Shown here in pieces: positions 1-64,000 of a stretch of DNA of 64,000 bases (the stretch's first letter is position 1; every line of letters starts with the position of its first letter). A program made the translations under genes and the position numbers. The notes below the pieces were generated by a model, which made no database searches, was not told where the DNA came from, and saw only the letters and a program-made list of their open reading frames with translations. This stretch comes from Streptomyces sp. NBC_01571 (GTDB lineage: Bacteria > Actinomycetota > Actinomycetes > Streptomycetales > Streptomycetaceae), in assembly GCF_026339875.1 (NCBI RefSeq), contig NZ_JAPEPZ010000001.1:3906001-3970000 (forward strand). Reading direction: 5' to 3'.

Positions 1-30
1 GCGTCAAGATCTGACCGTTCACGTCGACAC

Positions 31-66
31 ACGAAGGGCCCCGGTCGGTCGACCGGGGCCCTTCGT
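31..66 (-). terminator. Intrinsic terminator downstream of clpX
   Basis: A perfect 16-bp inverted repeat (31-46 against 51-66) with a 4-nt loop lies 27 bp past the clpX stop codon. No long T-run follows, as is usual in Streptomyces. It is nearly symmetric, so it could also stop transcription entering from the left edge of the window. Confidence 0.85.
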
Positions 67-93
67 CATGTGCCTGGTGTGTACATCTGCGGG

Positions 94-1380
94 TTACGCC
101 GTCTTCTGCTCCCCCGGGCCCCGCCCGCGGGCGTCCCGCGGGATGAGTGTCGGGTTGACGTTCGACAGGACCACGTCGGCCGTGATGACGACCCTCGCCA
201 CGTCCTTGCGCGAGGGGACCTCGTACATCACCGCCTGGAGGACCTCCTCCATGATGGCGCGCAGGCCGCGCGCGCCGGTCTGGCGGAGGATGGCCTGGTC
301 GGCGATGGCCTCGAGCGCCTCGCGCTCGAAGTCCAGCTCCACACCGTCGAGTTCGAAGAGACGCTGGTACTGCTTGACGAGCGCGTTGCGCGGTTCGACG
401 AGGATCTGGAGGAGCGCCGCGCGGTCGAGGTTGTGGACCGACGTGATGACCGGGAGCCGGCCGATGAACTCGGGGATCATGCCGAACTTGACCAGGTCCT
501 CGGGCATGACGTCCTCGAACTGGTCCTTCTCCTCCAGTTCGCGCTTCGAGCGGATCGTCGCGCCGAAGCCGATGCCCTTCGCACCCGCGCGGGACTCGAT
601 GAGCTTCTCCAGGCCCGCGAAGGCGCCGCCCACGATGAACAGGACGTTCGTCGTGTCGATCTGGATGAACTCCTGGTGCGGGTGCTTGCGGCCGCCCTGG
701 GGCGGGACCGAGGCCGTCGTGCCCTCCAGGATCTTCAGCAGCGCCTGCTGGACACCCTCACCGCTCACGTCGCGCGTGATCGACGGGTTCTCGCTCTTGC
801 GGGCCACCTTGTCGATCTCGTCGATGTAGATGATGCCCGTCTCGGCCTTCTTGACGTCGTAGTCCGCTGCCTGGATGAGCTTCAGCAGGATGTTCTCGAC
901 GTCCTCGCCGACGTAGCCCGCCTCCGTCAGCGCCGTCGCATCGGCGATGGCGAACGGGACGTTGAGCATCCGGGCGAGTGTCTGGGCCAGCAGGGTCTTG
1001 CCGGAGCCCGTGGGACCCAGCAGGAGGATGTTGGACTTCGCCAACTCGATGGCGTCGTCCCGGTTCTGACCGCCGCCGTTCTCACCCGCCTGGACCCGCT
1101 TGTAGTGGTTGTACACCGCGACGGAGAGGGCCTTCTTCGCGGCCTCCTGGCCGACGACGTACCCCTCCAGGAACTCGTAGATCTCGCGGGGCTTGGGGAG
1201 TTCCTCCCAGCGGACCTCGCTCGTCTCCGCGAGTTCTTCCTCGATGATCTCGTTGCAGAGATCGATGCACTCATCGCAGATGTACACACCGGGGCCTGCG
1301 ATGAGCTTCTTGACCTGCTTCTGGCTCTTGCCACAGAACGAGCACTTGAGCAGATCGCCGCCGTCACCGATGCGTGCCAC
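94..1380 (-). CDS. clpX: ATP-dependent Clp protease ATP-binding subunit ClpX
   Basis: AAA+ unfoldase of 428 residues that recognises tagged substrates and feeds them into the ClpP chamber. Visible features: an N-terminal C4 zinc-binding domain (Cys13, Cys16, Cys35, Cys38), a Walker A motif GPTGSGKT at about 122-129, a GYVG pore loop at 155-158, a Walker B IYIDEID at about 184-190, and a GIGF segment that fits the ClpP-docking IGF loop. The frame is open upstream to 1494, but I chose GTG at 1380: an AAGGGGA ribosome-binding site precedes it and the protein then begins VARIGDGGD, the usual actinobacterial N-terminus. It lies 160 bp downstream of clpP2 and probably has its own promoter there. 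Confidence 0.97.
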
Positions 1381-1540
1381 GGTGTGCTTCCCCTTCGCCT
1401 GGGAGACGCCTAGGTCCAGCGACTCCTGGTGCTGCCTTATGAACGACGGTACCTTGCCGAGCCCCCCGTTCGGGCCCCCCTTGGCGTGGTTCACTTTGTC
1501 GTGAACCGCGCCAAGGAGCGGCAGACGATACAGCGGTACG

Positions 1541-2221
1541 TCAGACGATCGCGGAACTGTTCATCTTGCGGGTGGAGATGATCTGGTCGATCAGGCCGTA
1601 CGCCAGCGCGTCCTCAGCGGTGAGGATCTTGTCGCGCTCGATGTCCTCGCGGATCTTCTCGATCGGCGTGGTCGAGTGCTTGGCCAGCATGTCCTCGAGC
1701 TGCGCACGCATCCGGAGGATCTCGTTCGCCGCGATCTCGAGGTCCGAGACCTGGCCGCGGCCGGTCTCGCTGTAGGGCTGGTGGATCAGCACACGGGCGT
1801 TCGGGAGCGCCATGCGCTTGCCCGGCGTACCGGCGGCCAGCAGGATCGCGGCGGCCGAGGCGGCCTGGCCCATGCAGACCGTCTGGATGTCGGGCTTCAC
1901 GAACTGCATCGTGTCGTAGATCGCGGTGAGCGCCGTGAAGGAGCCACCGGGACTGTTGATGTAGACCGAGATGTCACGGTCGGGGTCCATCGACTCCAGG
2001 CACAGCAGCTGCGCCATGACGTCGTTGGCGGAGGCGTCGTCGATCTGCACGCCGAGGAAGATGACGCGCTCCTCGAACAGCTTCGCGTACGGGTCGTACT
2101 CACGCACGCCCTGCGAGGTGCGCTCGACGAAGCGCGGGATGACGTAGCGGGACTCCGCGCGAGGACCGGTGTACTCGGCCTGCGCGCGGGCGTGGAGGCC
2201 GCTGCCGGGGAAGTCGTTCAC
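1541..2221 (-). CDS. clpP2: ATP-dependent Clp protease proteolytic subunit ClpP2
   Basis: Serine peptidase (family S14) of 226 residues. In actinobacteria ClpP1 and ClpP2 form a mixed tetradecamer served by ClpX or ClpC. The catalytic triad is visible: Ser122 in GQAASAA, His147 in LIHQP and Asp near 193. The chosen GTG at 2221 has an AGGAGA site 5 nt upstream and gives the typical start VNDFPGSG; the frame stays open upstream but loses similarity. It follows clpP1 by 127 bp on the same strand, so the two are presumably cotranscribed from the ClgR-controlled clpP1 promoter. Confidence 0.97.
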
Positions 2222-2348
2222 TGTGTCTCCTGAAGAGCCTGAAAAGGGCTGAGGCGGTCGCCTGGGGGCGCTGGGGGCCCTGCGCCACCCCCGCCGGGCG
2301 GGGATGGCGGCTGGGGGCCCCACGGCCGCCCTGGGGGCGCTGAGGGGC

Positions 2349-2966
2349 TTACGCCGCCCCGGTGCCGCCGCCGCCCGGCATGCCGGCAGCGGTGGGCATG
2401 ATGTCGTCGATGAGGCCGTACTCCTTGGCCTCGATCGGGTCGAACCAGCGGTCGCGGTCCGAGTCTCGGGTGATCTGCTCCACGGTCTGGCCGGTGTGGA
2501 AGGAGGTCAGCTCCGCCATGCGCTTCTTCGTGTGCAGCAGCCGCTCGGCGTGGATCTTGATGTCCGAAGCCGAGCCGGCGAGACCGGCCGACGGCTGGTG
2601 GATCAGGATCTCGGCGTTCGGCAGCGCGAAGCGCTTGCCGGGGGTGCCCGCGCTGAGCAGGAACTGGCCCATCGAGGCCGCCATGCCCATGGCGATCGTC
2701 ACCACGTCGTTCTTGATGTACTGCATGGTGTCGTAGATCGCCATGCCCGCGGTGATCGAACCGCCGGGGCTGTTGATGTAGAGGTAGATGTCCTTGTCCG
2801 GGTCGGAGGCAAGGAGCAGCAGCTGCGCCGTGATCTTGTTGGCGATGTCATCGTCGACCGCCTGGCCGAGGAAGATGATCCGCTCGCCGAGCAGTCGGTT
2901 GTAGACCTGGTCGCCGAGGCCACCACCGATGGGGTCGCCGGCAGCTGTGGGCATCAGATTCGTCAC
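2349..2966 (-). CDS. clpP1: ATP-dependent Clp protease proteolytic subunit ClpP1
   Basis: Serine peptidase S14, 205 residues from the chosen start, first gene of the clpP1-clpP2 operon. Ser98 (GMAASMG) and His123 (ILIHQP) align with the E. coli catalytic numbering. I placed the start at GTG 2966 ([10 protein letters not shown]), preceded by AGGTGG. An in-frame GTG at 3008 would add 14 residues ([14 protein letters not shown]), and some annotated homologues use that longer form. The C-terminus is glycine-rich (GMPGGGGTG), as in other Streptomyces ClpP1 proteins. Upstream there is a TAGGGT -10 element and a ClgR box. Confidence 0.96.
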
Positions 2967-3088
2967 GTATCCACCTGCTCGTCTTACGACGGCGCCGGGC
3001 CGTCTCACGTCTTCTGCTGGGGGCGTGGGACCCCGGTGCAACACCGCTCCGGGCGGCTTCGGGGACTCCCCTGCCCTCGTATTCATGG

Positions 3089-3094
3089 ACCCTA
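3089..3094 (-). promoter_or_regulatory. Putative -10 element of the clpP1 promoter
   Basis: On the minus strand this reads TAGGGT, a common Streptomyces -10 hexamer. It sits 123 bp upstream of the clpP1 start and about 40 bp downstream of the ClgR box. A TTCCCC about 16 nt upstream could be a weak -35, which fits an activator-dependent promoter. Confidence 0.5.
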
Positions 3095-3132
3095 ACGCGC
3101 TGGTCCCTCCGGGGAATCCCGGAGAAGGAACT

Positions 3133-3146
3133 GTTCGCTGTGAGCG
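3133..3146. promoter_or_regulatory. ClgR box upstream of clpP1
   Basis: The sequence GTTCGC-N5-GCG matches the published Streptomyces binding motif of ClgR, the activator of clpP1clpP2, clpC1 and lon. It is centred about 58 bp upstream of the transcription start predicted from the -10 at 3089-3094, a normal position for an activator. I read the motif directly; binding is inferred. Confidence 0.75.
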
Positions 3147-3354
3147 CATGCGCCGCGGCGCCCGGACCGGGGTGCCGCGGGCCCCTGGAGAGGCGCGCGG
3201 AGCCGCGCCGCCCACCCCCGCGGGGCCGTGCGGACGTCCGCCACCGACTGTGCGCCGTCGGGTACGTCCGGTGGCGGAGCGCTCGCCCGGTTCCGTACGC
3301 CCCCGAGACACGCGGCGGGCCCCAGGGGGCGAGGACGGGGGCCCGGAAGACGTA

Positions 3355-3390
3355 CGGGCCCCCGGGGACTCGTAAGTCCCCGGGGGCCCG
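3355..3390 (-). terminator. Intrinsic terminator downstream of tig
   Basis: A perfect 16-bp stem (3355-3370 with 3375-3390) and a 4-nt loop lie 47 bp after the tig stop codon. It separates the tig transcript from the clpP1 promoter region. Confidence 0.85.
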
Positions 3391-3436
3391 TCGCGACGTA
3401 CTGGTGAGGCGGTCAGCCCTCGGGCTGGTGAGGCGG

Positions 3437-4822
3437 TCAGGCCTCGGGCTTGCCCTCGGCGGCCTCGGACTCGACGACCTCGGTGGACTCCGTGGAGCCC
3501 TCCGTCTCGTCCTCGTCGTCCAGGTCGACGATCTCGCCGTTCGTGTCCTTGACCGTGGCGGCCTCGACGACGACAGCGAGCGCCTTGCCGCGGGCGACCT
3601 CGCCGACCAGCATCGGGACCTGGCCGCCCTCGACGACCGCCTGGGCGAACTGGTCGGGGGACATGCCGGAGGAGGCCGCACGCCGCATGAGGTGCTCGGT
3701 GAGCTCCTCCTGGTTGACGTTCAGCTTCTCCTTGTTGACGAGCTCGTCGAGGACGAACTGCGTCTTGATGCCCTTGACCGCGGCGTCCTTGGTCTCGGCG
3801 TCCCACTCTTCCTCGGTCTTGCCCTGGATCTCCAGGTACTTCGCGAGGTCGAGGCCCATCTGGCCGAGCTGGTGGTGCTCGAGGTTGTGCTTGCGGGTGT
3901 TGATCTCGTCCTCGAGCAGCTTCTCGGGGACGGGCACCTCGACCAGCTCGAGCAGCTTCTCCAGGACGCGCTCCTGGGCCTGCGTGGCCTGGTCGTACTC
4001 CTTCATGTTCTCGAGGCGCTTGCGGCTGTCCGCGCGGAGCTCCTCGAGGGTGTCGAACTCGGAGGCGAGCTGCGCGAACTCGTCGTCCAGCTCGGGGAGT
4101 TCGCGTGCGGCGACCTGGGAGACCTTGACGGTGACCTCGGCCTCCTTGCCGGCCGCGGAGCCGCCCTTGAGCTCGGAGGTGAAGGTGGTCTCGCCACCGG
4201 CCTCCAGGCCCTTGACGGCCTCGTCGATGCCTTCCAGCAGCTCGCCGGAGCCGATGGTGTACGAGACGTCGGAGGCGACGCCGTCCTCCAGCACCTCTCC
4301 GTCGACCTTGGCCTCCAGGTCGAGCGTGACGACGTCGCCCTCCTCGGCGGCGCGCTCGACCGGCGAGGTGGACGCGAAGCGCTCACGGAGCTCCTCGACG
4401 GCCTTCTCGATGTCCTCGTCGCTCACCTCGATGGCGTCGACCTCGACCTCGATGCCGGAGTAGTCCGGGATCTCGATGGCCGGACGGACGTCGACCTCGG
4501 CGGTGAAGTTCAGCGTCTCGCCGTCCTTCAGCTCGGTGATGTCGACCTCGGGCTGGCCGAGGACGTTCAGCTCAGCCTCGTTGACCGCTTCGGTGTAGAA
4601 CTTCGGGAGCGCGTCGTTGACGGCCTCTTCGAGCACGGCGCCGCGACCGAACCGCTGGTCGATGACGCGGGCCGGGATCTTGCCCTTCCGGAAGCCCTTC
4701 ACCGTGACCTGCTGGTTGATCTTCTTGTACGCCGCGTCGAGGCTGTCCTTGAGCTCCTCGAAGGGCACCTCGACAGTGAGCCGAACCCGGGTCGGGTTCA
4801 GGTTCTCCACGGCGCTCTTCAC
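3437..4822 (-). CDS. tig: Trigger factor, ribosome-associated chaperone and prolyl isomerase
   Basis: Protein of 461 residues that binds nascent chains at the ribosome exit tunnel. The ribosome-binding signature GFRKGKIP is at residues 43-50, followed by a central FKBP-type PPIase domain (about 160-245) and a long helical C-terminal chaperone region. The tail is highly acidic ([16 protein letters not shown] and onward), common in high-GC actinobacteria. The start is GTG 4822 with AAGGAG 10 nt upstream; the frame runs on to 5149 through the tRNA-Pro gene, so that extension is not coding. The gene is the usual upstream neighbour of clpP1P2-clpX. Confidence 0.96.
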
Positions 4823-5049
4823 GGTTCGGTCTCCTTGTGGCTGACTTCTTGGGGGTACTGCTGCGGGGTTCCGCTGCGTGCGTCCGCCCGGTCGGTCGGG
4901 CGGAGCCGTAGTGGATTCACGGGCCCTTGAGAGACGTAACAGTGCAGACATACGGGCGCGCAACCTGCATAGTAACCGCAGGCGGTACACGCCCCAAAAG
5001 GCGATCTTGCGATCCCGGCCATCGGCCTTCGGTCGCCGGATGCCGCTGG

Positions 5050-5126
5050 TGGTCGGGGTGGCGGGATTTGAACCCACGGCCTTCCGCTCCCAAAGCGGAC
5101 GCGCTACCAAGCTGCGCCACACCCCG
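5050..5126 (-). tRNA. tRNA-Pro (anticodon TGG)
   Basis: A cloverleaf can be drawn on the minus strand: acceptor CGGGGTG/CACCCCG, anticodon stem TCCGC/GCGGA with loop TTTGGGA (anticodon TGG), and a T-arm with GGTTCAAATCC. The 3' CCA is encoded at 5050-5052. Confidence 0.95.
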
Positions 5127-5278
5127 TCGGTGCGACACGTAGGGTACATGCCCGCAGGCAGTGCGGCTGCCGCATTTCACGGACGTCCGCGGGGCGCCGG
5201 AACAGGGTGTGCGTCGAGGGGGTACAACCCGCTACGATGCCTTCAGCGCCGCGGTCACTGACCTGCGGGGCAATGCGT

Positions 5279-5349
5279 GCGGGCGTAGCTCAATGGTAGA
5301 GCCCTAGTCTTCCAAACTAGCTACGCGGGTTCGATTCCCGTCGCCCGCT
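5279..5349 (+). tRNA. tRNA-Gly (anticodon TCC)
   Basis: The cloverleaf has acceptor GCGGGCG/CGCCCGC, anticodon stem CTAGT/ACTAG with loop CTTCCAA (anticodon TCC), and T-loop GGTTCGATTCC. CCA is not encoded, since CTC follows the discriminator T. It is divergent from the tRNA-Pro gene 152 bp away. Confidence 0.96.
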
Positions 5350-5358
5350 CTGAACGGC

Positions 5359-5399
5359 TCAGGGCCAGGTCAGAGGTTCATTCCTCCGCCTGGCCCTGA
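5359..5399. terminator. Bidirectional terminator between tRNA-Gly and the next gene
   Basis: An 11-bp inverted repeat (5359-5369 TCAGGGCCAGG with 5389-5399) has a 19-nt loop. It lies 10 bp past tRNA-Gly and 35 bp past the stop of the convergent secreted-peptide gene, so it can serve both. Confidence 0.65.
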
Positions 5400-5433
5400 T
5401 CGTTTCCGCGGTCCGAGTGAGCCTGCGGAAGCT

Positions 5434-5772
5434 TCAGCACGAGCCCTGCCCCTGACGGAACCCGGATTTGAAGCCGTCCTTGAAGCCGCGCTGGTAGTCC
5501 CTGTCCTTGTTCTTGTCCTTGTGCAGGACGGTGGCGGCTCGTTCGTCGTCCCCGCAGCTCCGCTGACCCTGGCGGACACCGGACTTGAAGCCGTCCTTGA
5601 AGCCGCGCGTGTAGTCCTGGTTCGACTTGGAAACGTTGACGGCCGCACTGGCGTGCGTCTCGCTCGGTGCGGACGCGGACGCCTGCTGCATGCCGACCGG
5701 GACCAGAGCGATGGTTGCGGCGATGAAGGCCGAGCTCAGGATGGCGGCGCCTCTTCTGTGCGCGGTAGACAT
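5434..5772 (-). CDS. Small secreted protein with two RGFKDGFKSG repeats
   Basis: Protein of 112 residues with no function I can name. It has a clear Sec signal peptide (basic MSTAHRRG, hydrophobic core about 9-28, likely cleavage after ASA near 34). The mature part has two copies of a cationic unit, DYTRGFKDGFKSGVRQGQRSC and DYQRGFKDGFKSGFRQGQGSC, separated by a charged linker. Each copy ends in the only mature cysteines, so an intramolecular disulfide is possible. ATG at 5772 has AAGGGA 7 nt upstream. The gene is monocistronic, with an AT-rich promoter region upstream. The regular Gly-Phe-Lys-Asp-Gly spacing suggests an amphipathic or surface-binding peptide, which is inference. Confidence 0.8.
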   Translation of the reverse strand: MSTAHRRGAAILSSAFIAATIALVPVGMQQASASAPSETHASAAVNVSKSNQDYTRGFKDGFKSGVRQGQRSCGDDERAATVLHKDKNKDRDYQRGFKDGFKSGFRQGQGSC

Positions 5773-6255
5773 AACAGTCCCTTCGCATTTTTCTCACATA
5801 GAGTCAATTCCTACTATAGTCACCCATTCAGGTGTCGCAACTGGGCTTGTCGCTCAGGCATTTCCTGCCCGGGGCGCGGCGCCCAGGGGGCGCGAGGGCA
5901 GGAGTCGAGTGGCGTTCTCCCCCGGCCCGGCCTCGGTCGTTTTCGAGGTTGCCGGGGCGCGGCGAGGCCGGCCGGTCGCGCCGCGGACGGCACGAAGGGC
6001 CGAGCATGGCGCGGACCGGCGCGAAGGGGTGAGCGCGGCGCGGACGGCGTGAAGGCTCGCGCGCTCGGCGCAATACAGCGTGAAGGGTTGCGCGCTCCGC
6101 GCGGGCGGCGCGGAGCGGTCAACCGCGGGAGTGCCGGGGTGCGGTGGCCGGGCATCCGGCGGGCAGGGGTGGCCGAGGGCGCGGCCGTCGGTGTCCGCGG
6201 CCGTCGCGTGCGGGCCGGGCCGCGGCCGGACCTGGATCAGTCAGGACCGGTCCGG
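5773..6255. other. Intergenic region with short degenerate repeats
   Basis: I see no supported gene here. The first 60 bp are AT-rich for this genome and should hold the promoter of the secreted repeat protein. From about 5980 to 6120 there are several degenerate copies of a short GCGCGGACNGCGNGAAGG-like motif. Overlapping open frames on both strands are arginine/proline-rich and look like GC-driven shadows. Confidence 0.5.
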
Positions 6256-6450
6256 TCAGAAGCTGATCGAGTTGATGGTCTGCGCTATCGAGTCGAGGAA
6301 CCGTTGGATGGACGGAGCCATGCCGGTCGACGCGAGGAAGAAGCCGAAGAGCACCGCGACGATCGCGGGCCCCGCCTTGATCGATCCTCCCCGGATCAGC
6401 ACCACGAGGATGATCGCCAACAGCAGTACCACTGACAGCGAGATGGCCAC
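6256..6450 (-). CDS. Small membrane protein (64 residues)
   Basis: The protein is almost entirely two hydrophobic helices (about 3-20 and 26-45) joined by a short RGGSIKAG turn. It ends in an amphipathic tail (APSIQRFLDSIAQTINSISF). The start is GTG 6450 with a weak AGGG site. I recognise it only as a type of small conserved Streptomyces membrane protein and cannot give a function. The codon pattern and hydrophobic periodicity make it more credible than the overlapping frames. Confidence 0.65.
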   Translation of the reverse strand: MAISLSVVLLLAIILVVLIRGGSIKAGPAIVAVLFGFFLASTGMAPSIQRFLDSIAQTINSISF

Positions 6451-7084
6451 AACTGATCACACCCTACGGTCGGTTCGCTCTCCCGGCCCGGGGATGCAAC
6501 CCCTCACACCCCCGCCAGAACCATCGTGCCACCAACGCGGCTTCCGTATGCCGCAGGTGACACATCATCGGTCGCGAACCCGTGGAGCCCACTCACCGGC
6601 CGCCTTCGGGAACGAGTGAACCACAGTGCTCCGCAGCGTAATTCGAGGGCATCCCGGTCAGGAAATTCAGCAGGACCGTTGCTGTGTCCACACATCTCGT
6701 TCGCAGGCAATTCGAATTGTTGCCACAGGCACATCGAGGCCGCCGCACACCGGTCGCCAACAGGCCACTAAAGACTAATGAATCGGACATATCACCAGAG
6801 TCGCCCGCGAACCTTATGCACCGTTTAGTCATGAAGAATGTGGACAGACCAGCCGCACAACCGCCCAGTACGGTAAGCGAATCGGTATGCGGATCCGCTT
6901 GCGAACCAAGAGGCACACATCTTCAAATACGGGGTACCCGCCGCCCATATGCAGGAATGACGCCGAGGGTTTTACGAAGACACACATACGACGCTAGGGT
7001 GCCTCAGATGTTCCACGCCGCCTCGCCCCCCGCAAGCGCAGCAACGTTCCGGACCGTCTCCCTCCGCGCCTGGCGGGAGGGTCT
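6451..7084. other. Long low-GC intergenic region
   Basis: 634 bp without a convincing gene. Sampled lines near 6660-6720 are about 50% GC, far below the genes on either side. Open frames exist on both strands but show no wobble-position GC bias, no ribosome-binding site and no recognisable residues. The last 120 bp carry a likely promoter for the acyltransferase gene: TAGGGT near 6997 with TTTTAC about 19 nt upstream. The rest may be decayed foreign DNA or a long regulatory leader. Confidence 0.5.
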
Positions 7085-8281
7085 GTGACGAACTCACTCC
7101 GACCGAACGGCCGGCAGCGAGCGCCGCTCCCCCCGGCACAACAGCCGGCCCGGGGAGTGCCGGGTCCGCGCTCACCACGGGATCAGTCCGCGCAGCACGC
7201 CACGACGGTACCGACCGAGGCCGCCGCCCCGGCCGCGAAACCCGCGGCGCAGCGCGACGCCTTCTTCGACAACGCCAAGTACCTGGCGATCGTGCTCGTG
7301 GCCATGGGCCACGCCTGGGAGCCCCTGAAGGGCCAGAGTCGCATCCTGGAGGCGGCGTACACGGTCGTGTACTCCTTCCACATGCCGGCCTTCATCATCA
7401 TCTCCGGCTACTTCTCGCGCAGTTTCGACATGCGCCCCGACCGTCTGAAGCGGCTGGTGACCGGCGTCGCCGTCCCCTACGTCGTCTTCGAGGTGTCGTA
7501 CGTCCTCTTCAAGCGCTGGGCCGCCGGCGACACGTCGCTGCCGATCAGCCTGCTCGACCCGTGGTACCTCACCTGGTTCCTGTGCGCGCTGTTCATCTGG
7601 CGGCTGACCACCCCCCTGTGGAAGATGGTGCGTTGGCCGCTCCCGGTCGCGCTCGTCGTCGCCATGCTCGCGTCCGTCTCACCGGACATCGGTGACGACC
7701 TCGACCTGCAGCGCGTGCTCCAGTTCCTCCCGTTCTTCGTGCTGGGCCTGATCATGAAGCCCGAGCACTTCCAGCTGGCACGCCGCCGTGAGGTGCGCAT
7801 CCTGTCGGTGCCGGTGTTCGCCGCCGCGCTCGCGGTGGGCTGGTGGGCGGTGCCGCGGATGAACACCGCCTGGTTCTACCACCGCGACAGCGCGCAGGAA
7901 CTCGGCGTCCCGTGGTGGGTGGGCCCGGTGATGGTGTTCGCCCTGTTCGGCTGTTCGCTGCTGCTCACCGCGTGCTTCTTCTCCTGGGTTCCGCGCCGCC
8001 GGACGTGGTTCACTGCGCTCGGCGCGGGCACCCTGTACGGCTATCTGCTGCACGGCTTCCTGGTCAAGGCCGGCACCTACTGGGGCTGGTTCGACCACGC
8101 GTGGATGCACAGGCCGCTCGGCGAGATCTTCGTGACCCTGGTCGCGGCCACGGCCGTCACCCTGCTGTGCACGGCACCCGTCCGGCGGGTCTTCCGCTTC
8201 GCGATGGAGCCCAGCATGGACTGGGCCTTCAAGCGGGACGCCACGGAACTGGCCCGCGAACGGGCCAGGGCCAAGGCCTAA
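7085..8281 (+). CDS. Acyltransferase family 3 integral membrane protein
   Basis: Protein of 398 residues with about ten membrane helices. It belongs to the acyltransferase-3 group that moves acetyl or similar groups onto surface polysaccharides and lipids; the opening motif FFDNAKYLAIVLVAMGHAWEPL resembles the catalytic-His region of fucose O-acetylase-like members. The first 55 residues are a hydrophilic Pro/Ala-rich cytoplasmic extension, and the end (ATELARERARAKA) is charged. GTG at 7085 has GGGAGG 6 nt upstream. It is monocistronic after a long low-GC gap. The substrate cannot be told from sequence. Confidence 0.85.
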   Translation: MTNSLRPNGRQRAPLPPAQQPARGVPGPRSPRDQSAQHATTVPTEAAAPAAKPAAQRDAFFDNAKYLAIVLVAMGHAWEPLKGQSRILEAAYTVVYSFHMPAFIIISGYFSRSFDMRPDRLKRLVTGVAVPYVVFEVSYVLFKRWAAGDTSLPISLLDPWYLTWFLCALFIWRLTTPLWKMVRWPLPVALVVAMLASVSPDIGDDLDLQRVLQFLPFFVLGLIMKPEHFQLARRREVRILSVPVFAAALAVGWWAVPRMNTAWFYHRDSAQELGVPWWVGPVMVFALFGCSLLLTACFFSWVPRRRTWFTALGAGTLYGYLLHGFLVKAGTYWGWFDHAWMHRPLGEIFVTLVAATAVTLLCTAPVRRVFRFAMEPSMDWAFKRDATELARERARAKA

Positions 8282-8290
8282 GGGCTGGAC

Positions 8291-8746
8291 TCAGTTCGGG
8301 GGCAGGCCCAGCAGGGCCCGCATGGCGGCGTACTTCTTCGTGAGCCGTGCGCGCGTGTGCTCGTCGAGGACCGCGAGCCGGGCCGGGTCACCGTTGTGCG
8401 CCAGGTCCGAGGCCTTGACCAGGAGGGCCCCCGGAGTCGTACGGATGCGCTTCGCGTACGACTCCGGGGGCTCTCCTTCGCGTTTGGTGAGCGCCAGCAC
8501 GATGTCCCGCGTACGAGCGGGCAGCGCGGCCTCGCGCAGCCAGTCCTCGGAGAGCACGTCGTCCTCGACGGCGTCGTGCAGCCAGGCCGCCGCAATCTGT
8601 TCGTCGTCGCCGCCACGCTCGCGCACCCCGTCCGCGACGGCCTGCAGGTGCTCGGCGTACGGCCGCCCCGCCTTGTCGGTCTGGGCGGAGTGCGCCGCAC
8701 GGGCGAGGGCCTCTATCTCGGCCAGGGTCAGGAGAGTCTGCGTCAC
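8291..8746 (-). CDS. HD-domain hydrolase, RelA/SpoT-type HD fold
   Basis: Protein of 151 residues related to the metal-dependent HD phosphohydrolases. It has the pattern of small SpoT-like hydrolases: AHSAQTDKAGRPYAEHL near the start, then the HD pair in AAAWLHDAVEDDVLSED and a distal KASDLAHNGDP that supplies another metal-binding Asp. These enzymes act on (p)ppGpp or other nucleotides; no synthetase domain is present. The start is uncertain: GTG 8746 (VTQTLLTLAE) fits the family, but its GGAGG is only 1 nt away; GTG 8767 is the alternative. Its stop faces that of the acyltransferase 10 bp away. Confidence 0.82.
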   Translation of the reverse strand: MTQTLLTLAEIEALARAAHSAQTDKAGRPYAEHLQAVADGVRERGGDDEQIAAAWLHDAVEDDVLSEDWLREAALPARTRDIVLALTKREGEPPESYAKRIRTTPGALLVKASDLAHNGDPARLAVLDEHTRARLTKKYAAMRALLGLPPN

Positions 8747-8868
8747 CCCTCCAGTGTCTCCCGCCACAGGGCCGCGCGGGCCGGGACCGCCCCCACCGTC
8801 GCACCGAGCTCGGTGATCGGCGTGGCGAGCGCACCCACGGCGTCGCGGAACGCCCTCGGGGAGAAGGG

Positions 8869-10047
8869 TCAGCGGGCCGGGGCCGGGGCGGGGGCTTCCC
8901 GGCAGATCAGCAGGAGCGCCCTGTCGTCGTTCACGTCCTTGGCCACCGCCTCGATGAGGTGCCAGGCGGCGCCGTGGAAGCCGCCGGCGACATAGCGGTC
9001 GGCCTCACCGGTGAGGCGGTCGATGCCCTCGACGATGTCGCGGTCGGAGGTCTCCACCAGACCGTCCGTGAAGAGCATGAGGACGTCACCGGGCCGCAGC
9101 GAACCCTTGACGGGGTCGAACTGGGCACCGTCGTACACCCCGAGCAGCGGGCCCTCGGCCGCCTTCTCCTCCCAGCGGCCGCTGCCCGCGCTGAGCTGCA
9201 GCCCCGGCGGATGTCCGGCGGAGAAGAGCTCGTAGTCGCCGGAGTCGAGGTCGAGGACCAGGTGGATGGAGGTGGCGAAGCCCTCGTCCCAGTCCTGACG
9301 CAGCAGGTAGCCGTTGGCCGCGGTGAGGAAGGCGTGCGGGGGGAGCGAGCCCAGCAGACCGCCGAAGGCGCCGGACAGGAGCAGCGCCCGCGAACCCGCG
9401 TCCATGCCCTTGCCCGACACGTCCGTGAGGACGACTTCCAGGGTCCGGCCGCCGTTCGTACGGGCCGCGACCACGAAGTCACCCGAGAAGGACTGGCCGC
9501 CGGCCGGGCGCAGCGCCATCTCACGGTGCCAGCCCAGCGGCAGCTTCGGCAGCTTGCTCTGGACCCGGATGCGCTCGCGCAGGTCGAAGAGCATGGTGCC
9601 GCCGCGGCGCCAGGGCACACCCACGCGGCTGCGGAACTGCGCGATCAGCAGACCGAAGAAGCCGCAGGCCGCGACGACCAGGACCACACCGGGGGTCACC
9701 CGGGACGGGCCCTCCGTGTACGGGCCGAGTTTCACGGACTCCACTATCAGCGCGGTGGCGGCGGCCGCGTAGAGACCCAGCAGGCTCGCGGGGCGCAGCA
9801 GGAGGCCGCCCGCCACGATCGGGAGGACCAGCGCGGCCGGTGAGCACCAGACCGAGTTGACCAGCGTGGTCGCGGCGATCAGCGGGATCGTGAGCAGCAG
9901 ACCGGCCAGGGCGATCCAGTCGGACCCGTCCCCGCGGAAGTAGTCCACGGCGGATCTGCGCAGGCCGGTGCGGGCCCGGTGCCACTGCTTCTTCAACCGG
10001 GCCGTGAACGTCTCGGCCGCCGCGCGCCGCCCTCGTCCTGCTGCCAT
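8869..10047 (-). CDS. Membrane-anchored PP2C-type (SpoIIE family) protein phosphatase
   Basis: Protein of 392 residues. The N-terminal 130 residues hold about four membrane helices. The cytoplasmic SpoIIE-like PPM phosphatase domain follows (about 150-385), with the metal-binding signatures SGDF, LTDVSGKGMDAG, FSAGHPPGL, LFTDGLVE and a terminal NDDRALLLI. Such enzymes dephosphorylate anti-anti-sigma factors or similar Ser/Thr-phosphorylated partners; no sensor domain beyond the membrane region is visible. The start is ATG 10047 with a weak site. It is divergent from the Eis-like gene across a 197-bp region that carries a 12-bp direct repeat. Confidence 0.9.
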   Translation of the reverse strand: MAAGRGRRAAAETFTARLKKQWHRARTGLRRSAVDYFRGDGSDWIALAGLLLTIPLIAATTLVNSVWCSPAALVLPIVAGGLLLRPASLLGLYAAAATALIVESVKLGPYTEGPSRVTPGVVLVVAACGFFGLLIAQFRSRVGVPWRRGGTMLFDLRERIRVQSKLPKLPLGWHREMALRPAGGQSFSGDFVVAARTNGGRTLEVVLTDVSGKGMDAGSRALLLSGAFGGLLGSLPPHAFLTAANGYLLRQDWDEGFATSIHLVLDLDSGDYELFSAGHPPGLQLSAGSGRWEEKAAEGPLLGVYDGAQFDPVKGSLRPGDVLMLFTDGLVETSDRDIVEGIDRLTGEADRYVAGGFHGAAWHLIEAVAKDVNDDRALLLICREAPAPAPAR

Positions 10048-10124
10048 TAGTTCGGGACCCTATCCATCGGACCAGGTGCTTGGCACGGGAGGTCCCACTT
10101 GTCCCCCGTCCGAGCGCTCAACAT

Positions 10125-10150
10125 CACAGTGAACTGCACAGTGAACTGCA
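10125..10150. repeat. Tandem 12-bp direct repeat in a divergent promoter region
   Basis: CACAGTGAACTG occurs at 10125-10136 and again at 10137-10148, followed by CA. Each unit contains the palindrome CAGT-GA-ACTG. Head-to-tail spacing of just over one helical turn is typical of a dimer or oligomer operator. The repeat lies between the phosphatase (leftward) and acetyltransferase (rightward) starts and could control either. Confidence 0.55.
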
Positions 10151-10244
10151 CGGCGAGCCTCATGGAGAAGGTCACGGCAGGCACTCCCCGCGGCCGGTGG
10201 AAAATTCTCTCGCCCGTACCGCACCGCCCTGGTAGGCATGGCGC

Positions 10245-11474
10245 ATGACGACTGACTTGCGGGTGCTGCGGCAGCCCGAGTGGGATGCGTGGTACGACAA
10301 CCTGGTTCGCGCGTTCGGGGGCGTGCCGGAGTCGTCCGAGGAGCGCGAGCTGTGGAACGAGCTCACAGAGTACGACCGTTCCCTGGGAATCTGGGAGGGC
10401 GACCAGTGCGTGGGCACCGCGGGGGCGTTCTCCTTCCGGGTCACGGTCCCCGGCGGCGCCTCCGTACCGGCCGCGGGCATCACGATGGTGAGCGTCGCGG
10501 CCACGCACCGGCGGCGCGGGCTGCTGACGTCGATGATGCGGCGGCAACTGGACGACATCCATTCCTGGGGTGAGCCGCTCGCCGTCCTGACCGCGTCGGA
10601 GCCGGCGATCTACGGCCGGTTCGGCTACGGCATCGCGACGCACCAGCACAGCGCCGAGATCGACACGACCCGGGTACGGCTGTCCGTACCGCCCGGCACC
10701 GATGACGTACGTCTGCGGTTCGCCGCGCCCGCCGATGTCCTCGACGTCTGTGAGTCGGTGTACGCACGGTCGGTTCCGGGGCGGCCGGGGATGCTGGCGC
10801 GGCGGCCCGGCTGGGAGCGGGTGACGGTGCTCGACCCGGAGAGTGAGCGGGACGGGGCGTCGCCCTTGCAGTGCGTGGTCGCCGAGCGGGACGGCGAGGT
10901 GGTCGGCTACGCCCGGTACCGGATCAAACCGGACCACGACCACGCCGGGGCCAGGGCCACAGTCGTCCTCCACGACCTCCAGGCCCTGGACCCAGCGGCG
11001 GACGCCGCGTTGTGGCGGCTGCTCTTCGACCTCGACCTGACGACGACGCTGCGCACCCGGGGGCGTCCGGTGGACGAGTCGTGGCACCACATGGTGTCCG
11101 ACATCCGGCGCTGCGCCGTGCGGTTGCGGGACGGTCTGCATGTACGGCTCGTCGATGTCGACGCCGCGCTGGAGGCGCGCACGTACCAGGCGCCGGTGGA
11201 CCTGGTGTTCGAGGTCGAGGACGCGTTCTGCCCCTGGAACGAGGGGCGTTGGCGGCTCACCGGTGACGCGAAGGGGGCCTCCTGCGTGCCGGCCCGGGAA
11301 CCCGCCGATCTCGCTCTGTCCGTAAGGGAGTTGGGGGCGGCGTATCTCGGCGGGGTGTCGCTGGTGTCGCTCGGGGCGGCCGGGCGGGTGCGGGAGCTGC
11401 GGCAGGGGGCGCTGGCGGAGGCCTCGGTGGCCTTCTCGTCGGCGGTCGAGCCGTGGCTGCCGCACGGGTTCTAG
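10245..11474 (+). CDS. GNAT-family N-acetyltransferase, Eis-like
   Basis: Protein of 409 residues with the three-part Eis layout: an N-terminal GNAT domain, a second degenerate GNAT domain and a C-terminal SCP2-like domain. The acetyl-CoA motif is MVSVAATHRRRGLLTSMM (about 83-100), followed by SEPAIYGRFGYG, which contains the Tyr that acts as general acid in Eis. The chain ends in Phe, whose carboxylate is used in catalysis in characterised members. Mycobacterial Eis acetylates aminoglycosides at several positions; the natural substrate in Streptomyces is not known. ATG 10245 was taken as the start. Confidence 0.9.
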   Translation: MTTDLRVLRQPEWDAWYDNLVRAFGGVPESSEERELWNELTEYDRSLGIWEGDQCVGTAGAFSFRVTVPGGASVPAAGITMVSVAATHRRRGLLTSMMRRQLDDIHSWGEPLAVLTASEPAIYGRFGYGIATHQHSAEIDTTRVRLSVPPGTDDVRLRFAAPADVLDVCESVYARSVPGRPGMLARRPGWERVTVLDPESERDGASPLQCVVAERDGEVVGYARYRIKPDHDHAGARATVVLHDLQALDPAADAALWRLLFDLDLTTTLRTRGRPVDESWHHMVSDIRRCAVRLRDGLHVRLVDVDAALEARTYQAPVDLVFEVEDAFCPWNEGRWRLTGDAKGASCVPAREPADLALSVRELGAAYLGGVSLVSLGAAGRVRELRQGALAEASVAFSSAVEPWLPHGF

Positions 11475-11552
11475 GGGGCGGCGACAGGAGACGTTCGCCC
11501 CGTCGGGGGACCAGTAGCGATTCGGAGCCGGGGCGCCGGCTCCGGACGCGGA

Positions 11553-12365
11553 TCACCGGTGCTGGCAGTTCGGGCACCAGAAGAGGTTGCGGGCGGCGAG
11601 ACCGGCGGTGCGGATCTCGCCGCCACAGATGTGGCAGGGCAGGTTGGCCCTGCGGTACACGTAGACCTCGCCGCCGTGGTCGTCCACCCGGGGCGGGCGG
11701 CCCATGGCCTCGGGGGCGTGTGCCGGACGCACCGTGTCGATGCGGTTGTTGCGCACGCCCTCGCGCATCAGGTCCACGAGGTCGGCCCAGATCGCGTCCC
11801 ACTCGGCGGGGGTGATGTCCCTGCCCACGCGGTACGGGTCGATGCCGTGCCGGAAGAGGACCTCGGCGCGGTAGACGTTGCCCACGCCCGCGATGATCTT
11901 CTGGTCCATGAGGAGGGCGGCGATCGTCGTGCGGCTGCGGGAGACACGGCGGTAGGCCACCGACGGGTCGGCGTCGGGGCGCAGGGGGTCCGGGCCGAGG
12001 CGGGCGTGTATCGCCCGCTTCTCGTCGTCCGTGATCAGGGCGCAGGTCGTCGGGCCCCGGAGGTCGACGTACGTCGTGGCGTTCGCGAGGCGGAGGCGGA
12101 CCGTGTCCGTGGGGGGCGGGGCGGGGGCGTCGCCGAAGTTCACCTTGCCGAAGAGACCCAGGTGGATGTGGATCCACTCGGAGGCGCGGAAGCCGAGGAA
12201 GAGGTGTTTGCCGTGGGCGTCGGCGGATTCCAGGGGGGTGCCGTCGAGGAGGGCGGCGGCGTCCGCGAACTTGCCCTGCGGGCTGGTGACGCGGGTGGGG
12301 GTGCCGTCGGTGAAGGCCGCCGCGTAGTCCTCGGCGAGCCGGTGGATCGTGTGCCCCTCGGGCAC
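11553..12365 (-). CDS. Fpg/Nei-family DNA glycosylase (endonuclease VIII-like)
   Basis: Base-excision repair glycosylase/AP lyase of 270 residues. The N-terminus PEGHTIHRLA supplies the catalytic Pro (after Met removal) and Glu, and PEGHT is the Nei-type variant. DQKIIAGVGNVYRAEVLF is the helix-two-turn-helix region. A zinc finger closes the protein (CHICGGEIRTAG...CPNC). GTG 12365 has an AGGAGG site 5 nt upstream. Whether it removes oxidised pyrimidines (Nei1 or Nei2-like) cannot be decided here. Confidence 0.93.
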   Translation of the reverse strand: MPEGHTIHRLAEDYAAAFTDGTPTRVTSPQGKFADAAALLDGTPLESADAHGKHLFLGFRASEWIHIHLGLFGKVNFGDAPAPPPTDTVRLRLANATTYVDLRGPTTCALITDDEKRAIHARLGPDPLRPDADPSVAYRRVSRSRTTIAALLMDQKIIAGVGNVYRAEVLFRHGIDPYRVGRDITPAEWDAIWADLVDLMREGVRNNRIDTVRPAHAPEAMGRPPRVDDHGGEVYVYRRANLPCHICGGEIRTAGLAARNLFWCPNCQHR

Positions 12366-12430
12366 GGGGTCCTCCTGGTGGTGTGCGTCTGTGACGAACT
12401 GGGCGGGGGCCTTTTCTCGCCCCCGCCGCC

Positions 12431-12536
12431 CCTACCCGTCCCTGGGGGCTCCGCCCCCAGACCCTCGCCAAGGGGCTGCCGCCCCCTGGGCCCCCGCTCG
12501 CCCGAAGGGCTCGTCCTCAAACGCCGGACGGGCTGA
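12431..12536. repeat. Streptomyces-type intergenic repeat
   Basis: The stretch combines a GGGGGCTCCGCCCCC hairpin, a second CCAAGGGGCTGCCGCCCCCTGG hairpin-like block and the closing phrase TCAAACGCCGGACGGGCTGA. This combination recurs between genes throughout Streptomyces genomes, to my knowledge. Here it fills the space between the glycosylase gene and rpiB. It may act as a terminator or be a non-autonomous repeat. Confidence 0.6.
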
Positions 12537-12581
12537 GGGTGCGGACCCGCGCCGGATGGTTCCGGTCGGCGTTCGAAAGGG

Positions 12582-13067
12582 CTACGCCTGCGGGTGGTGG
12601 GGCGGGATCGGCGGGAGGTCGCCCGTGGCCTCGTACGCGGAGAGCATGTCGATGCGGCGGACGTGGCGGTCCACACCGGAGAACGGGGTGGTGAGGAAGG
12701 TCTCGACGAACTTGGTCGCCTCCTCCTCGGAGTGCATCCGGGCGCCCACGGAGACGACGTTGGCGTTGTTGTGCTCGCGCCCCAGCTCCGCCGTCTCCTG
12801 GCTCCAGGCGAGCACGGCGCGGACGCCGGCCACCTTGTTCGCCGCGATCTGCTCACCGTTGCCGGAACCGCCGATCACGATGCCGAGGGCATCGGGGTCT
12901 GCCGCCGTGCGCTCCGCGGCACGGAGGCAGAACGGCGGATAGTCGTCCTCCGCGTCGTAGACGAGGGGCCCGCAGTCCACGGGTTCGTGGCCGGCCTCCT
13001 TGAGCCACTCCACGAGGTGGTTCTTGAGTTCGAAACCAGCATGATCGGAGCCGAGATACACGCGCAT
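12582..13067 (-). CDS. rpiB: Ribose-5-phosphate isomerase B
   Basis: RpiB/LacAB-family isomerase of 161 residues that interconverts ribose-5-phosphate and ribulose-5-phosphate in the pentose phosphate pathway. Seen directly: MRVYLGSDHAGFELK at the start (Asp/His phosphate-binding region), the loop IVIGGSGNGEQIAANKV, and the downstream HNNANVVSVGARM. The active-site Cys of many RpiB enzymes is replaced by Ser in GGSGNG, as in mycobacterial RpiB, which uses Glu instead. ATG 13067 has no strong ribosome-binding site. It is separated from the glycosylase by a repeat and is probably monocistronic. Confidence 0.94.
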   Translation of the reverse strand: MRVYLGSDHAGFELKNHLVEWLKEAGHEPVDCGPLVYDAEDDYPPFCLRAAERTAADPDALGIVIGGSGNGEQIAANKVAGVRAVLAWSQETAELGREHNNANVVSVGARMHSEEEATKFVETFLTTPFSGVDRHVRRIDMLSAYEATGDLPPIPPHHPQA

Positions 13068-13140
13068 GGTCCGAGTGTGACACGGCTGTTTCGGATCGGC
13101 CTCGTCGGGTGCCGCGAGGGAAAACTGTGAGCAAGGCTAC

Positions 13141-13162
13141 AAAACCTCAAGAAAACCTCAAG
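13141..13162. repeat. Two 11-bp direct repeats upstream of the permease
   Basis: AAAACCTCAAG is present at 13141-13151 and 13152-13162, head to tail, in an AT-rich patch between rpiB and the permease gene. An 11-bp period is what a response regulator of the PhoP/OmpR type would use, but the bases do not match the PHO box well. Role unknown. Confidence 0.45.
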
Positions 13163-13220
13163 TAACGATCCGGATTCAAAGGTTCACGAATCTCTTTGCC
13201 TCCGATTCACTGGACCGGCT

Positions 13221-13259
13221 CGTACACCGCTCGTACGAGTCCCGTACACCGCTCGTACG
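13221..13259. repeat. 17-bp direct repeat containing CGTAC inverted half-sites
   Basis: CGTACACCGCTCGTACG occurs at 13221-13237 and 13243-13259, a 22-bp period equal to two helical turns. The CGTACG edges are themselves palindromic. It lies about 80 bp before the permease start codon, a good place for a repressor site. Confidence 0.5.
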
Positions 13260-13339
13260 GGAAGTACGAGAAGTCCGAGCAGTTCACCCCCAACGGAAGT
13301 ACGGGAAATCCGCTCACCGGCGCAAAGGAATCCCCCCTC

Positions 13340-14821
13340 ATGACCTCGCAGCCGACCCCCACGAAGGCCGTCGACGGCCCCGGAGGCCCCGGAGAACCCG
13401 GCTCGGGCCTCCAGGCCGGGCTCAAGAACCGTCATCTGACCATGATCGCCATCGGTGGCGTCATCGGAGCGGGCCTCTTCGTGGGCTCCAGTTCCGGTAT
13501 CGCCACCGCCGGACCGGGCATCCTGCTCTCCTACGCCCTCGTCGGCACGCTCGTGGTGCTGGTGATGCGGATGCTGGGCGAGATGTCCGCCGCCAATCCG
13601 ACCTCCGGTTCGTTCTCCGCCCACGCCGACCGCGCGCTCGGGCGCTGGGCCGGTTTCTCGATCGGCTGGCTGTACTGGTTCTTCTGGGTGGTCGTCCTGG
13701 CCGTCGAGGCGACGGCGGGTGCCACGATCCTCGAGGGCTGGGTCCCCGCCGTGCCGCAGTGGGGCTGGGCGCTCATCGTGATGATCGTGCTCACCGCGAC
13801 CAACCTGGTCTCGGTCGGCTCGTACGGTGAGTTCGAGTTCTGGTTCGCCGGGATCAAGGTCGTGGCGATCGGCGCGTTCATCGTCGTCGGCGGCCTCGCG
13901 ATCTTCGGCGTGCTGCCCGGCGTCGACGCCGAGAAGGCGGGGCTGGGGAACCTGACCGACCACGGCGGCTTCCTGCCGCACGGCCCCGGCGCGATCCTCA
14001 CCGGTGTGCTCCTGGTCGTCTTCTCCTTCATGGGCAGCGAGATCGCGACCCTCGCCGCCGGCGAGTCCGAGAACCCGCAGCGGGCGGTCACCAAGTCCAC
14101 CAACAGCATCATCTGGCGGATCGGCGTCTTCTACCTCGGTTCGATCCTGGTCGTCGTCGCCCTGCTGCCCTGGAACGACCCGTCCATCAAGGACAAGGGC
14201 TCGTACGTCGCCGCCCTCGACTCCCTCGGCATCGCGCACGCCGGTCAGATCATGAACTTCATCGTGCTGACGTCCGTGCTGTCCTGTCTCAACTCCGGCC
14301 TCTACACGGCCTCCCGGATGGCCTTCTCGCTCGGTGAGCGCGGGGACGCGCCCAAGGTCTTCGCGAAGACCACCTCGCGCGGTGTGCCGCTGGCCGCGAT
14401 CGTCGTCTCGGTCGTCTTCGGCTTCGTCGCCGTCTTCTTCAACTACAAGTTCCCGGACTCGGTCTTCCTCTTCCTGGTCAACTCCTCCGGCGCGGTCGCC
14501 CTCTTCGTCTGGCTGGTCATCTGCTTCTCGCAGCTCCGGATGCGGAAGATCATCGAGCGCGAGTCCCCGGAGAAGCTGGTCGTCAAGATGTGGCTGTACC
14601 CGTACCTGACCTGGGCCACGGCCGCGCTGATCGTCTTCGTCCTCGGCTACATGCTGACCGACACCGAGCACGACGGACGCGAGACCGTGCTGCTGTCGCT
14701 CCTCGTCGCCGCCGTGGTGGTGGCCATCGCGGTGATCAGGCAGCGGCTGCGCGGCGGCGGTGCCGCCACAGAGACCGCGAGCGCCCCGGTGCCGGTCGAG
14801 GCCTCGTCCGAGGCCCGCTGA
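13340..14821 (+). CDS. Amino-acid permease, APC superfamily (GABA/aromatic permease type)
   Basis: Transporter of 493 residues with twelve predicted membrane helices; amino acid/H+ symport at the plasma membrane. The consensus start of APC helix 1 is visible (RHLTMIAIGGVIGAGLFVGSSSGIATAGP) along with MRMLGEMSAANPTSGSFSAHADRALG in helix 2-3 and FMGSEIATLAAGESENP in helix 6. The closest recognisable type is GabP/AnsP/ProY; substrate unresolved. I chose ATG 13340 (MTSQPTPTKA) because AAAGGA lies 10 nt upstream; the frame extends to 13196, but that part lies in repeat DNA. It is a paralogue of the permease at 19313-20701. Confidence 0.9.
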   Translation: MTSQPTPTKAVDGPGGPGEPGSGLQAGLKNRHLTMIAIGGVIGAGLFVGSSSGIATAGPGILLSYALVGTLVVLVMRMLGEMSAANPTSGSFSAHADRALGRWAGFSIGWLYWFFWVVVLAVEATAGATILEGWVPAVPQWGWALIVMIVLTATNLVSVGSYGEFEFWFAGIKVVAIGAFIVVGGLAIFGVLPGVDAEKAGLGNLTDHGGFLPHGPGAILTGVLLVVFSFMGSEIATLAAGESENPQRAVTKSTNSIIWRIGVFYLGSILVVVALLPWNDPSIKDKGSYVAALDSLGIAHAGQIMNFIVLTSVLSCLNSGLYTASRMAFSLGERGDAPKVFAKTTSRGVPLAAIVVSVVFGFVAVFFNYKFPDSVFLFLVNSSGAVALFVWLVICFSQLRMRKIIERESPEKLVVKMWLYPYLTWATAALIVFVLGYMLTDTEHDGRETVLLSLLVAAVVVAIAVIRQRLRGGGAATETASAPVPVEASSEAR

Positions 14822-14839
14822 GCACCGCGGATCCGACGA

Positions 14840-14882
14840 GGGCGGGGCCCGGCGGCAGTGCCGCCGGGCCCCGCCCCTTTTT
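14840..14882 (+). terminator. Strong intrinsic terminator of the permease gene
   Basis: An 18-bp GC stem (14840-14857 with 14859-14876) is followed by CTTTTT. It lies 18 bp past the permease stop and 12 bp before the stop of the convergent kinase gene, so it probably serves both. Confidence 0.9.
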
Positions 14883-14893
14883 CGCGCAGCCGC

Positions 14894-17173
14894 TCACAGC
14901 GGTGTGAAGCTCTTCCTGACCTCGTCGTAGACACGCAGCGCGGCGGCCTCGATGTCCGGGTGGTACCAGGTGCTGATCTCGTACGACGTGCCCCCGGACC
15001 GGAAGCCCAGCAGCCGCACGTGCCAGAGCCGGCCCCTGGCCATGACGGTGTACTCCCACGCGACCGCGGGCTCCCCGCGGAACGTCGTCCGCTCCAGCCG
15101 GATCCGCCGGTAGTCCAGCCCCTTGCTGGTGTCCCCCTCCGCCTGCTCCCACTGCGTCAGCAGGTCGCCCCTGGCCGGGGTCGCGTTGGCCACGATCTCC
15201 TGCGCGCTGTCGGGCGAGGTGTAGTGCACCTCGGAACCGCTCTGTGCCACCCGCTGCCAGTCCTGCGGGGGGACCCAGGCGTACAGCCCGGCCTCCTTGC
15301 GGGCCCCGGCGGGCAGGCTCGGCGGACGCGACGTCCCGTCGACGGTGGGGAGAGGGGAGGAGGGTCCGCCGGACGCCACCGGTGAGCTGGACGCGGACGG
15401 TGACGACGACGCGCTGCCGGTGTCGTGGGAAGACCCCCCGTTCGCCGCGATCACGATCCCTGCGACGGCTCCCGCGACCACCACTCCGCCGGCGGCGGCG
15501 AATGCCATCCGGCGTCTGCGGTTGCCCGGAACCCACGGCACCACGGGGCCGGGGGGTTCACCCGGCGGCACGCGTACGGGAGCGAGGCCGTGGGCGGTGG
15601 GCTGCGAGACGAGGGAGGAGGGCGAGGAAGGAGGGGACGGAAGGGGTCGAGGGGAGGGGGTGGAGGAAGCGGGAGGGGCCGAGGGGGTTTCCGAGCGGAC
15701 CTGTGCATGCAGCTCGGCGGGGGTCTCGGTGGAGGTGTTGGAGGTGGGAGAGGAGGGGGCGGTGAGAGTGGGGGCGGGAGGCTGAGGCGGTTCGGGTTCC
15801 TCGGCCGGGGTCTCACCGGGGTCGGGTGGGGACTTCCGCGTCGGGGTGTAGCGGAGGGGAACGGCGTCCTGCACGGGATCGAGCTCCGGGGCGAGCTCGG
15901 GAGGGGGTTCGGACCCGCGATCGGGGGCGCGTTCAGATCTGCGCTCGGGATCGGGGGCGGGTTCAGGCCCGCGCTCCGGATCGGGCTCGGGTTCCGATCC
16001 CGAGTCCGGCTCAGGGCCGGGGGCCGAGTCAGGCACGGTTGCGCATTCCGCGTCCGGCGCCTGGTCGTGGTCCGGCTCCCGGTCCTGTCCTCGCTCCCGC
16101 TCCCCCGCCTGCTCCGGCGCTACCTCCGGCTCCGGCTCCGGCTCTGATTCCGGTTTCTGCTCCGGCTCCGGCCGTGGCGGGCGGCGTCGTGCCTCTCGTA
16201 TCAGCTGAGGGTCCAGGAACACCGGTGTGGGGGACTCCTCGTAGACCGGGGGGACGGAGGGTACGGCCTCCGGTACCCCGGAGAGCGCGGCGCTGACCGG
16301 CGCGGCTCCTCCCTCCCCTCCTCCCTCCGTGGAACCCGGGCTCGGATCCGGCCGCGGTCGCGGCTCCCGCGCGGGCCTCGGGAACGCGATCGGCCGCAAC
16401 GCCGTCTCCAGTTCCTCAAGACCGGGCCGGGTCGACGGGTCCTTCTCCAGGAGCGCCGCCAGGACGCCCCTCAAACCGCCCTCGACCGAGGGGAGTTCGG
16501 GCTCCTCGTAAAGGACGGCGTGCAGTGTCGCCAGAGTGGTCGAGCGGGAGAAAGGGGAACGGCCGCCGAGGGCCGCGCAGAGCGTCGCCCCGAGGGACCA
16601 CACGTCGGACGGCGGGCCCTGCGGGCGGCCGGAGATGCGCTCGGGCGCCATGTAGTCGGGGGAACCGACCAGCATCCCGACCATGGTGAGCGCCTCGGCG
16701 TCCTGCAACGCGGCGATGCCGAAGTCGGTGAGGACGACACGCTGACCACTCCGTTCGACCAGGACGTTGCCCGGCTTGATGTCCCGGTGCAGCACTCCCC
16801 CGGCGTGCACCTGGCGCAGGGCCGAGACGAGTCCGAGGCCGATACGGGCCGCGGTGCGCGGGTCGAGCGGGCCGTCCTCGACCACCACTTGTTCGAGTGA
16901 GCGGCCTGCGACCAGTTCCATCACGATCCACAGCCGCTCGCCCTCGTCCACGACGTCGTAGATGCGTACGACGTTGGGGTGGTCGATCCGAGCCGTGGCC
17001 CTGGCTTCGCGCAGTGTGCGTTCGCGGCGGGTGCGGGTTTCCTCCGGGTCGAGTCCGTCGATGCGCATTTCCTTGACGGCGACCTGCCGGTCGAGCACGT
17101 CGTCGGTGGCCCGCCAGACTCGTCCCATTCCCCCCTGCCCAATACTCTCGGCCAGCCGATATCGGCCCGTCAC
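14894..17173 (-). CDS. Transmembrane Ser/Thr protein kinase (PknB/Hanks type)
   Basis: Protein of 759 residues. The kinase domain (about 5-265) has the Gly loop IGQGGMGRVW, Lys34 in VAVKEM, the catalytic loop HRDIKPGNVL, DFG in LTDFGIA and APE in YMAPERI. A long Pro/Glu/Asp linker (about 270-555) has many PEPEP-type repeats. One membrane helix (FAAAGGVVVAGAVAGIVIAA) follows, then a Ser-rich stretch and an extracellular domain with SGSEVHYTSPDSAQEIVANATP. No PASTA repeats are present. GTG 17173 is the probable start (VTGRYRLAESIG, GGGA 6 nt upstream). The frame is open to 17266 and would include a TTA codon at 17177-17179. It faces a divergent LPXTG protein gene. Confidence 0.9.
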   Translation of the reverse strand: MTGRYRLAESIGQGGMGRVWRATDDVLDRQVAVKEMRIDGLDPEETRTRRERTLREARATARIDHPNVVRIYDVVDEGERLWIVMELVAGRSLEQVVVEDGPLDPRTAARIGLGLVSALRQVHAGGVLHRDIKPGNVLVERSGQRVVLTDFGIAALQDAEALTMVGMLVGSPDYMAPERISGRPQGPPSDVWSLGATLCAALGGRSPFSRSTTLATLHAVLYEEPELPSVEGGLRGVLAALLEKDPSTRPGLEELETALRPIAFPRPAREPRPRPDPSPGSTEGGGEGGAAPVSAALSGVPEAVPSVPPVYEESPTPVFLDPQLIREARRRPPRPEPEQKPESEPEPEPEVAPEQAGERERGQDREPDHDQAPDAECATVPDSAPGPEPDSGSEPEPDPERGPEPAPDPERRSERAPDRGSEPPPELAPELDPVQDAVPLRYTPTRKSPPDPGETPAEEPEPPQPPAPTLTAPSSPTSNTSTETPAELHAQVRSETPSAPPASSTPSPRPLPSPPSSPSSLVSQPTAHGLAPVRVPPGEPPGPVVPWVPGNRRRRMAFAAAGGVVVAGAVAGIVIAANGGSSHDTGSASSSPSASSSPVASGGPSSPLPTVDGTSRPPSLPAGARKEAGLYAWVPPQDWQRVAQSGSEVHYTSPDSAQEIVANATPARGDLLTQWEQAEGDTSKGLDYRRIRLERTTFRGEPAVAWEYTVMARGRLWHVRLLGFRSGGTSYEISTWYHPDIEAAALRVYDEVRKSFTPL

Positions 17174-17360
17174 CAATAATCCCGGAACACCGCCACTCGC
17201 ATTCCCCGGCAATCTCCCGCACCCCCTCGGAACCCGCCATAAACGTCCGCCACACAGGAAACACAATGGTCACACTTCATGCCGTACCAGCATAGTGCGG
17301 AGAAATCTTGTGGTACCTCTTCAAGTACTGCGAATTCAGGCGCAGCCAAGGGGGACGAAC

Positions 17361-18083
17361 ATGAGTTCTCGTCACACGACGACCATCGCGGGATCGCTGC
17401 TCACGGCATCTTTCTCGGCCGTGATGATCCTTTCCTTCACCGCCGTCGCGGACGATCAGGGACCGGGGAGCAGCAAGGGAGGAAAGGCCGTCGATCCGGC
17501 ACCGGCAGGCGTGAGGCCGACCACCGCACTGCCCGCAAAGATCTCGGTCGACAACAGTTCGCACAAAACGTCGATCACCGCCACCGTAAAGAACGAGGGG
17601 ACCAAGGAAAGCGGTGATATCCGGCTTTCGGTGGTCGGTTTCGACGGTTTGCAGGTCAAAGGCGTTCAGGGGTGTTCCGCCATCGCGGACAAAGATCTCC
17701 CGAAAGGTTCGAACAGTGGTTTCGTGTGCGACGTCGGCAATCTGGGGGCCGGAAAGTCGAAGTCGTACGCCGTCGACGCGACCTTCGATCTGAGCAGGAC
17801 CGGAAAAATCTGCCTGCCGGTCCAGGACAGCACCGGGAAGAAGACGTTCTGGCAGCAGGGCCCGGTGCCGTTCGGTGCGACGAACCCGTCGCCCAACGCC
17901 CCGACCACCCCACTGCTGCTCGACACCACCAACAAGCCGGTGTCGCCCGGCGGCGACGAGTTGCCCAGGACAGGCGTCGGAAGTGATCTCCTGCCGCTCG
18001 GCGCGGCGGGGGCGGCCCTCGTCTCGATGGGCGCGGCGGGGCTGTGGTGGTCCCGGCGGCGGCCTCGGCGGCAGCCGTCCTGA
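17361..18083 (+). CDS. LPXTG-anchored cell-surface protein
   Basis: Protein of 240 residues. It has a signal peptide (about 1-31), then an Ig-like or CARDB-like beta domain (ISVDNSSHKTSITATVKNEGT ... CLPVQD) with two cysteines, then a sortase signal: LPRTG at 201-205, a hydrophobic helix and the basic tail RRRPRRQPS. It should therefore be linked to peptidoglycan by a sortase. ATG 17361 has AAGGGGGA 7 nt upstream; the frame open to 16962 lies in the divergent kinase gene. The stop codon lies inside the first of three 22-bp tandem repeats. Ligand or partner unknown; the neighbouring kinase also has an extracellular domain. Confidence 0.87.
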   Translation: MSSRHTTTIAGSLLTASFSAVMILSFTAVADDQGPGSSKGGKAVDPAPAGVRPTTALPAKISVDNSSHKTSITATVKNEGTKESGDIRLSVVGFDGLQVKGVQGCSAIADKDLPKGSNSGFVCDVGNLGAGKSKSYAVDATFDLSRTGKICLPVQDSTGKKTFWQQGPVPFGATNPSPNAPTTPLLLDTTNKPVSPGGDELPRTGVGSDLLPLGAAGAALVSMGAAGLWWSRRRPRRQPS

Positions 18084-18141
18084 CCTGAGGGAACGTCCGT
18101 CCTGACCTGAGGGGACATCCGTCCCGACTGAGGGGACGTCC
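18077..18141. repeat. Three tandem copies of a 22-bp unit
   Basis: Units at 18077-18098, 18099-18120 and 18121-18141 share the form GTCCTGACCTGAGGGGACGTCC, with a few changes and one base missing in the third. The first unit overlaps the stop codon of the LPXTG gene, and each unit carries a TGA. This looks like slippage duplication of the gene's end. Confidence 0.7.
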
Positions 18142-18196
18142 GCGCGGACGCGGAGCTGCGGATCCCAGAGTCTCAGAGCCGCGGAAACACGGAGAC

Positions 18197-18252
18197 GCGG
18201 AAGAGGCTCGCCGAATCGAAGGTCGCGACGCGACCCGGCGAACCTCTTCCGC
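18197..18252. terminator. Bidirectional terminator with a nested hairpin
   Basis: A 17-bp arm (18197-18213) pairs with 18236-18252 with one mismatch, and the loop holds its own hairpin (GGTCGC/GCGACC). It is placed between the convergent LPXTG gene and bioY, 41 bp from the bioY stop. Confidence 0.75.
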
Positions 18253-18293
18253 GGGACCACTGGATCGGGGCCCGTCACGTCGGGGCCGCGACG

Positions 18294-18887
18294 TCACTTC
18301 TTGTCGAGGAACTTCCACGCCGTGGGCAGCAGGCCCATCGCGAGTGCCGCCTTCAGCGCGTCGCCGATCAGGAACGGGGTGAGACCCGCCGCGATGGTCG
18401 CGCCGAGGGACATGCCGGTGGAGGCGCCCAGGTACGGGAGGCCGACCGCGTAGATGATCGCCTCGCCCAGCAGCATCGCGCCGGCCGTGCGCAGTACCGA
18501 GCGGTCGGCGCCGCGGCGGGCGAGGGCGCCCACGGCGGCGGAGGCGAGGACCATGCCGAGGACATAGCCGAGAGAGGGGGCCGCGAAGCCGGAGGCGCCG
18601 CCGGCGAACCAGGGCATGCCGGCCATGCCGACGAGCGCGTACACCAGGAGCGAGAGGAAGCCGCGGCCGGCGCCGAGGGCCGTGCCCACGAGGAGGGCGG
18701 CGAAGGTCTGGCCCGTCACCGGCACCGGGGAGCCCGGCACGGGGAGGGAGATCTGGGCGGCGATCCCGGTGAGCGCGGCGCCGCCGAGCACCAGGGCCGC
18801 GTCCCGGACGCGGGAGGCCGGGAGCAGGTCGGCGAGGACCTCGCCGGGGCGGATGCCTGTGCGGGACGTGACGGCAGCGGTGCTCAT
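18294..18887 (-). CDS. bioY: Biotin transporter substrate-binding subunit BioY
   Basis: S-component of an ECF-type biotin transporter, 197 residues and about six membrane helices. The BioY signature is clear: ISLPVPGSPVPVTGQTFAALLVG near residue 45, then the glycine-rich LGAGRGFLSLLVYALVGMAGMP and GGASGFAAPSLGYVLG. No bioM/bioN energy-coupling genes are adjacent, so it either works alone (as described for some BioY proteins) or uses a shared ECF module. ATG 18887 has GGAG 6 nt upstream. Monocistronic. Confidence 0.92.
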   Translation of the reverse strand: MSTAAVTSRTGIRPGEVLADLLPASRVRDAALVLGGAALTGIAAQISLPVPGSPVPVTGQTFAALLVGTALGAGRGFLSLLVYALVGMAGMPWFAGGASGFAAPSLGYVLGMVLASAAVGALARRGADRSVLRTAGAMLLGEAIIYAVGLPYLGASTGMSLGATIAAGLTPFLIGDALKAALAMGLLPTAWKFLDKK

Positions 18888-19312
18888 GGGGACTCCGGCG
18901 GGTGACAGGGGCTGCGGGACACGGTGACGCTATCCCAGGGGCCTTGGGTGGATCACCGTCAGCGGTCGACAAAGCGGGGATCGGCGGCTTGGTGCACCTC
19001 TCACAAAAGTGCGGCATACACCTGCCGGAGCGTGACACTGGTCACTGAGGTGGGATCGTTTCGGCTACGGAGTCGGGTCGAGCGCCCGCTGTAGGGTCCC
19101 GCCAAACCGCCGTGGCCCGATCTGAAGTCCTTCCCGGCCCGCGCTCCCCCCCGCCCCCCCCCTGGACGCGCCCCGAACCCAGACCGGGTAACCGGACCGT
19201 CACCCTCCGCATCATTCGCGTCCGTATGGTGGGCACGGGCTGCCCCGCAGCGGACGGGCCGCCCAGACTGTCGGCGTTTTGCCCCCTCGCACGTAAGGGA
19301 CCACCCGCTCTC
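18888..19312. promoter_or_regulatory. Intergenic region with operator-like palindrome and promoter
   Basis: 425 bp between divergent bioY and a permease gene. I see the palindrome GTGAC-ACTG-GTCAC at 19032-19045 and, 47 bp further on, TAGGGT at 19092-19097 as a likely -10 for the permease. A 200-nt leader follows, with long C-runs at 19145-19163. No gene is supported in the leader, although the permease frame stays open through it. Confidence 0.5.
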
Positions 19313-20701
19313 ATGTCCCGCACCACCCTCGACGCCCCGCCCGGTAGCCCGGCCGCCGGGAACGTCCCGCTCTCCCACGGCCTCAAGCAGCGCCACCTGT
19401 CGATGATCGCCCTCGGCGGGGTGATCGGCGCGGGCCTGTTCGTCGGCTCCGGCGCGGGCATCGCCGCCGCCGGACCGTCGATCGTGATCGCGTACGCCGT
19501 CTCCGGTCTGCTCGTCATGCTGGTGATGCGGATGCTCGGCGAGATGTCGGCCGCCCACCCGTCCTCGGGCTCCTTCTCGGCACACGCAGAGCGGGCGATG
19601 GGCCCGTGGGCCGGCTTCACCGCCGGCTGGTCCTTCTGGGTGCTGCTGTGCACGGCCGTGGGCCTGGAGGGCATCGGCGCCGCGAAGATCGTCACCGGCT
19701 GGCTGCCGGGTACGCCCGAGTGGGGCTGGGTCGCCCTCTTCATGGTGGTCTTCTGCGCCGCGAACCTCGCCGCCGTGAAGAACTTCGGCGAGTTCGAGTT
19801 CTGGTTCGCCGCGCTGAAGGTCGGCGCGATCGGCCTGTTCCTCGTCCTCGGCGTGCTGGCCATCGCCGGAGTGCTGCCCGGCACGGACTCCCCGGGCACG
19901 GCCAACCTGGCCGACTTCCTGCCGCACGGCAGCGAGGGGCTGGTCATCGGCCTGCTCGCGTCGGTCTTCGCCTACGGGGGCCTGGAGACGGTCACCATCG
20001 CGGCGGCCGAGTCGGAGGACCCGGTCCGGGGCGTCGCCCGAGCCGTCCGTACGGCGATGTGGCGCATCGCGCTCTTCTACATCGGCTCGATGGCGGTCAT
20101 CGTCACGCTGGTGCCCTGGGACTCGAAGGCGGTCGTCGAGCAGGGCCCGTACGTCGCGGCCCTGGACCGGCTGGGCATCCCGGGCGCCGGCCAGCTGATG
20201 AACGCGGTCGTGCTGGTGGCGCTGCTCTCGGCGATGAACGCCAACATCTACGGCTCCTCGCGCATCGCCTACTCGCTGGTGGAGCGCGGCCAGGGCCCGA
20301 AGGCCCTCGGGAAGGTCTCGGCCGGGGTCCCGCGCGTCGCCGTGCTCGTCTCCTGCGTCTTCGGCTTCGCCTGCGTCCTGCTGAGCTACTGGCGGCCCGA
20401 CGACGTCTTCCCCTGGCTGCTGAACATGATCGGCGCGGTGATCCTGGTCGTCTGGATCTTCATCGCGGTCTCCCAACTGCGGCTGCGCCGCACGGTGGAG
20501 CGCGAGGCGCCGGAGAAGCTGGTCGTACGGATGTGGCTGTTCCCCGCGCTGACCTGGGTCGCGCTGGCCGGCATGGCCGCGATCTTCGTCCTGATGGCCC
20601 GGGAACCCGACACCCGGGTGCAGCTGTACTCCACGGGCGGGATGACGCTGCTCCTGGCGGCCGCCGGGTACACCAGGCAGCGGATGCGCGCCCGGGACTG
20701 A
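19313..20701 (+). CDS. Amino-acid permease, APC superfamily
   Basis: Transporter of 462 residues with twelve membrane helices, clearly paralogous to the permease at 13340. Shared segments include KQRHLSMIALGGVIGAGLFVGSGAGIAAAGP, VMRMLGEMSAAHPSSGSFSAHAERAMG, NFGEFEFWFAALKVGAIG and REAPEKLVVRMWLFP. The two probably differ in substrate: helix 6 here reads FAYGGLETVTIAAAESEDP against FMGSEIATLAAGESENP in the other. ATG 19313 (MSRTTLDAPP) was chosen with AAGGGA 12 nt upstream; the longer frame from 19112 runs through the C-rich leader. A strong terminator follows. Confidence 0.9.
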   Translation: MSRTTLDAPPGSPAAGNVPLSHGLKQRHLSMIALGGVIGAGLFVGSGAGIAAAGPSIVIAYAVSGLLVMLVMRMLGEMSAAHPSSGSFSAHAERAMGPWAGFTAGWSFWVLLCTAVGLEGIGAAKIVTGWLPGTPEWGWVALFMVVFCAANLAAVKNFGEFEFWFAALKVGAIGLFLVLGVLAIAGVLPGTDSPGTANLADFLPHGSEGLVIGLLASVFAYGGLETVTIAAAESEDPVRGVARAVRTAMWRIALFYIGSMAVIVTLVPWDSKAVVEQGPYVAALDRLGIPGAGQLMNAVVLVALLSAMNANIYGSSRIAYSLVERGQGPKALGKVSAGVPRVAVLVSCVFGFACVLLSYWRPDDVFPWLLNMIGAVILVVWIFIAVSQLRLRRTVEREAPEKLVVRMWLFPALTWVALAGMAAIFVLMAREPDTRVQLYSTGGMTLLLAAAGYTRQRMRARD

Positions 20702-20746
20702 GCCCCGCCGCACCCACCGCCGCCCTCGCGGCGCCCGCCGCTCCCG

Positions 20747-20778
20747 AAAAGCCCTCGTGCCCCGCACGAGGGCTTTTT
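20747..20778 (+). terminator. Intrinsic terminator with T-run after the permease gene
   Basis: A 14-bp perfect stem, AAAAGCCCTCGTGC with its complement, has a 3-nt loop and ends in TTTTT. It ends only 16 bp before the Nur box of sodF and so insulates the sodF promoter. Confidence 0.92.
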
Positions 20779-20793
20779 GCTGCTAGCTTGTAA

Positions 20794-20810
20794 TTGCAAG
20801 TCTATTGCAA
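20794..20810. promoter_or_regulatory. Nur box (nickel-responsive repressor site) in the sodF promoter
   Basis: TTGCAA-N5-TTGCAA reproduces the consensus tTGCaa-n5-ttGCAA published for Streptomyces Nur, the Fur-family nickel sensor that represses the iron superoxide dismutase gene when nickel is sufficient. It ends 22 bp before the sodF start codon, over the expected transcription start. Motif read directly; regulation inferred from the family. Confidence 0.9.
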
Positions 20811-20832
20811 TAAGCCTGGAGGGGACCCCGCC

Positions 20833-21474
20833 ATGCCCGTCTACACACTCCCTGAACTGCCGTACGAATACTCCGCACTCGCGCCCGTGATCAGTCCCGA
20901 GATCATCGAGCTGCACCACGACAAGCACCACGCGGCGTACGTGAAGGGGGCCAACGACACCCTGGAACAGCTCGCGGAGGCACGCGACAAGGAGTCGTGG
21001 GGAACGGTCAACGGCCTGGAGAAGAGCCTGGCCTTCCATCTGTCCGGCCACATCCTGCACAGCGTCTACTGGACGAACATGACCGGCAACGGCGGCGGTG
21101 AGCCGCTCGCCGCGGACGGCGTGGGCGACCTCGCGGACGCCCTCACCGAGTCGTTCGGCTCCTTCGCCGGGTTCAGGGCCCAGCTGACCAAGGCCGCCGC
21201 GACCACCCAGGGGTCCGGGTGGGGTGTCCTCGCCTACGAGCCGATGAGCGGGCGTCTCCTGGTCGAGCAGATCTACGACCACCAGGGCAACGTGGGCCAG
21301 GGCTCGGTGCCGATCCTGGTCTTCGACGCCTGGGAGCACGCCTTCTACCTGCAGTACAGGAACCAGAAGGTCGACTTCGTCGAGGCGATGTGGCAGGTCG
21401 TCGACTGGCAGGACGTGGCGCGCCGTCACGCCGCCGCGAAGTCCCGCGCGAATGTGCTGCTGCCGGCCCCCTGA
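20833..21474 (+). CDS. sodF: Iron superoxide dismutase
   Basis: Fe/Mn-family superoxide dismutase of 213 residues; converts superoxide to peroxide and oxygen in the cytoplasm. Metal ligands are in [13 protein letters not shown] (first His), [12 protein letters not shown] (second His) and [12 protein letters not shown] (Asp and His). Streptomyces of this type keep a nickel enzyme (SodN) and use SodF when nickel is scarce, which the Nur box here supports. ATG 20833 follows TGGAGGGGA; the frame upstream to 20794 runs through the operator. Transcribed alone, ending at the terminator at 21538. Confidence 0.96.
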
Positions 21475-21537
21475 GACGGAGGCGAGACGTCCTGCTCGTG
21501 ATCGTCTTCTCACCCTTCACGCGGCAGGCGGAGAAAC

Positions 21538-21576
21538 GGAGAGCCCCCGCGCGGACCGGCCGCACGGGGGCTCTCC
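21538..21576. terminator. Bidirectional terminator between sodF and the phosphatase gene
   Basis: A 12-bp perfect stem (21538-21549 GGAGAGCCCCCG with 21565-21576) with a 15-nt loop lies between two convergent stop codons. Confidence 0.8.
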
Positions 21577-21587
21577 CACGCCGTGGC

Positions 21588-22244
21588 TCACGCGCACGGC
21601 ACGTTGAGCGACAGCAGCGCGGCGGCCCCGTCCGTCATCCGGAGTTCGGTGAGCGCCGCGTTGCGCAACCCGGGGAAGACCCTGCGGTACTCGCCCAGCG
21701 GGATGCCGAGCAGCGAGCAGAGCACCAGCCGCAGCAGGGTGTTGTGGGCGACGACCAGGACGCGTTCGCCGCGGTGGGCCGCCGCGATGCGGCGCAGGGC
21801 CGCGGTGCCGCGGGCCGCCGCGGTCCGGGGGTCCTCCGCCTCCGGGAACGGGTAGGACACCGGGTCCGACCGGTACGCCTTCGCGCGGGCCGGGTTGTCG
21901 GCCTCGAACTCGGCGAGGGTACGGCCCTCCACGACACCGAAGTCGCATTCGCGCAGGGTGGGTTCACGGTGTGCGGTGAGGCCGAGGGCCCGGCAGGCGG
22001 GGGCGGCGGTGGCGACGGCGCGGGAGAGGGTCGACGTCCACACCGCGTCCACGGGATGGGCGGCGGCCCAGCGCCCGAGGGCCTCCGCCTGGGCGCGGCC
22101 CTCGTCCGTGAGGGCCACGTCGCTCACACCGGCGTAGCGGTTCTCGGCGTGCCAGACGGTCTGGCCGTGCCGGGCCAGCAGCAGGGTCGCGCTCACCGGA
22201 GTCCCGGGGCTCGTGGCGTCGTCGGTGGTGTGCGTCGTCCTCAT
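21588..22244 (-). CDS. Histidine phosphatase (phosphoglycerate mutase-like)
   Basis: Protein of 218 residues of the histidine acid phosphatase superfamily. The catalytic motif is LLARHGQTVWHAENRYAG (phospho-His in RHG), with the acid/base Glu in LRECDFGVVEG and the second His in VLVVAHNTLLRL. Such small enzymes remove phosphate from sugar phosphates or similar metabolites. ATG 22244 overlaps the stop of the upstream sugar kinase (ATGA), so the two are translationally coupled. This suggests it dephosphorylates an intermediate made or controlled by that kinase. Confidence 0.88.
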   Translation of the reverse strand: MRTTHTTDDATSPGTPVSATLLLARHGQTVWHAENRYAGVSDVALTDEGRAQAEALGRWAAAHPVDAVWTSTLSRAVATAAPACRALGLTAHREPTLRECDFGVVEGRTLAEFEADNPARAKAYRSDPVSYPFPEAEDPRTAAARGTAALRRIAAAHRGERVLVVAHNTLLRLVLCSLLGIPLGEYRRVFPGLRNAALTELRMTDGAAALLSLNVPCA

Positions 22245-23704
22245 GACCCCGCAGTATCCAGGTCGAGGCGGGCGCGTGCGTGCGCTCCCACGGAAGCGGG
22301 CAGCCAGCCGCGTTCTTCGAGTACGTCGACCAGGCGTGCGTAGGGGTCGGCGAACCGCGCCGTGCGGGCGGGGCGCGGGGTGAGGACCGTACGGACGCGG
22401 ACCATGTGCGCGGCGGCCTCCGCGAGGGTGGCCGCGCCTCCTGTGCCGTACGCGGCCAACACGGCCATGCCCAGGGCGGTTTCGGTCTGTTCGGGGACGC
22501 GGGCGGGGCGGCCGAGGATGTCCGCGCGCAGCTGGTTCCAGTACGGGCTGCGGGCGGCGCCGCCCGTGAGGGTGAGCGGGCCCTCCAGTGGGGCGCCCAG
22601 GTGGTGCAGGTAGTCCAGGCAGAGGCGTTCCACGAGACCGACGCCCTGGAGGAGGGCGGCCCACAGGTCGGCGTCGGAGGCCGGGGTGCCGAGGACGAAG
22701 GGAACGGCGTCCGGGGCGAGGAAGGGAAAACGTTCGCCGGGTGAGACGAGTGGATAGGCGAGGACGGACGCGGGTTCGTGGGCGGCGGCGGCCCGGTCCA
22801 GGGCGGCCGGATCGGCTCCCGGGAAGGCCGCCCGCAACGCGCCGGCGCCGACACCCGAGGCCCCGCCCGGCAGCCAGCTGCCGTCCGGGGCACGATGGTT
22901 GTAGACCACTCCGGTGTCGTCCCGTACCGGGTGCCGGGCAACGCCCTTGAGTACGAGCGTCGTTCCGAGCACCGCGTTCCAGGAGCCCTCGCTCAGGGCG
23001 CCGGAGGCGATCTGGGCCGCGCAGCCGTCGGTGGTCCCGGCGATCACCGGTGTGCCGGCGGGGATGCCGGTCCCCTCGGCGGCCTCGGGGTGGACCGTCC
23101 CGAGGGTGCTGCCGGGGCGGACGACCTCGGGCAACAGGTCGCCGGTCAGGCCGAGTCCGGCGAGGGCGGCGTACGGCCAGGTGTCGTGCTCCAGGTCGTA
23201 GGCCGTCTTCAGCGCGTGACCGGAGTCGGTCGGCGCCGGATGGCCCACGAGGCGGGTGACGATCACGTCGGCCTGGTGGGCGATGCGGGCCGGCCCGTAC
23301 TCCTCCACCAGCCACATCGCCTTCGGCAGCCCCCAGCCGTTCTGCACCCGCAGGCCCGCCTCCCGGGCCCGCCCGGCCTGCGCCGCCGCGCGACCGTCGT
23401 CGTACATCAGGCCGGGTGTCAGCGGGCGGCCCGACCCGTCGGTGAGCAGCACCGTGCCGGAGGTGGCGCACACCGCGAGGCCGCCGATCCGCGCCGCCGG
23501 GCGGCCGGCGAGCGCGGCCCGGGAGGCGGCGCACACGGCGTCCCACCACTGCGCCGGGTCCTGTTCGTGCCGCACTCCGGCGCGCCGTCCGCCCAGCGGG
23601 GCCGCGCCGCCGCCGAGGACCGTGCCGTCGCCCGTGACGAGCAGGGCGCGCACCCCCTGTGTGCCCAGGTCGATGCCCAGCCAGGCCGTGCCGTCACCCT
23701 CCAC
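22241..23704 (-). CDS. FGGY-family carbohydrate kinase (xylulokinase-like)
   Basis: Kinase of 487 residues that phosphorylates a sugar or polyol at the expense of ATP. The N-terminal phosphate loop is WLGIDLGTQGVRALL, followed by GLMYDDGRA, IAGTTDGCAAQIASG (FGGY C-terminal phosphate motif) and LTGGAARSPYWNQLRADILGRP (adenosine-binding signature). GTG 23704 has GGGAGG 5 nt upstream and is the best start; GTG 23743 is possible. It is divergent from a hydroxyacid dehydrogenase and coupled to a histidine phosphatase downstream. Substrate unknown; xylulose, lyxose-type ketoses and AI-2-like polyols are all within this family. Confidence 0.88.
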   Translation of the reverse strand: MEGDGTAWLGIDLGTQGVRALLVTGDGTVLGGGAAPLGGRRAGVRHEQDPAQWWDAVCAASRAALAGRPAARIGGLAVCATSGTVLLTDGSGRPLTPGLMYDDGRAAAQAGRAREAGLRVQNGWGLPKAMWLVEEYGPARIAHQADVIVTRLVGHPAPTDSGHALKTAYDLEHDTWPYAALAGLGLTGDLLPEVVRPGSTLGTVHPEAAEGTGIPAGTPVIAGTTDGCAAQIASGALSEGSWNAVLGTTLVLKGVARHPVRDDTGVVYNHRAPDGSWLPGGASGVGAGALRAAFPGADPAALDRAAAAHEPASVLAYPLVSPGERFPFLAPDAVPFVLGTPASDADLWAALLQGVGLVERLCLDYLHHLGAPLEGPLTLTGGAARSPYWNQLRADILGRPARVPEQTETALGMAVLAAYGTGGAATLAEAAAHMVRVRTVLTPRPARTARFADPYARLVDVLEERGWLPASVGAHARARLDLDTAGS

Positions 23705-23801
23705 CGGGACCTCCCGCGCCGTCGCACCCGATCGGACCGTCACCCGAACGTACCGACTCCTCCTCCTGTACGGCCGCCGCGCGGGCTGGGAACCTGCTGC
23801 G

Positions 23802-24842
23802 GTGAGGACCACACCTGTCCATGTGCTGGCCGCCGGTGACCACTTCGTCCTGCCGTCCCTGATCGCCGGAGCGGTACGCGCCTCGCTCGGTGAACACCCC
23901 TGCTCGGTAGGAGAGTTGAAGCTCGGCTGGCCGCTGGAGCCGTTCGGTCCGGTGGCCGAGGTGGAGGAGGCGAGCGACGCCGAGGAGGAGCTGATCGACG
24001 CGCTCGCCGACGCGGACGTCCTGGTCACCCAGATGGGGCCGGTGACGGAGCGGGTGCTCGCCGCCTCGCCCCGGCTGCGGCTGGTGGTCGTGTGCCGGGG
24101 CGGCCCGGTGAACGTGAACCGGGACGCGGCGCGCGCGCACGGCGTACGGGTGTGCTTCGCGCCCGGCCGGAACGCGGCGGCCACCGCCGAGTTCACCGTC
24201 GGGCTGCTCCTCGCCGTCCTGCGGCGCATTCCGCGGGCGCACGATCTCCTGGCCCGGCAGGAGAGCTGGGAGGGGGCGGCCTACTACACGTACGAGCGGG
24301 CGGGGCTCGAACTGGAGGACCTGCCGGTCGGACTCGTCGGGTACGGGGCGGTCGGCAGCCGGGTGGCCCGGGTGCTCGGCGCGTTCGGCGCGCGGGTCCT
24401 GGTGTACGACCCGTATGCGCGCGGCGAGGTGCACGGGCTGCGGGTCGGCTCGCTGGACGAACTGCTGCGCCGGTCCCGGGTGGTCAGTCTGCACGCGCGC
24501 CTCACCCCCGAGACCCGTGGCCTGCTCGGCGCCCGCGAGCTGGCGCTGCTGCCGCCCGGCGCCGTCCTGGTGAACGTGGCGCGCGGCCCGCTGGTCGACG
24601 AGGGCGCGCTGTGCGAGGCGCTGCGGAGCGGCCGGCTGTCGGCGGCGGCGCTCGACACCTACGAGCGGGAGCCGGTCCCGCCCGGTTCCCCGCTCTTCGG
24701 CCTCGCCGCCTCCGGACGGCTGGTCATGACCCCGCATCTGGGCGGGGCGAGCCGCGCGGTGGCCGAGAAGGCGGCGCGCATCGCGGCGGCCGAGGTGGGC
24801 CGCTGGACCCGCGGGGAGCCACTGGCGCACTGCCTCGACTGA
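23802..24842 (+). CDS. D-isomer-specific 2-hydroxyacid dehydrogenase
   Basis: NAD(P)-dependent dehydrogenase of 346 residues. The nucleotide-binding motif is VGLVGYGAVGSRVARVLG with an acidic residue 18 residues later (VYDPY), suggesting NAD. Catalytic Arg is in VNVARGPLVDEGAL, Glu in DTYEREPVP and His in MTPHLGGAS. It resembles phosphoglycerate/erythronate-type dehydrogenases without an ACT domain. GTG 23802 was chosen (GGGAA 9 nt upstream); the frame is open far upstream inside the divergent kinase. With the following FGGY kinase, 38 bp away, it forms an operon that probably metabolises a sugar acid or polyol. Confidence 0.88.
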   Translation: MRTTPVHVLAAGDHFVLPSLIAGAVRASLGEHPCSVGELKLGWPLEPFGPVAEVEEASDAEEELIDALADADVLVTQMGPVTERVLAASPRLRLVVVCRGGPVNVNRDAARAHGVRVCFAPGRNAAATAEFTVGLLLAVLRRIPRAHDLLARQESWEGAAYYTYERAGLELEDLPVGLVGYGAVGSRVARVLGAFGARVLVYDPYARGEVHGLRVGSLDELLRRSRVVSLHARLTPETRGLLGARELALLPPGAVLVNVARGPLVDEGALCEALRSGRLSAAALDTYEREPVPPGSPLFGLAASGRLVMTPHLGGASRAVAEKAARIAAAEVGRWTRGEPLAHCLD

Positions 24843-24880
24843 GGCCCGTTCCGAGCGACGCGTTGACCTGAGGAGGCGGC

Positions 24881-26302
24881 ATGTACGTCGGTGTCGATGT
24901 GGGCACGTCCCTGGTGAAGGCCGCGGCCTTCGACTCCGGGGGCCGCCAACTGGCCGTCGAGGCCCGGCCGGTCGACCTCGTCCTGCGCGGCGGTCTCGTC
25001 GAGCAGGACATGGAGGAGGTGTACGGGGCGGTGGTCGCCGTGCTCACCGCGCTGACCGCCGCCGTGCCCGGTCCCGTGGAGCTGGCGGGGCTGACCGGGC
25101 AGGGCGACGGGGTGTGGCTGGTCGACGCCGAGGGCAGGCCGGTGCGCGCGGCGGCCTCCTGGATGGACGGCCGGGCCCACGAGCTGCTCGACCGGTGGCT
25201 GGCGGACGGCACGTTCGAGGAGGTCTTCCGGCGCACCGGCGGTGCGATGTTCCCGGGCTCCCCCGGCCCGCTGCTGGCCTGGCTCGACCGTCACGAGCCC
25301 GCGTCCCTCGACGCCGCGGCCACCGCCCTGTACTGCAAGGACATGGTCTTCGAACGGCTGACCGGGATGCGGGCGACCGATGTCTCGGACGCGTCGATGC
25401 CGTTCCTCGACCCCCGCACCCGGACGTACGACGACCGCGTCGTCGAACTGCTCGGCCTGACCCACCGGCGCCGGCTCCTCCCGCCGATCGGCGACCCGCT
25501 GCCCGTCGGCCGCACGCTCGGCGGTGGTCTGCCCCCGCACACCCCGATCGCCAACGGGCCCTACGACCTGGCCGCCTGTGCGCTCGGCGCGGGCCTGACC
25601 GAGCCCGGCGACGGCCTGCTGATCGTCGGCACCTGTCTGGCCGCTCTGGTGGCGACGGCCGACCTCGACCTGACCGGCGAACCGGCCGGCCTGTACATCT
25701 CCACCGACCGGCCGGGATTCTGGCTGCGCGCGATGCCCGCGATGGTCGGCACGGCGGCGCTGGACTGGGTGCTGTCGACGACGGGGGTCCACCACGACGA
25801 GGTGGACGCGCTGCTGGACGCGGCCCCGCCCGGCGCGAACGGGGTGCGCGTGCTGCCGTACTTCGCCCCGTCCGGCGAGCGCGCGCCGTTCGTGGAGCCG
25901 CGGCTGCGTGCCGAGCTGACCGGTGTCTCGCTGGAGTCCACCCGCGGCGACCTCGTGCGCGCGGTCTGCGAGGGCATCGGCTACGCGGCCCGGCACTGTC
26001 TGGAGGCCGCGGGCCTGAAGGGTTCCCTGGCGGTCTGCGGCGGCGGCACCCGCAGCCCCGCCTGGATGCGGCTGCTCGCGGACGTCCTGGGCCGCCCGCT
26101 GCGGGTGGTCGAGGGCGAGGTGGGCGCGCGCGGCGCGGTGCTCGCCGCCGCCGAGCGGTACGGGACCGCTCTCGACAGGGCGGCGTGGACGGAGCCGACG
26201 GCGGTGGTACGGCCGGACCCGGGGCGTGCGGCGTACTACGCCGAGGGGTACGAGGACCACCTGTCCAGGCTGGCGCGGGCCCGCGAACACGCCCGCCGCT
26301 GA
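24881..26302 (+). CDS. Second FGGY-family carbohydrate kinase
   Basis: Kinase of 473 residues. It has a canonical start, MYVGVDVGTSLVKAAAFD, then GLTGQGDGVWLVDAEGRPVRAAASWMDGRA and VCGGGTRSPAWMRLLADVLGRPL near the C-terminus. It is only distantly similar to the kinase at 22241-23704, and its layout is nearer to the xylulose/erythritol or gluconate-kinase branch. ATG 24881 has AGGAGG 5 nt upstream. It is the second gene of the rightward operon after the hydroxyacid dehydrogenase. Two divergent FGGY kinases around one dehydrogenase suggest two related substrates or a pathway phosphorylating at two points. Confidence 0.88.
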   Translation: MYVGVDVGTSLVKAAAFDSGGRQLAVEARPVDLVLRGGLVEQDMEEVYGAVVAVLTALTAAVPGPVELAGLTGQGDGVWLVDAEGRPVRAAASWMDGRAHELLDRWLADGTFEEVFRRTGGAMFPGSPGPLLAWLDRHEPASLDAAATALYCKDMVFERLTGMRATDVSDASMPFLDPRTRTYDDRVVELLGLTHRRRLLPPIGDPLPVGRTLGGGLPPHTPIANGPYDLAACALGAGLTEPGDGLLIVGTCLAALVATADLDLTGEPAGLYISTDRPGFWLRAMPAMVGTAALDWVLSTTGVHHDEVDALLDAAPPGANGVRVLPYFAPSGERAPFVEPRLRAELTGVSLESTRGDLVRAVCEGIGYAARHCLEAAGLKGSLAVCGGGTRSPAWMRLLADVLGRPLRVVEGEVGARGAVLAAAERYGTALDRAAWTEPTAVVRPDPGRAAYYAEGYEDHLSRLARAREHARR

Positions 26303-26387
26303 ACCCCGGGCGGCACGACGCGACCGGCGCGGGGGCGTGCGGTGTCTTACGGCATGGGGGCTTCCGGGGCATTGTGGCGGGATGCCC

Positions 26388-26551
26388 AAGGGCTGTCCCG
26401 TAATCCCCGGCGGGCGCATGACGACAGCCACGGCACCTCGCCGCGTTGTCGGATCGCCCGAATACACCCAGTACGAGGACGACCCTTCGCCTTGCGATGC
26501 ACCGCATCCGACGCCGCGCGCTGATCCACCGGGGGTTACGGGACAGCCCTT
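26388..26551. mobile_element. MITE-like element with 26-bp terminal inverted repeats
   Basis: The ends 26388-26413 and 26526-26551 are inverted repeats identical at 24 of 26 positions (outer part AAGGGCTGTCCCGTAA). The 112-bp interior has no coding frame of its own. The size, terminal repeats and absence of a transposase fit a miniature inverted-repeat transposable element moved by an IS with similar ends. No clear target-site duplication is seen. The right end stops 6 bp before the start of a small gene. Confidence 0.7.
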
Positions 26552-26557
26552 AGGGAA

Positions 26558-26782
26558 ATGACGTATCCCTGCTACACGTGCGGATCGGACCAGCCGCACC
26601 GACAGCCCCGGGACGACCGGGAACGGGACATCATCCGCAAGCCGGCGCACGCCCGGACGCCCCACGCGTACGTCGACGACTACTGGATCTGCGGTCGCAC
26701 CGACTACGACTGCCGCAACATCCGGCACGCGTGGCGGGTCAAGCCGTTCGACCCGCCACAGAAGATGCCAGAGCCGGACTGA
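26558..26782 (+). CDS. Small four-cysteine protein, probably zinc-binding
   Basis: Hypothetical protein of 74 residues. Cys5 and Cys8 (CYTC) and two further cysteines (WICGRTDYDCRN) could bind one zinc. The protein is hydrophilic with no signal peptide. The start ATG 26558 directly follows the MITE-like element, whose outer AGGG is too close to be a good ribosome-binding site. Insertion may therefore have removed the original promoter and leader. Sequence features, rather than homology I can name, make me believe it is real. A 20-bp duplication straddles its stop codon (26762-26805). Confidence 0.55.
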   Translation: MTYPCYTCGSDQPHRQPRDDRERDIIRKPAHARTPHAYVDDYWICGRTDYDCRNIRHAWRVKPFDPPQKMPEPD

Positions 26783-26806
26783 AGAAGATGCCCGAGCCGG
26801 ACCGAC

Positions 26807-27463
26807 TCAGAGGTTCCTGAAGTCCGGGCCGGCCGTCCGCGTCCGCTTGATCTCGTAGAAGCCGGGCGTGGAGGCGACGAGCAGCGTGCCGTCCCACAGC
26901 CTGGCCGCGGCCTCGCCCTTCGGGGTCGGGGTGACGACCGGGCCGAAGAAGGCGATCTGCTCGCCGTCGTCGCCGGGGAGCGCGATCACCGGGGTGCCGA
27001 CCTCCTGGCCGACCTTGTCGATGCCCTCCTTGTGGGAGGCGCGCAGTTCGGCGTCGAACTCGAAGTCCTCCTGGTCGGCGTAGTCGATCAGGGAGGCCGG
27101 CAGGCCGACGTCGGCGAGCGCGCCCGCGACCGCCTCGATGGTCGGGCCCTCGCCCTGGTTGTGGATGCGGGTGCCGAGCGCGGTGTACAGCGGGCCGAGG
27201 ACGTCCTCGCCGTGCTTCTGCCACGCGGCGGTGACCACCCGGATCGGCTTCCAGGCCTTGGTGGCGAGCATCTCCCGGTACTCCTCGGGGAGCGTGTCCA
27301 GCTTGTCCTCGTTCAGCACCGCGAGGCTCATGATGTGCCAGCGGACCTCGATGTCCCGGACCTTCTCCACTTCCAGGACCCAGCGCGAGGTCATCCAGGC
27401 CCAGGGGCACAGCGGGTCGAACCAGAAGTCGACGGGGGTCTTGCCGGAGATGGTCTCGGACAT
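26807..27463 (-). CDS. DsbA-fold mycothiol-dependent nitroreductase family protein (CPWA variant)
   Basis: Protein of 218 residues of the Rv2466c/FrnE-like DsbA family. Family features: VDFWFDPLCPWAWMTSRW, VRDIEVRWHIMSLAVLNED, LGTRIHNQG, and the cis-Pro loop VGTPVIALPGDD. The mycobacterial enzyme has CPWC and reduces nitro-compounds with mycothiol. Here the second active-site Cys is Ala (CPWA), so a classical dithiol mechanism is impossible and a monothiol mechanism with mycothiol is more likely. ATG 27463 has AGGAGA 3 nt upstream. It is divergent from pepN. Confidence 0.88.
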   Translation of the reverse strand: MSETISGKTPVDFWFDPLCPWAWMTSRWVLEVEKVRDIEVRWHIMSLAVLNEDKLDTLPEEYREMLATKAWKPIRVVTAAWQKHGEDVLGPLYTALGTRIHNQGEGPTIEAVAGALADVGLPASLIDYADQEDFEFDAELRASHKEGIDKVGQEVGTPVIALPGDDGEQIAFFGPVVTPTPKGEAAARLWDGTLLVASTPGFYEIKRTRTAGPDFRNL

Positions 27464-27604
27464 GGTTCTCCTCAAAGGGTCCTCTTTTCCGGGGCAACAC
27501 CACGGGTGCCCCGGGTCATTCCCGGGTGCCCGCCGTCAGTCAGGGGCACATGGGAGGATCGCTCCTGTTCACACATGTCCATGACGCCATGAGGGAGTGC
27601 CGCC

Positions 27605-30196
27605 GTGCCCGGTGAGAATCTGTCCCGCGACGAGGCCCAGGAGCGGGCAGCCCTGCTGTCCGTGGACGGGTACGAGGTCTCCCTCGACCTGCGATCCGCC
27701 GTGGGCGACGCCGAGGCCGGAGCGCGTACGTTCCGCTCGGTCACCACGATCCGCTTCCGCTGTGCCGAGCCCGGCGCCGCGAGCTTCGCCGACCTGATCG
27801 CACCGAGCGTCACGGCTGTGTCACTCAACGGCAGGGACCTCGACCCCGGCGAGGTGTTCGACGGCACCCGTATCCGGCTGGAGGACCTCGCCGCGGAGAA
27901 CGAACTGGTGGTCGACGCCCAGTGCGCCTATTCCCGCACCGGCGAGGGCATGCACCGCTTCGTCGACCCCGAGGACGGCGAGACCTACCTCTACACCCAG
28001 TACGAGCCCGCGGACGCCCGGCGCGTCTTCGCCAACTTCGAGCAGCCGGACCTCAAGGCGCCCTTCCGCTTCGAGGTCCGGGCCCCCGAGGGCTGGGTCG
28101 TGTGGAGCAACGGCGTCGGTGAACTCACGGACGGGGTGTGGAAGTTCGCCGAGACGAAGCCGATCTCGACGTACATCACGGCGGTCGTGGCGGGTCCGTA
28201 CCACTATGTGACGGACAGCTACTCCCGCACCTTCGACGACGGTACGACGCTGGAAATCCCGCTCGGCGCGATGTGCCGCAGGGGTCTGGCCCCCCACTTC
28301 GACGCGGACGACGTCTTCCTCGTCACCAAGCAGGGTCTGGACTTCTTCCACGACCACTTCGACTACCCGTACCCCTTCGGCAAGTACGACCAGGCGTTCG
28401 TGCCCGAGTACAACCTCGGCGCGATGGAGAATCCGGGACTCGTCACCTTCCGGGAGGAGTACATCTTCCGCGGCAAGGTCACGCGGGCGTCGTACGAGGG
28501 CCGGGCGAACGTCATCCTGCACGAGATGGCGCACATGTGGTTCGGCGACCTCGTCACCATGGAGTGGTGGGACGACCTGTGGCTCAAGGAGTCCTTCGCC
28601 GACTTCATGGGCGCGTTCGCGCTGGTCGGGGCGACCCGCTTCGAGGACGGCTGGATCACCTTCGCCAACCGCCGCAAGGCGTGGGCCTACCGCGCCGACC
28701 AGCTGCCGTCCACACACCCGATCACGGCCGACATCCGCGACCTGCAGGACGCCAAGCTCAACTTCGACGGCATCACGTACGCCAAGGGCGCCTCGGTGCT
28801 CAAGCAGCTCGTCGCGTACGTCGGCCAGGACGCCTTCCTGGAGGGCGCGCGCCGCTACTTCAAGCGGAACGCCTACGGCAACACGCGCCTGGGCGACCTG
28901 CTGTCGGCGCTGGAGGAGACCAGCGGGCGCGATCTGGCCACCTGGTCACGGGCGTGGCTGCAGACGGCCGGGGTCAACTCGCTGACCCCGCAGGTGATCC
29001 TGGGCGCGGACGGACGGGTCGCCGAGCTGTCCGTGCTCCAGGAAGCGGCCGAGTCGCATCCCGAACTGCGCCCGCACCGCGTCGCGGTGGGCCTCTACCG
29101 GCGCGAGACCCGGCCGGACGGGGAGACCGGTTCCCTGGTGCGCTACGCACGCGCCGAGACGGACGTCGACGGCCCGCGGACGGTGGTCGGGGAGCTCGTC
29201 GGCGCCGAGGCCCCGGAGCTGGTCCTCGTCAACGACGACGACCTGACCTACTGCAAGATCCGCTTCGACGAGAACTCGCTGGCCACGCTGCGGGAGCTGC
29301 TCGGCGACATCACCGACCCGCTCGCCCGCGCGCTGTGCTGGTCGGCGCTGTGGAACCTGACCCGGGACGGGCTGATGCCCGCCCGTGACTTCGTCGGCCT
29401 GGTGCTGCGCTTCGCGGGCCGCGAGTCGGACATCGGCGTGCTCCAGATGCTGCACGCGTGGGCCGACTCCGCGCTCACCCACTACGCGGCGCCGGACTGG
29501 CGGGCGACCGGCGGCCGGCTCCTCGCGCAGGGCGCGCTGAAGGAGCTCCGGCTCGCCGAGCCCGGCAGCCAGCACCAGCTCACCTGGGCCCGTTTCTTCG
29601 CGGCGGTCGCCTCCGAACGGGCCGACCTGCGGCTGCTCCAGGACCTGCTGGACGGCACGGCGAAGATCGACGGCCTGGACGTCGACCAGGAGATGCGCTG
29701 GGCGTTGCTGGAACCGCTGGCCGCGCACGGGATCGCCGACGAGTCCGCGCTGGCCGCCGAGCTGGCCCGCGACGACACGGCCTCCGGCAAGCGCCACCAG
29801 GTCCGCTGCCTCGCCGCCCGTCCGTCGGCGGCGGTCAAGGCCCAGGCCTGGGCCCAGGTCGTCGAGTCGGACGCGCTGTCGAACGCGCTGGTGGAGGCGA
29901 CCATCGCGGGCTTCACCCAGCCGTCGCAGCGGGAGCTGCTCGCGCCGTACGCCGGGAAGTACTTCGCCGCCATCGAGCGGATCTGGGCCGAGCGCTCCAT
30001 CCAGATCGGCATGGACGTGGTGAAGGGAGTGTTCCCCTCCCTCCAGGGCTCCCAGGAGACCCTGGACGCGACGGACGCGTGGCTGACGGCGCACGAGGGC
30101 GCGGCGCCTGCCCTGCGCCGCCTGGTGCTCGAGGCCCGCGACGACCTGGCACGGGCGCTGCGCGGACAGCGGTACGACGCGGCGACCGCCGGCTGA
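27605..30196 (+). CDS. pepN: Aminopeptidase N, M1 family (copy 1)
   Basis: Cytoplasmic zinc aminopeptidase of 863 residues that removes N-terminal residues from peptides. The exopeptidase motif GAMEN is in YNLGAMENPGLV, and the zinc site HEMAHMWFGD is followed 18 residues later by Glu in LKESFADF. The C-terminal ERAP1-like helical domain is complete. GTG 27605 (VPGENLSRDEAQERAALL) has GAGGGAG 6 nt upstream. A second M1 copy at 44349-46922 has the same organisation; the Asn that usually precedes the zinc-ligand Glu (LNESF) is Lys here. It works downstream of Clp in peptide turnover. Confidence 0.95.
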   Translation: MPGENLSRDEAQERAALLSVDGYEVSLDLRSAVGDAEAGARTFRSVTTIRFRCAEPGAASFADLIAPSVTAVSLNGRDLDPGEVFDGTRIRLEDLAAENELVVDAQCAYSRTGEGMHRFVDPEDGETYLYTQYEPADARRVFANFEQPDLKAPFRFEVRAPEGWVVWSNGVGELTDGVWKFAETKPISTYITAVVAGPYHYVTDSYSRTFDDGTTLEIPLGAMCRRGLAPHFDADDVFLVTKQGLDFFHDHFDYPYPFGKYDQAFVPEYNLGAMENPGLVTFREEYIFRGKVTRASYEGRANVILHEMAHMWFGDLVTMEWWDDLWLKESFADFMGAFALVGATRFEDGWITFANRRKAWAYRADQLPSTHPITADIRDLQDAKLNFDGITYAKGASVLKQLVAYVGQDAFLEGARRYFKRNAYGNTRLGDLLSALEETSGRDLATWSRAWLQTAGVNSLTPQVILGADGRVAELSVLQEAAESHPELRPHRVAVGLYRRETRPDGETGSLVRYARAETDVDGPRTVVGELVGAEAPELVLVNDDDLTYCKIRFDENSLATLRELLGDITDPLARALCWSALWNLTRDGLMPARDFVGLVLRFAGRESDIGVLQMLHAWADSALTHYAAPDWRATGGRLLAQGALKELRLAEPGSQHQLTWARFFAAVASERADLRLLQDLLDGTAKIDGLDVDQEMRWALLEPLAAHGIADESALAAELARDDTASGKRHQVRCLAARPSAAVKAQAWAQVVESDALSNALVEATIAGFTQPSQRELLAPYAGKYFAAIERIWAERSIQIGMDVVKGVFPSLQGSQETLDATDAWLTAHEGAAPALRRLVLEARDDLARALRGQRYDAATAG

Positions 30197-30270
30197 GCCG
30201 AGCGGAAACGAGCAGCAACGGGCGGAGGCGGGCGGACCCGAGCGGAAACGAGCGGTCCGACCCGCGGCAC

Positions 30271-30304
30271 CAGAGGGGCACCGGTTCCGACCGGTGCCCC
30301 TCTG
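30271..30304 (+). terminator. Intrinsic terminator after pepN copy 1
   Basis: A perfect 15-bp stem (30271-30285 with 30290-30304) with a TCCG loop lies 75 bp after the stop codon. Confidence 0.85.
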
Positions 30305-30492
30305 TCGTGGACACCACCGGTACGGGTGGTTACGAAATTCAGGTACGCACAGCCGTAACCCCTGCTGGCCCCCATCCGGACCAGCGTCTTTCGGCAGTCG
30401 AACGCCCGTACTTTAGGACGAGCTTGTCCGCATTTGCCGACGAGCGTGTAACAGCGGTTAGGGGACGGATCGGGCGCGGAAAGCCCCTGTGC

Positions 30493-31545
30493 ATGAACCA
30501 CGACACCCCGCTCTCCCCCCGCCCCCTGCGTCACCTCTCCGACGTCCGGCGCCGGGTGCTGACCACCGCCGAGCTGCGCGCCCGCGGCGTCACCGCCGCC
30601 GGGGCGAGCGAGCAGTGCCGGCCGGGCGGACCCTGGCAGCAGTTCCTTCCCGGTGTCTTCCTCCTCCACGCCGGGCCGCCCACCTCCGAGGAACGCCTGC
30701 ACGCGGTCCTGCTGTTCGCCGCCCGCACCCCCGCGACGGCGCCCGCGGCCGCGATCCCCGTCCAGCCGGGCGCCGAGGAGCCGCACGCCCCCCAGTCCTA
30801 CTCGGACGCGCTGATCACCGGTCTCGCCGCCCTCACCCTGTACGGCTTCGCGTCGGCCCCGTCCCTGCTCTCCCTCGACAGGATCGACGTCCTCGTCCCC
30901 CGCCTGCGCCGGCTGCGCTCGCAGGGCTGCGCCCGCGTCGTCCGTACCGCCTCTCTTCCCGCGCCCTCCTACGTCACCGGTGTCCCGGTCGCCCCGGTCC
31001 CGCGCGCCCTCGCCGACGCGGTGGCGGAGCTGACGGACGCGGACGCGGTACGCCGTCTGCTGACCGAGGCGGTACGCGACGGCCACTGCGATCCGGCGGC
31101 AGTGGTGCGGGAGTTGACGCAGGCCCGGCTGCTGAGCCGGCCGCACGTGGTGGACGCCGTCGACTCCCTGCTGGCCGAGGGACGCTCCGTCGCGGAGGAC
31201 CGGCTCTACCGCATGGTCCGTGAGCACGGTCTGCCCGAACCGGTCTGGAACGTGGACCTGCGTCTGCCGGGCGGCCCTCACCTGGGCGGTCTGGACGCCT
31301 ACTGGCCGGAGCAGGCGGTGGCCCTGGAGCTGGACACCCGGGCTGCCCGCCAGGACGAGGACTCCCTCTGGTCGGAGCACGCCCGCAAGCGCGAGCACCT
31401 GGAGCGGCTGGGCATCACGGTCGTCCACGTCATGCCGCGGAAGCTCCGGGACGCGGTCCAGCAGCAGGCGACGGTCGTGCGGACCGCCCTGATGGCGGCG
31501 AACGACCGTGAACCGGCGGCGTATGTCGTGGTGCTGCCCCGGTAG
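30493..31545 (+). CDS. AbiEi-like winged-helix / DUF559-like endonuclease-fold protein
   Basis: Protein of 350 residues. The N-terminus (about 1-75) has the form of the AbiEi_4 antitoxin winged helix: VLTTAELRARGVTAAGASEQCRPGGPWQQFLPGVFLLHAGPPTSEERLHAVLLFA. The middle is the usual linker, and the C-terminus carries PVWNVDLRLPGGPHLGGLDAYWPEQAVALELDTR, similar to the Vsr/DUF559 restriction-endonuclease fold with acidic residues in D-x(n)-E-x-D form. Such proteins are common in actinobacteria without a partner toxin; the role (defence, repair or regulation) is open. ATG 30493 follows GGAAAG. No AbiEii toxin lies next to it. Confidence 0.7.
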   Translation: MNHDTPLSPRPLRHLSDVRRRVLTTAELRARGVTAAGASEQCRPGGPWQQFLPGVFLLHAGPPTSEERLHAVLLFAARTPATAPAAAIPVQPGAEEPHAPQSYSDALITGLAALTLYGFASAPSLLSLDRIDVLVPRLRRLRSQGCARVVRTASLPAPSYVTGVPVAPVPRALADAVAELTDADAVRRLLTEAVRDGHCDPAAVVRELTQARLLSRPHVVDAVDSLLAEGRSVAEDRLYRMVREHGLPEPVWNVDLRLPGGPHLGGLDAYWPEQAVALELDTRAARQDEDSLWSEHARKREHLERLGITVVHVMPRKLRDAVQQQATVVRTALMAANDREPAAYVVVLPR

Positions 31546-31632
31546 GAGGGGCCGGTCGGGCGGCAGGAGGGGCCCCCGGGGTGCCGGTGGCCCCTCCGCG
31601 TACGTGCGGGCGCGGACCCGGGGTCCGGGCGG

Positions 31633-32808
31633 CTACTCGGAGCAGAACTCCGCGTCGATCACCGCGTCGCTGTCCCCCGACCAGTCCCCGTTGAAGTTGA
31701 AGGCGAGGGAGTGGCGGCCGTCCGCCGTCGTGGTGGCCGAGGACGTCGAGCCGTGGATGCCGCCGTCGTGGCCCCAGACGTGGACACCGCAGCCGAGGGT
31801 GCGGTCGATCAGGCCGAGACCGTAGCGGGCGTTCGGGATCCCCTCGGCCGCGACCGTGGTCTTCATCTCCTTGAGCTGCTCGGGCGGGAGGAGCCTGCCG
31901 CGCAGCAACGCCGTGTAGAAGCGGTTCAGGTCGGAGGAGTCGGAGATCATCCCGCCCGCGGAGGAGGCGAGGGAGGGGTTCAGGGTCGTCACGTCGTAGG
32001 TCGGGCCGGTCGTCGTCGCGGCCAGTTTCGAGTACGCGCGGCTGCTGGGGCGCGGGAGCGTCGTCCGGGTGCCGGGGACGGAGGTCGCGCGCAGGCCCAG
32101 CGGGGCGATGACGCGCCGGTCGATCTCCGTCGCGTAGGAGTGGCCGGTGACCTTCTCGATCACCATGCCCGCGAGGACGTAGTTGGTGTTGGAGTAGCTC
32201 CAGGAGGCGCCCGGCACGAACAGCGGCCGGTGGGCCGTCGCGATCGCCACCAGTTCGGCGGGCGACTTGGTGTCGTAGCGGTGCCGGAGGAACCCGTCCT
32301 TGAGGAAGTAGGTCCGTACGAAGTCCTCGTCCTCGGTGTAGTCGAAGATGCCGCTGGTGTGGTTGAGGAGCCGGCGGACCGTCACCTCGCGGCCGTCGTT
32401 GCCGTGGCCGCGGACCAGGCCCGGGAGCCATCGGTCCACCGTGTCGTCCAGCGACAGCCGCCCCTCCGCCTCCAGTTGCAGCAGCACGGTCGACACGAAG
32501 GTCTTGGTGATGCTGCCGACGCGGTAGCGGTCGTTCCCGCCGCGGGGCTCGCCGGTCCTCAGGTCGCCCACGCCCGTCGTGGCGGACCAGGTGCCGCGAC
32601 GGTCCCCGGCCGTCGCCGTGACACCGGGGACACCCGACCGCACGACGGCCTCCATGGCCCGCTCCGTCGCGGCGTGGCCCGCCGCGACGTGAGCCGCCGA
32701 CCCCACTCCCGCCGATGCGTGAGCCGCCGACGCGGGCCCCGCCAGGGCCGCCGCCGACGCCGGCGCGGTGAGCCCCACCACTCCCGTACGTACGGACATC
32801 CGCTTCAT
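31633..32808 (-). CDS. Secreted serine hydrolase, beta-lactamase/D-Ala-D-Ala carboxypeptidase class C type
   Basis: Protein of 391 residues with an N-terminal signal peptide. The penicillin-binding motifs are SITK (nucleophile Ser), YSN in WSYSNTNYVLAG, and HDGG replacing KTG near the C-terminus. The family includes D-alanyl-D-alanine carboxypeptidases (R61 type) and esterases. The N-terminal region from the signal to residue 55 is a low-complexity Ala/Gly/His/Ser segment. ATG 32808 has AAGGGGAA 5 nt upstream; the frame open to 32844 lacks a better start. It probably acts on peptidoglycan stem peptides outside the membrane. Confidence 0.88.
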   Translation of the reverse strand: MKRMSVRTGVVGLTAPASAAALAGPASAAHASAGVGSAAHVAAGHAATERAMEAVVRSGVPGVTATAGDRRGTWSATTGVGDLRTGEPRGGNDRYRVGSITKTFVSTVLLQLEAEGRLSLDDTVDRWLPGLVRGHGNDGREVTVRRLLNHTSGIFDYTEDEDFVRTYFLKDGFLRHRYDTKSPAELVAIATAHRPLFVPGASWSYSNTNYVLAGMVIEKVTGHSYATEIDRRVIAPLGLRATSVPGTRTTLPRPSSRAYSKLAATTTGPTYDVTTLNPSLASSAGGMISDSSDLNRFYTALLRGRLLPPEQLKEMKTTVAAEGIPNARYGLGLIDRTLGCGVHVWGHDGGIHGSTSSATTTADGRHSLAFNFNGDWSGDSDAVIDAEFCSE

Positions 32809-32908
32809 GCCTTCCCCTTTTTCCGCCGCTTTGTCGCCGAGCATGTCGGCGGGAGGGACTCGTGGCGCGGGGGTGCGGGTTGAGCGGCCTGGGCCCGTTG
32901 GGCGCGAT

Positions 32909-34681
32909 TCAGCCCTTCTTCAGCACAAGTTCCGTGTTGCGGTCGCCCGAGGTGCCGCTCAGCACGGTGCTCCGGCCGGGCGCGTTGAAGGAGAGCTCGC
33001 GGTAGAGCGCCGCGAGGCCCGTCTGGCTCAGGTCGGAGAAGTCCGTGCGGTGCGGGGCGGCGGACTCGATGAGGGTGGTGAAGAGGGAGAGCGTGCCGTC
33101 CTTGTTGTCGACCAGCTCGACGATGCGGGCGAGGTGCGGGAAGTCGACGTGGGAGGCGGTGTTGATCTCCCAGAACGACCCGTTGCCCGGCGCGGAGTGC
33201 GGGATGATCTCGTTCTTGTGGGTGTGGCCGTTCACCCAGGCCAGGACGTTGCGGTGCTTGGAGAGCGCGGCGACGACCTCCTCGCCGCCGTGGCGCTGCT
33301 CACCGGGGTGCGCGGGGTCCTTGCGGCGGTTGCGCATGGACTTGCTGGTGTGGTGACTGAAGACGATCGCGTACGAGTCCTTGTTCTCGGTCAGCGTCCG
33401 CTCCAGCCACTTCAGCTGGGCCGTGCCGACCGAGCCCTCGTAGTGGCCGCCCGGGTCGGTGGTGTCGAGGCTGACGCCGATGACGTCGTCGGCGATCCGG
33501 AAGGCGTAGTACTGGGTGCCCGCGGTGAGGTTCGCCTCCGAGTAGCCGTGGCCGACCGGGCCCGGTCCGGTGTGCGCCGGGTCGAGGTGCGCCTTGAGGT
33601 ACTCGGCGGGAGTGAAGGGGGCGCGCGACTCGTCGGGGGTGACCGACCTGAGCTGCCGCGCGTGCGCCTTGAGCAGGTCCCGGAGCTGGGTGCCCTTGGG
33701 GTCCTTGTCGTTCTTGATCGCGGCACGCAGGTCGACGCTCTGCGGGGCCGGCAGGCTCATCAGTTTCTTGCCGCCGACCGCGAACTCGGCGAGGAAGGAG
33801 TCGCCGTGCCGGTAGCAGCCCAGCGGCAGCGCGTCGTGGTTGCCGACGGTGGAGTACCAGGGCAGGCCGAGGCCCGGGCTGCGCAGTTCGCGGATGGCGG
33901 CGGCCAGGAACCCGTGGAGGTGCGGGAAGCCGCGCTGCTTGTCGGCGTCGCGCACGGCCCCGTCGGGCTGCCAGTACGTCGTGATGCCGCTGTTCTGGAC
34001 ACCCTCGTAGTGGCGCGGGTCACCGCTGTTGGGGCGGATGCGGCCACCGCTCATGACCTTCAGGAACCAGTCCAGCTCCGTCTTGGAGTTGTTGTCCGTG
34101 TTGTCCCCGGTGGTCATCACGAAGTGCAGCGGGGAGCCGGTGACGGGGGCTCCCCGCAGCGAGTTGACCCGCTCGACGAGCGAGACGGCGCCCGCGACGG
34201 TCAGCGCCTCCTGCGGACGCCAGGCGTTCGCGGCGCCCGAGCGCAGGAACTCCAGCCGCAGCGGGTGCTGGACGTCGATCAGGTGAAGGTCGGTGAACTG
34301 CACGAAGGAGGCGAGCGCGGTGCGCCGCTCGGCCCGGCCGGCCTTGGCCGACGCCAGCTCGCCGCGCACCACCCGCTTCCAGGCGGGGCCGTCGCCGAGC
34401 CGCTGGTAGCCACCGGTGCCGGAGCGCGGGGCGGCGACGCTCTGCAGGGTGGTGCCGCGCTCGTACGGCGCGAGCGGGGCGGGGGGCGCCTTGCGGGAGA
34501 CGGCGACGGGGGCCTCGCCGGCGTCGGCGGCGTGCGCCCCGCCCGCGTCGGCGGCGTGCGCCTCGGAGTCGGGCCGCAGGGCGTAGCCGATGCCCGCGGA
34601 CAGGGTCACCGCCCCGGTGGCGGCGAGGAGGGTACGGCGATTCATGGCAGCGGCGGTGGCGACAGAGCGTATGCGCGACAT
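32909..34681 (-). CDS. TIGR03767-type metallophosphoesterase, exported
   Basis: Protein of 590 residues. Residues 13-35 (MNRRTLLAATGAVTLSAGIG) form a twin-arginine signal, so the folded enzyme is probably exported by Tat. The calcineurin-like phosphoesterase domain shows FTDLHLIDVQ, TTGDNTDN, STVGNHD, VFSHH and NGHTHKNE, supplying the two-metal site. The substrate is unknown; family members are described only as actinobacterial phosphoesterases, and Tat enzymes of this fold often recover phosphate. ATG 34681 has GGGGAG 8 nt upstream; an internal ATG at 34645 is possible. Confidence 0.88.
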   Translation of the reverse strand: MSRIRSVATAAAMNRRTLLAATGAVTLSAGIGYALRPDSEAHAADAGGAHAADAGEAPVAVSRKAPPAPLAPYERGTTLQSVAAPRSGTGGYQRLGDGPAWKRVVRGELASAKAGRAERRTALASFVQFTDLHLIDVQHPLRLEFLRSGAANAWRPQEALTVAGAVSLVERVNSLRGAPVTGSPLHFVMTTGDNTDNNSKTELDWFLKVMSGGRIRPNSGDPRHYEGVQNSGITTYWQPDGAVRDADKQRGFPHLHGFLAAAIRELRSPGLGLPWYSTVGNHDALPLGCYRHGDSFLAEFAVGGKKLMSLPAPQSVDLRAAIKNDKDPKGTQLRDLLKAHARQLRSVTPDESRAPFTPAEYLKAHLDPAHTGPGPVGHGYSEANLTAGTQYYAFRIADDVIGVSLDTTDPGGHYEGSVGTAQLKWLERTLTENKDSYAIVFSHHTSKSMRNRRKDPAHPGEQRHGGEEVVAALSKHRNVLAWVNGHTHKNEIIPHSAPGNGSFWEINTASHVDFPHLARIVELVDNKDGTLSLFTTLIESAAPHRTDFSDLSQTGLAALYRELSFNAPGRSTVLSGTSGDRNTELVLKKG

Positions 34682-34881
34682 GGCGCGATCTCCCCGAGTG
34701 CGAACGCGTCGGCAGTGGTCGCGGGGGGCTCGTTGCGGTAACTCCCCGCTCACTCTGGATCGTTGGCACCTGGGGTGACCTGGACGTTAACTCGGCGGCA
34801 ACGCCCGACACCGATCACCGTACGTGGATCTTGGACTACCCTGCGCGTCCATGGAGCCCTCCCCGGACGGCCGGGAGGCGG

Positions 34882-35382
34882 TCACTCCGTGTTCATTTTC
34901 CGGGGTAGGGAACCGTGGCCGTGGTCGGACCCGGCCCGGGCCGCCCGCCCGAGCGCCGGCCGCTCGCGCCAGAGTCCCAGGCCTATGTCGACCAGTCCGA
35001 CCCGTTCGAGCGACGGCACCTCGTCGAGGGGGTACCAGGCCGCCATGTCGGTGGAGCCGTCCGTCTCGTGGCGGAGGTCACCGCCGGTGATCCGGGCCTC
35101 GTAGACGATCCGGAGGCCGTGGAAGTCGGTGGCGCCGCCCATCCGGCGCGGGTGGGTGCGCAGCTGGGAGTCGATGCCGAGCAGCGCGACCGGTTCGACG
35201 GCGTACCCCGTCTCCTCGTCGACCTCGCGGACCACGGTGTCGTACGGGTCCTCGCCGTGGTCCATCCCGCCGCCCGGCAGGGTCCACCGTCTGGTCCCGT
35301 CGCCCGCGACCCACCGGGCCAACAGCATCTGCGCGTCCCGCACGCATACGGCGTAGGCCGCCACCCTCAACTGCTTCGGCAT
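34882..35382 (-). CDS. Nudix hydrolase
   Basis: Protein of 166 residues that cleaves nucleoside diphosphates linked to another moiety. The Nudix box is complete: GGGMDHGEDPYDTVVREVDEETGY matches GX5EX7REUXEEXGU. The surrounding fold is of the MutT/ADP-sugar type. The C-terminal 25 residues are basic and probably unstructured. ATG 35382 lies 9 bp downstream of the stop of the PNPOx-like gene, so it is the last gene of the VOC-PNPOx-Nudix cluster. Substrate not predictable. Confidence 0.9.
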   Translation of the reverse strand: MPKQLRVAAYAVCVRDAQMLLARWVAGDGTRRWTLPGGGMDHGEDPYDTVVREVDEETGYAVEPVALLGIDSQLRTHPRRMGGATDFHGLRIVYEARITGGDLRHETDGSTDMAAWYPLDEVPSLERVGLVDIGLGLWRERPALGRAARAGSDHGHGSLPRKMNTE

Positions 35383-35391
35383 GCCCAGACG

Positions 35392-36270
35392 TTACGGCAG
35401 GGAGGGGTTGGCGGGAGAGTATTCGGGTGCCGACCAGCGCAGGGGGCTGCCCGCGGGGGTCTCGACGACCCCGGTGACGGTGAAACGGACCGTGCGCTCC
35501 CCGTCCGGGGCGTACTCGGCGCGGGCCGTGCCGGTGAGCCGCAGCACCGTTCCCGACGTCCAGTCCAGGAAGAGCAGTCCGGCCCGAGGGTCCGCCTCCA
35601 GGTTGCCGAGGGTCAGGAACATGGCGTTGCCGGGGTAGTCGCGCCAGTGCAGCTCGGACGGCCCGTCCGCGTGGACGAAGCCAGGGTTGCCGCCCCGGTG
35701 ACTGGCGTCTGCGCCGTGCGCGTGGACGGTGGCCAGGAAGAAGGTGTCGGCCGCCTCGACGAGGGCGCGCTGCCGGGGGGAGAGCAGGCCGGAGCGGCAG
35801 GCCTCGCCCGGCCGGCGTTCGACCGTCTCGTAGGACTCCCTGCGCTGCAGGTACTTCGGGCAGTTGGCGAAGACCCGGTCGGCCTCCACCGCGAATCCCC
35901 GGGCGGTGGGCCGGGACCGGCCGTTCAGGCGCATCCGGCGGCGGGTGCGCGGGTCGAGCGCGATCGTGCCGACGAGGGTGCCCTCGGTGGCGAGCGCGGC
36001 GGCGAGGGGATCGCCCTCGGACGGGCCGCCGGTGACCGAGATCTGCCGGACGCCGGTGGCCCGTACGAAGCCGGGCGGGCCCGTGAGCAGTGAGGCCCAC
36101 ACCTCGCCGGTGACCGGGTCGGCCGCCCCGGCCACCAGCATCGGCTGCTGTTCGAGGAAGGCGGCGGCCACCGGGCGGATGCCCTGCCCGACCGCCTGCC
36201 CCACGTGATCGGCGAGATCACGGACGCCCACCCGGTCCTGTACGGCTCGCGAGCCGGAGTGATAGGTCAT
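35392..36270 (-). CDS. Pyridoxamine 5'-phosphate oxidase-family FMN-binding protein
   Basis: Protein of 292 residues with the FMN-binding split-barrel fold of the larger flavoprotein type. Seen: FLEQQPMLVAGAADPVTGEVWASLLTG near the start, and a second barrel with FFLATVHAHGADASHRGGNPGFV and GLLFLDWTSGTVLRLTG. The family binds FMN, F420 or haem and often reduces or detoxifies small molecules. ATG 36270 has GGAGG 5 nt upstream, better than ATG 36282. It lies 12 bp downstream of the VOC gene in the same operon. Confidence 0.82.
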   Translation of the reverse strand: MTYHSGSRAVQDRVGVRDLADHVGQAVGQGIRPVAAAFLEQQPMLVAGAADPVTGEVWASLLTGPPGFVRATGVRQISVTGGPSEGDPLAAALATEGTLVGTIALDPRTRRRMRLNGRSRPTARGFAVEADRVFANCPKYLQRRESYETVERRPGEACRSGLLSPRQRALVEAADTFFLATVHAHGADASHRGGNPGFVHADGPSELHWRDYPGNAMFLTLGNLEADPRAGLLFLDWTSGTVLRLTGTARAEYAPDGERTVRFTVTGVVETPAGSPLRWSAPEYSPANPSLP

Positions 36271-36282
36271 CTCACCCTCCAT

Positions 36283-36735
36283 CTAGAAGAAGCCGCAGGT
36301 CGGAGCGGACTCGGAGGGCGCCGGCGCCCCTTCGGCGCCGGTCGGGGCGTAGATCTCCAGCCGGGTGCCGTCCGGGTCGTGGAAGAAGATGCCGCCGGAC
36401 GCCGAGCCCTCCCGGTGGGCGACCACGCCCTCGTGGGCGAACGCGACGCCCTGGCCGCGCAGCGCCGCCTCGTACGTCCTGACCTGGTCGATCGAGTCCA
36501 CTTCGAGGGCGAGGTGGTGGAGGCCGGCGCGGTCCTCGCCGTACGGCCCCCGCGCCTGCTGCCAGAGGGTGAGCACGGGACGGGCGTCCCCGTCCGAGGA
36601 GCCCAGGAACGCGTACCTGCGCTCGTCCTCCTTGCCCTCGGCGAGAAGGGTGAAGCCGAGCACGTCCCGGTAGAAGGCGAGCGAGCGGTCGAGGTCCGTG
36701 ACGTTCAGGCCGACATGGCCGGTGCGCGGTGTCAT
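36283..36735 (-). CDS. VOC superfamily (glyoxalase/dioxygenase fold) protein
   Basis: Protein of 150 residues with two beta-alpha-beta-beta-beta modules. Candidate metal ligands are His near residue 7 (TGHVGLNV), His in GLHHLALEVD and Glu in GTRLEIYAP. The fold covers glyoxalases, extradiol dioxygenases and antibiotic-resistance proteins; the reaction cannot be decided. ATG 36735 has GGAGG 6 nt upstream. It is the first gene of a leftward operon with the PNPOx-like and Nudix genes, divergent from a CGNR regulator that probably controls it. Confidence 0.85.
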   Translation of the reverse strand: MTPRTGHVGLNVTDLDRSLAFYRDVLGFTLLAEGKEDERRYAFLGSSDGDARPVLTLWQQARGPYGEDRAGLHHLALEVDSIDQVRTYEAALRGQGVAFAHEGVVAHREGSASGGIFFHDPDGTRLEIYAPTGAEGAPAPSESAPTCGFF

Positions 36736-36775
36736 GACTGTCCTCCGGGACGGCGGTGGCCCCCACAGCGAGAGC

Positions 36776-36807
36776 TAACCTTTGTATGCGAGGTTAAGGG
36801 TTAGAAT
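36776..36807. promoter_or_regulatory. Inverted repeat and -10 element between VOC operon and CGNR gene
   Basis: TAACCT (36776-36781) and AGGTTA (36791-36796) form an inverted repeat with a 9-bp spacer. TAGAAT at 36802-36807 is a good -10 for the rightward regulator gene. The palindrome therefore sits where the regulator could repress itself and the leftward operon together. Confidence 0.55.
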
Positions 36808-36865
36808 GGGTAACGTCAACCAGTCATCTACTCTTGAACGGTTAGCCGCCGAAGGGAGCCCCACC

Positions 36866-37432
36866 GTGTCCGCCGCCACCGACCCCCGCCCCCTCACCGG
36901 GGAACCGCTCGCGCTCGACCTGCTCAACACCCGCTGGAACCGCGAGGGGGTGCCCCAGGACCTGCTCGCCGACACCGAGGGCCTGGCCGTGTGGCTGACC
37001 GCGAACGGATTCGGCCTTCCGGCCGACGAGACCGTGCTGCGCCACACCCTCCAGGCGCGCGACGCCCTACGCGCGGCGGTGGACGGACTTCTACGGGAGA
37101 AGCGAGGGGCGGACGGGACACCCCCGACAGGGGCGGAGCGGGTCGACGCCGTCCTCGCGCACGGGCGGATCAGGGTCACCCTGACGCCCGAGGGGCCGGG
37201 CGAGCGCGCCGAGTTCGAGGACCCGGCATGGGGGCCCGGCTGGCTCGCCGCGCGCAACTACCTGGAGCTGCTGGGCACTTCCCCCGACCGCATCCGCCAC
37301 TGCGCCCACGAGACCTGCGTACTGCACTTCCTCGACACCTCACGCAACGGCACCCGCCGCTGGTGCTCGATGGCGGGCTGCGGTAACCGGGCGAAGGCGT
37401 CCCGACACTACGCGCGCACGAAAGAGAGCTGA
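36866..37432 (+). CDS. CGNR zinc-finger transcriptional regulator (ABATE domain)
   Basis: Protein of 188 residues. The N-terminal ABATE domain (about 5-125) binds a small ligand; the C-terminal CGNR zinc finger has HCAHETCVLHFLDTSRNGTRRWCSMAGCGNRAKASRHY, with four cysteines and the name-giving CGNR. Such proteins usually sense a toxic compound and control a neighbouring detoxification operon, here the VOC/PNPOx genes. GTG 36866 has GAAGGGAG 7 nt upstream. An earlier start (36782 or 36806) would include a rare TTA codon at 36842-36844. Confidence 0.88.
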   Translation: MSAATDPRPLTGEPLALDLLNTRWNREGVPQDLLADTEGLAVWLTANGFGLPADETVLRHTLQARDALRAAVDGLLREKRGADGTPPTGAERVDAVLAHGRIRVTLTPEGPGERAEFEDPAWGPGWLAARNYLELLGTSPDRIRHCAHETCVLHFLDTSRNGTRRWCSMAGCGNRAKASRHYARTKES

Positions 37433-37499
37433 GCCGGCGCCCGGATGGTCCGAGGCGTCCGGCATGTCCGGTCATACCGCGCTATCACCGGCGTGACGT

Positions 37500-37517
37500 A
37501 TGGCGGAAGTACGCCAT
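37500..37517. promoter_or_regulatory. Inverted repeat upstream of the subtilase gene
   Basis: ATGGCG-GAAGTA-CGCCAT is a perfect 6-bp inverted repeat 160 bp before the protease start. The 243-bp interval 37433-37675 otherwise holds only a likely promoter (AT-richer stretch 37545-37610) and no gene. Confidence 0.4.
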
Positions 37518-37675
37518 GGTTCCATCCCGCCACGGTCAACTCTCCCCAAATAACTGTCCCTTGGGTAAAGCTGAGCGGTCATCCGGGTTCACATACCGGA
37601 CTGATGTGATCGCGTCCCGCAGGAACGTCGGGACCGGTCACCCCACGCTCGTTCCTTTACCTACAAGGGATGCCG

Positions 37676-40600
37676 ATGACCCACGACCCCCAGCGCGCTC
37701 CACTGTCGGGCGCGAGACGCGTGGCCCGCATAGCCGTGGCCGCCGGCCTGGTGGCCGCACTCTCCGCGGCCGGACCGATACCCATGGCCCTCGCCGCGGA
37801 CCACGCACCCGCCGCGACGCCCGACCCGGGCACCAAGTCCGCGAGCGCCAAGCTCGGTTCGGACGACGCGGCCCTCCTCGCCGAGGCCAAGGCCGACGGC
37901 ACCAAGAACGTCACGATGATGGTCGCCACCGCGCCCGGCCAGACCGAGCAGGTCTCCCGGCAACTGGACGCGGTCCAGGGCGGTCTCGTCGGCCGGACCT
38001 TCGACAAGGTCGGCTACGTCCGGGCCACCGTCCCGACCGCGAAGGCGGACGCCGCCATCGCCGCCGCCGCCAAGCTCTCGTCCGTGCACGGCATCGACCT
38101 GCGCCAGGACATCGCGCTCGACGACCCGACACCGGGCGCGGACACCGCCAAGGGCGCCGACAAGGCCCACGGCACGGTCACCCGCTCCGCCCCGAACAAG
38201 AACACCCCCGCCGAGAACCCGTACAACCCGTCCTTCGAGACGGGCGCCGTCGACTTCGTGAAGAAGAACCCGAAGGCGGACGGCCGCGGTGTCACCATCG
38301 GCATCCTCGACTCGGGCGTGGACCTGGGCCACCCCGCGCTGCAGAAGACCACCACCGGCGAGCGCAAGGTCGTCGACTGGGTCACGTCCACCGACCCGGT
38401 CAACGACGGCGACGGCAGCTGGCGGCGGATGACCAGCGCGGTCTCCGGCCCGTCCTTCCCCATCACGACGGCCAGCCAGGGCACCGAGACCTTCAAGGCC
38501 CCGGCCGGCGCCTACAAGTTCAACTACATGTACGAGTCGGCCACCGCGGGCGGCGACGAAGCGGGCGACCTGAACCGCGACGGCGACACCACCGACGCCT
38601 GGGGCGTGCTGTACGACCCGGCCTCCGGAACCGTGCGGGTCGACTCCAACGACAACCTCGACTTCACCGACGACGCGCCGATGAAGCCGTACAAGGACGG
38701 CTTCCAGGTCGGCTACTTCGGCAAGGACAACCCGGCGACCGACGTCGTCGAGCGCATCCCGTTCGTCGTCGAGATCCGCAAGGACGTCGTCTACGACGCG
38801 GCCGGCAGCAAGGCCGACTACGTCAACATCGGCGTCATCTCCAGCGAGCACGGCACGCACGTGGCGGGCATCACCTCCGCGAACGGCCTGTTCGGCGGCC
38901 GGATGAACGGCGCCGCCCCCGGCGCGAAGATCGTCTCGTCCCGTGCCTGCGTCTTCGGCCCCGGCTGCACCAACATCGCGCTCACCGAGGGCATGATCGA
39001 CCTCGTCGTCAACCGCGGCGTCGACATCGTCAACATGTCCATCGGCGGCCTGCCCGCGCTGAACGACGGCAACAACGCGCGCTCCGAGCTCTACACGCGT
39101 CTCATCGACACCTACGGTGTCCAGCTGGTGATCTCCGCGGGCAACTCCGGCCCCGGTGCCAACACCATCGGCGACCCCGGCCTCGCCGACAAGGTCATCT
39201 CGGTCGGCGCGTCCATCTCCAAGGAGACCTGGGCCGCCAACTACGGCTCGGTCGTGGAGAAGAAGTACGCGATGATGCCGTTCTCCTCGCGCGGTCCGCG
39301 GGAGGACGGCGGCTTCACGCCGACGCTGACGGCGCCCGGCGCCGCGATCAACACCACCCAGACCTGGCTGCCGGGCTCCCCGGTCGCCGAGTCGGGCTAC
39401 ACCCTGCCGGCCGGCTACTCGATGCTCCAGGGCACCTCGATGGCCTCCCCGCAGGCCGCGGGAGCGTCCGCGCTGCTGCTGAGCGCCGCCAAGCAGAAGG
39501 GCATCGCCCTGACGCCCGCCGACCTCCGCACCGCCCTCACCTCGACCGCCGACCACATCAAGGGTGTGCAGGCGTACGAGGAGGGCGCGGGTCTCATCGA
39601 CATCGTGGACGCGTGGAAGTCGATCAGGAACGACGCGACCGCCCACGAGTACACCGTGAAGGCGCCGGTCGACACCGCGATCGACTACGCGCTGAAGACC
39701 CCCGGCTTCGGCACCGGACTGTACGACCGCGAGGGCGGTCTCAAGGCCGGCGTGAAGAAGACCTACGAGATCACCCTCACCCGTACCTCCGGTCCGGACC
39801 GGGCGATCCGCCACGAGCTGCACTTCGAGAACAACGCAGGTGACACCTTCAGGATCGTCGGCTCCGACGAGGTGAAGCTCGAACTGAACAAGCCGGTCAC
39901 CGTCAAGGTCTCCGCGAAGGCCTCCTCGGCCGGCATCAAGAGCGCCATCCTCGAACTCGACGACCCGAGGACCGAGGGCGTCGACCGGCAGATCCTGACC
40001 ACGGTCGTGGTCTCGACGCCGCTCAAGTACGCGTTCTCCGACTCGGCTTCGGTGCAGCGCGACAGCACGCGGTCGTACTTCCTGACCGTGCCCGAGGGCG
40101 CCAGGAGCCTCGAGGTCGCCATCGGCGGGCTGAAGGGCCTGAGCCAGACCCGGTTCATCTCCATCCACCCGTACGGTGTCCCGGTCGAGGACACCGGCAC
40201 CCCGTACTGCTACAGCAACTACCCGAACACCAACGGCTGCAAGCCCGACGTGCGTTCGTACGCGGACCCGCAGCCCGGTGTCTGGGAGGTCGAGGTCGAG
40301 GCGCGCCGTACGTCGCCGCTGCTCGACAACCCGTACAAGCTGGAGGCCACCGTGCTCGGCGCGGCCTTCGACCCGGAGACCGTGACGGTGCCCGAGGCCA
40401 AGGTGGGCACGCCCGTCACCGCCTCCTGGAAGGTGACGAACCAGTTCGCCGCGATCGACGGCAAGCTGCAGGGCGGCCCGCTCGGCTCCTCGAAGACGGA
40501 CCGGCCGACCATCGCCCAGAACGCCACGCAGACCACCACGGTCGACGTGCCCGCGGGCGCCGCCTCGCTGGACGTCGCCATCGGCAACGTCTCCGACACC

Positions 40601-40987
40601 GCCGCCGACCTCGACCTGACGGTGTACGACTCCACCGGCAAGCAGGTCGCCCAGTCCGCGGACGGCGACTCGGAGGAGGCGGTCTCCATCCCCAGCCCCG
40701 CGGCGGGCAAGTACACCATCGAGGTCGCGGGCTACTCGGTCCCGTCGGGCTCGACCGCGTACGACTACCGTGACGTCTTCTTCTCGTCCGCGCTCGGCAC
40801 GGTCGGCGTCGACGCGTCCACGCCGGTGAAGCTCTCCACGGGCGGCACGGCGACGGTGTCCGGCACGGTCACCGCCCTGGCCCCGGCACCCGAGGGACGC
40901 GAGTTCTTCGGCCAGGTGCAGCTGGTGAACGCCCGTGGCACCGCCGCGGGCCTCGGCAGCGTGAAGATCGAGAAGGTCACGCCGTAG
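37676..40987 (+). CDS. Large secreted subtilisin-like serine protease (S8)
   Basis: Protein of 1103 residues. Signal peptide about 1-41 (ARRVARIAVAAGLVAALSAAGPIPMALAA), then a propeptide (about 45-180) and the S8 catalytic domain with Asp212 in GILDSGVD, His392 in HGTHVAG and Ser588 in GTSMASPQAAG. The 180-residue insert between Asp and His is unusual but typical of the long Streptomyces subtilases. After the catalytic domain come about 450 residues of beta-rich, Fn3- or PPC-like domains. ATG 37676 was preferred to ATG 37670 because AAGGG is 6 nt from it. A strong terminator follows. It probably degrades extracellular protein. Confidence 0.93.
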   Translation: MTHDPQRAPLSGARRVARIAVAAGLVAALSAAGPIPMALAADHAPAATPDPGTKSASAKLGSDDAALLAEAKADGTKNVTMMVATAPGQTEQVSRQLDAVQGGLVGRTFDKVGYVRATVPTAKADAAIAAAAKLSSVHGIDLRQDIALDDPTPGADTAKGADKAHGTVTRSAPNKNTPAENPYNPSFETGAVDFVKKNPKADGRGVTIGILDSGVDLGHPALQKTTTGERKVVDWVTSTDPVNDGDGSWRRMTSAVSGPSFPITTASQGTETFKAPAGAYKFNYMYESATAGGDEAGDLNRDGDTTDAWGVLYDPASGTVRVDSNDNLDFTDDAPMKPYKDGFQVGYFGKDNPATDVVERIPFVVEIRKDVVYDAAGSKADYVNIGVISSEHGTHVAGITSANGLFGGRMNGAAPGAKIVSSRACVFGPGCTNIALTEGMIDLVVNRGVDIVNMSIGGLPALNDGNNARSELYTRLIDTYGVQLVISAGNSGPGANTIGDPGLADKVISVGASISKETWAANYGSVVEKKYAMMPFSSRGPREDGGFTPTLTAPGAAINTTQTWLPGSPVAESGYTLPAGYSMLQGTSMASPQAAGASALLLSAAKQKGIALTPADLRTALTSTADHIKGVQAYEEGAGLIDIVDAWKSIRNDATAHEYTVKAPVDTAIDYALKTPGFGTGLYDREGGLKAGVKKTYEITLTRTSGPDRAIRHELHFENNAGDTFRIVGSDEVKLELNKPVTVKVSAKASSAGIKSAILELDDPRTEGVDRQILTTVVVSTPLKYAFSDSASVQRDSTRSYFLTVPEGARSLEVAIGGLKGLSQTRFISIHPYGVPVEDTGTPYCYSNYPNTNGCKPDVRSYADPQPGVWEVEVEARRTSPLLDNPYKLEATVLGAAFDPETVTVPEAKVGTPVTASWKVTNQFAAIDGKLQGGPLGSSKTDRPTIAQNATQTTTVDVPAGAASLDVAIGNVSDTAADLDLTVYDSTGKQVAQSADGDSEEAVSIPSPAAGKYTIEVAGYSVPSGSTAYDYRDVFFSSALGTVGVDASTPVKLSTGGTATVSGTVTALAPAPEGREFFGQVQLVNARGTAAGLGSVKIEKVTP

Positions 40988-41002
40988 CGCGTGCGCCCCT
41001 GA

Positions 41003-41038
41003 GGGGGCGGGCACCCGGAGGTCCGGGTGCCCGCCCCC
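41003..41038. terminator. Strong terminator of the subtilase gene
   Basis: A perfect 16-bp stem (41003-41018 with 41023-41038) and an AGGT loop are followed by TTT. The stem is symmetric and also sits 25 bp past the stop of the convergent membrane protein gene. Confidence 0.9.
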
Positions 41039-41062
41039 TTTCTCATGCCCGGGCCGGCCCTC

Positions 41063-41812
41063 TCATTCGCAGGCGAGGCCATGGGAGGCGGGCAGCGCCC
41101 CGAGGATCCACTCCCGGTCGCGGGCGATCTCCTTCTCCCCCGTCGTCCACCGGTCGGGGGTCACCGCGCCCCGCCGGATGCCGACCAGTACGTGCTCACC
41201 GCGCCGCGGACCGGCCTCCCGGTCCACCAGGAAGGTGACCCGCGCCCGCGCCTTCGCCGGCTTGTAGGAGCGCGTCACGTCCAGGGTGATCCGGTCCCGC
41301 CCGGTGCCCTGGACCGGCTCGATCCCGGTGATCTCGCCCTCGACCAACAGCCGGGAGCAGGCGAGGTAGCCGGGGGCGCTGAGCGAGGCCGAGCCGCTCG
41401 CGCCGTCCGCCGCCTTCGCCGCACTGTCCGACGACGTCTTCGAATCCACGCCCCCGGCGCCCTGTGCGATCAGCCAGCCCATGCCGACGACCATCGCGGC
41501 GACCACGGCCGCGGCGAGAGTGCCCAGGGCGACCGCTAGGGGACGGCGACCCCGGTTCCGCGGCGCCCCCGCCGGGCGGCGCGGACGCCGCCCGGGAACC
41601 CGTACGGGCCTCGGCTCCTCCCCCGGTTCCGCCAGCGCGCCCCCGATGACGGCCAGCTGCTCCCGCAGCAGCGTCAGGTCCGCGACCGCCGACCGGTGCT
41701 CCGCCACTGCCTCCGGGTCGTCGCGGGCCCCTTCGGGCAGCGGTTCACCGGTGATCGCGGCCCACAGCGCGTCCGCTGCCGCACTGTCCTCGTGCTCGGC
41801 GTACCCGGCCAC
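41063..41812 (-). CDS. Single-pass membrane protein coupled to an ECF sigma factor
   Basis: Protein of 249 residues. The cytoplasmic N-terminal part (about 1-85) is acidic and helical (ALWAAITGEPLPEGARDD ... LTLLREQLAVIGGAL), then a basic stretch, one membrane helix (about 91-115) and an extracytoplasmic domain with ACSRLLVEGEITGIEPVQG and two cysteines. The start GTG 41812 comes 1 nt after the sigma stop codon, so translation is coupled. Position and topology are those of an anti-sigma factor, but the HxxxCxxC zinc motif is missing and I do not recognise the family. It might instead be a surface target or sensor. Confidence 0.7.
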   Translation of the reverse strand: MAGYAEHEDSAAADALWAAITGEPLPEGARDDPEAVAEHRSAVADLTLLREQLAVIGGALAEPGEEPRPVRVPGRRPRRPAGAPRNRGRRPLAVALGTLAAAVVAAMVVGMGWLIAQGAGGVDSKTSSDSAAKAADGASGSASLSAPGYLACSRLLVEGEITGIEPVQGTGRDRITLDVTRSYKPAKARARVTFLVDREAGPRRGEHVLVGIRRGAVTPDRWTTGEKEIARDREWILGALPASHGLACE

Positions 41813-41813
41813 G

Positions 41814-43644
<1,831 letters not shown>

Positions 43645-43664
43645 CACCCACCGCACACGCCCCC

Positions 43665-43692
43665 GGGGCGGTCACCCCACGGTGACCGCCCC
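43665..43692. terminator. Terminator between asd and the DUF1203 gene
   Basis: A 12-bp perfect stem (GGGGCGGTCACC at 43665-43676 with 43681-43692) and a CCAC loop lie between convergent genes. Confidence 0.8.
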
Positions 43693-43752
43693 TCCTCACG
43701 TCATCTCCGCCCCTCCCCGCGGTACGTCCGGCCGTCCCGCGGCACGGGGTCG

Positions 43753-44235
43753 TCACGCCCGGCGCACCTCGTAGAGGAAACAGCCGTACTCGACGGCCCG
43801 TACGTGGACCAGCTCCACCGCCGGATCGGCGAACGCCGCCTCGAAGGCCGCCTCGAACGCGGACCACTCCGGGGCCTCCACCAGCCGGCCCCCGAGGATG
43901 CGGCCCCCGGCGGAGTAGCGCCGCACGGTGCGGTGGGCCCCCTCGAACGGCCGGACGTCCGCGGCCGGACCCCCGCACTCCCGAGCGTGGACGAAGACCG
44001 GACCCTGCTCGTCGTAGGCGCCCGGATCGGCGCCGGCCGCGGCGGCCCAGCGGCGCAGCGGGGCGTACGAGACGAGGGCGATCCGCTCCCCCGGCTCACT
44101 ACGGCGCAGACAGCAGCGGAGCGGAGCGCCGCCCTCCTCGTCCGTGAAGGGAACCATCGGGCGGCCCGCGTCGTCAGCTGTGCGGAGATCCTTCAGGACC
44201 TCCGGTCCGATGGGGCGTGCGATGTAGGTCGTCAT
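43753..44235 (-). CDS. DUF1203 family protein
   Basis: Protein of 160 residues. The family pattern GGAPLRCCLRRSEPGERIALVSYAPL is followed by GPVFVHARECGG and a C-terminal VHVRAVEYGCFLYEVRR. DUF1203 proteins have no known function; the conserved PLRCCL and FVHA segments suggest a small enzyme or ligand-binding fold. It is divergent from the second pepN gene with 113 bp between starts. No signal peptide or membrane segment. Confidence 0.82.
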   Translation of the reverse strand: MTTYIARPIGPEVLKDLRTADDAGRPMVPFTDEEGGAPLRCCLRRSEPGERIALVSYAPLRRWAAAAGADPGAYDEQGPVFVHARECGGPAADVRPFEGAHRTVRRYSAGGRILGGRLVEAPEWSAFEAAFEAAFADPAVELVHVRAVEYGCFLYEVRRA

Positions 44236-44348
44236 GCGCTCCAGAGTCGCGCCCGAACGCCCCGGTCACCGGCGGGATACGGACATCGCGTTCCGTGCTG
44301 GTCCCGTGGAAGGATGGCGCAACCGTCACATAACGAGGAGATGACCGC

Positions 44349-46922
44349 GTGCCTGGCACAAACCTGACCCGCGAAGAGGCGCAGCAGCGCGCGAAGCTGC
44401 TCACCGTTGACTCGTACGAGATCGATCTCGACCTCTCGGGCGCGCAGGAGGGCGGCACCTACCGGTCCGTGACCACAGTGCGCTTCGATGTCTCCGAGAG
44501 CGGCGCGGAGTCCTTCATCGACCTGGTGGCCCCGGCCGTCCACGAGGTGGTCCTGAACGGGGACGCCCTCGCCCCCGCCGACGTCTTCCAGGACTCGCGG
44601 ATCGCGCTGCCGGGCCTGCTGGAGGGACGCAACGTCCTGCGGGTCGTCGCCGACTGCGCGTACACCAACACCGGCGAGGGCCTGCACCGGTTCGTCGACC
44701 CGGTCGACCAGCAGGCCTACCTGTACACCCAGTTCGAGGTCCCGGACGCCCGGCGCGTCTTCGCGTCCTTCGAGCAGCCCGACCTGAAGGCCACCTTCCG
44801 GTTCACCGTGAAGGCGCCCCCCGGCTGGACCGTCATTTCCAACTCGCCGTCGCCCGAGCCCAAGGACGACACCTGGGCCTTCGAGCCGACGCCGCGGATC
44901 TCCACGTACATCACCGCGCTGATCGCCGGCCCGTACCACTCCGTGCACAGTGTGTACGAGAAGGACGGGCAGAGCGTGCCGCTCGGCATCTACTGTCGTC
45001 CCTCGCTCGCCGAGTTCCTCGACTCGGACGCGATCTTCGAGGTCACCCGGCAGGGCTTCGAGTGGTTCCAGGAGAAGTTCGACTACGCGTACCCGTTCGA
45101 GAAGTACGACCAGCTCTTCGTGCCGGAGTTCAACGCGGGCGCGATGGAGAACGCGGGCGCGGTGACGATCCGGGACCAGTACGTGTTCCGGTCGAAGGTC
45201 ACCGACGCCGCGTACGAGGTCCGCGCCGAGACGATCCTGCACGAGCTCGCCCACATGTGGTTCGGCGACCTCGTGACCATGGAGTGGTGGAACGACCTGT
45301 GGCTGAACGAGTCGTTCGCCACCTACACCTCCATCGCCTGCCAGGCCTACGCCGCGGGCAGCCGCTGGCCGCACTCCTGGACGACCTTCGCCAACTCCAT
45401 GAAGACGTGGGCGTACCGGCAGGACCAACTGCCGTCCACCCACCCGATCATGGCGGAGATCCGCGACCTGGACGACGTGCTCGTCAACTTCGACGGGATC
45501 ACGTACGCGAAGGGCGCGAGCGTGCTGAAGCAGCTCGTCGCGTACGTCGGCATGGACGAGTTCTTCCGCGGCGTGCAGGCGTACTTCAAGCGGCACGCGT
45601 ACGGCAACACGCGTCTGTCCGACCTGCTGGGCGCGCTGGAGGAGACCTCCGGGCGCGACCTGAAGAACTGGTCGGAGAAGTGGCTGCGGACCGCCGGCAT
45701 CAACGTCCTGCGCCCGGAGGTCGAGACGGACGCGAACGGGGTCGTCACCTCCTTCGCGATCCGCCAGGAGGCCCCGGCGCTCCCGGCGGGCGCCAAGGGC
45801 GAGCCGACGCTCCGCCCCCACCGCATCGCGATCGGCCTCTACGACCTCGACGACGCGAGCGGCAAGCTGGTGCGCGACGAGCGGATCGAGCTCGACGTCG
45901 ACGGTGAGCTGACCGCCGTGCCCGAGCTGACCGGCAAGCGCCGTCCGGCCGTCTTCCTGCTCAACGACGACGACCTGTCGTACGCCAAGGTCCGTCTCGA
46001 CGAGGACTCGCTGGCCTTCGTGACGGAGCACCTCGGCGACTTCGAGTCATCGCTTCCGCGCGCGCTGTGCTGGGCCTCCGCCTGGGACATGACCCGCGAC
46101 GGGGAGCTCGCCACCCGCGACTACCTGTCCCTGGTGCTGTCCGGCATCGGCAAGGAGTCCGACATCGGTGTCGTGCAGTCGCTGCAGCGGCAGCTCAAGC
46201 TGGCGATCGAGCTGTACGCCGACCCCGCCACCCGCGAGGCGCTGCTGACCCGCTGGACCGAGGCGACCCTCGCGCACCTGCGCGCGGCCGAGGCCGGCGG
46301 CGACCACCAGCTCGCCTGGGCGCGCGCCTTCGCGGCGACCGCCCGGACTCCGGAGCAGCTGGACCTCCTGGAGGGCCTGCTGGAGGACCGGGAGACCATC
46401 GAGGGTCTCGCCGTCGACACCGAGCTGCGCTGGGCGTTCGTACAGCGGCTCGCGGCGGTCGGCCGCTACGACGAGGCGGAGATCGCGGCCGAGTACGAGC
46501 GCGACCGGACGGCGGCCGGTGAGCGGCACGCGGCCACCGCGCGGGCCGGCCGTCCCACCGCGGAGGCGAAGGAGGAGGCCTGGGTCTCGGTCATCGAGTC
46601 CGACAAGCTCCCGAACGCCGTGCAGGAGGCGGTGATCGGCGGCTTCGTGCAGACCGACCAGCGTGAGCTGCTCGCTCCGTACGCGGACCGGTTCTTCGCC
46701 GTGGTGAAGGACATCTGGGACGCCCGTTCGCACGAGATCGCCCAGCAGATCGCGATCGGCCTGTACCCGTCGATCCAGGTCTCCGAGGAGACCCTCGCCA
46801 AGACGGACGCGTGGCTGGCCTCCGCCGAGTCCAACGCGGCCCTGCGGCGTCTGATCTCGGAGTCCCGCGCCGGGATCGAGCGCGCGCTGAAGGCACAGGC
46901 GGCGGACGCGGCCGCTTCGTAA
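44349..46922 (+). CDS. pepN: Aminopeptidase N, M1 family (copy 2)
   Basis: Zinc aminopeptidase of 857 residues, paralogous to the copy at 27605. GAMEN is in FNAGAMENAGAV; the zinc site is HELAHMWFGDLVTMEWWNDLWLNESFATY. This copy has the usual LNESF, so it is probably the housekeeping enzyme. The two copies are colinear and begin alike (VPGTNLTREEAQQRAKLLTVDSYE here). GTG 44349 has GAGGAG 9 nt upstream. The transcript should end at the hairpin at 47005. Confidence 0.95.
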   Translation: MPGTNLTREEAQQRAKLLTVDSYEIDLDLSGAQEGGTYRSVTTVRFDVSESGAESFIDLVAPAVHEVVLNGDALAPADVFQDSRIALPGLLEGRNVLRVVADCAYTNTGEGLHRFVDPVDQQAYLYTQFEVPDARRVFASFEQPDLKATFRFTVKAPPGWTVISNSPSPEPKDDTWAFEPTPRISTYITALIAGPYHSVHSVYEKDGQSVPLGIYCRPSLAEFLDSDAIFEVTRQGFEWFQEKFDYAYPFEKYDQLFVPEFNAGAMENAGAVTIRDQYVFRSKVTDAAYEVRAETILHELAHMWFGDLVTMEWWNDLWLNESFATYTSIACQAYAAGSRWPHSWTTFANSMKTWAYRQDQLPSTHPIMAEIRDLDDVLVNFDGITYAKGASVLKQLVAYVGMDEFFRGVQAYFKRHAYGNTRLSDLLGALEETSGRDLKNWSEKWLRTAGINVLRPEVETDANGVVTSFAIRQEAPALPAGAKGEPTLRPHRIAIGLYDLDDASGKLVRDERIELDVDGELTAVPELTGKRRPAVFLLNDDDLSYAKVRLDEDSLAFVTEHLGDFESSLPRALCWASAWDMTRDGELATRDYLSLVLSGIGKESDIGVVQSLQRQLKLAIELYADPATREALLTRWTEATLAHLRAAEAGGDHQLAWARAFAATARTPEQLDLLEGLLEDRETIEGLAVDTELRWAFVQRLAAVGRYDEAEIAAEYERDRTAAGERHAATARAGRPTAEAKEEAWVSVIESDKLPNAVQEAVIGGFVQTDQRELLAPYADRFFAVVKDIWDARSHEIAQQIAIGLYPSIQVSEETLAKTDAWLASAESNAALRRLISESRAGIERALKAQAADAAAS

Positions 46923-46951
46923 CCGGTCGTCCCGCGTCTTGCCTCGCACGC

Positions 46952-47000
46952 CGTACGGCTTGCGTCTCACGTCGTACGGCTTGCGTCTCACGTCGTACGG
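46952..47000. repeat. 21-bp tandem repeat (2.3 copies) after pepN copy 2
   Basis: Two exact 21-bp units (46952-46972 and 46973-46993) and the first 7 bp of a third lie between the pepN stop codon and its terminator. Each unit begins CGTACGG. No coding role is likely. Confidence 0.75.
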
Positions 47001-47004
47001 ACAG

Positions 47005-47035
47005 GGGGCGCCCGGCATGTGCCGGGCGCCCCTTT
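47005..47035 (+). terminator. Intrinsic terminator of pepN copy 2
   Basis: A 13-bp perfect inverted repeat, GGGGCGCCCGGCA and its complement, is followed by TTT. It lies 83 bp after the pepN stop codon. Confidence 0.85.
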
Positions 47036-47163
47036 CCGTCCCCGGGCGGGCGGATTCCTTCGGACCAGGGGGCGGCGGCCCTCCGGTGTTCACGAGGCCC
47101 GTGGATGCGTTCCGTCCACGGTGTCGCCGGACCCCTCTGTCGCCCGGGCCGCGCGAGGGGTCC

Positions 47164-48543
47164 TCACATCAGGGCGCGGGCGAGCACGAGCATGGTGCGG
47201 GCCTGGAGTGCGGTCTGGTCGGCGACGGGCACCCAGCGGGCGTCGAACGTGCGCTCCAGCTCGCGGGCCCACCCGGCCACGAGCGCGTCCAGCGCCGGTG
47301 CGCCGCCCAGGGCCCGGCTCATCATGGCCGCCGCGCGCAGTGGGATGCGGCGGGCCGCGATGCCGAGCGAGACGGAGTTGCCGACGGTGGTGGCCAGTTG
47401 GGCGGCGCTCCAGGTGTCCACGACGCCGGAGCCGATGTCCATGAGTTCGCGGGCCGCCGTGAAGTGGGCCAGCTCGTCGGGCGTCACGGGCGGAAGCGGG
47501 TCCAACTCACCGACCAACGACTCCAGTTGCTTGACCCGGCCGAGCAGGAGCTCGCTGACGTCGGCGAGTTCACGGCGCGGATCGGCCACCGGCCGTGGAT
47601 CGCCGACGCCCGCCACGCTCCAGAAGGGCGCCTCGACCACGGCCGAGACGGTGCCGTGCCGCATCGCATGCAGCCAGGTCGACCGTGAGACGAAGCCCGA
47701 GGGGTCCCGTTCCTCCGCCGGGCTGCCGTCGGGCAGGACGAGCACGCCCGGTCCCTCGACGAGCCACCCCATGCCGTCGAAGGGCCGGTGTTCCAGGGGA
47801 ACGCCCAGGTCCGCCGCGATCCGGCGGTAGGCGGCCGGCGCTCCGGGCACCGCACGGGTCAGTTGCAGGAAGGTTCCTCCTACTTCGACACCGTGCAGCG
47901 AGAACTGCACGACGGGGCGCAGTTCGTCGATGAGCCGCAGCAGGGCCTCGGACTCCGGCATCGGCGCGCGCGGATCCTCCGTGACGGGCGGGAACTCGGG
48001 CTGGGCGGCGAAGGCGGGGCGGTAGAAGCCCCGGTAGTAGCTCCCCATGAGGGGCGGTGCGGGGGCGGGCGGCACGGCGCGCGACGACGGTCGGGCACCG
48101 GACGGCGCCCCGGCCGTCCGCCCGTACGCGGTGTCCGAAGCGTTCACGGCGTCCAGGGTGCCCATGGCACCCACGCCGTTCGAGGCGGCGGAGGCGTTCG
48201 CGGACATCCAGCCCTCGGCGAGACGCGCACCGTCGGGATCGAGGCAGAGCAGGAAGTGCCAGGTGCAGTCCAGCCCTCCCTCGCCCCTGCCCAGGACGCT
48301 CGGATCACGGGCGAGCCGGCGGGCGAGCCGCAGTGAAGTGGCCCCGCCCACCGGCTCGTTGGCGTGCGCGCCGGCGACCGTGAGCACCTGGCGCGGGCCG
48401 TGCCCGGCCGACAGCAGCCACAGCGGCCGGCCGGCACGCGAGGTCCCGATGTCGCGCAGACGCAGGTCGCCGGGGAGCGCGGCCACCGTCGCACGAGCGC
48501 CTCGCAGCAGCTCGTCCAGGGTGGGATACGGGGTTCCCCGCAT
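47164..48543 (-). CDS. M14 family zinc carboxypeptidase, part of a peptide-modification locus
   Basis: Protein of 459 residues without a signal peptide, so probably cytoplasmic. Zinc ligands are His60 and Glu63 (GAHANEP) and His217 (FSLHGVE); the catalytic Glu is probably Glu304 (VVEAPFW). The segment 130-165 is a low-complexity insertion. The family removes C-terminal residues from peptides. ATG 48543 has GGAG 7 nt upstream and starts 12 bp after the stop codon of a 24-residue peptide gene on the same strand. The peptide pair and this enzyme are therefore likely one operon, and the peptides are its obvious candidate substrates. Confidence 0.85.
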   Translation of the reverse strand: MRGTPYPTLDELLRGARATVAALPGDLRLRDIGTSRAGRPLWLLSAGHGPRQVLTVAGAHANEPVGGATSLRLARRLARDPSVLGRGEGGLDCTWHFLLCLDPDGARLAEGWMSANASAASNGVGAMGTLDAVNASDTAYGRTAGAPSGARPSSRAVPPAPAPPLMGSYYRGFYRPAFAAQPEFPPVTEDPRAPMPESEALLRLIDELRPVVQFSLHGVEVGGTFLQLTRAVPGAPAAYRRIAADLGVPLEHRPFDGMGWLVEGPGVLVLPDGSPAEERDPSGFVSRSTWLHAMRHGTVSAVVEAPFWSVAGVGDPRPVADPRRELADVSELLLGRVKQLESLVGELDPLPPVTPDELAHFTAARELMDIGSGVVDTWSAAQLATTVGNSVSLGIAARRIPLRAAAMMSRALGGAPALDALVAGWARELERTFDARWVPVADQTALQARTMLVLARALM

Positions 48544-48555
48544 GCCGGGCTCCGG

Positions 48556-48630
48556 TCAGGTGCCGTTCGCGTTGCTGGCCCCGGTGGTCTCCTTCTTGTC
48601 CAACGGACGGATCACGATCCTGGCAGCCAT
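48556..48630 (-). CDS. Short precursor-like peptide 1 (24 residues)
   Basis: ATG 48630 to TGA 48558-48556, with the strong site GAAGGAG 9 nt upstream. The peptide is MAAR, then IVIRPLDKKETTG, then the tail ASNANGT. The 13-residue centre is identical in peptide 2, and 36 bp of DNA (48584-48619) are identical to 48748-48783. A conserved N-terminal part and a variable C-terminal tail is the usual form of a leader-core precursor. It has no cysteine, so lanthionine or disulfide classes are excluded. The tail ends Asn-Ala-Asn-Gly-Thr. It is immediately upstream of the M14 peptidase gene. Confidence 0.8.
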   Translation of the reverse strand: MAARIVIRPLDKKETTGASNANGT

Positions 48631-48716
48631 GTGGTCCCCTCTCCTTCACGACCGACGGTGCGCGCAACAGCGGAGCCCGGACCGCGCCGGGCCGTCGAGC
48701 GGGTACGGCGGGCTGG

Positions 48717-48794
48717 TCAGCCGCCGTTGCCGCCACTGCTGTCGCCCGTGGTCTCCTTCTTGTCCAACGGACGGATCACGATCTTTGTGGGCAC
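48717..48794 (-). CDS. Short precursor-like peptide 2 (25 residues)
   Basis: GTG 48794 to TGA 48719-48717, with GGGGGAGGAG 7 nt upstream. The peptide is MPTK, then the same IVIRPLDKKETTG as peptide 1, then the tail DSSGGNGG. It ends in a double glycine and, like peptide 1, has Asn-Gly near the C-terminus. The start faces the ThiF-like gene 123 bp away. Peptides 1 and 2 arose by duplication with a 164-bp period. The exact conservation of the centre, with silent and non-silent changes in the tail, argues for a coding function despite the small size. Confidence 0.8.
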   Translation of the reverse strand: MPTKIVIRPLDKKETTGDSSGGNGG

Positions 48795-48917
48795 GCCAAC
48801 TCCTCCCCCTCGCAAGGATGTTGCGCATCACGGCGCGATCGTCGACCGCGTCTTGTCAAGGCTCGACTCGGGGCACCAGAGTGTCAAGGCATGTACCTGT
48901 AACGGGAAGGGGTCCTG
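48795..48917. promoter_or_regulatory. Divergent promoter region of the peptide-modification locus
   Basis: 123 bp between peptide 2 (leftward) and the ThiF-like gene (rightward). TGTCAAGGC occurs twice in the same orientation, at 48854-48862 and 48882-48890 (28-bp period). TTGTCA at 48853-48858 could be a -35. One regulator could set both transcripts from these repeats. Confidence 0.5.
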
Positions 48918-50261
48918 GTGACGGTCACGGTCGAGACGCTCCGCCGACCCCGGATCAAACCCGAGCACCGGGCCTACCGCACGATCGACGGCAACGTCCG
49001 TATCGGCAGCGTCATCCACGGCATCGGCGCGGAGATCGCGGACCCTGAGGGCTGGGTCTGGACCCTGGTCGAGGCGATGGACGGGACGCGGGAGCCGGCC
49101 GAGGTGGTGGACGCGGTGCTGCGGGCGCATCCCGGACTCCGCGGTCTCACGGACGAGGACACCCGTCAGGCGATGGCGGATCTGCTCGACGCCGGGTTCG
49201 TGGAGGACGCGGGAGCACCCGTGCCGGTGTCCGCGCGGGAGCGCGTCCGCTACAGCCGGGGCGTGCCGCTGCTGCGCTGGATGGACCTCGGTCCCCGGAC
49301 GACCCCGTGGGACGCCCAGCTCCGGCTGCTCGGCGCCCGGGTGCTGCTGATCGGCGTCGGCGGCACGGGAGGCCATGCCGCGCAGAGCCTGGTCGCCTCC
49401 GGCGTGGGCCATCTGCACTGCGTGGACCCGGACGTGGTCGAACTGTCGAACCTCAACCGCCAGCCCCTGTTCCGCGAGCCCGACCTCGGCCGGCCCAAGG
49501 TGGAGGCCGCGCTCGGCACCCTGCGGGCCCTGAACTCGGACGTGACGGTGACCGGGGAACGGCGGGAGGTGCGGGGGCCGGAGGATCTGGCGGAGCTGGT
49601 GCGGTCCGGGGCGCCCGAGGCCCCGCGTCCGCCCGGGGTCCCGGATCCGCCCGAGGCCCCGCGCGCGTCCGCGGTCCCGGATCCGCCCGAGGCCCCGCGC
49701 GCGTCCGGTCCGTACGACCTGCTCGTTCTCGCCGCCGACCGTCCGGACGACATCCGGCGCTGGGCGAACCGTGTCTGCCTGGCCGCGGGACTGCCGTGGG
49801 TCGACGCCGGATACCGGGGCCCTCTGGTGACGGCCGGGGTGCACGTGCCCGGCCGGGGAGCCTGCTGGGAGTGTCTGCGGGCCGCGGAGGTCGCCCGCCG
49901 CGATCTGCGGCTGGGGCCGGGCCAGGACGAGGAGGCCGCCTCCCCGCATCTGCCGTGGAACCCGGCGAGCGCGGTCACCGCAGGTCTCTCCGGCGGTCTG
50001 CTCGCCCACGCGGCCCTGGCCCTGCTCACCGGCGTGCCCGCGCTCGACCCGGGTTTCCGCTTCGGGATGAACCTGATGCTGCCCGGGGATCCCGTGCTGG
50101 AGAGATCCCCGCGACGGCCCGACTGCCCGGCCTGCGGCGACCGGCCCACCGGAGAACGCGCCGGGTCACGGGTCGAGGGCAGGACCGAGGGAACGTCCGG
50201 AGAACGAACCGGGGACCGGACCGGAGGGCAGTCCGGACAACAGGCCGGAGGCCAGGGATGA
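48918..50261 (+). CDS. ThiF/E1-like adenylating enzyme with TOMM-type leader-binding N-terminus
   Basis: Protein of 447 residues. Residues 1-105 resemble the leader-binding part of Ocin-ThiF proteins of thiazole/oxazole peptide clusters (LRRPRIKPEHRAYRTIDGNVRIG...). The E1-like domain follows: GVGGTGG at about 145-151 (ATP), VDPDVVELSNLNRQ, GRPKVE, the catalytic-Asp region AADRPDDIRRWANRVC, and four zinc cysteines (Cys316, Cys319, Cys403, Cys406). All key residues seem present, so it should adenylate a C-terminal carboxylate. Residues 233-260 are Pro/Glu/Ala repeats and the last 40 residues are Gly/Thr/Arg-rich. GTG 48918 has AAGGGG; its stop overlaps the next start (ATGA). Confidence 0.85.
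   Translation: MTVTVETLRRPRIKPEHRAYRTIDGNVRIGSVIHGIGAEIADPEGWVWTLVEAMDGTREPAEVVDAVLRAHPGLRGLTDEDTRQAMADLLDAGFVEDAGAPVPVSARERVRYSRGVPLLRWMDLGPRTTPWDAQLRLLGARVLLIGVGGTGGHAAQSLVASGVGHLHCVDPDVVELSNLNRQPLFREPDLGRPKVEAALGTLRALNSDVTVTGERREVRGPEDLAELVRSGAPEAPRPPGVPDPPEAPRASAVPDPPEAPRASGPYDLLVLAADRPDDIRRWANRVCLAAGLPWVDAGYRGPLVTAGVHVPGRGACWECLRAAEVARRDLRLGPGQDEEAASPHLPWNPASAVTAGLSGGLLAHAALALLTGVPALDPGFRFGMNLMLPGDPVLERSPRRPDCPACGDRPTGERAGSRVEGRTEGTSGERTGDRTGGQSGQQAGGQG
49640..49705 (+). repeat. 36-bp in-frame duplication in the ThiF-like gene
   Basis: The stretch encoding VPDPPEAPRAS is present twice in succession (about residues 240-264), making a Pro/Glu-rich loop inserted in the E1-like domain between the ATP-binding half and the catalytic Asp. 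It is in frame and should form an exposed loop. Confidence 0.65.
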
Positions 50262-51499
50262 CCCGGTCCGCCGGGGAGCGTCACGGGTGCGCCGGCCCCG
50301 CCGGCCGGTCCCCGGCGGCCCCGGGCCCCACCCCCCACGTACGGCTCCACCGGCTCGACTCGCGCCCCGACGGGGACGAATGGATCGTCGGGCGGCTCGC
50401 GACCGGCCGGTTCGTCGCGCTGCCCGAGGTCGGCAAGCAGGCGCTGGACCTGCTCGGGCAGGGGCTGGGCGCAGCCGAGGTGGGGCGGCGGCTGCGGGAG
50501 ACGACCGGCGACGACATCGACGTAGCCGATTTCGTCGAGGCGCTGGTGGACCTCGGGTTCGTGGCCGAGGTGGACGGGCGGGCCACGGAGTCGCCGCCTC
50601 CGCCGAAGCCGACGTTCGCCCGGATCCGCCCCCGGCACGTGCGCTGGGTGCTGAGCCCCGTCGTCCCCGTCCTGGTCGGACTGCTGATCGCGGCCGCCCT
50701 TCTCAGCCGGCCACCCGTTCCGCTCAGCTACCACACCCTCCTGTGGAGCCCGCACGGCAGCGCGGTGATCGCGCTCGGCGCGGGCGTGGGCTGGACCCTC
50801 CTGCTGCTCCACGAGTGCGCGCACCTGGTGGCCGCCCGCGCGACCGGCGTCCCCGGCCGGATGCGGCTGGGCACGCGGCTCCAGTTCCTGGTCATGCAGA
50901 CGGACATCAGCGGCATCGAGATCGCCCCGCGCCGCCACCGTCTGACCGCCTATCTGGCCGGCATCGCGACCAACCTGTCCGTCGCCTCGCTCGCCGCCCT
51001 CGCGGCGGGCACCACGGACGGCGCGGGCCGCCGGGTCCTCGCCGCCGTCGCGCTGCTCGCCCTGCTCCCGCTGCCCTTCCAGCTCATGGTCTTCATGCGT
51101 ACGGACCTGTACTTCGTGCTCCAGGACCTGACGCGCTGCCGCGATCTGTACGGGGACGGGGTGGCGTTCTCCCAGTACGCCGCCCGGCGGGTACTGCGGC
51201 ACACGTCCGCCCCGGACCCCAGCCTCCAACTGCCCGTCCACGAACGGCGAGCCGTGCGCGTGTACAGCGCCGTGCTCGTCGTGGGCACCGCGCTGTGTCT
51301 CGCGTTCCTCGCGGCCGTCACGCTGCCCGCGGACGTCACCCTCTTCGCCCGCGCGGTGGCCCGGCTGGGCGCCGGCCACTCCGCCGCGCAGCGCCTCGAC
51401 TCCGCGGCGGTCGTGGTCGCGCTCGGCGGGGTCCACGTGCTGTGGGCGCGCACCTGGTGGCGGGGGCGCCGGCTCAGTGCGGGACCATCCCGCCCGTGA
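50258..51499 (+). CDS. PqqD domain / M50 membrane metalloprotease fusion
   Basis: Protein of 413 residues. Residues about 25-110 are a PqqD-like, RiPP-recognition-type winged helix (WIVGRLATGRFVALPEVGKQALDLLGQG...). Then come about seven membrane helices with the M50 zinc motif HECAH at 185-189. Site-2-type proteases cut within or near the membrane; with a peptide-binding domain this one may release or export a processed peptide. ATG 50258 overlaps the stop of the ThiF-like gene by 4 bp, so both are made together. The 3' end overlaps the convergent dehydrogenase gene by 26 bp. Confidence 0.85.
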   Translation: MTRSAGERHGCAGPAGRSPAAPGPTPHVRLHRLDSRPDGDEWIVGRLATGRFVALPEVGKQALDLLGQGLGAAEVGRRLRETTGDDIDVADFVEALVDLGFVAEVDGRATESPPPPKPTFARIRPRHVRWVLSPVVPVLVGLLIAAALLSRPPVPLSYHTLLWSPHGSAVIALGAGVGWTLLLLHECAHLVAARATGVPGRMRLGTRLQFLVMQTDISGIEIAPRRHRLTAYLAGIATNLSVASLAALAAGTTDGAGRRVLAAVALLALLPLPFQLMVFMRTDLYFVLQDLTRCRDLYGDGVAFSQYAARRVLRHTSAPDPSLQLPVHERRAVRVYSAVLVVGTALCLAFLAAVTLPADVTLFARAVARLGAGHSAAQRLDSAAVVVALGGVHVLWARTWWRGRRLSAGPSRP

Positions 51500-52250
51500 C
51501 GTTGACGAACGTGCCGGTGATGCCGCCCGCCCGGTCGGAGGCGAGGAAGGCGGCGGTGGCGGCGATCTCGGCGAGGGTGGGGTTGCGCCGGGTCATCCGC
51601 ATCCCGGCGAGGTTCGCGAGCAGTCCCTGAAGAGCCGTCTCGTCGAGGTCCATACCGCTGTGGACCGCCGCGAGCTTCTCCCGGGTCAGCGTCTCGGGCA
51701 CCCCGGCGGCCCACAGGCCCACGACCCTCAGCCCGCGTGGCCCCAGCTCCATCGCCAGGTTCCGCACCAGCGTGTCGATCGCCGCGTCGGCCGGTCCCGT
51801 GCCGCCCATCATCGGACTGCCGTGCGCGGAGCCGCTGTTGAGCGTGAGCACCACGCCCGAGCCCGCCTCGGCCATGCGCCGGGCGGCGGCGCGGGCGGTC
51901 GTGAACGTGGCGCGGATACCGGTCTCGACGGGCCGTACGAAGTCCTCGACCGGCAGGTCGACCAGCGGAACTCCTTGCACGTCGCCCCGGGTGACCAGGT
52001 TGAACGAGATGTCGACGGCGTCCAGCGAGGCGACGTGCGCCTCGACCGCCGCCTCGTCCAGGGCGTCGAGCACCGCGGTCTCGGCGTACCCGCCCGCCGC
52101 CACGATGTCCTTCGCCACCGCGTCCAGCGTCTCGCCCGTACGACCCACCAGGTGCACGCGGGCACCCTCCTGGGCGAAGGTGCGCGCGACGGCGCCGCCG
52201 ATGGATCCGCCGGCGCCGTAGACGATCGCGGTCTTGTCGGTGAGCAGCAT
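51474..52250 (-). CDS. SDR-family oxidoreductase lacking the canonical Tyr-Lys pair
   Basis: Protein of 258 residues with a short-chain dehydrogenase Rossmann fold. The cofactor motif is GAGGSIGG at 12-19, with VGRT at the NADP-preference position. The catalytic Ser is present (LTLNSGSAHG), but where YxxxK is expected the sequence reads GGTGPADAAIDTL, without Tyr or Lys. The C-terminus ITGTFVNVTGGMVPH is typical of classical SDRs. It is therefore an atypical, perhaps non-dehydrogenase member. ATG 52250. Convergent with the M50 gene; a minisatellite lies upstream. Confidence 0.82.
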   Translation of the reverse strand: MLLTDKTAIVYGAGGSIGGAVARTFAQEGARVHLVGRTGETLDAVAKDIVAAGGYAETAVLDALDEAAVEAHVASLDAVDISFNLVTRGDVQGVPLVDLPVEDFVRPVETGIRATFTTARAAARRMAEAGSGVVLTLNSGSAHGSPMMGGTGPADAAIDTLVRNLAMELGPRGLRVVGLWAAGVPETLTREKLAAVHSGMDLDETALQGLLANLAGMRMTRRNPTLAEIAATAAFLASDRAGGITGTFVNVTGGMVPH

Positions 52251-52341
52251 GGTGAAGTCTCCTGAAGGTGTACGGCCGTACGAGTGCGTCGTACGGGTCC
52301 GTCGAACGTGTCGGTCATACAGACGTACGCGCCCTCCCGCA

Positions 52342-52439
52342 GTCGTCGGTCACCACTCGTCGGTCACCACTCGTCGGTCACCACTCGCCGGTCACCAGTC
52401 GTCGGTCACCAGTCGTCGGCCGGCGCTCATCGGCCGGCG
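52342..52439. repeat. 14-bp minisatellite, seven units
   Basis: Seven head-to-tail 14-bp units with consensus STCGTCGGTCACCA run from 52342 to 52439; the first five are nearly exact and the last two drift to GGCCGGCG endings. A decayed eighth unit reaches the stop codon of the sigma factor gene. The period is not a multiple of three and no gene is here, so it is noncoding. It fills the space between the dehydrogenase start and the sigma stop. Confidence 0.85.
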
Positions 52440-52454
52440 CTCACGGCGCGTCGC

Positions 52455-53999
52455 TCACCGGTCGGCCGGGAGCCGCAGAGGCAGTCCGAACGCCGGGAAG
52501 AGGTGCGGCTCGAAGGAGGTGATCTCCACGATGCGGTCGCCCTCGATGCGCAGGACGTCGAGGACCTGCGCGCGGTACACGGTGGTACCGGGGCGGCGTA
52601 CGTAACCCCCCGCCGCGAGCTGCCCGTTGGCCCGCGCGGGAAGATGGCGCCAGTGGCCGAGGAACAGCGGGGACGCGGGGTCGAGGCTGATCCCGAGGAA
52701 CTCGGTGAGCGCGGCGCGGCCGACGAACCAGTACGGGTTCGGCGGCATGGTGAGCCTGATGTCCTCGCTGAGCAGGTCGGTGAACGCGGCGAGGTCGAGG
52801 CTCTCGGCGGCTGCCATGTAACGCCCGAGGACCTCGCGCTCGCGGGCGTCGGCCTCGGCGGTCCATTCGGTGCGGCGGCGGGGCAGACGGTCGCGCAGGG
52901 TGGGCCGGGCGCGTTGCAGGGCGCTGTTGACCGAGGCCACCGTCATCTCCAGCGCCTCGCCGGTCTCGGCCGCGGAGAGTCCGAGCACGTCACGCAGGAC
53001 CAGGACGGCACGCTGGCGGGGCGGCAGATGCTGGATGGCGGCGAGGAAGACGAGCTCCATGGTCTCCCGGGAGACGGCGACGGCGTCCGGCTGGTCGTCG
53101 GCGGAGGGCAGGTCCCCGTCGGGGTACGGCTGGAGCCAGGTGATGCGGGCCGGGGGTTCGGCGCTGCCGTGGTTCATTCCGGGCAGCGGCTCGTAACGCC
53201 GGGGACGGCGGGCGGTGCGCCGCTGGAAGTCCAGACAGGCGTTCGTGGCGATCCGGTACAGCCAGGTCCGTACGGCCGCCCGCCCCGCGAAGCCGTCCCG
53301 GGCCCGCCAGGCACACAGGAACGTCTCCTGCACGAGGTCCTCGGCGTCGTCGTACGAGCCCGCCATCCGGTAGCAGTGCACGCGCAGCTCGCGCCGGTAC
53401 GGCTCGACGAGCGCGGCGAAGTCGCTCTCCCCGAGGGCGGCGTGCGGACCGGAGTCCTGCGTCACGGAGGTCCGCGTGGCGGAAGGCCGTGTGACGGAAG
53501 GCCGTGTGACGGAAGGCCGTGTGACGGAATCGCGCGTTGCGGAATCATCCGTACCGGAATCGCGCGTGACGGAATCGCGCGTACGGGGGCCCTGGTCCGG
53601 GGAGGTCCGCGGGGTGGTGGGGTGCGGGGCGTCATGGTCCGCTGTGGTGGGTTCGTCGGCGGGGGCGGGTGAGCCCGGCCCTTTCGTCACGTCGGCCCGC
53701 GTGACGGAACCGACCTTCGCGGTGTCCCGGGCGACCCGGGCGATACGGCGCAGCCGTCCGACCGAGGCGGCCAGGTCGGTCACGCCGGAGTAGAAGACGG
53801 ACGGCGGCTGCGGAACCAGCGCCTCGACCTGCCGCCCGACCTCCTCGATCAGCCCGCGCACGGTGTCGACGGGCGCCGCCTGCCGCTCCCGGTACGCCTT
53901 CTGCCGACAGGCGGCCGAGCAGTACACCGAGCTCCGTCCCGCCCGCCCGGCCCGTCCGGCCAGGGGCTTGGCACAACTGCGGCACACGGCATCGGTCAC
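52455..53999 (-). CDS. ECF sigma factor with SnoaL-like C-terminus fused to an N-terminal zinc finger
   Basis: Protein of 514 residues. Residues 6-31 form a C4 zinc finger (CRSC ... YCSAAC, followed by RQKAYRERQ) with a helix after it. A repetitive linker (about 130-185) has TRDSVTRD and SVTRPSVTRP units. Sigma region 2 (HCYRMAGSYDDAEDLVQETFLCAWRARDGF) and region 4 (HLPPRQRAVLVLRDVLGLSAAETGEALEMTVASVNSALQRA) follow, then a SnoaL-like domain (about 385-514), the layout of ECF41-type or SigJ-like factors in which the tail modulates activity. GTG 53999 has GGAGG 5 nt upstream. The zinc-finger fusion is unusual. No anti-sigma gene is adjacent. Confidence 0.85.
   Translation of the reverse strand: MTDAVCRSCAKPLAGRAGRAGRSSVYCSAACRQKAYRERQAAPVDTVRGLIEEVGRQVEALVPQPPSVFYSGVTDLAASVGRLRRIARVARDTAKVGSVTRADVTKGPGSPAPADEPTTADHDAPHPTTPRTSPDQGPRTRDSVTRDSGTDDSATRDSVTRPSVTRPSVTRPSATRTSVTQDSGPHAALGESDFAALVEPYRRELRVHCYRMAGSYDDAEDLVQETFLCAWRARDGFAGRAAVRTWLYRIATNACLDFQRRTARRPRRYEPLPGMNHGSAEPPARITWLQPYPDGDLPSADDQPDAVAVSRETMELVFLAAIQHLPPRQRAVLVLRDVLGLSAAETGEALEMTVASVNSALQRARPTLRDRLPRRRTEWTAEADAREREVLGRYMAAAESLDLAAFTDLLSEDIRLTMPPNPYWFVGRAALTEFLGISLDPASPLFLGHWRHLPARANGQLAAGGYVRRPGTTVYRAQVLDVLRIEGDRIVEITSFEPHLFPAFGLPLRLPADR
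53467..53610. repeat. 15-bp in-frame repeats encoding the sigma-factor linker
   Basis: On the minus strand several tandem 15-bp units encode Ser-Val-Thr-Arg-Pro-like pentapeptides. Three near-exact copies of GTGACGGAAGGCCGT-type sequence lie at about 53494-53535, followed by diverged copies. Since 15 bp is in frame, length changes do not break the protein. Confidence 0.75.
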
Positions 54000-54099
54000 G
54001 GGAACCTCCGGGGGACACGTCACGCGGGATCGACGTGACGCTATCGCCGCGCCCCGGTCTCGCGAAGGCGATCGGCCCGGTCCGGAGGACACCCCCGGT

Positions 54100-55569
54100 T
54101 CAGTCGCCCACCGCGGCCGTCACCGCCGCCTCGACCGCCGCCTCGTCGGGGGTCTCCGCGGCCCAGGCCACGTAGCCGTCGGGCCGCACGAGCAGCGTGG
54201 TCCGCCGGTCGCTCGCCCAACTCTCCACCACGAGGCGGTCCTTGCGATCGCCGGCCTCGTACGGCCGAGGGGCCGGCCCCGGCGTCACGAGGACGAACCT
54301 GCCGCCCCGTAGCGCCTCGTAGAGACGTCCGCCGCGCAGGGCGACATCCGGGACACGGGTGCCGACGAGGGCGTGCGCGCCACGCGGCGCCCGGTAGGCG
54401 TAGCCGATGCCGGTGATCTGGCCGGCCGCCTTCCGGCCCGCCGGGCCGACCCCGTTGAGGACCGTGGTGAGCGCGGTGCGCAGCGCCAGCGTCCACGGAC
54501 GCCTGGCCATCGCGAGCCGTACGATCCCGCCGCTGCTGCGCAGCACCGACCTGCCGACGGGGTGGCGCTCGTCCTGGTAGGTGTCCAGCAGGGCGGGCGC
54601 CGCGTGACCGTTGACGACCAGGGCCAGCTTCCAGCCGAGGTTCGCCGCGTCCTGGAGACCGGTGTTCATGCCCTGACCGCCGGCCGGGGTGTGGACGTGG
54701 GCGGCGTCACCGGCGAGGAAGACCCGGCCGACGCGGTACGCGGGTGCCTGGCGCTCGTCGCTGTGGAAGCGGGACATCCAGCGGGCGTCGTGCATGCCGT
54801 AGTCGCGGCCCAGGGAGAGCCGGGTGATCTCCTTGACCTCGTCGAGTCCGAGCGGCTCGCTGTCGGGGACGTTGCGGCCCCGGTGCCAGCCGATCACGCG
54901 GTAGTAGCCGTCGCCGAAGGGCGCGATGAAGGCGAAGGCGTCGCCGACGGCGTTGGCGGTCAGCACCGACTCCGGTTCCTCGGCCAGCAGGACGTCCGCG
55001 AGGACGACGGACCGGATGACGGACTTGCCGGGGAACGGCAGTCCGACCGCCTCGCGCACCGCGCTGTGCATCCCGTCCGCGCCGACGACGTACGCGCCGC
55101 GCAGTTCCCCGGTCTCCCCGTCCGGGTGCCGGACGTCGAGCGTCACGCCGTCCGCGTCCTGGCGCAGCCCGGTCACCTCGGTCTCGTACACGAACCGCAC
55201 CCCGGCCTCGACCGCCCGCCGCTCCAGCGCCTTCTCCACCTCGTACTGCGGGATCACCAGCAGGTGGTTGAAGCGGGAGGGGAGGGTGTCGAGCTCGACG
55301 GAGAGCCGGCCGAAGAGCCGGATGCGGTCGAGGGCCCGGCCCTGGGCCTCCAGCTCGTCGGCGAGACCGCGGGCGTCGAGCTGCTCCAGGGTGCGGGCGT
55401 GCAGGACGAAGGCCCGGGAGAGGTTACTGATCTTGTGCGGGCGCTTCTCGACAAGGGTCACGGGGACGCCGGCGGTGGCAAGGTCGGCGGCCAGCAGAAG
55501 GCCGGTGGGGCCGGAGCCGACGATGATCACGGTCCGGTACGCGGCGTCGGTGCGGGTCTTGCCGTTCAT
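54100..55569 (-). CDS. FAD-dependent aromatic monooxygenase (PheA/TetX-like group)
   Basis: Flavoprotein hydroxylase of 489 residues. Seen: the FAD-binding GxGxxG in VIIVGSGPTGLLLAADLA, VEKRPHKISNLSRAFVLHARTLEQL, the DG motif VGADGMHSAVREAVG, and the GD motif GRVFLAGDAAHVHTPAGGQGMNTGLQDAANLGWKLA. The C-terminal thioredoxin-like domain is present (LLVRPDGYVAWAAETP). This group hydroxylates phenols, tetracyclines, rifamycins and polyketides; substrate unknown. ATG 55569 has AGGAGG 5 nt upstream. Divergent from a TetR regulator with repeated operators, so it is probably induced by its substrate. Confidence 0.9.
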   Translation of the reverse strand: MNGKTRTDAAYRTVIIVGSGPTGLLLAADLATAGVPVTLVEKRPHKISNLSRAFVLHARTLEQLDARGLADELEAQGRALDRIRLFGRLSVELDTLPSRFNHLLVIPQYEVEKALERRAVEAGVRFVYETEVTGLRQDADGVTLDVRHPDGETGELRGAYVVGADGMHSAVREAVGLPFPGKSVIRSVVLADVLLAEEPESVLTANAVGDAFAFIAPFGDGYYRVIGWHRGRNVPDSEPLGLDEVKEITRLSLGRDYGMHDARWMSRFHSDERQAPAYRVGRVFLAGDAAHVHTPAGGQGMNTGLQDAANLGWKLALVVNGHAAPALLDTYQDERHPVGRSVLRSSGGIVRLAMARRPWTLALRTALTTVLNGVGPAGRKAAGQITGIGYAYRAPRGAHALVGTRVPDVALRGGRLYEALRGGRFVLVTPGPAPRPYEAGDRKDRLVVESWASDRRTTLLVRPDGYVAWAAETPDEAAVEAAVTAAVGD

Positions 55570-55596
55570 GGCGGCCTCCTGATGCCAACAATCATG

Positions 55597-55708
55597 GGCC
55601 AACACTCGTTGACCAACCATTCCCGCCCGGCGGTCCCCGCCGGGTGATGCTGAGCGACCGCTGGTCAACACCTCGTCAACGCTTGTTGGCCAACGCTCGT
55701 TGACAAAC
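55597..55708. promoter_or_regulatory. Repeated operators between the monooxygenase and TetR genes
   Basis: A 21-bp element is present at 55597-55617 and again at 55688-55708 with two mismatches (core CCAACNCTCGTTGAC). The palindrome GTTGGCCAAC is at 55685-55694, and several further GTTGNC/GNCAAC half-sites lie between 55660 and 55759. The array covers both divergent promoters and is the likely binding region of the TetR protein. Confidence 0.7.
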
Positions 55709-55759
55709 GTAGAACGCCCACACTGGACTGTCAACAGGTGTTGGCCTACGGTTGTTGGC

Positions 55760-56374
55760 ATGCCCGTCAAGGAACCCTCGGCCACCGCGCCGGCCTCACC
55801 CCCGACCTCGCCCCAGGCCTCGCCCCGCCGCTCCGACACCACCCGCACCGCGATCCTCACCGCCGCCCGCGAGCGCTTCGCCGCCGACGGCTACGAGCGC
55901 GCCACCATCCGCGCCATCGCCAAGGACGCCCGTATCGACCCGTCCATGGTCATGCGGTACTACGGCTCGAAGGAGGGGCTGTTCGCCGCGGTCCTCGACG
56001 TCGATCTGCGGCTGCCGGCGCCGGAGCGGCTGAACCGCGAGGACGTGGGCCACGCCCTCGTCCAGCACTTCCTGGACCTCTGGGAGGAGAACGACGTGCT
56101 CACCGCCGTACTGCGGGTCGGCGTCACCAACCAGGCCGGCGCCGAGCGCATGCAGGGCATCTTCCGGGACCAGCTGCTGCCGATCGCCCGGCACCTCTGC
56201 CCCGACCCGGAGCAGGCGCCGGTCCGGGCCGCGCTCACCGCCGCACAGCTGCTGGGCCTCGCCCTCGCCCGCTACGTCCTGTGCTTCCCACCCGCCGTGG
56301 CGCTGCCGCGGGAGGAGATCGTGGCGTGGCTGGCACCGACGGTGCAGCGGTACCTCACGGCGCCGCACCCCTAG
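55760..56374 (+). CDS. TetR-family transcriptional regulator
   Basis: Protein of 204 residues. The N-terminal helix-turn-helix is complete (TRTAILTAARERFAADGYERATIRAIAKDARIDPSMVMRYYGSKEGLFAAVL). The C-terminal domain is of the TetR_C_11/17 type with LPREEIVAWLAPTVQRYL. The first 27 residues are a Ser/Pro/Ala-rich extension. It probably represses the divergent monooxygenase and itself, released by an aromatic ligand. ATG 55760 (MPVKEPSA) was chosen; the frame open to 55700 overlaps the operator array. Confidence 0.9.
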   Translation: MPVKEPSATAPASPPTSPQASPRRSDTTRTAILTAARERFAADGYERATIRAIAKDARIDPSMVMRYYGSKEGLFAAVLDVDLRLPAPERLNREDVGHALVQHFLDLWEENDVLTAVLRVGVTNQAGAERMQGIFRDQLLPIARHLCPDPEQAPVRAALTAAQLLGLALARYVLCFPPAVALPREEIVAWLAPTVQRYLTAPHP

Positions 56375-56438
56375 AGATCGCGCCGCACTCCCGGAGCGTG
56401 CGCCCGGCGCCCCCGGAAGGCGCGCCTCCCGGAAACAC

Positions 56439-56488
56439 GTCGAGGGAGTCCGCGCGCACCCGGGTGGGTGAGCGCGGACTCCCTCGAC
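56439..56488. terminator. Bidirectional terminator after the TetR gene
   Basis: A 17-bp perfect inverted repeat (56439-56455 with 56472-56488) with a 16-nt loop lies between the TetR stop and the stop of the convergent small protein gene. Confidence 0.85.
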
Positions 56489-56519
56489 GGAGAGACGGAA
56501 GGGCGGAAGGGAGCCGGAA

Positions 56520-56759
56520 TCAGCCCCGCTTCGCCTGCTTGGGAGACTTGTCCAGGACCATGACGAGGCCCGCGATGATCGCGAACAGCAGGATCGGCGC
56601 GACGACGTAGAGGCCGACCGTGTCGATCACGCTCAGGCCCTTGCCGGGGTCGTCACCGTCGTCGCGGGTCAGCGCGAGCGCGGGGGACGACATGAGCAGC
56701 ATCATCAGCGTCGTACCGGAAGCCAGGGCGCCGGCGCGCAGGGCGTTCTTCTTGTCCAC
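56520..56759 (-). CDS. Small exported/membrane protein (79 residues)
   Basis: An N-terminal signal-like helix (ALRAGALASGTTLMMLLMSSPALALT) precedes a short acidic segment (RDDGDDPGKGLS). A second hydrophobic helix (VGLYVVAPILLFAIIAGLVMVL) and a basic tail follow. Topology is either a two-helix membrane protein or a cleaved, C-terminally anchored one. GTG 56759 has no good ribosome-binding site and could be leaderless. I do not recognise a function. It lies just downstream of malQ, separated by 92 bp. Confidence 0.7.
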   Translation of the reverse strand: MDKKNALRAGALASGTTLMMLLMSSPALALTRDDGDDPGKGLSVIDTVGLYVVAPILLFAIIAGLVMVLDKSPKQAKRG

Positions 56760-56851
56760 GGTGCAAACGTAGCGAACACCCGAATGAGCCGCGCGCCCGG
56801 GGGTGCCGTACGGAGGCCTCAGCGGTGTCCCAGCGGTGTGTCAGCGGTGTC

Positions 56852-58921
56852 TCAGCGCTGTGGGCCACCTCCCACGCCGTCCCCGGGGAGCGCCCGCAGC
56901 ACGTCGACGAGGGCGTACAGCCGCGGTGAGGCGGCCAGTTCCTCCAGCGTGACCGGGCGGCCGTCCGCGCCGGCGACGGGCAGCCGCCAGTTCGGGTACT
57001 GGTCCCAGGTGCCGGGCAGGTTCTGCGGGCGCCGGTCACCGACCGCGTCCGGGAGCCAGACACCGACCATGCGGGCCGGAGTGCGCAGCAGGAACCGGTG
57101 CACGGCCTGGATCTCGGCCTCCTCCGACACCGCGGAGCCCGAGCCGCGCAGCAGCCCGAGCCGGGCGAAGAGTGCCAGCCACTCCCCCATCTCCGACGCG
57201 GCCGCGGCCCGCTCCTCCGCCAGGCCGCCGGTCAGCAGGCCGAGCCGGCCGCGGAGTTCGACGTGGTCACCGGTGAGACGGGAGGCGGTGGGCGGCAGGT
57301 CGTGGGTGGTGGCGGTGGCCAGGCAGTCCGCGCGCCAGCGCTCGGGAGGAAGGGGCTGTCCGTCGCCGTCCCAGTCGCGCTCGAACCACAGCACCGAGGT
57401 GCCCAGCACCCCGCGCTCCTGGAGCGTCTCGCGCACCCCGGGCTCGACGGTGCCGAGGTCCTCGCCGATCACCAGCGCCCCGGCCCGTGAGGCCTCCAGC
57501 GTCAGGACGGCGAGCATCGCCTCGGCGTCGTAGCGGACGTACGTCCCCTCCGTGGGCGGCTGTCCCTGCGGGATCCACCAGAGCCGGAAGAGGCCCATGA
57601 CGTGGTCGATGCGCAGCGCGCCCGTGTACCGGAAGAGGGCACGCAGCAGGCGGCGGTAGGGGGCGTAGCCCGAGGCGGCCAGCCGGTCCGGCCGCCACGG
57701 CGGCAGGCCCCAGTCCTGTCCGCGCGCGTTGAAGGCGTCCGGGGGCGCGCCGACCGACATGCCCGCCGCGTAGTACTCCTGCTGCGCCCAGGCGTCGGCT
57801 CCGCCCGGATGCACCCCGACCGCGAGGTCGTGCACGAGTCCTACGGGCATGCCGGCGTCCCGCGCGGAGCGCTGTGCGGCGGCGAGCTGGGCGTCGGTGA
57901 GCCAGGCGAGACGGCTGTGGAAGTCGACCCGGTCCATCAACTCGCTTCGGGCGCGGGCGGTTTCGGGTGAGCGGGGGTCGCGCAGGCCCACGGGCCACTT
58001 CTGCCACTCCGGACCGTGGACCTCGGCGAGCGCGCACCAGGTGACGTGGTCCTCCAGAGCCTCGCCCTCCTCGGCGAGGAAGTCGACGTACGCCGCCCGC
58101 CGTCCGGGCCCGAGCGGTACCTCGCGGATCAGTTCCAGCGCCTCGCGCTTGAGTTCCCAGACGGCGTCGCGGTCGATCAGCGCGTCCTTGTCGAGCACCG
58201 ACGCGCGCAGTCGCTCGGCGCGCTCCAGCAGCGTACGGACGTGGTCGCGGTCGTCGACGTACGCGTACTCGGGGATGTCCTCGATCCGCAAGTGCACCGG
58301 GTCGGGGAAACGGCGGGAGGAGGGGCGGTACGGGGAGGGGTCCGTGGGCGTGCCGGGCACGGCCGCGTGCAGGGGGTTGACCTGGACGAATCCGGCACCC
58401 AGGGCCCGGCCGGCCCAGGCGCTCAGTTCGGCGAGGTCGCCGAGGTCGCCCATGCCCCAGGAGCGGCGGGAGAGAAGGGAGTAGAGCTGGACGAGGAGTC
58501 CGTAGGTGCGTCCGGGCGGCGTGGGCAGCCGGTCGGGGGCGACGACGAGGTGGGCGTCGGCGGTGCGGCCGTCGGGGGCGGTGGCGCGTAACGCGTGGAC
58601 GCCGGGCGGGAGTTGTTCGGCCGCGGCGCGGGTCTCGCCCTGTTCGGTGGTGATCCGCAGACGGGTGCCTGCGGGCAGCGCGGAGAGCGCGTCGGGCGGC
58701 CGGCCGCCCCAGCAGACCACGGTCGGCGGCAGAAGCCGGTCCCGTGTCTCGGCCTCCCGGGCGGCGAGGGCCGCGCGGACGGCTTCGGGGGTGCTCGCGT
58801 CGACGCCGAGCGCCGCCAGCGCGGCGACGACCGCGGTGTCGGTGGCCGCGACGGTCCGGCCGGGCGAGGGGCTGTAGGAGGTGGCGACGCCGTGCAGTGC
58901 GGCGAGCCGGGACAGCGGCAT
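56852..58921 (-). CDS. malQ: 4-alpha-glucanotransferase (amylomaltase)
   Basis: GH77 enzyme of 689 residues that moves maltodextrin segments between alpha-glucans in maltose and glycogen metabolism. The catalytic nucleophile Asp is in LRIDHVMGLFRLWWIP, the acid/base Glu in LVIGEDLGTVE and the third Asp in TTHDLPPTA. SWGMGDLGDLAEL and SPYRPSSRRFPDP belong to the family. The N-terminal 130 residues are the actinobacterial beta-rich extension. ATG 58921 directly follows the TAG of the small upstream gene (TAGATG), with GGGGG as ribosome-binding site, so the two are coupled. Confidence 0.94.
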   Translation of the reverse strand: MPLSRLAALHGVATSYSPSPGRTVAATDTAVVAALAALGVDASTPEAVRAALAAREAETRDRLLPPTVVCWGGRPPDALSALPAGTRLRITTEQGETRAAAEQLPPGVHALRATAPDGRTADAHLVVAPDRLPTPPGRTYGLLVQLYSLLSRRSWGMGDLGDLAELSAWAGRALGAGFVQVNPLHAAVPGTPTDPSPYRPSSRRFPDPVHLRIEDIPEYAYVDDRDHVRTLLERAERLRASVLDKDALIDRDAVWELKREALELIREVPLGPGRRAAYVDFLAEEGEALEDHVTWCALAEVHGPEWQKWPVGLRDPRSPETARARSELMDRVDFHSRLAWLTDAQLAAAQRSARDAGMPVGLVHDLAVGVHPGGADAWAQQEYYAAGMSVGAPPDAFNARGQDWGLPPWRPDRLAASGYAPYRRLLRALFRYTGALRIDHVMGLFRLWWIPQGQPPTEGTYVRYDAEAMLAVLTLEASRAGALVIGEDLGTVEPGVRETLQERGVLGTSVLWFERDWDGDGQPLPPERWRADCLATATTHDLPPTASRLTGDHVELRGRLGLLTGGLAEERAAAASEMGEWLALFARLGLLRGSGSAVSEEAEIQAVHRFLLRTPARMVGVWLPDAVGDRRPQNLPGTWDQYPNWRLPVAGADGRPVTLEELAASPRLYALVDVLRALPGDGVGGGPQR

Positions 58922-59197
58922 CTAGACCCCCGAAGCGTCCGTGGCGGCGCCGGTGGAGATGGGTTCGCTGGTCAGGTGCGCGGCGTCGGCCAGCGGCGGC
59001 TCACTGGTCAGCGGCTCGGCGTCGGGGAGCGGGGGTTCGCTGGTGAGCGGGAGCTCGGCGGCGGTGCCCTCGGCGGTGAAGAGGCAGAAGCGGGGTTCGG
59101 CGGAGAAGCGCGGCTCGACGGAGAAGCGGGGTTCGACGGTCGGTTCCGTCGGGCGTTTGGAGAGGGCCGAGAGCAGAAGGTGTGCCGATGCGGCCAC
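58922..59197 (-). CDS. Repetitive 91-residue protein coupled to malQ
   Basis: GTG 59197 has the ideal site AAGGAGG 5 nt upstream, so translation is well supported. After a short hydrophobic start (MAASAHLLLSALSKRP) there are three copies of a VEPRFS unit, then three LTSEP units spaced by acidic segments (PLPDAEP, PLADAAH). One cysteine. No recognisable fold; probably unstructured. Its stop abuts the malQ start. The repeats show it arose by internal duplication. Function unknown: a regulator of MalQ, a secreted peptide, or simply a translational leader. Confidence 0.7.
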   Translation of the reverse strand: MAASAHLLLSALSKRPTEPTVEPRFSVEPRFSAEPRFCLFTAEGTAAELPLTSEPPLPDAEPLTSEPPLADAAHLTSEPISTGAATDASGV

Positions 59198-59336
59198 GGG
59201 GGCCTCCTTGTCGGGTACGGCGGCGGGCGGGTTACCGCAGCCCTACCCAACGCGCGGGACGGCAGACGTACACGGGCGAACAATGTGCTTTTGGTCACGT
59301 TCTGTTCCGGCTCGGACCTGTGGGCCGTGCGGGAAT

Positions 59337-59349
59337 GAACCGGTGGTTC
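59337..59349. promoter_or_regulatory. Palindrome upstream of the ECF sigma operon
   Basis: GAACC-GGT-GGTTC is a perfect inverted repeat ending 22 bp before the sigma start. It could be a repressor site. GGAAT-like and CGAC-like elements around it resemble an ECF promoter only loosely. Confidence 0.4.
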
Positions 59350-59371
59350 CGACGGGACCGATAGACGGGGT

Positions 59372-59986
59372 GTGAGACTGTTCCGCCCCGTGAGGGGCCA
59401 CCGGGAGGACGCCACGGACGCGGCACTGCTGCGAGCCGTCGCGGACGCGGACTCGGCGGCGCTGGCCGCACTGTACGACCGGCACGCCGGATGGCTGCAC
59501 ACGCGGCTGACCCGGCGCTGCGGTGATCCCGAGGTCGTCCGGGAGGTGCTGCAGGACACCTTCGTGACCGTGTGGCGGTCGGCGGCCGGGCACCGGGGCG
59601 CGGAGGCGGGCGGCTGGCTGTGGACGATCGCGGCGCGCCGGCTCGTCGACGCCCGGCGGGCGCGGGAGCGTGCCGTACGGGTCGAGCGGGCCGAACAGAC
59701 CGAGTACGCGGCACCGCGGCCCGTGCCCTCCGCGGAGGAGCGCGTGCTGGCGGGCCTGGAGTACGGGGACGTGGGCACGGCCCTGGACCGCATCTCCCCC
59801 GAACTGCGCGAGGTGCTGCGCGCCACCGTCGTCGACGGGCTGACCACGCGCGAGGCGGCCCGGCTGCTCGGGATCCCCGAAGGCACGGTCAAGACCCGCG
59901 CGATGCGGGCGCGCGCGGAACTCAGGTCGGCGCTCGCCCACCTCAACCCCTCTGTGGACCCGTCACCGCTGGGAGGCCCGGCATGA
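59372..59986 (+). CDS. ECF-family RNA polymerase sigma factor
   Basis: Protein of 204 residues. Region 2 contains LYDRHAGWLHTRLTRRCGDPEVVREVLQDTFVTVWRSA; region 4 is LDRISPELREVLRATVVDGLTTREAARLLGIPEGTVKTRAMRARAEL. GTG 59372 is the start with only a weak G-rich site; GTG 59390 is possible. It is the first gene of a compact operon: zinc anti-sigma, ABC ATPase and two membrane proteins, each overlapping the next by 4 bp. The sigma factor probably controls its own operon in response to an envelope or export signal. Confidence 0.9.
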   Translation: MRLFRPVRGHREDATDAALLRAVADADSAALAALYDRHAGWLHTRLTRRCGDPEVVREVLQDTFVTVWRSAAGHRGAEAGGWLWTIAARRLVDARRARERAVRVERAEQTEYAAPRPVPSAEERVLAGLEYGDVGTALDRISPELREVLRATVVDGLTTREAARLLGIPEGTVKTRAMRARAELRSALAHLNPSVDPSPLGGPA

Positions 59987-60933
59987 CCGGCTGGCACGCC
60001 GCCGACGATCTCGTCGCCCGTTACACGGACGGCACCCTTCCGGAGCCGGACGCGTGGTCCCTGGAGAAGCACCTGGAGAGCTGCGGTTCCTGCGCCGCAC
60101 GGGCATCCAACGCGGCGCTCGCGGGGGCCGCGGGGCCGGTCCTGGCGCGCGTGCGGGACGCGGTCCTGGACACCGTCCTGCACCCGCCCCGGGATCCGCT
60201 TCCGGCTCCCTCGCTTCCCCCGGCCGCGGCGCCCGCACCCTCGGCGCCGCGGCGCGCCCGGGCCGCCGGGGGGCGGCTCGGGCGGATCGTCTGGGCCGCC
60301 GGGCCCGCTCTGCGCGGCGCCTGGACCGGAGCCGTGCTGCTGGTGGCCGTGGGGGCGCTCGCGCTGGCGTACGGCGGCGGGTCCGACAGCGCGCGCCCGC
60401 TCCTGTTGGCCGTCGCGCCGGTGGTCCCCGTCGCCGGGGTCGCCCTCTCCTACGGCCGGCACGCCGACCCGCTGCACGAGCTCGTCGCGACGTCGCCCTC
60501 CGGCGGACTGCGGCTGCTCCTCACCCGGACGGCCGCCGTACTGGCGGTGAGCGTGCCGCTGCTGACGGCAGCGGGGCTCCTGCTCCCCACCGTCGGTCCG
60601 CGCCTGCCGCAGACGCCCACGGCGGCGGCCTGGCTGCTGCCGGGGCTCGCCCTGACGCTGGCCACGCTGGCGTTGTCCGGGTACACGAGCTGTCGTACCG
60701 GCTCCACGGTGGTGGGCGGCGGCTGGCTGCTCGCGCTGACGGCACCGCTCCTCGCATCCGGCGGCCCGGGCCTGGCGGCCACCGGCTCGGGCCTTACGGA
60801 GCGTCTCTCCCAGCAGCTCTCCCTCTACTTCACCGGCGCGCCCGCGCAGTGGGGATGGGCGACGGGGTGCGCGCTCTGCGCCCTGCTGCTCGCCGCGCGC
60901 CGCACCGCGTACGACCGTCTGGAGACGATGTGA
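59983..60933 (+). CDS. Zinc-containing anti-sigma factor with membrane domain
   Basis: Protein of 316 residues. The N-terminal ZAS motif is HxxxCxxC at His30, Cys34 and Cys37 (EKHLESCGSC), which holds the partner sigma factor. A Pro/Ala linker and a membrane domain of about six helices follow (100-300). Most anti-sigma factors have one helix; six helices are unusual and may sense or join the ABC transporter encoded downstream. ATG 59983 overlaps the sigma stop by 4 bp. Confidence 0.85.
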   Translation: MTGWHAADDLVARYTDGTLPEPDAWSLEKHLESCGSCAARASNAALAGAAGPVLARVRDAVLDTVLHPPRDPLPAPSLPPAAAPAPSAPRRARAAGGRLGRIVWAAGPALRGAWTGAVLLVAVGALALAYGGGSDSARPLLLAVAPVVPVAGVALSYGRHADPLHELVATSPSGGLRLLLTRTAAVLAVSVPLLTAAGLLLPTVGPRLPQTPTAAAWLLPGLALTLATLALSGYTSCRTGSTVVGGGWLLALTAPLLASGGPGLAATGSGLTERLSQQLSLYFTGAPAQWGWATGCALCALLLAARRTAYDRLETM

Positions 60934-61754
60934 ACAACCCTGTCCCGCGCGGCACTTACCCGGAGGACGGGGGTCCGGTCGCCGGACCCGCCGCGATACG
61001 GGTGTCTGGGCTGACCGTCCGGCACCGCAGGACCACCGCGCTCGACGCGGTCGACCTGGACTTCGGCCCCGGCGTCCACGGGCTGCTCGGTCCCAACGGC
61101 GCCGGCAAGACCTCCCTCATCCGGGTCCTCGCGACCGTGGCCGAGCCCGCCGGGGGCCGTGTGGAGATGCTCGGCAAGGATCTGCGCCGGCACCGGGAGC
61201 GCAGCGCGTTCCGCCGTGAACTCGGCTACCTGCCACAGGACTTCGGGTACTACCCGGGGTTCACGGTACGGGAGTTCGTGGCGTACGTGGCCTGGCTGAA
61301 GGAGGTTCCGGCCACCGCCGCCCCGGCCTCGGTCGAACGGGCCGTGGCCCGGGTCGGGCTCACCGACCGCATCGACGCGAAGGTCCGGACGCTGTCCGGC
61401 GGCATGGTCCGCCGGGTCGGCATCGCCCAGGCCATCGTCAACGACCCCCGCGTCCTGCTCCTCGACGAACCCACCGCGGGACTGGATCCGGAGCAGCGCG
61501 TCGAGTTCCGGGCACTGCTGCGGGAGCTGGGCGAGGAGTCCACCGTGATCGTCTCCACCCACCTGGTGGAGGACGTGGCCGCGGCGTGCACGGGTGTGAC
61601 GCTGATCGAGGCGGGCCGGGTCGCCTATCGCGGCACCCCCGGGACGCTGGCCGCCCTCGGCGCGGACGGCCACGAGTCCGACGGCAACGCGATCGAGCGC
61701 GGCTACACCACGGCCCTGCGCGGTCACCGCGCGGCGACAGGGGCGGCCCGATGA
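60930..61754 (+). CDS. ABC transporter ATP-binding protein
   Basis: ATPase of 274 residues of the drug/lipid exporter type. Walker A GPNGAGKTS, Q-loop LGYLPQDFG, signature LSGGMVRR, Walker B VLLLDEPTAG and H-loop VSTHLVED are complete. The last 25 residues are variable. GTG 60930 overlaps the previous stop (GTGA) and has GGAG 5 nt upstream. It should pair with the two membrane proteins encoded next, forming an exporter controlled by the same sigma/anti-sigma pair. Confidence 0.93.
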   Translation: MNNPVPRGTYPEDGGPVAGPAAIRVSGLTVRHRRTTALDAVDLDFGPGVHGLLGPNGAGKTSLIRVLATVAEPAGGRVEMLGKDLRRHRERSAFRRELGYLPQDFGYYPGFTVREFVAYVAWLKEVPATAAPASVERAVARVGLTDRIDAKVRTLSGGMVRRVGIAQAIVNDPRVLLLDEPTAGLDPEQRVEFRALLRELGEESTVIVSTHLVEDVAAACTGVTLIEAGRVAYRGTPGTLAALGADGHESDGNAIERGYTTALRGHRAATGAAR

Positions 61755-63382
61755 CCGTACGGATCCGCCCGGACGACGACCGCCCGGCCGACACGGACGC
61801 CCTGCCCGGCACGGCCGGCACGGCCGGCACGGCCGGCACGGCCGGCACGAAAACCACGGCCGGCACGGACGCCCCGCCCGGCGAAGCCCCGTGGACGCGT
61901 CGGCGGCCCGAGCCGGCCGACAGCCACCCGGCAGAACCACCACCCCCACGGACCCGGCCCCGCGACAACCGCCCGGCAGACTGTCGGCCCCGGCCCCACG
62001 AAAGCCCCGGGACGGGCCCGCGGACCCGGGGCGTGCCCGCCCGCGCGGCGGCCGCCTCGCCCCACCCCCTCCGGATCGAGTTCCTGCGCGGGTTCGCCCC
62101 CTGGGCGGCCGCCGCTCTGCTGCTCGCTCTCGCCTGGGCACTCGCCGCCACGGCGGCGCAGTGGCAGGGCAGCTGGGGTGGGACGACGGACAGGCTGAGC
62201 ACGGCGACCAGCGTGATCGCCATTCCCTTCGCCCTTGCCGCGGGAGCCTGGCAGGGCGGCCGGGAGCACCGGCGGCGGATGTCGGAGCTGCGGGCCTCGA
62301 CCCCTCGTACACCGCTCGCCCAGCTCCTGACGGCCGCTCTGCCGCTCGCCTGCGCGCTGGCGGGGGCGTACCTGGTGGCGGCGGCCGGCGCGCTGCTGGC
62401 CTGCGCGCCCTACGCGTCGGCGGGCGGCCCGGTCCCGACCGTCTTCGCCGGGGCCGCGCTGTCGATCGTCGCGTGCACGCTGCTCGGCCATGTGGCCGGG
62501 CGGGTGATGCCCTGGCGGCTGACCGCTCCCGCGTTCGCGATCTGCGGATACGTCATGGCCATCACCAGCGGTATCGGCTCGCGGTCGGCTCCGGCCGCCC
62601 TCGCCCCCGCCTCGCTGCGCCCGTTCGGCGACGGCTACCTCCCGGTCTGGTGGTACCCCCTCGTATCGGCCCTGTGGGCGGTCGGCCTCGCCGCCGCGGT
62701 GGTCCTGGCCCATGCCGCACGCCGCCGTGTCACCGCGCTGCTGCCGCTCGCCGCCGCTTCCGCCGCGGCCGTGCTGCTGGTCCACACGGGTGACGGGATG
62801 GTGCGCGACAACCCGCTCGCGCACCGCCAGGTGTGCGACGAGTCGACCACCCCGCACGTCTGCGTCAACGCCACCCACCCGGGCCTGCTGCCGGAGGTGA
62901 ACCGCGCGCTGTCGGGCCTCACCGGGCGTCTGCGGGGCGTACAGAATGTGCCGGTCCGCTTCGAGGACCTGCCGCGCTCCCCCCGCGCGGACGAGGCACA
63001 ACTGCCGACGCTCACCCCGTTCGGCTGGAGCACCGTACGCGGGGAACTGACCGATCCGGAGCAGTACGCCTGGGAGGCCGCACAGCTGATGGTCCGCGTC
63101 GATTGCGACCGGTCGCCGTCCACACCGCGCGTCCAGGCCACCGACCAGGCCGTAATGCGCTGGCTGGCCCCCGCCGACATGGAGGACGACCTCCGCGAGG
63201 ACTTCGTGGCATCGGCCCGGCAGCGGGGTGACACGGAGGAACTCGCGCAGTACCGCGCCGAGGACCGGGCGTACGCGCACCTCGCCGCTCTGACCGGCGA
63301 CGAGCGCCGCTCCTGGCTCGGCCGCTACTTCGCCACAGCCCGCCGATGCGATCCCGACGCGAGCGAGGTCCCGTCCCTGTGA
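61751..63382 (+). CDS. ABC transporter membrane protein with large C-terminal domain
   Basis: Protein of 543 residues. A low-complexity N-terminus (1-95) contains five GTA repeats from a 9-bp tandem repeat (61809-61850). Six membrane helices (about 110-345) follow, then an extracytoplasmic or cytoplasmic domain of 200 residues with two early cysteines (RQVCDESTTPHVCVN) and many conserved acidic residues. The helices fit an ABC-2-type permease half. ATG 61751 overlaps the ATPase stop by 4 bp; the stop overlaps the next gene (GTGA). The C-terminal domain, which I do not recognise, could bind the exported substrate. Confidence 0.82.
   Translation: MTVRIRPDDDRPADTDALPGTAGTAGTAGTAGTKTTAGTDAPPGEAPWTRRRPEPADSHPAEPPPPRTRPRDNRPADCRPRPHESPGTGPRTRGVPARAAAASPHPLRIEFLRGFAPWAAAALLLALAWALAATAAQWQGSWGGTTDRLSTATSVIAIPFALAAGAWQGGREHRRRMSELRASTPRTPLAQLLTAALPLACALAGAYLVAAAGALLACAPYASAGGPVPTVFAGAALSIVACTLLGHVAGRVMPWRLTAPAFAICGYVMAITSGIGSRSAPAALAPASLRPFGDGYLPVWWYPLVSALWAVGLAAAVVLAHAARRRVTALLPLAAASAAAVLLVHTGDGMVRDNPLAHRQVCDESTTPHVCVNATHPGLLPEVNRALSGLTGRLRGVQNVPVRFEDLPRSPRADEAQLPTLTPFGWSTVRGELTDPEQYAWEAAQLMVRVDCDRSPSTPRVQATDQAVMRWLAPADMEDDLREDFVASARQRGDTEELAQYRAEDRAYAHLAALTGDERRSWLGRYFATARRCDPDASEVPSL
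61809..61850 (+). repeat. 9-bp tandem repeat in the ABC membrane gene
   Basis: GGCACGGCC-type 9-bp units are repeated more than four times and encode (Gly-Thr-Ala)n near the N-terminus. The unit is in frame, so copy number can vary without frameshift. Confidence 0.75.
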
Positions 63383-64000
63383 ACGTCCCACGCGAAGTCA
63401 CCCGGCCGGTCCCCCGCACCCTCCCCGCCCACTCCCGTGCCGCCCTCACCCTCTACGCCCGCTCCCGTGCCGTCCCGGCCACCCTGGCCGCCCTCGCCTG
63501 TGCCGCCCTCCTCACCATGTGGGCGGCGAGCGTGCCGGACGCCTTCCTCGACCCGTACCGCAGGGTCCCGCTGGTGTCGCTGGCCCCACTGGCGGTCTCG
63601 GCGGCGATCGGTGCGAGCCTGCACGTGTACGGGCGGGACCTGGACGACACCGCGGTGCGCCCCTGGTGGCCCAGGCGCCTGGCCCACCTGCTGGTCCTCA
63701 CCACGCTCGGCGCCACCGCGCTCGCCCTCGCCCTCCCAGGGAACGCACAGGTGTTCGGTTCGGCGGCGATGGTCCGCAACACGCTGGGTGCCGTCGGTGT
63801 CACCGTGCTCGGGGCGGTGCTGTTCGGCGCCCGGGCCGGCTGGATGCCCACGACGCTGTACTTCAGCACGGTGTACCTGTCGGCCGGCTCGCCCCGCATG
63901 AGAAGCGCGACGATCCTGACCTGGCCCGTGCAGACGGGCCCCCAGCGGGGCGCGTGGGCCGCCGCCCTGGCGCTGTTCGTGCTGGGCGCCGGGCTGTACG
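63379..64000 (+). CDS. Membrane protein, last visible gene of the ABC operon (truncated by window edge)
   Basis: An open frame of 207 codons runs without a stop to the end of the window. GTG 63379 overlaps the previous stop codon by 4 bp. The product begins VNVPREVTRPVPRTLPAHSR and has at least five hydrophobic helices, including PATLAALACAALLTMWAAS, LVSLAPLAVSAAIGASLHV, LAHLLVLTTLGATALALAL and AVGVTVLGAVLFGA. It is probably a second ABC membrane subunit. It lies entirely in line with the operon, and its frame keeps the high GC at third positions. Confidence 0.8.
   Translation, partial: MNVPREVTRPVPRTLPAHSRAALTLYARSRAVPATLAALACAALLTMWAASVPDAFLDPYRRVPLVSLAPLAVSAAIGASLHVYGRDLDDTAVRPWWPRRLAHLLVLTTLGATALALALPGNAQVFGSAAMVRNTLGAVGVTVLGAVLFGARAGWMPTTLYFSTVYLSAGSPRMRSATILTWPVQTGPQRGAWAAALALFVLGAGLY

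Follow-up and report, generated by a model that had tools for sequence, protein, structure and literature searches.

The peptide, ThiF and protease genes

The window, a 64-kb stretch of the Streptomyces sp. NBC_01571 genome, contains between positions 47164 and 51499 five genes in two divergent units, an arrangement proposed in a first-pass annotation and borne out by an ORF check, which found every reading frame at or beside the position assigned to it:

47164–48543, minus strand: M14-family metallopeptidase, 459 aa (Pfam Peptidase_M14, E 2.7e-9)
48556–48630, minus strand: putative precursor peptide 2, 24 residues, MAARIVIRPLDKKETTGASNANGT, with the Shine-Dalgarno-like sequence AAGGAGAGG upstream
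48717–48794, minus strand: putative precursor peptide 1, 25 residues, GTG start, VPTKIVIRPLDKKETTGDSSGGNGG, ribosome binding site GGAGGAG
48795–48917, no strand: intergenic stretch between the two divergent units, 123 nt
48918–50261, plus strand: RRE-ThiF (E1-like) adenylyltransferase, the predicted modifying enzyme (Pfam ThiF, E 5.4e-38)
50258–51499, plus strand: M50 (site-2-type) membrane metalloprotease, 413 aa (Pfam M50, E 4.6e-4), with an HExxH motif

In the leftward unit peptide 1 is followed after a gap of 86 nt by peptide 2 and, 12 nt further on, by the M14 gene. In the rightward unit the start of M50 overlaps the stop of ThiF in an ATGA, and the 123-nt intergenic stretch presumably holds the promoters of both units. 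Both peptide genes are preceded by purine-rich Shine-Dalgarno-like sequences, and neither peptide has a family match in Pfam or NCBIfam. The fixed peptide motif used below matches the window at these two places only, and in the genome as a whole the single ThiF match and the two peptide matches come from this locus.

The N-terminal domain of the ThiF protein matches the profile of PaaA, the pantocin A enzyme, over positions 9–240 (E 2.7e-43, the best profile match among solved structures), and a structural alignment of its model to the microcin C7 enzyme MccB spans residues ~9–408; the curated PaaA-like_N (pantocin-type) model gives 14 bits against a cut-off of 27 (E 0.035). Residues G146-x-G148-G149-x-G151, D172, R181, K194 and D274, which by their roles in E1 enzymes we take to be the ATP site, are invariant in 41 aligned ThiF sequences, as are Cys 316, 319, 403 and 406. 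The locus has three features of the ThiF-dependent RiPP pathways, a class defined by its enzyme: an E1-like domain with a peptide-recognition domain fused to its N-terminal side, a conserved small precursor gene adjoining it, and retained ATP-site residues; a fourth, ATP-dependent modification of the peptide, is predicted. Leader-recognition domains had been ascribed to both rightward proteins; for ThiF the profile match and the structural alignment uphold this, while the N-terminal PqqD-like domain of M50 gives a weak profile match (E 0.21). The Pfam match of M50 falls below the curated cut-off, but its HExxH (H184-E185-H188) and D282 are kept in nine aligned sequences (numbered from codon 50261). 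In M14 the presumed zinc ligands and catalytic Glu of the family (H60, E63, H217 and E304) are invariant in seven aligned sequences.

Ten neighbouring window genes were scanned; they encode a CGNR-type regulator (~10 kb away), a subtilase, a semialdehyde dehydrogenase, a DUF1203 protein, an SDR, a sigma factor with SnoaL, an FAD monooxygenase, MalQ and two proteins without a match. The SDR gene lies directly downstream of the locus, followed by the sigma factor gene, and the gene directly upstream (44349–46922) appears by eye to encode an aminopeptidase. No YcaO protein is found among the locus proteins and these ten neighbours, and the LAP/TOMM cyclodehydratase partner model TIGR03882 reaches 14.2 bits against a cut-off of 36.9. 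A defence system was considered and set aside: in PADLOC, ThiF matches nothing beyond the generic E1-E2 models, and M14 and M50 have no match. We note three stretches of repeats: an in-frame tandem repeat (PEAPR.S.VPDP) at 49610–49710 that lengthens an insert in ThiF, which is of low confidence in the model and shorter in relatives; a short repeat, CGTACGGCTTGCGTCTCACGT, seen by eye at 46960–47010 between the aminopeptidase and M14 genes; and another repeat-rich stretch at ~52284–52560.

Occurrence in Streptomyces and other Actinomycetota

The ThiF query matches 23 of 121 Streptomyces genomes at E 1e-15. Eleven of these are close, the window genome among them and the other ten at 58–86% local identity to the window ThiF, and all eleven loci carry M14 (in G050 only its end, at the end of a contig) and a peptide reading I-x-I-R-[PR]-L-[DE]-[KR]-K-E-T-T; one extra copy in G014 reads D-K-Q-E, and M50 is present in seven of the eleven. 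Three genomes at 35–45% identity (G120, G079 and G088) have M50 and a recognisable peptide without M14. The peptide motif has no match in six 10–20 kb loci of more distant ThiF relatives (L044–L049), nor in the short flanks of the three remaining distant genomes. Used as a protein query at E 0.1, peptide 2 finds 12 of the 121 genomes, namely the eleven with a close ThiF and G027, where a peptide whose invariant Leu has become Pro stands with an M14 stub of ~110 residues (L140, 9292–9699) and neither ThiF nor M50 lies within 20 kb; this is a decayed locus. Apart from this relic, every peptide match in the 121 genomes is close to a ThiF gene.

Among the more distant relatives, L048 and L049 have ThiF-M50 pairs (~29% identity) beside BTAD-NB-ARC-TPR regulators, possibly a sister family, and L045, L046 and L047 have another kind of ThiF (28–29% identity) together with a conserved protein of ~600 residues and another of ~420. 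An 18-residue look-alike of the peptide in L048 (7824–7880, MEIKVRKVEDVKATGLQV) fails the fixed motif and was left out of all counts.

Scanning a genome collection yielded 482 stretches, of which 430 hold ThiF relatives at a loose threshold, and the best 80 of these, all from Actinomycetota by their titles, were kept. The first-pass annotation had staked its proposal on peptides accompanying homologous ThiF-M50 pairs elsewhere; they are present in 78 of the 80 loci by a relaxed motif, an expression partly tuned after inspection by eye, and in 73 by a single fixed motif; these counts, with the specificity of the peptide query for ThiF-bearing genomes, support the peptide-modification system suggested there. 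Over all loci examined (the window, 13 further loci, the relic and the 80) the relaxed motif finds a peptide in 93 of 95, but several of the 13 share contigs with members of the 80 (L031 and L090, for example), so the 80 are the fair denominator. One of the two misses, L077, lies on a contig that begins 15 nt before ThiF; the other, L113, has ThiF and M14 and is a real miss.

Short ORFs are frequent in high-GC DNA, and the peptides might be chance reading frames. This is refuted by the distribution of the fixed motif, which has 86 matches within 2 kb of ThiF in the 80 loci (403 kb), three in the remaining 736 kb, all of them further family members (in Microbispora, where a second DUF6879 gene has its own peptide next to it), and none in 5.7 Mb of trinucleotide-shuffled sequence. 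Such clustering at ThiF, with nothing in shuffled sequence, shows a family beyond chance and leaves the chance reading a negligible probability.

Actinobacterial plasmids, too, can carry ThiF, M50 and the peptide together. The four plasmid records with a ThiF relative that were examined (L141–L144, best place in each) all have a peptide, three by the expression and the fourth, MSKLTKTTAKTPAAAPARIGFRRLERVETTNSPCANAS, by eye. Gene callers probably miss the peptide gene, since the gene tables of L141, L142 and L144, which are incomplete, list no gene at its place in any of the three.

Conservation of the peptide and variation of its partners

In all, 110 peptides of 20–47 residues were collected, 98 of them distinct in DNA, and 94 were aligned, leaving aside the relic and three Amycolatopsis peptides of the type MIEFIEV.RETT; the latter, first seen by eye and then added to the relaxed expression, are tentative, and one of them (L129) has Pro in place of the first Thr. 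Inspection by eye likewise supplied the peptides of L108, L139 and, among the plasmids, L142. All but two of the 110 (one copy in L033 and one in L061) have a good Shine-Dalgarno core at the start chosen. A conserved stretch, I-x-I-R-x-L-D, is followed by an E-T-T motif, with Leu and the first Thr in 94 of 94, Arg and Glu in 93 each and the second Thr in 90, fractions somewhat flattered because the collecting expression itself demands some of these residues. The first acidic site is D in 86, E in six, N in one and G in one. Beyond the second Thr comes a tail of 6–11 residues (8 or 9 in 87 of the 94) rich in G, S and N; among the 98 distinct peptides the last residue is S in 31, A in 21, T in 17, G in 12, N in 10, E in three, R in two and D in two, and the penultimate residue is Gly in 76.

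The peptide is under selection as a protein, being conserved at the amino-acid level through synonymous change. Computed from raw proportions over all pairs of 31 distinct 25-residue peptides, pN/pS is 0.14 in the core, 0.75 in the tail and 0.77 in the first four residues, and over all 94 cores it is 0.31. The peptide consists of a conserved recognition part and a freer tail, as in RiPP precursors, whose variable part usually gives rise to the product. This pattern bears on a reading in which the small ORFs encode attenuators (regulatory leader peptides) or bioactive peptides that act freely, and the substrate of ThiF is something else. The window peptides do precede M14 on its strand, but elsewhere the peptide lies upstream, divergent or downstream of M50 on a strand that differs between clades, in up to three copies, and its amino-acid-level conservation and its confinement to the neighbourhood of ThiF in the 121 genomes make this reading improbable.

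M14 and M50, which had been counted as members of the system, are indeed present in the window, but they are not obligatory, being found in 56 and 53 of the 80 loci, respectively, with six loci having neither. Tails ending in -G-X are found in 59 of 62 peptides from loci with M14 and 12 of 29 from loci without it (Fisher p 3e-8), or 14 of 16 and 11 of 23 when distinct tails are counted (p 0.017). Despite these strong raw counts the idea that M14 sets the tail was rejected as confounded by descent, because on the ThiF tree (quick method) the association appears in one independent pair on supported branches and five on all branches. The same tails, with Gly the usual penultimate residue, would suit a miniature ubiquitin-like economy, in which a protease trims X from the -G-X end, the Gly thus laid bare is activated by the E1-type ThiF, and the peptide becomes linked to itself or to some other molecule of the cell, as a conserved actinobacterial signal or tag rather than an antibiotic. 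We consider this unlikely, since the link between M14 and -G-X is not supported once relatedness is allowed for and no E2 or acceptor protein was seen; among the ten scanned window neighbours there is no E2, ubiquitin-like or deubiquitinase partner.

A candidate ThiF-dependent peptide pathway

The near-constant pairing of a tiny conserved peptide gene with ThiF looks like an undescribed pathway for a chemically modified peptide in Streptomyces and many related soil bacteria. It is probably of RiPP type and a new ThiF-dependent subfamily. The 24–25-residue peptide would be translated as the ribosomal precursor, and its I-x-I-R-x-L-D stretch would, to judge from the fold, be bound as a beta strand by the N-terminal RRE of ThiF. 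The E1 domain would then spend ATP on adenylating one of the peptide's carboxylates, most likely that of the C-terminus, and the activated group would be captured within the peptide, most likely by the conserved Thr of E-T-T or by a Lys; Thr would give a lactone ring over the variable 8–9-residue tail and Lys a lactam. Removal of the leader or of C-terminal residues may fall to M50, whose own PqqD-like domain is weak, and to M14, in loci that have them. That ThiF would be the only tailoring catalyst, as first suggested, fits, because no second tailoring enzyme recurs among the annotated neighbour families of the related loci.

We favour C-terminal activation because it uses the only carboxylate common to every peptide and because MccB and IndF both activate the C-terminal carboxylate, according to the accessible passages of PMC12150305. 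The variable C-terminal residue and tail length are unusual for a fixed ring and count against the lactone model. The first Thr appears from its conservation to be the best-fitting nucleophile; Lys was rejected as an obligate one, as six distinct peptides lack it at both motif positions. The main rival is a pantocin-like reaction, in which ThiF would adenylate the conserved Glu (or Asp) on its side chain and the attack would come from a neighbouring backbone NH, Lys or Thr, so that an imide, isopeptide or ester would form within the D-K-K-E-T-T core; the pathway type would be the same and the bond another. Its appeal lies in the retention of Glu in 93 and of D or E at the first acidic site in 92 of the 94 aligned peptides, together with an invariant first Thr, and in PaaA, where a Glu side chain is activated, being the best profile match among solved structures. 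Neither D nor E is invariant (L108, L139 and L115), so neither was accepted as an obligate acceptor and no side-chain acceptor is proven; L115 may be one odd case with regard to Glu. We regard side-chain activation as possible, with about a third of the likelihood of the favoured pathway.

The analogy with MccB first drawn for this enzyme holds for the fold and fails for the substrate. MccA is a heptapeptide ending in Asn, whereas the peptides here have 20–47 residues and end in Asn in only 10 of 98 cases. A microcin C-like reading would have ThiF join AMP to the C-terminal residue, making a Trojan-horse translation inhibitor. The MccB fold match (residues 9 to 408) and the tails that end in or contain Asn (SNAN, SSN) are in keeping with it, but neither window peptide ends in Asn, and the annotated neighbour families include M14 and M50 proteases and no recognised recurring exporter, acetyltransferase or immunity gene; we give it little weight. 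That these families yield no recognised dedicated exporter or immunity gene also counts against the favoured pathway, as do the peptide-less locus L113 and the two peptides with a poor Shine-Dalgarno core. An EamA-type transporter does recur in nine loci, several kb away in a shared housekeeping neighbourhood; the other recurring annotated neighbours are equally ordinary (semialdehyde dehydrogenase, YchF GTPase, septum-formation protein, sigma factor, SDR, DHDPS-like protein, aldo-keto reductase and subtilase).

From PaaA the system differs in its E-T-T substrate motif and in giving no curated PaaA-like_N match. M50 resembles the daptide intramembrane protease (NF041824) as an HExxH membrane protease of a RiPP cluster, but its weak match (17.5 bits, E 0.0018) is far below that model's cut-off of 300 bits, and the other daptide models have no match to the locus proteins. 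Antibiotic-cluster tools of the antiSMASH type may flag such loci generically as RRE-containing. GrcB, EnfB and IndF are ThiF-like enzymes that close rings through an adenylated carboxylate to give a thiolactone, a putative cyclic enterofaecin and an indolylamide, respectively (the EnfB structure being putative; accessible passages of PMC12150305, which do not give which Glu carboxylate reacts in GrcB); the chemistry proposed here would be of the same kind. Here the L043 peptide alone has a Trp in its tail, and 4 of the 98 distinct peptides contain Cys, a distinction drawn from these residues rather than from sequence comparison of the enzymes, and M14 and M50 take the place of the M16 protease of the ind pathway.

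As far as the accessible parts of these sources go, the bonds that ThiF-like enzymes introduce into modified peptides are of four characterised kinds, with a fifth that is putative (PMC12150305); the 2025 review of ThiF-RiPPs covers the microcin C, pantocin A, GRC and enterofaecin types (PMC12250964), the IndF study adds the indolylamide type (PMC12150305), and both say that more such chemistries await discovery. In the same parts the review mentions neither Streptomyces nor actinobacteria, and neither source mentions M14, M50 or the peptide motif; supplementary Figure S1 of PMC12150305, on other network clusters, may already show this family. A literature search, with subscription papers mostly outside its reach, found neither the strings LDKKETT, LDKIETT, KKETTG, IRPLDK and IRRLDK nor ThiF together with a site-2 protease in a RiPP context. 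The family is common, with members in 11 of the 121 Streptomyces genomes sampled, and has an unmistakable substrate motif, and, since one modifying enzyme and a synthesisable peptide of ~25 residues seem to be enough, E1-like action on small peptides is directly testable here.

Two other kinds of neighbour were observed. In 13 of the 80 loci, the flanking sequence retrieved around ThiF (up to 7 kb) encodes relatives of STAND/NB-ARC-TPR or AAA-TPR proteins (L115, L129, L133, L137, L122, L123, L128, L134, L079, L085, L087, L092 and L096), from Amycolatopsis (on both sides of ThiF), Glycomyces, Verrucosispora, Actinoallomurus and five Streptomyces, with weaker regulator-like matches in L088, L124 and L125 and none among the ten scanned window neighbours. 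They suggest a possible sensed signal, a lead from uncontrolled counts. One further protein, c39_L130, was considered as a possible regulator; by eye its start resembles an aconitase. Twelve loci (L130–L132, L128, L134, L135, L138, L139, L110, L114, L119 and L136), in none of which M14 was found, have a DUF6879 gene after M50, ThiF or the peptide, a family named in no publication found by the literature search (with the same limit on subscription papers), and three of the four Microbispora loci have two DUF6879 genes with a second peptide near the second.
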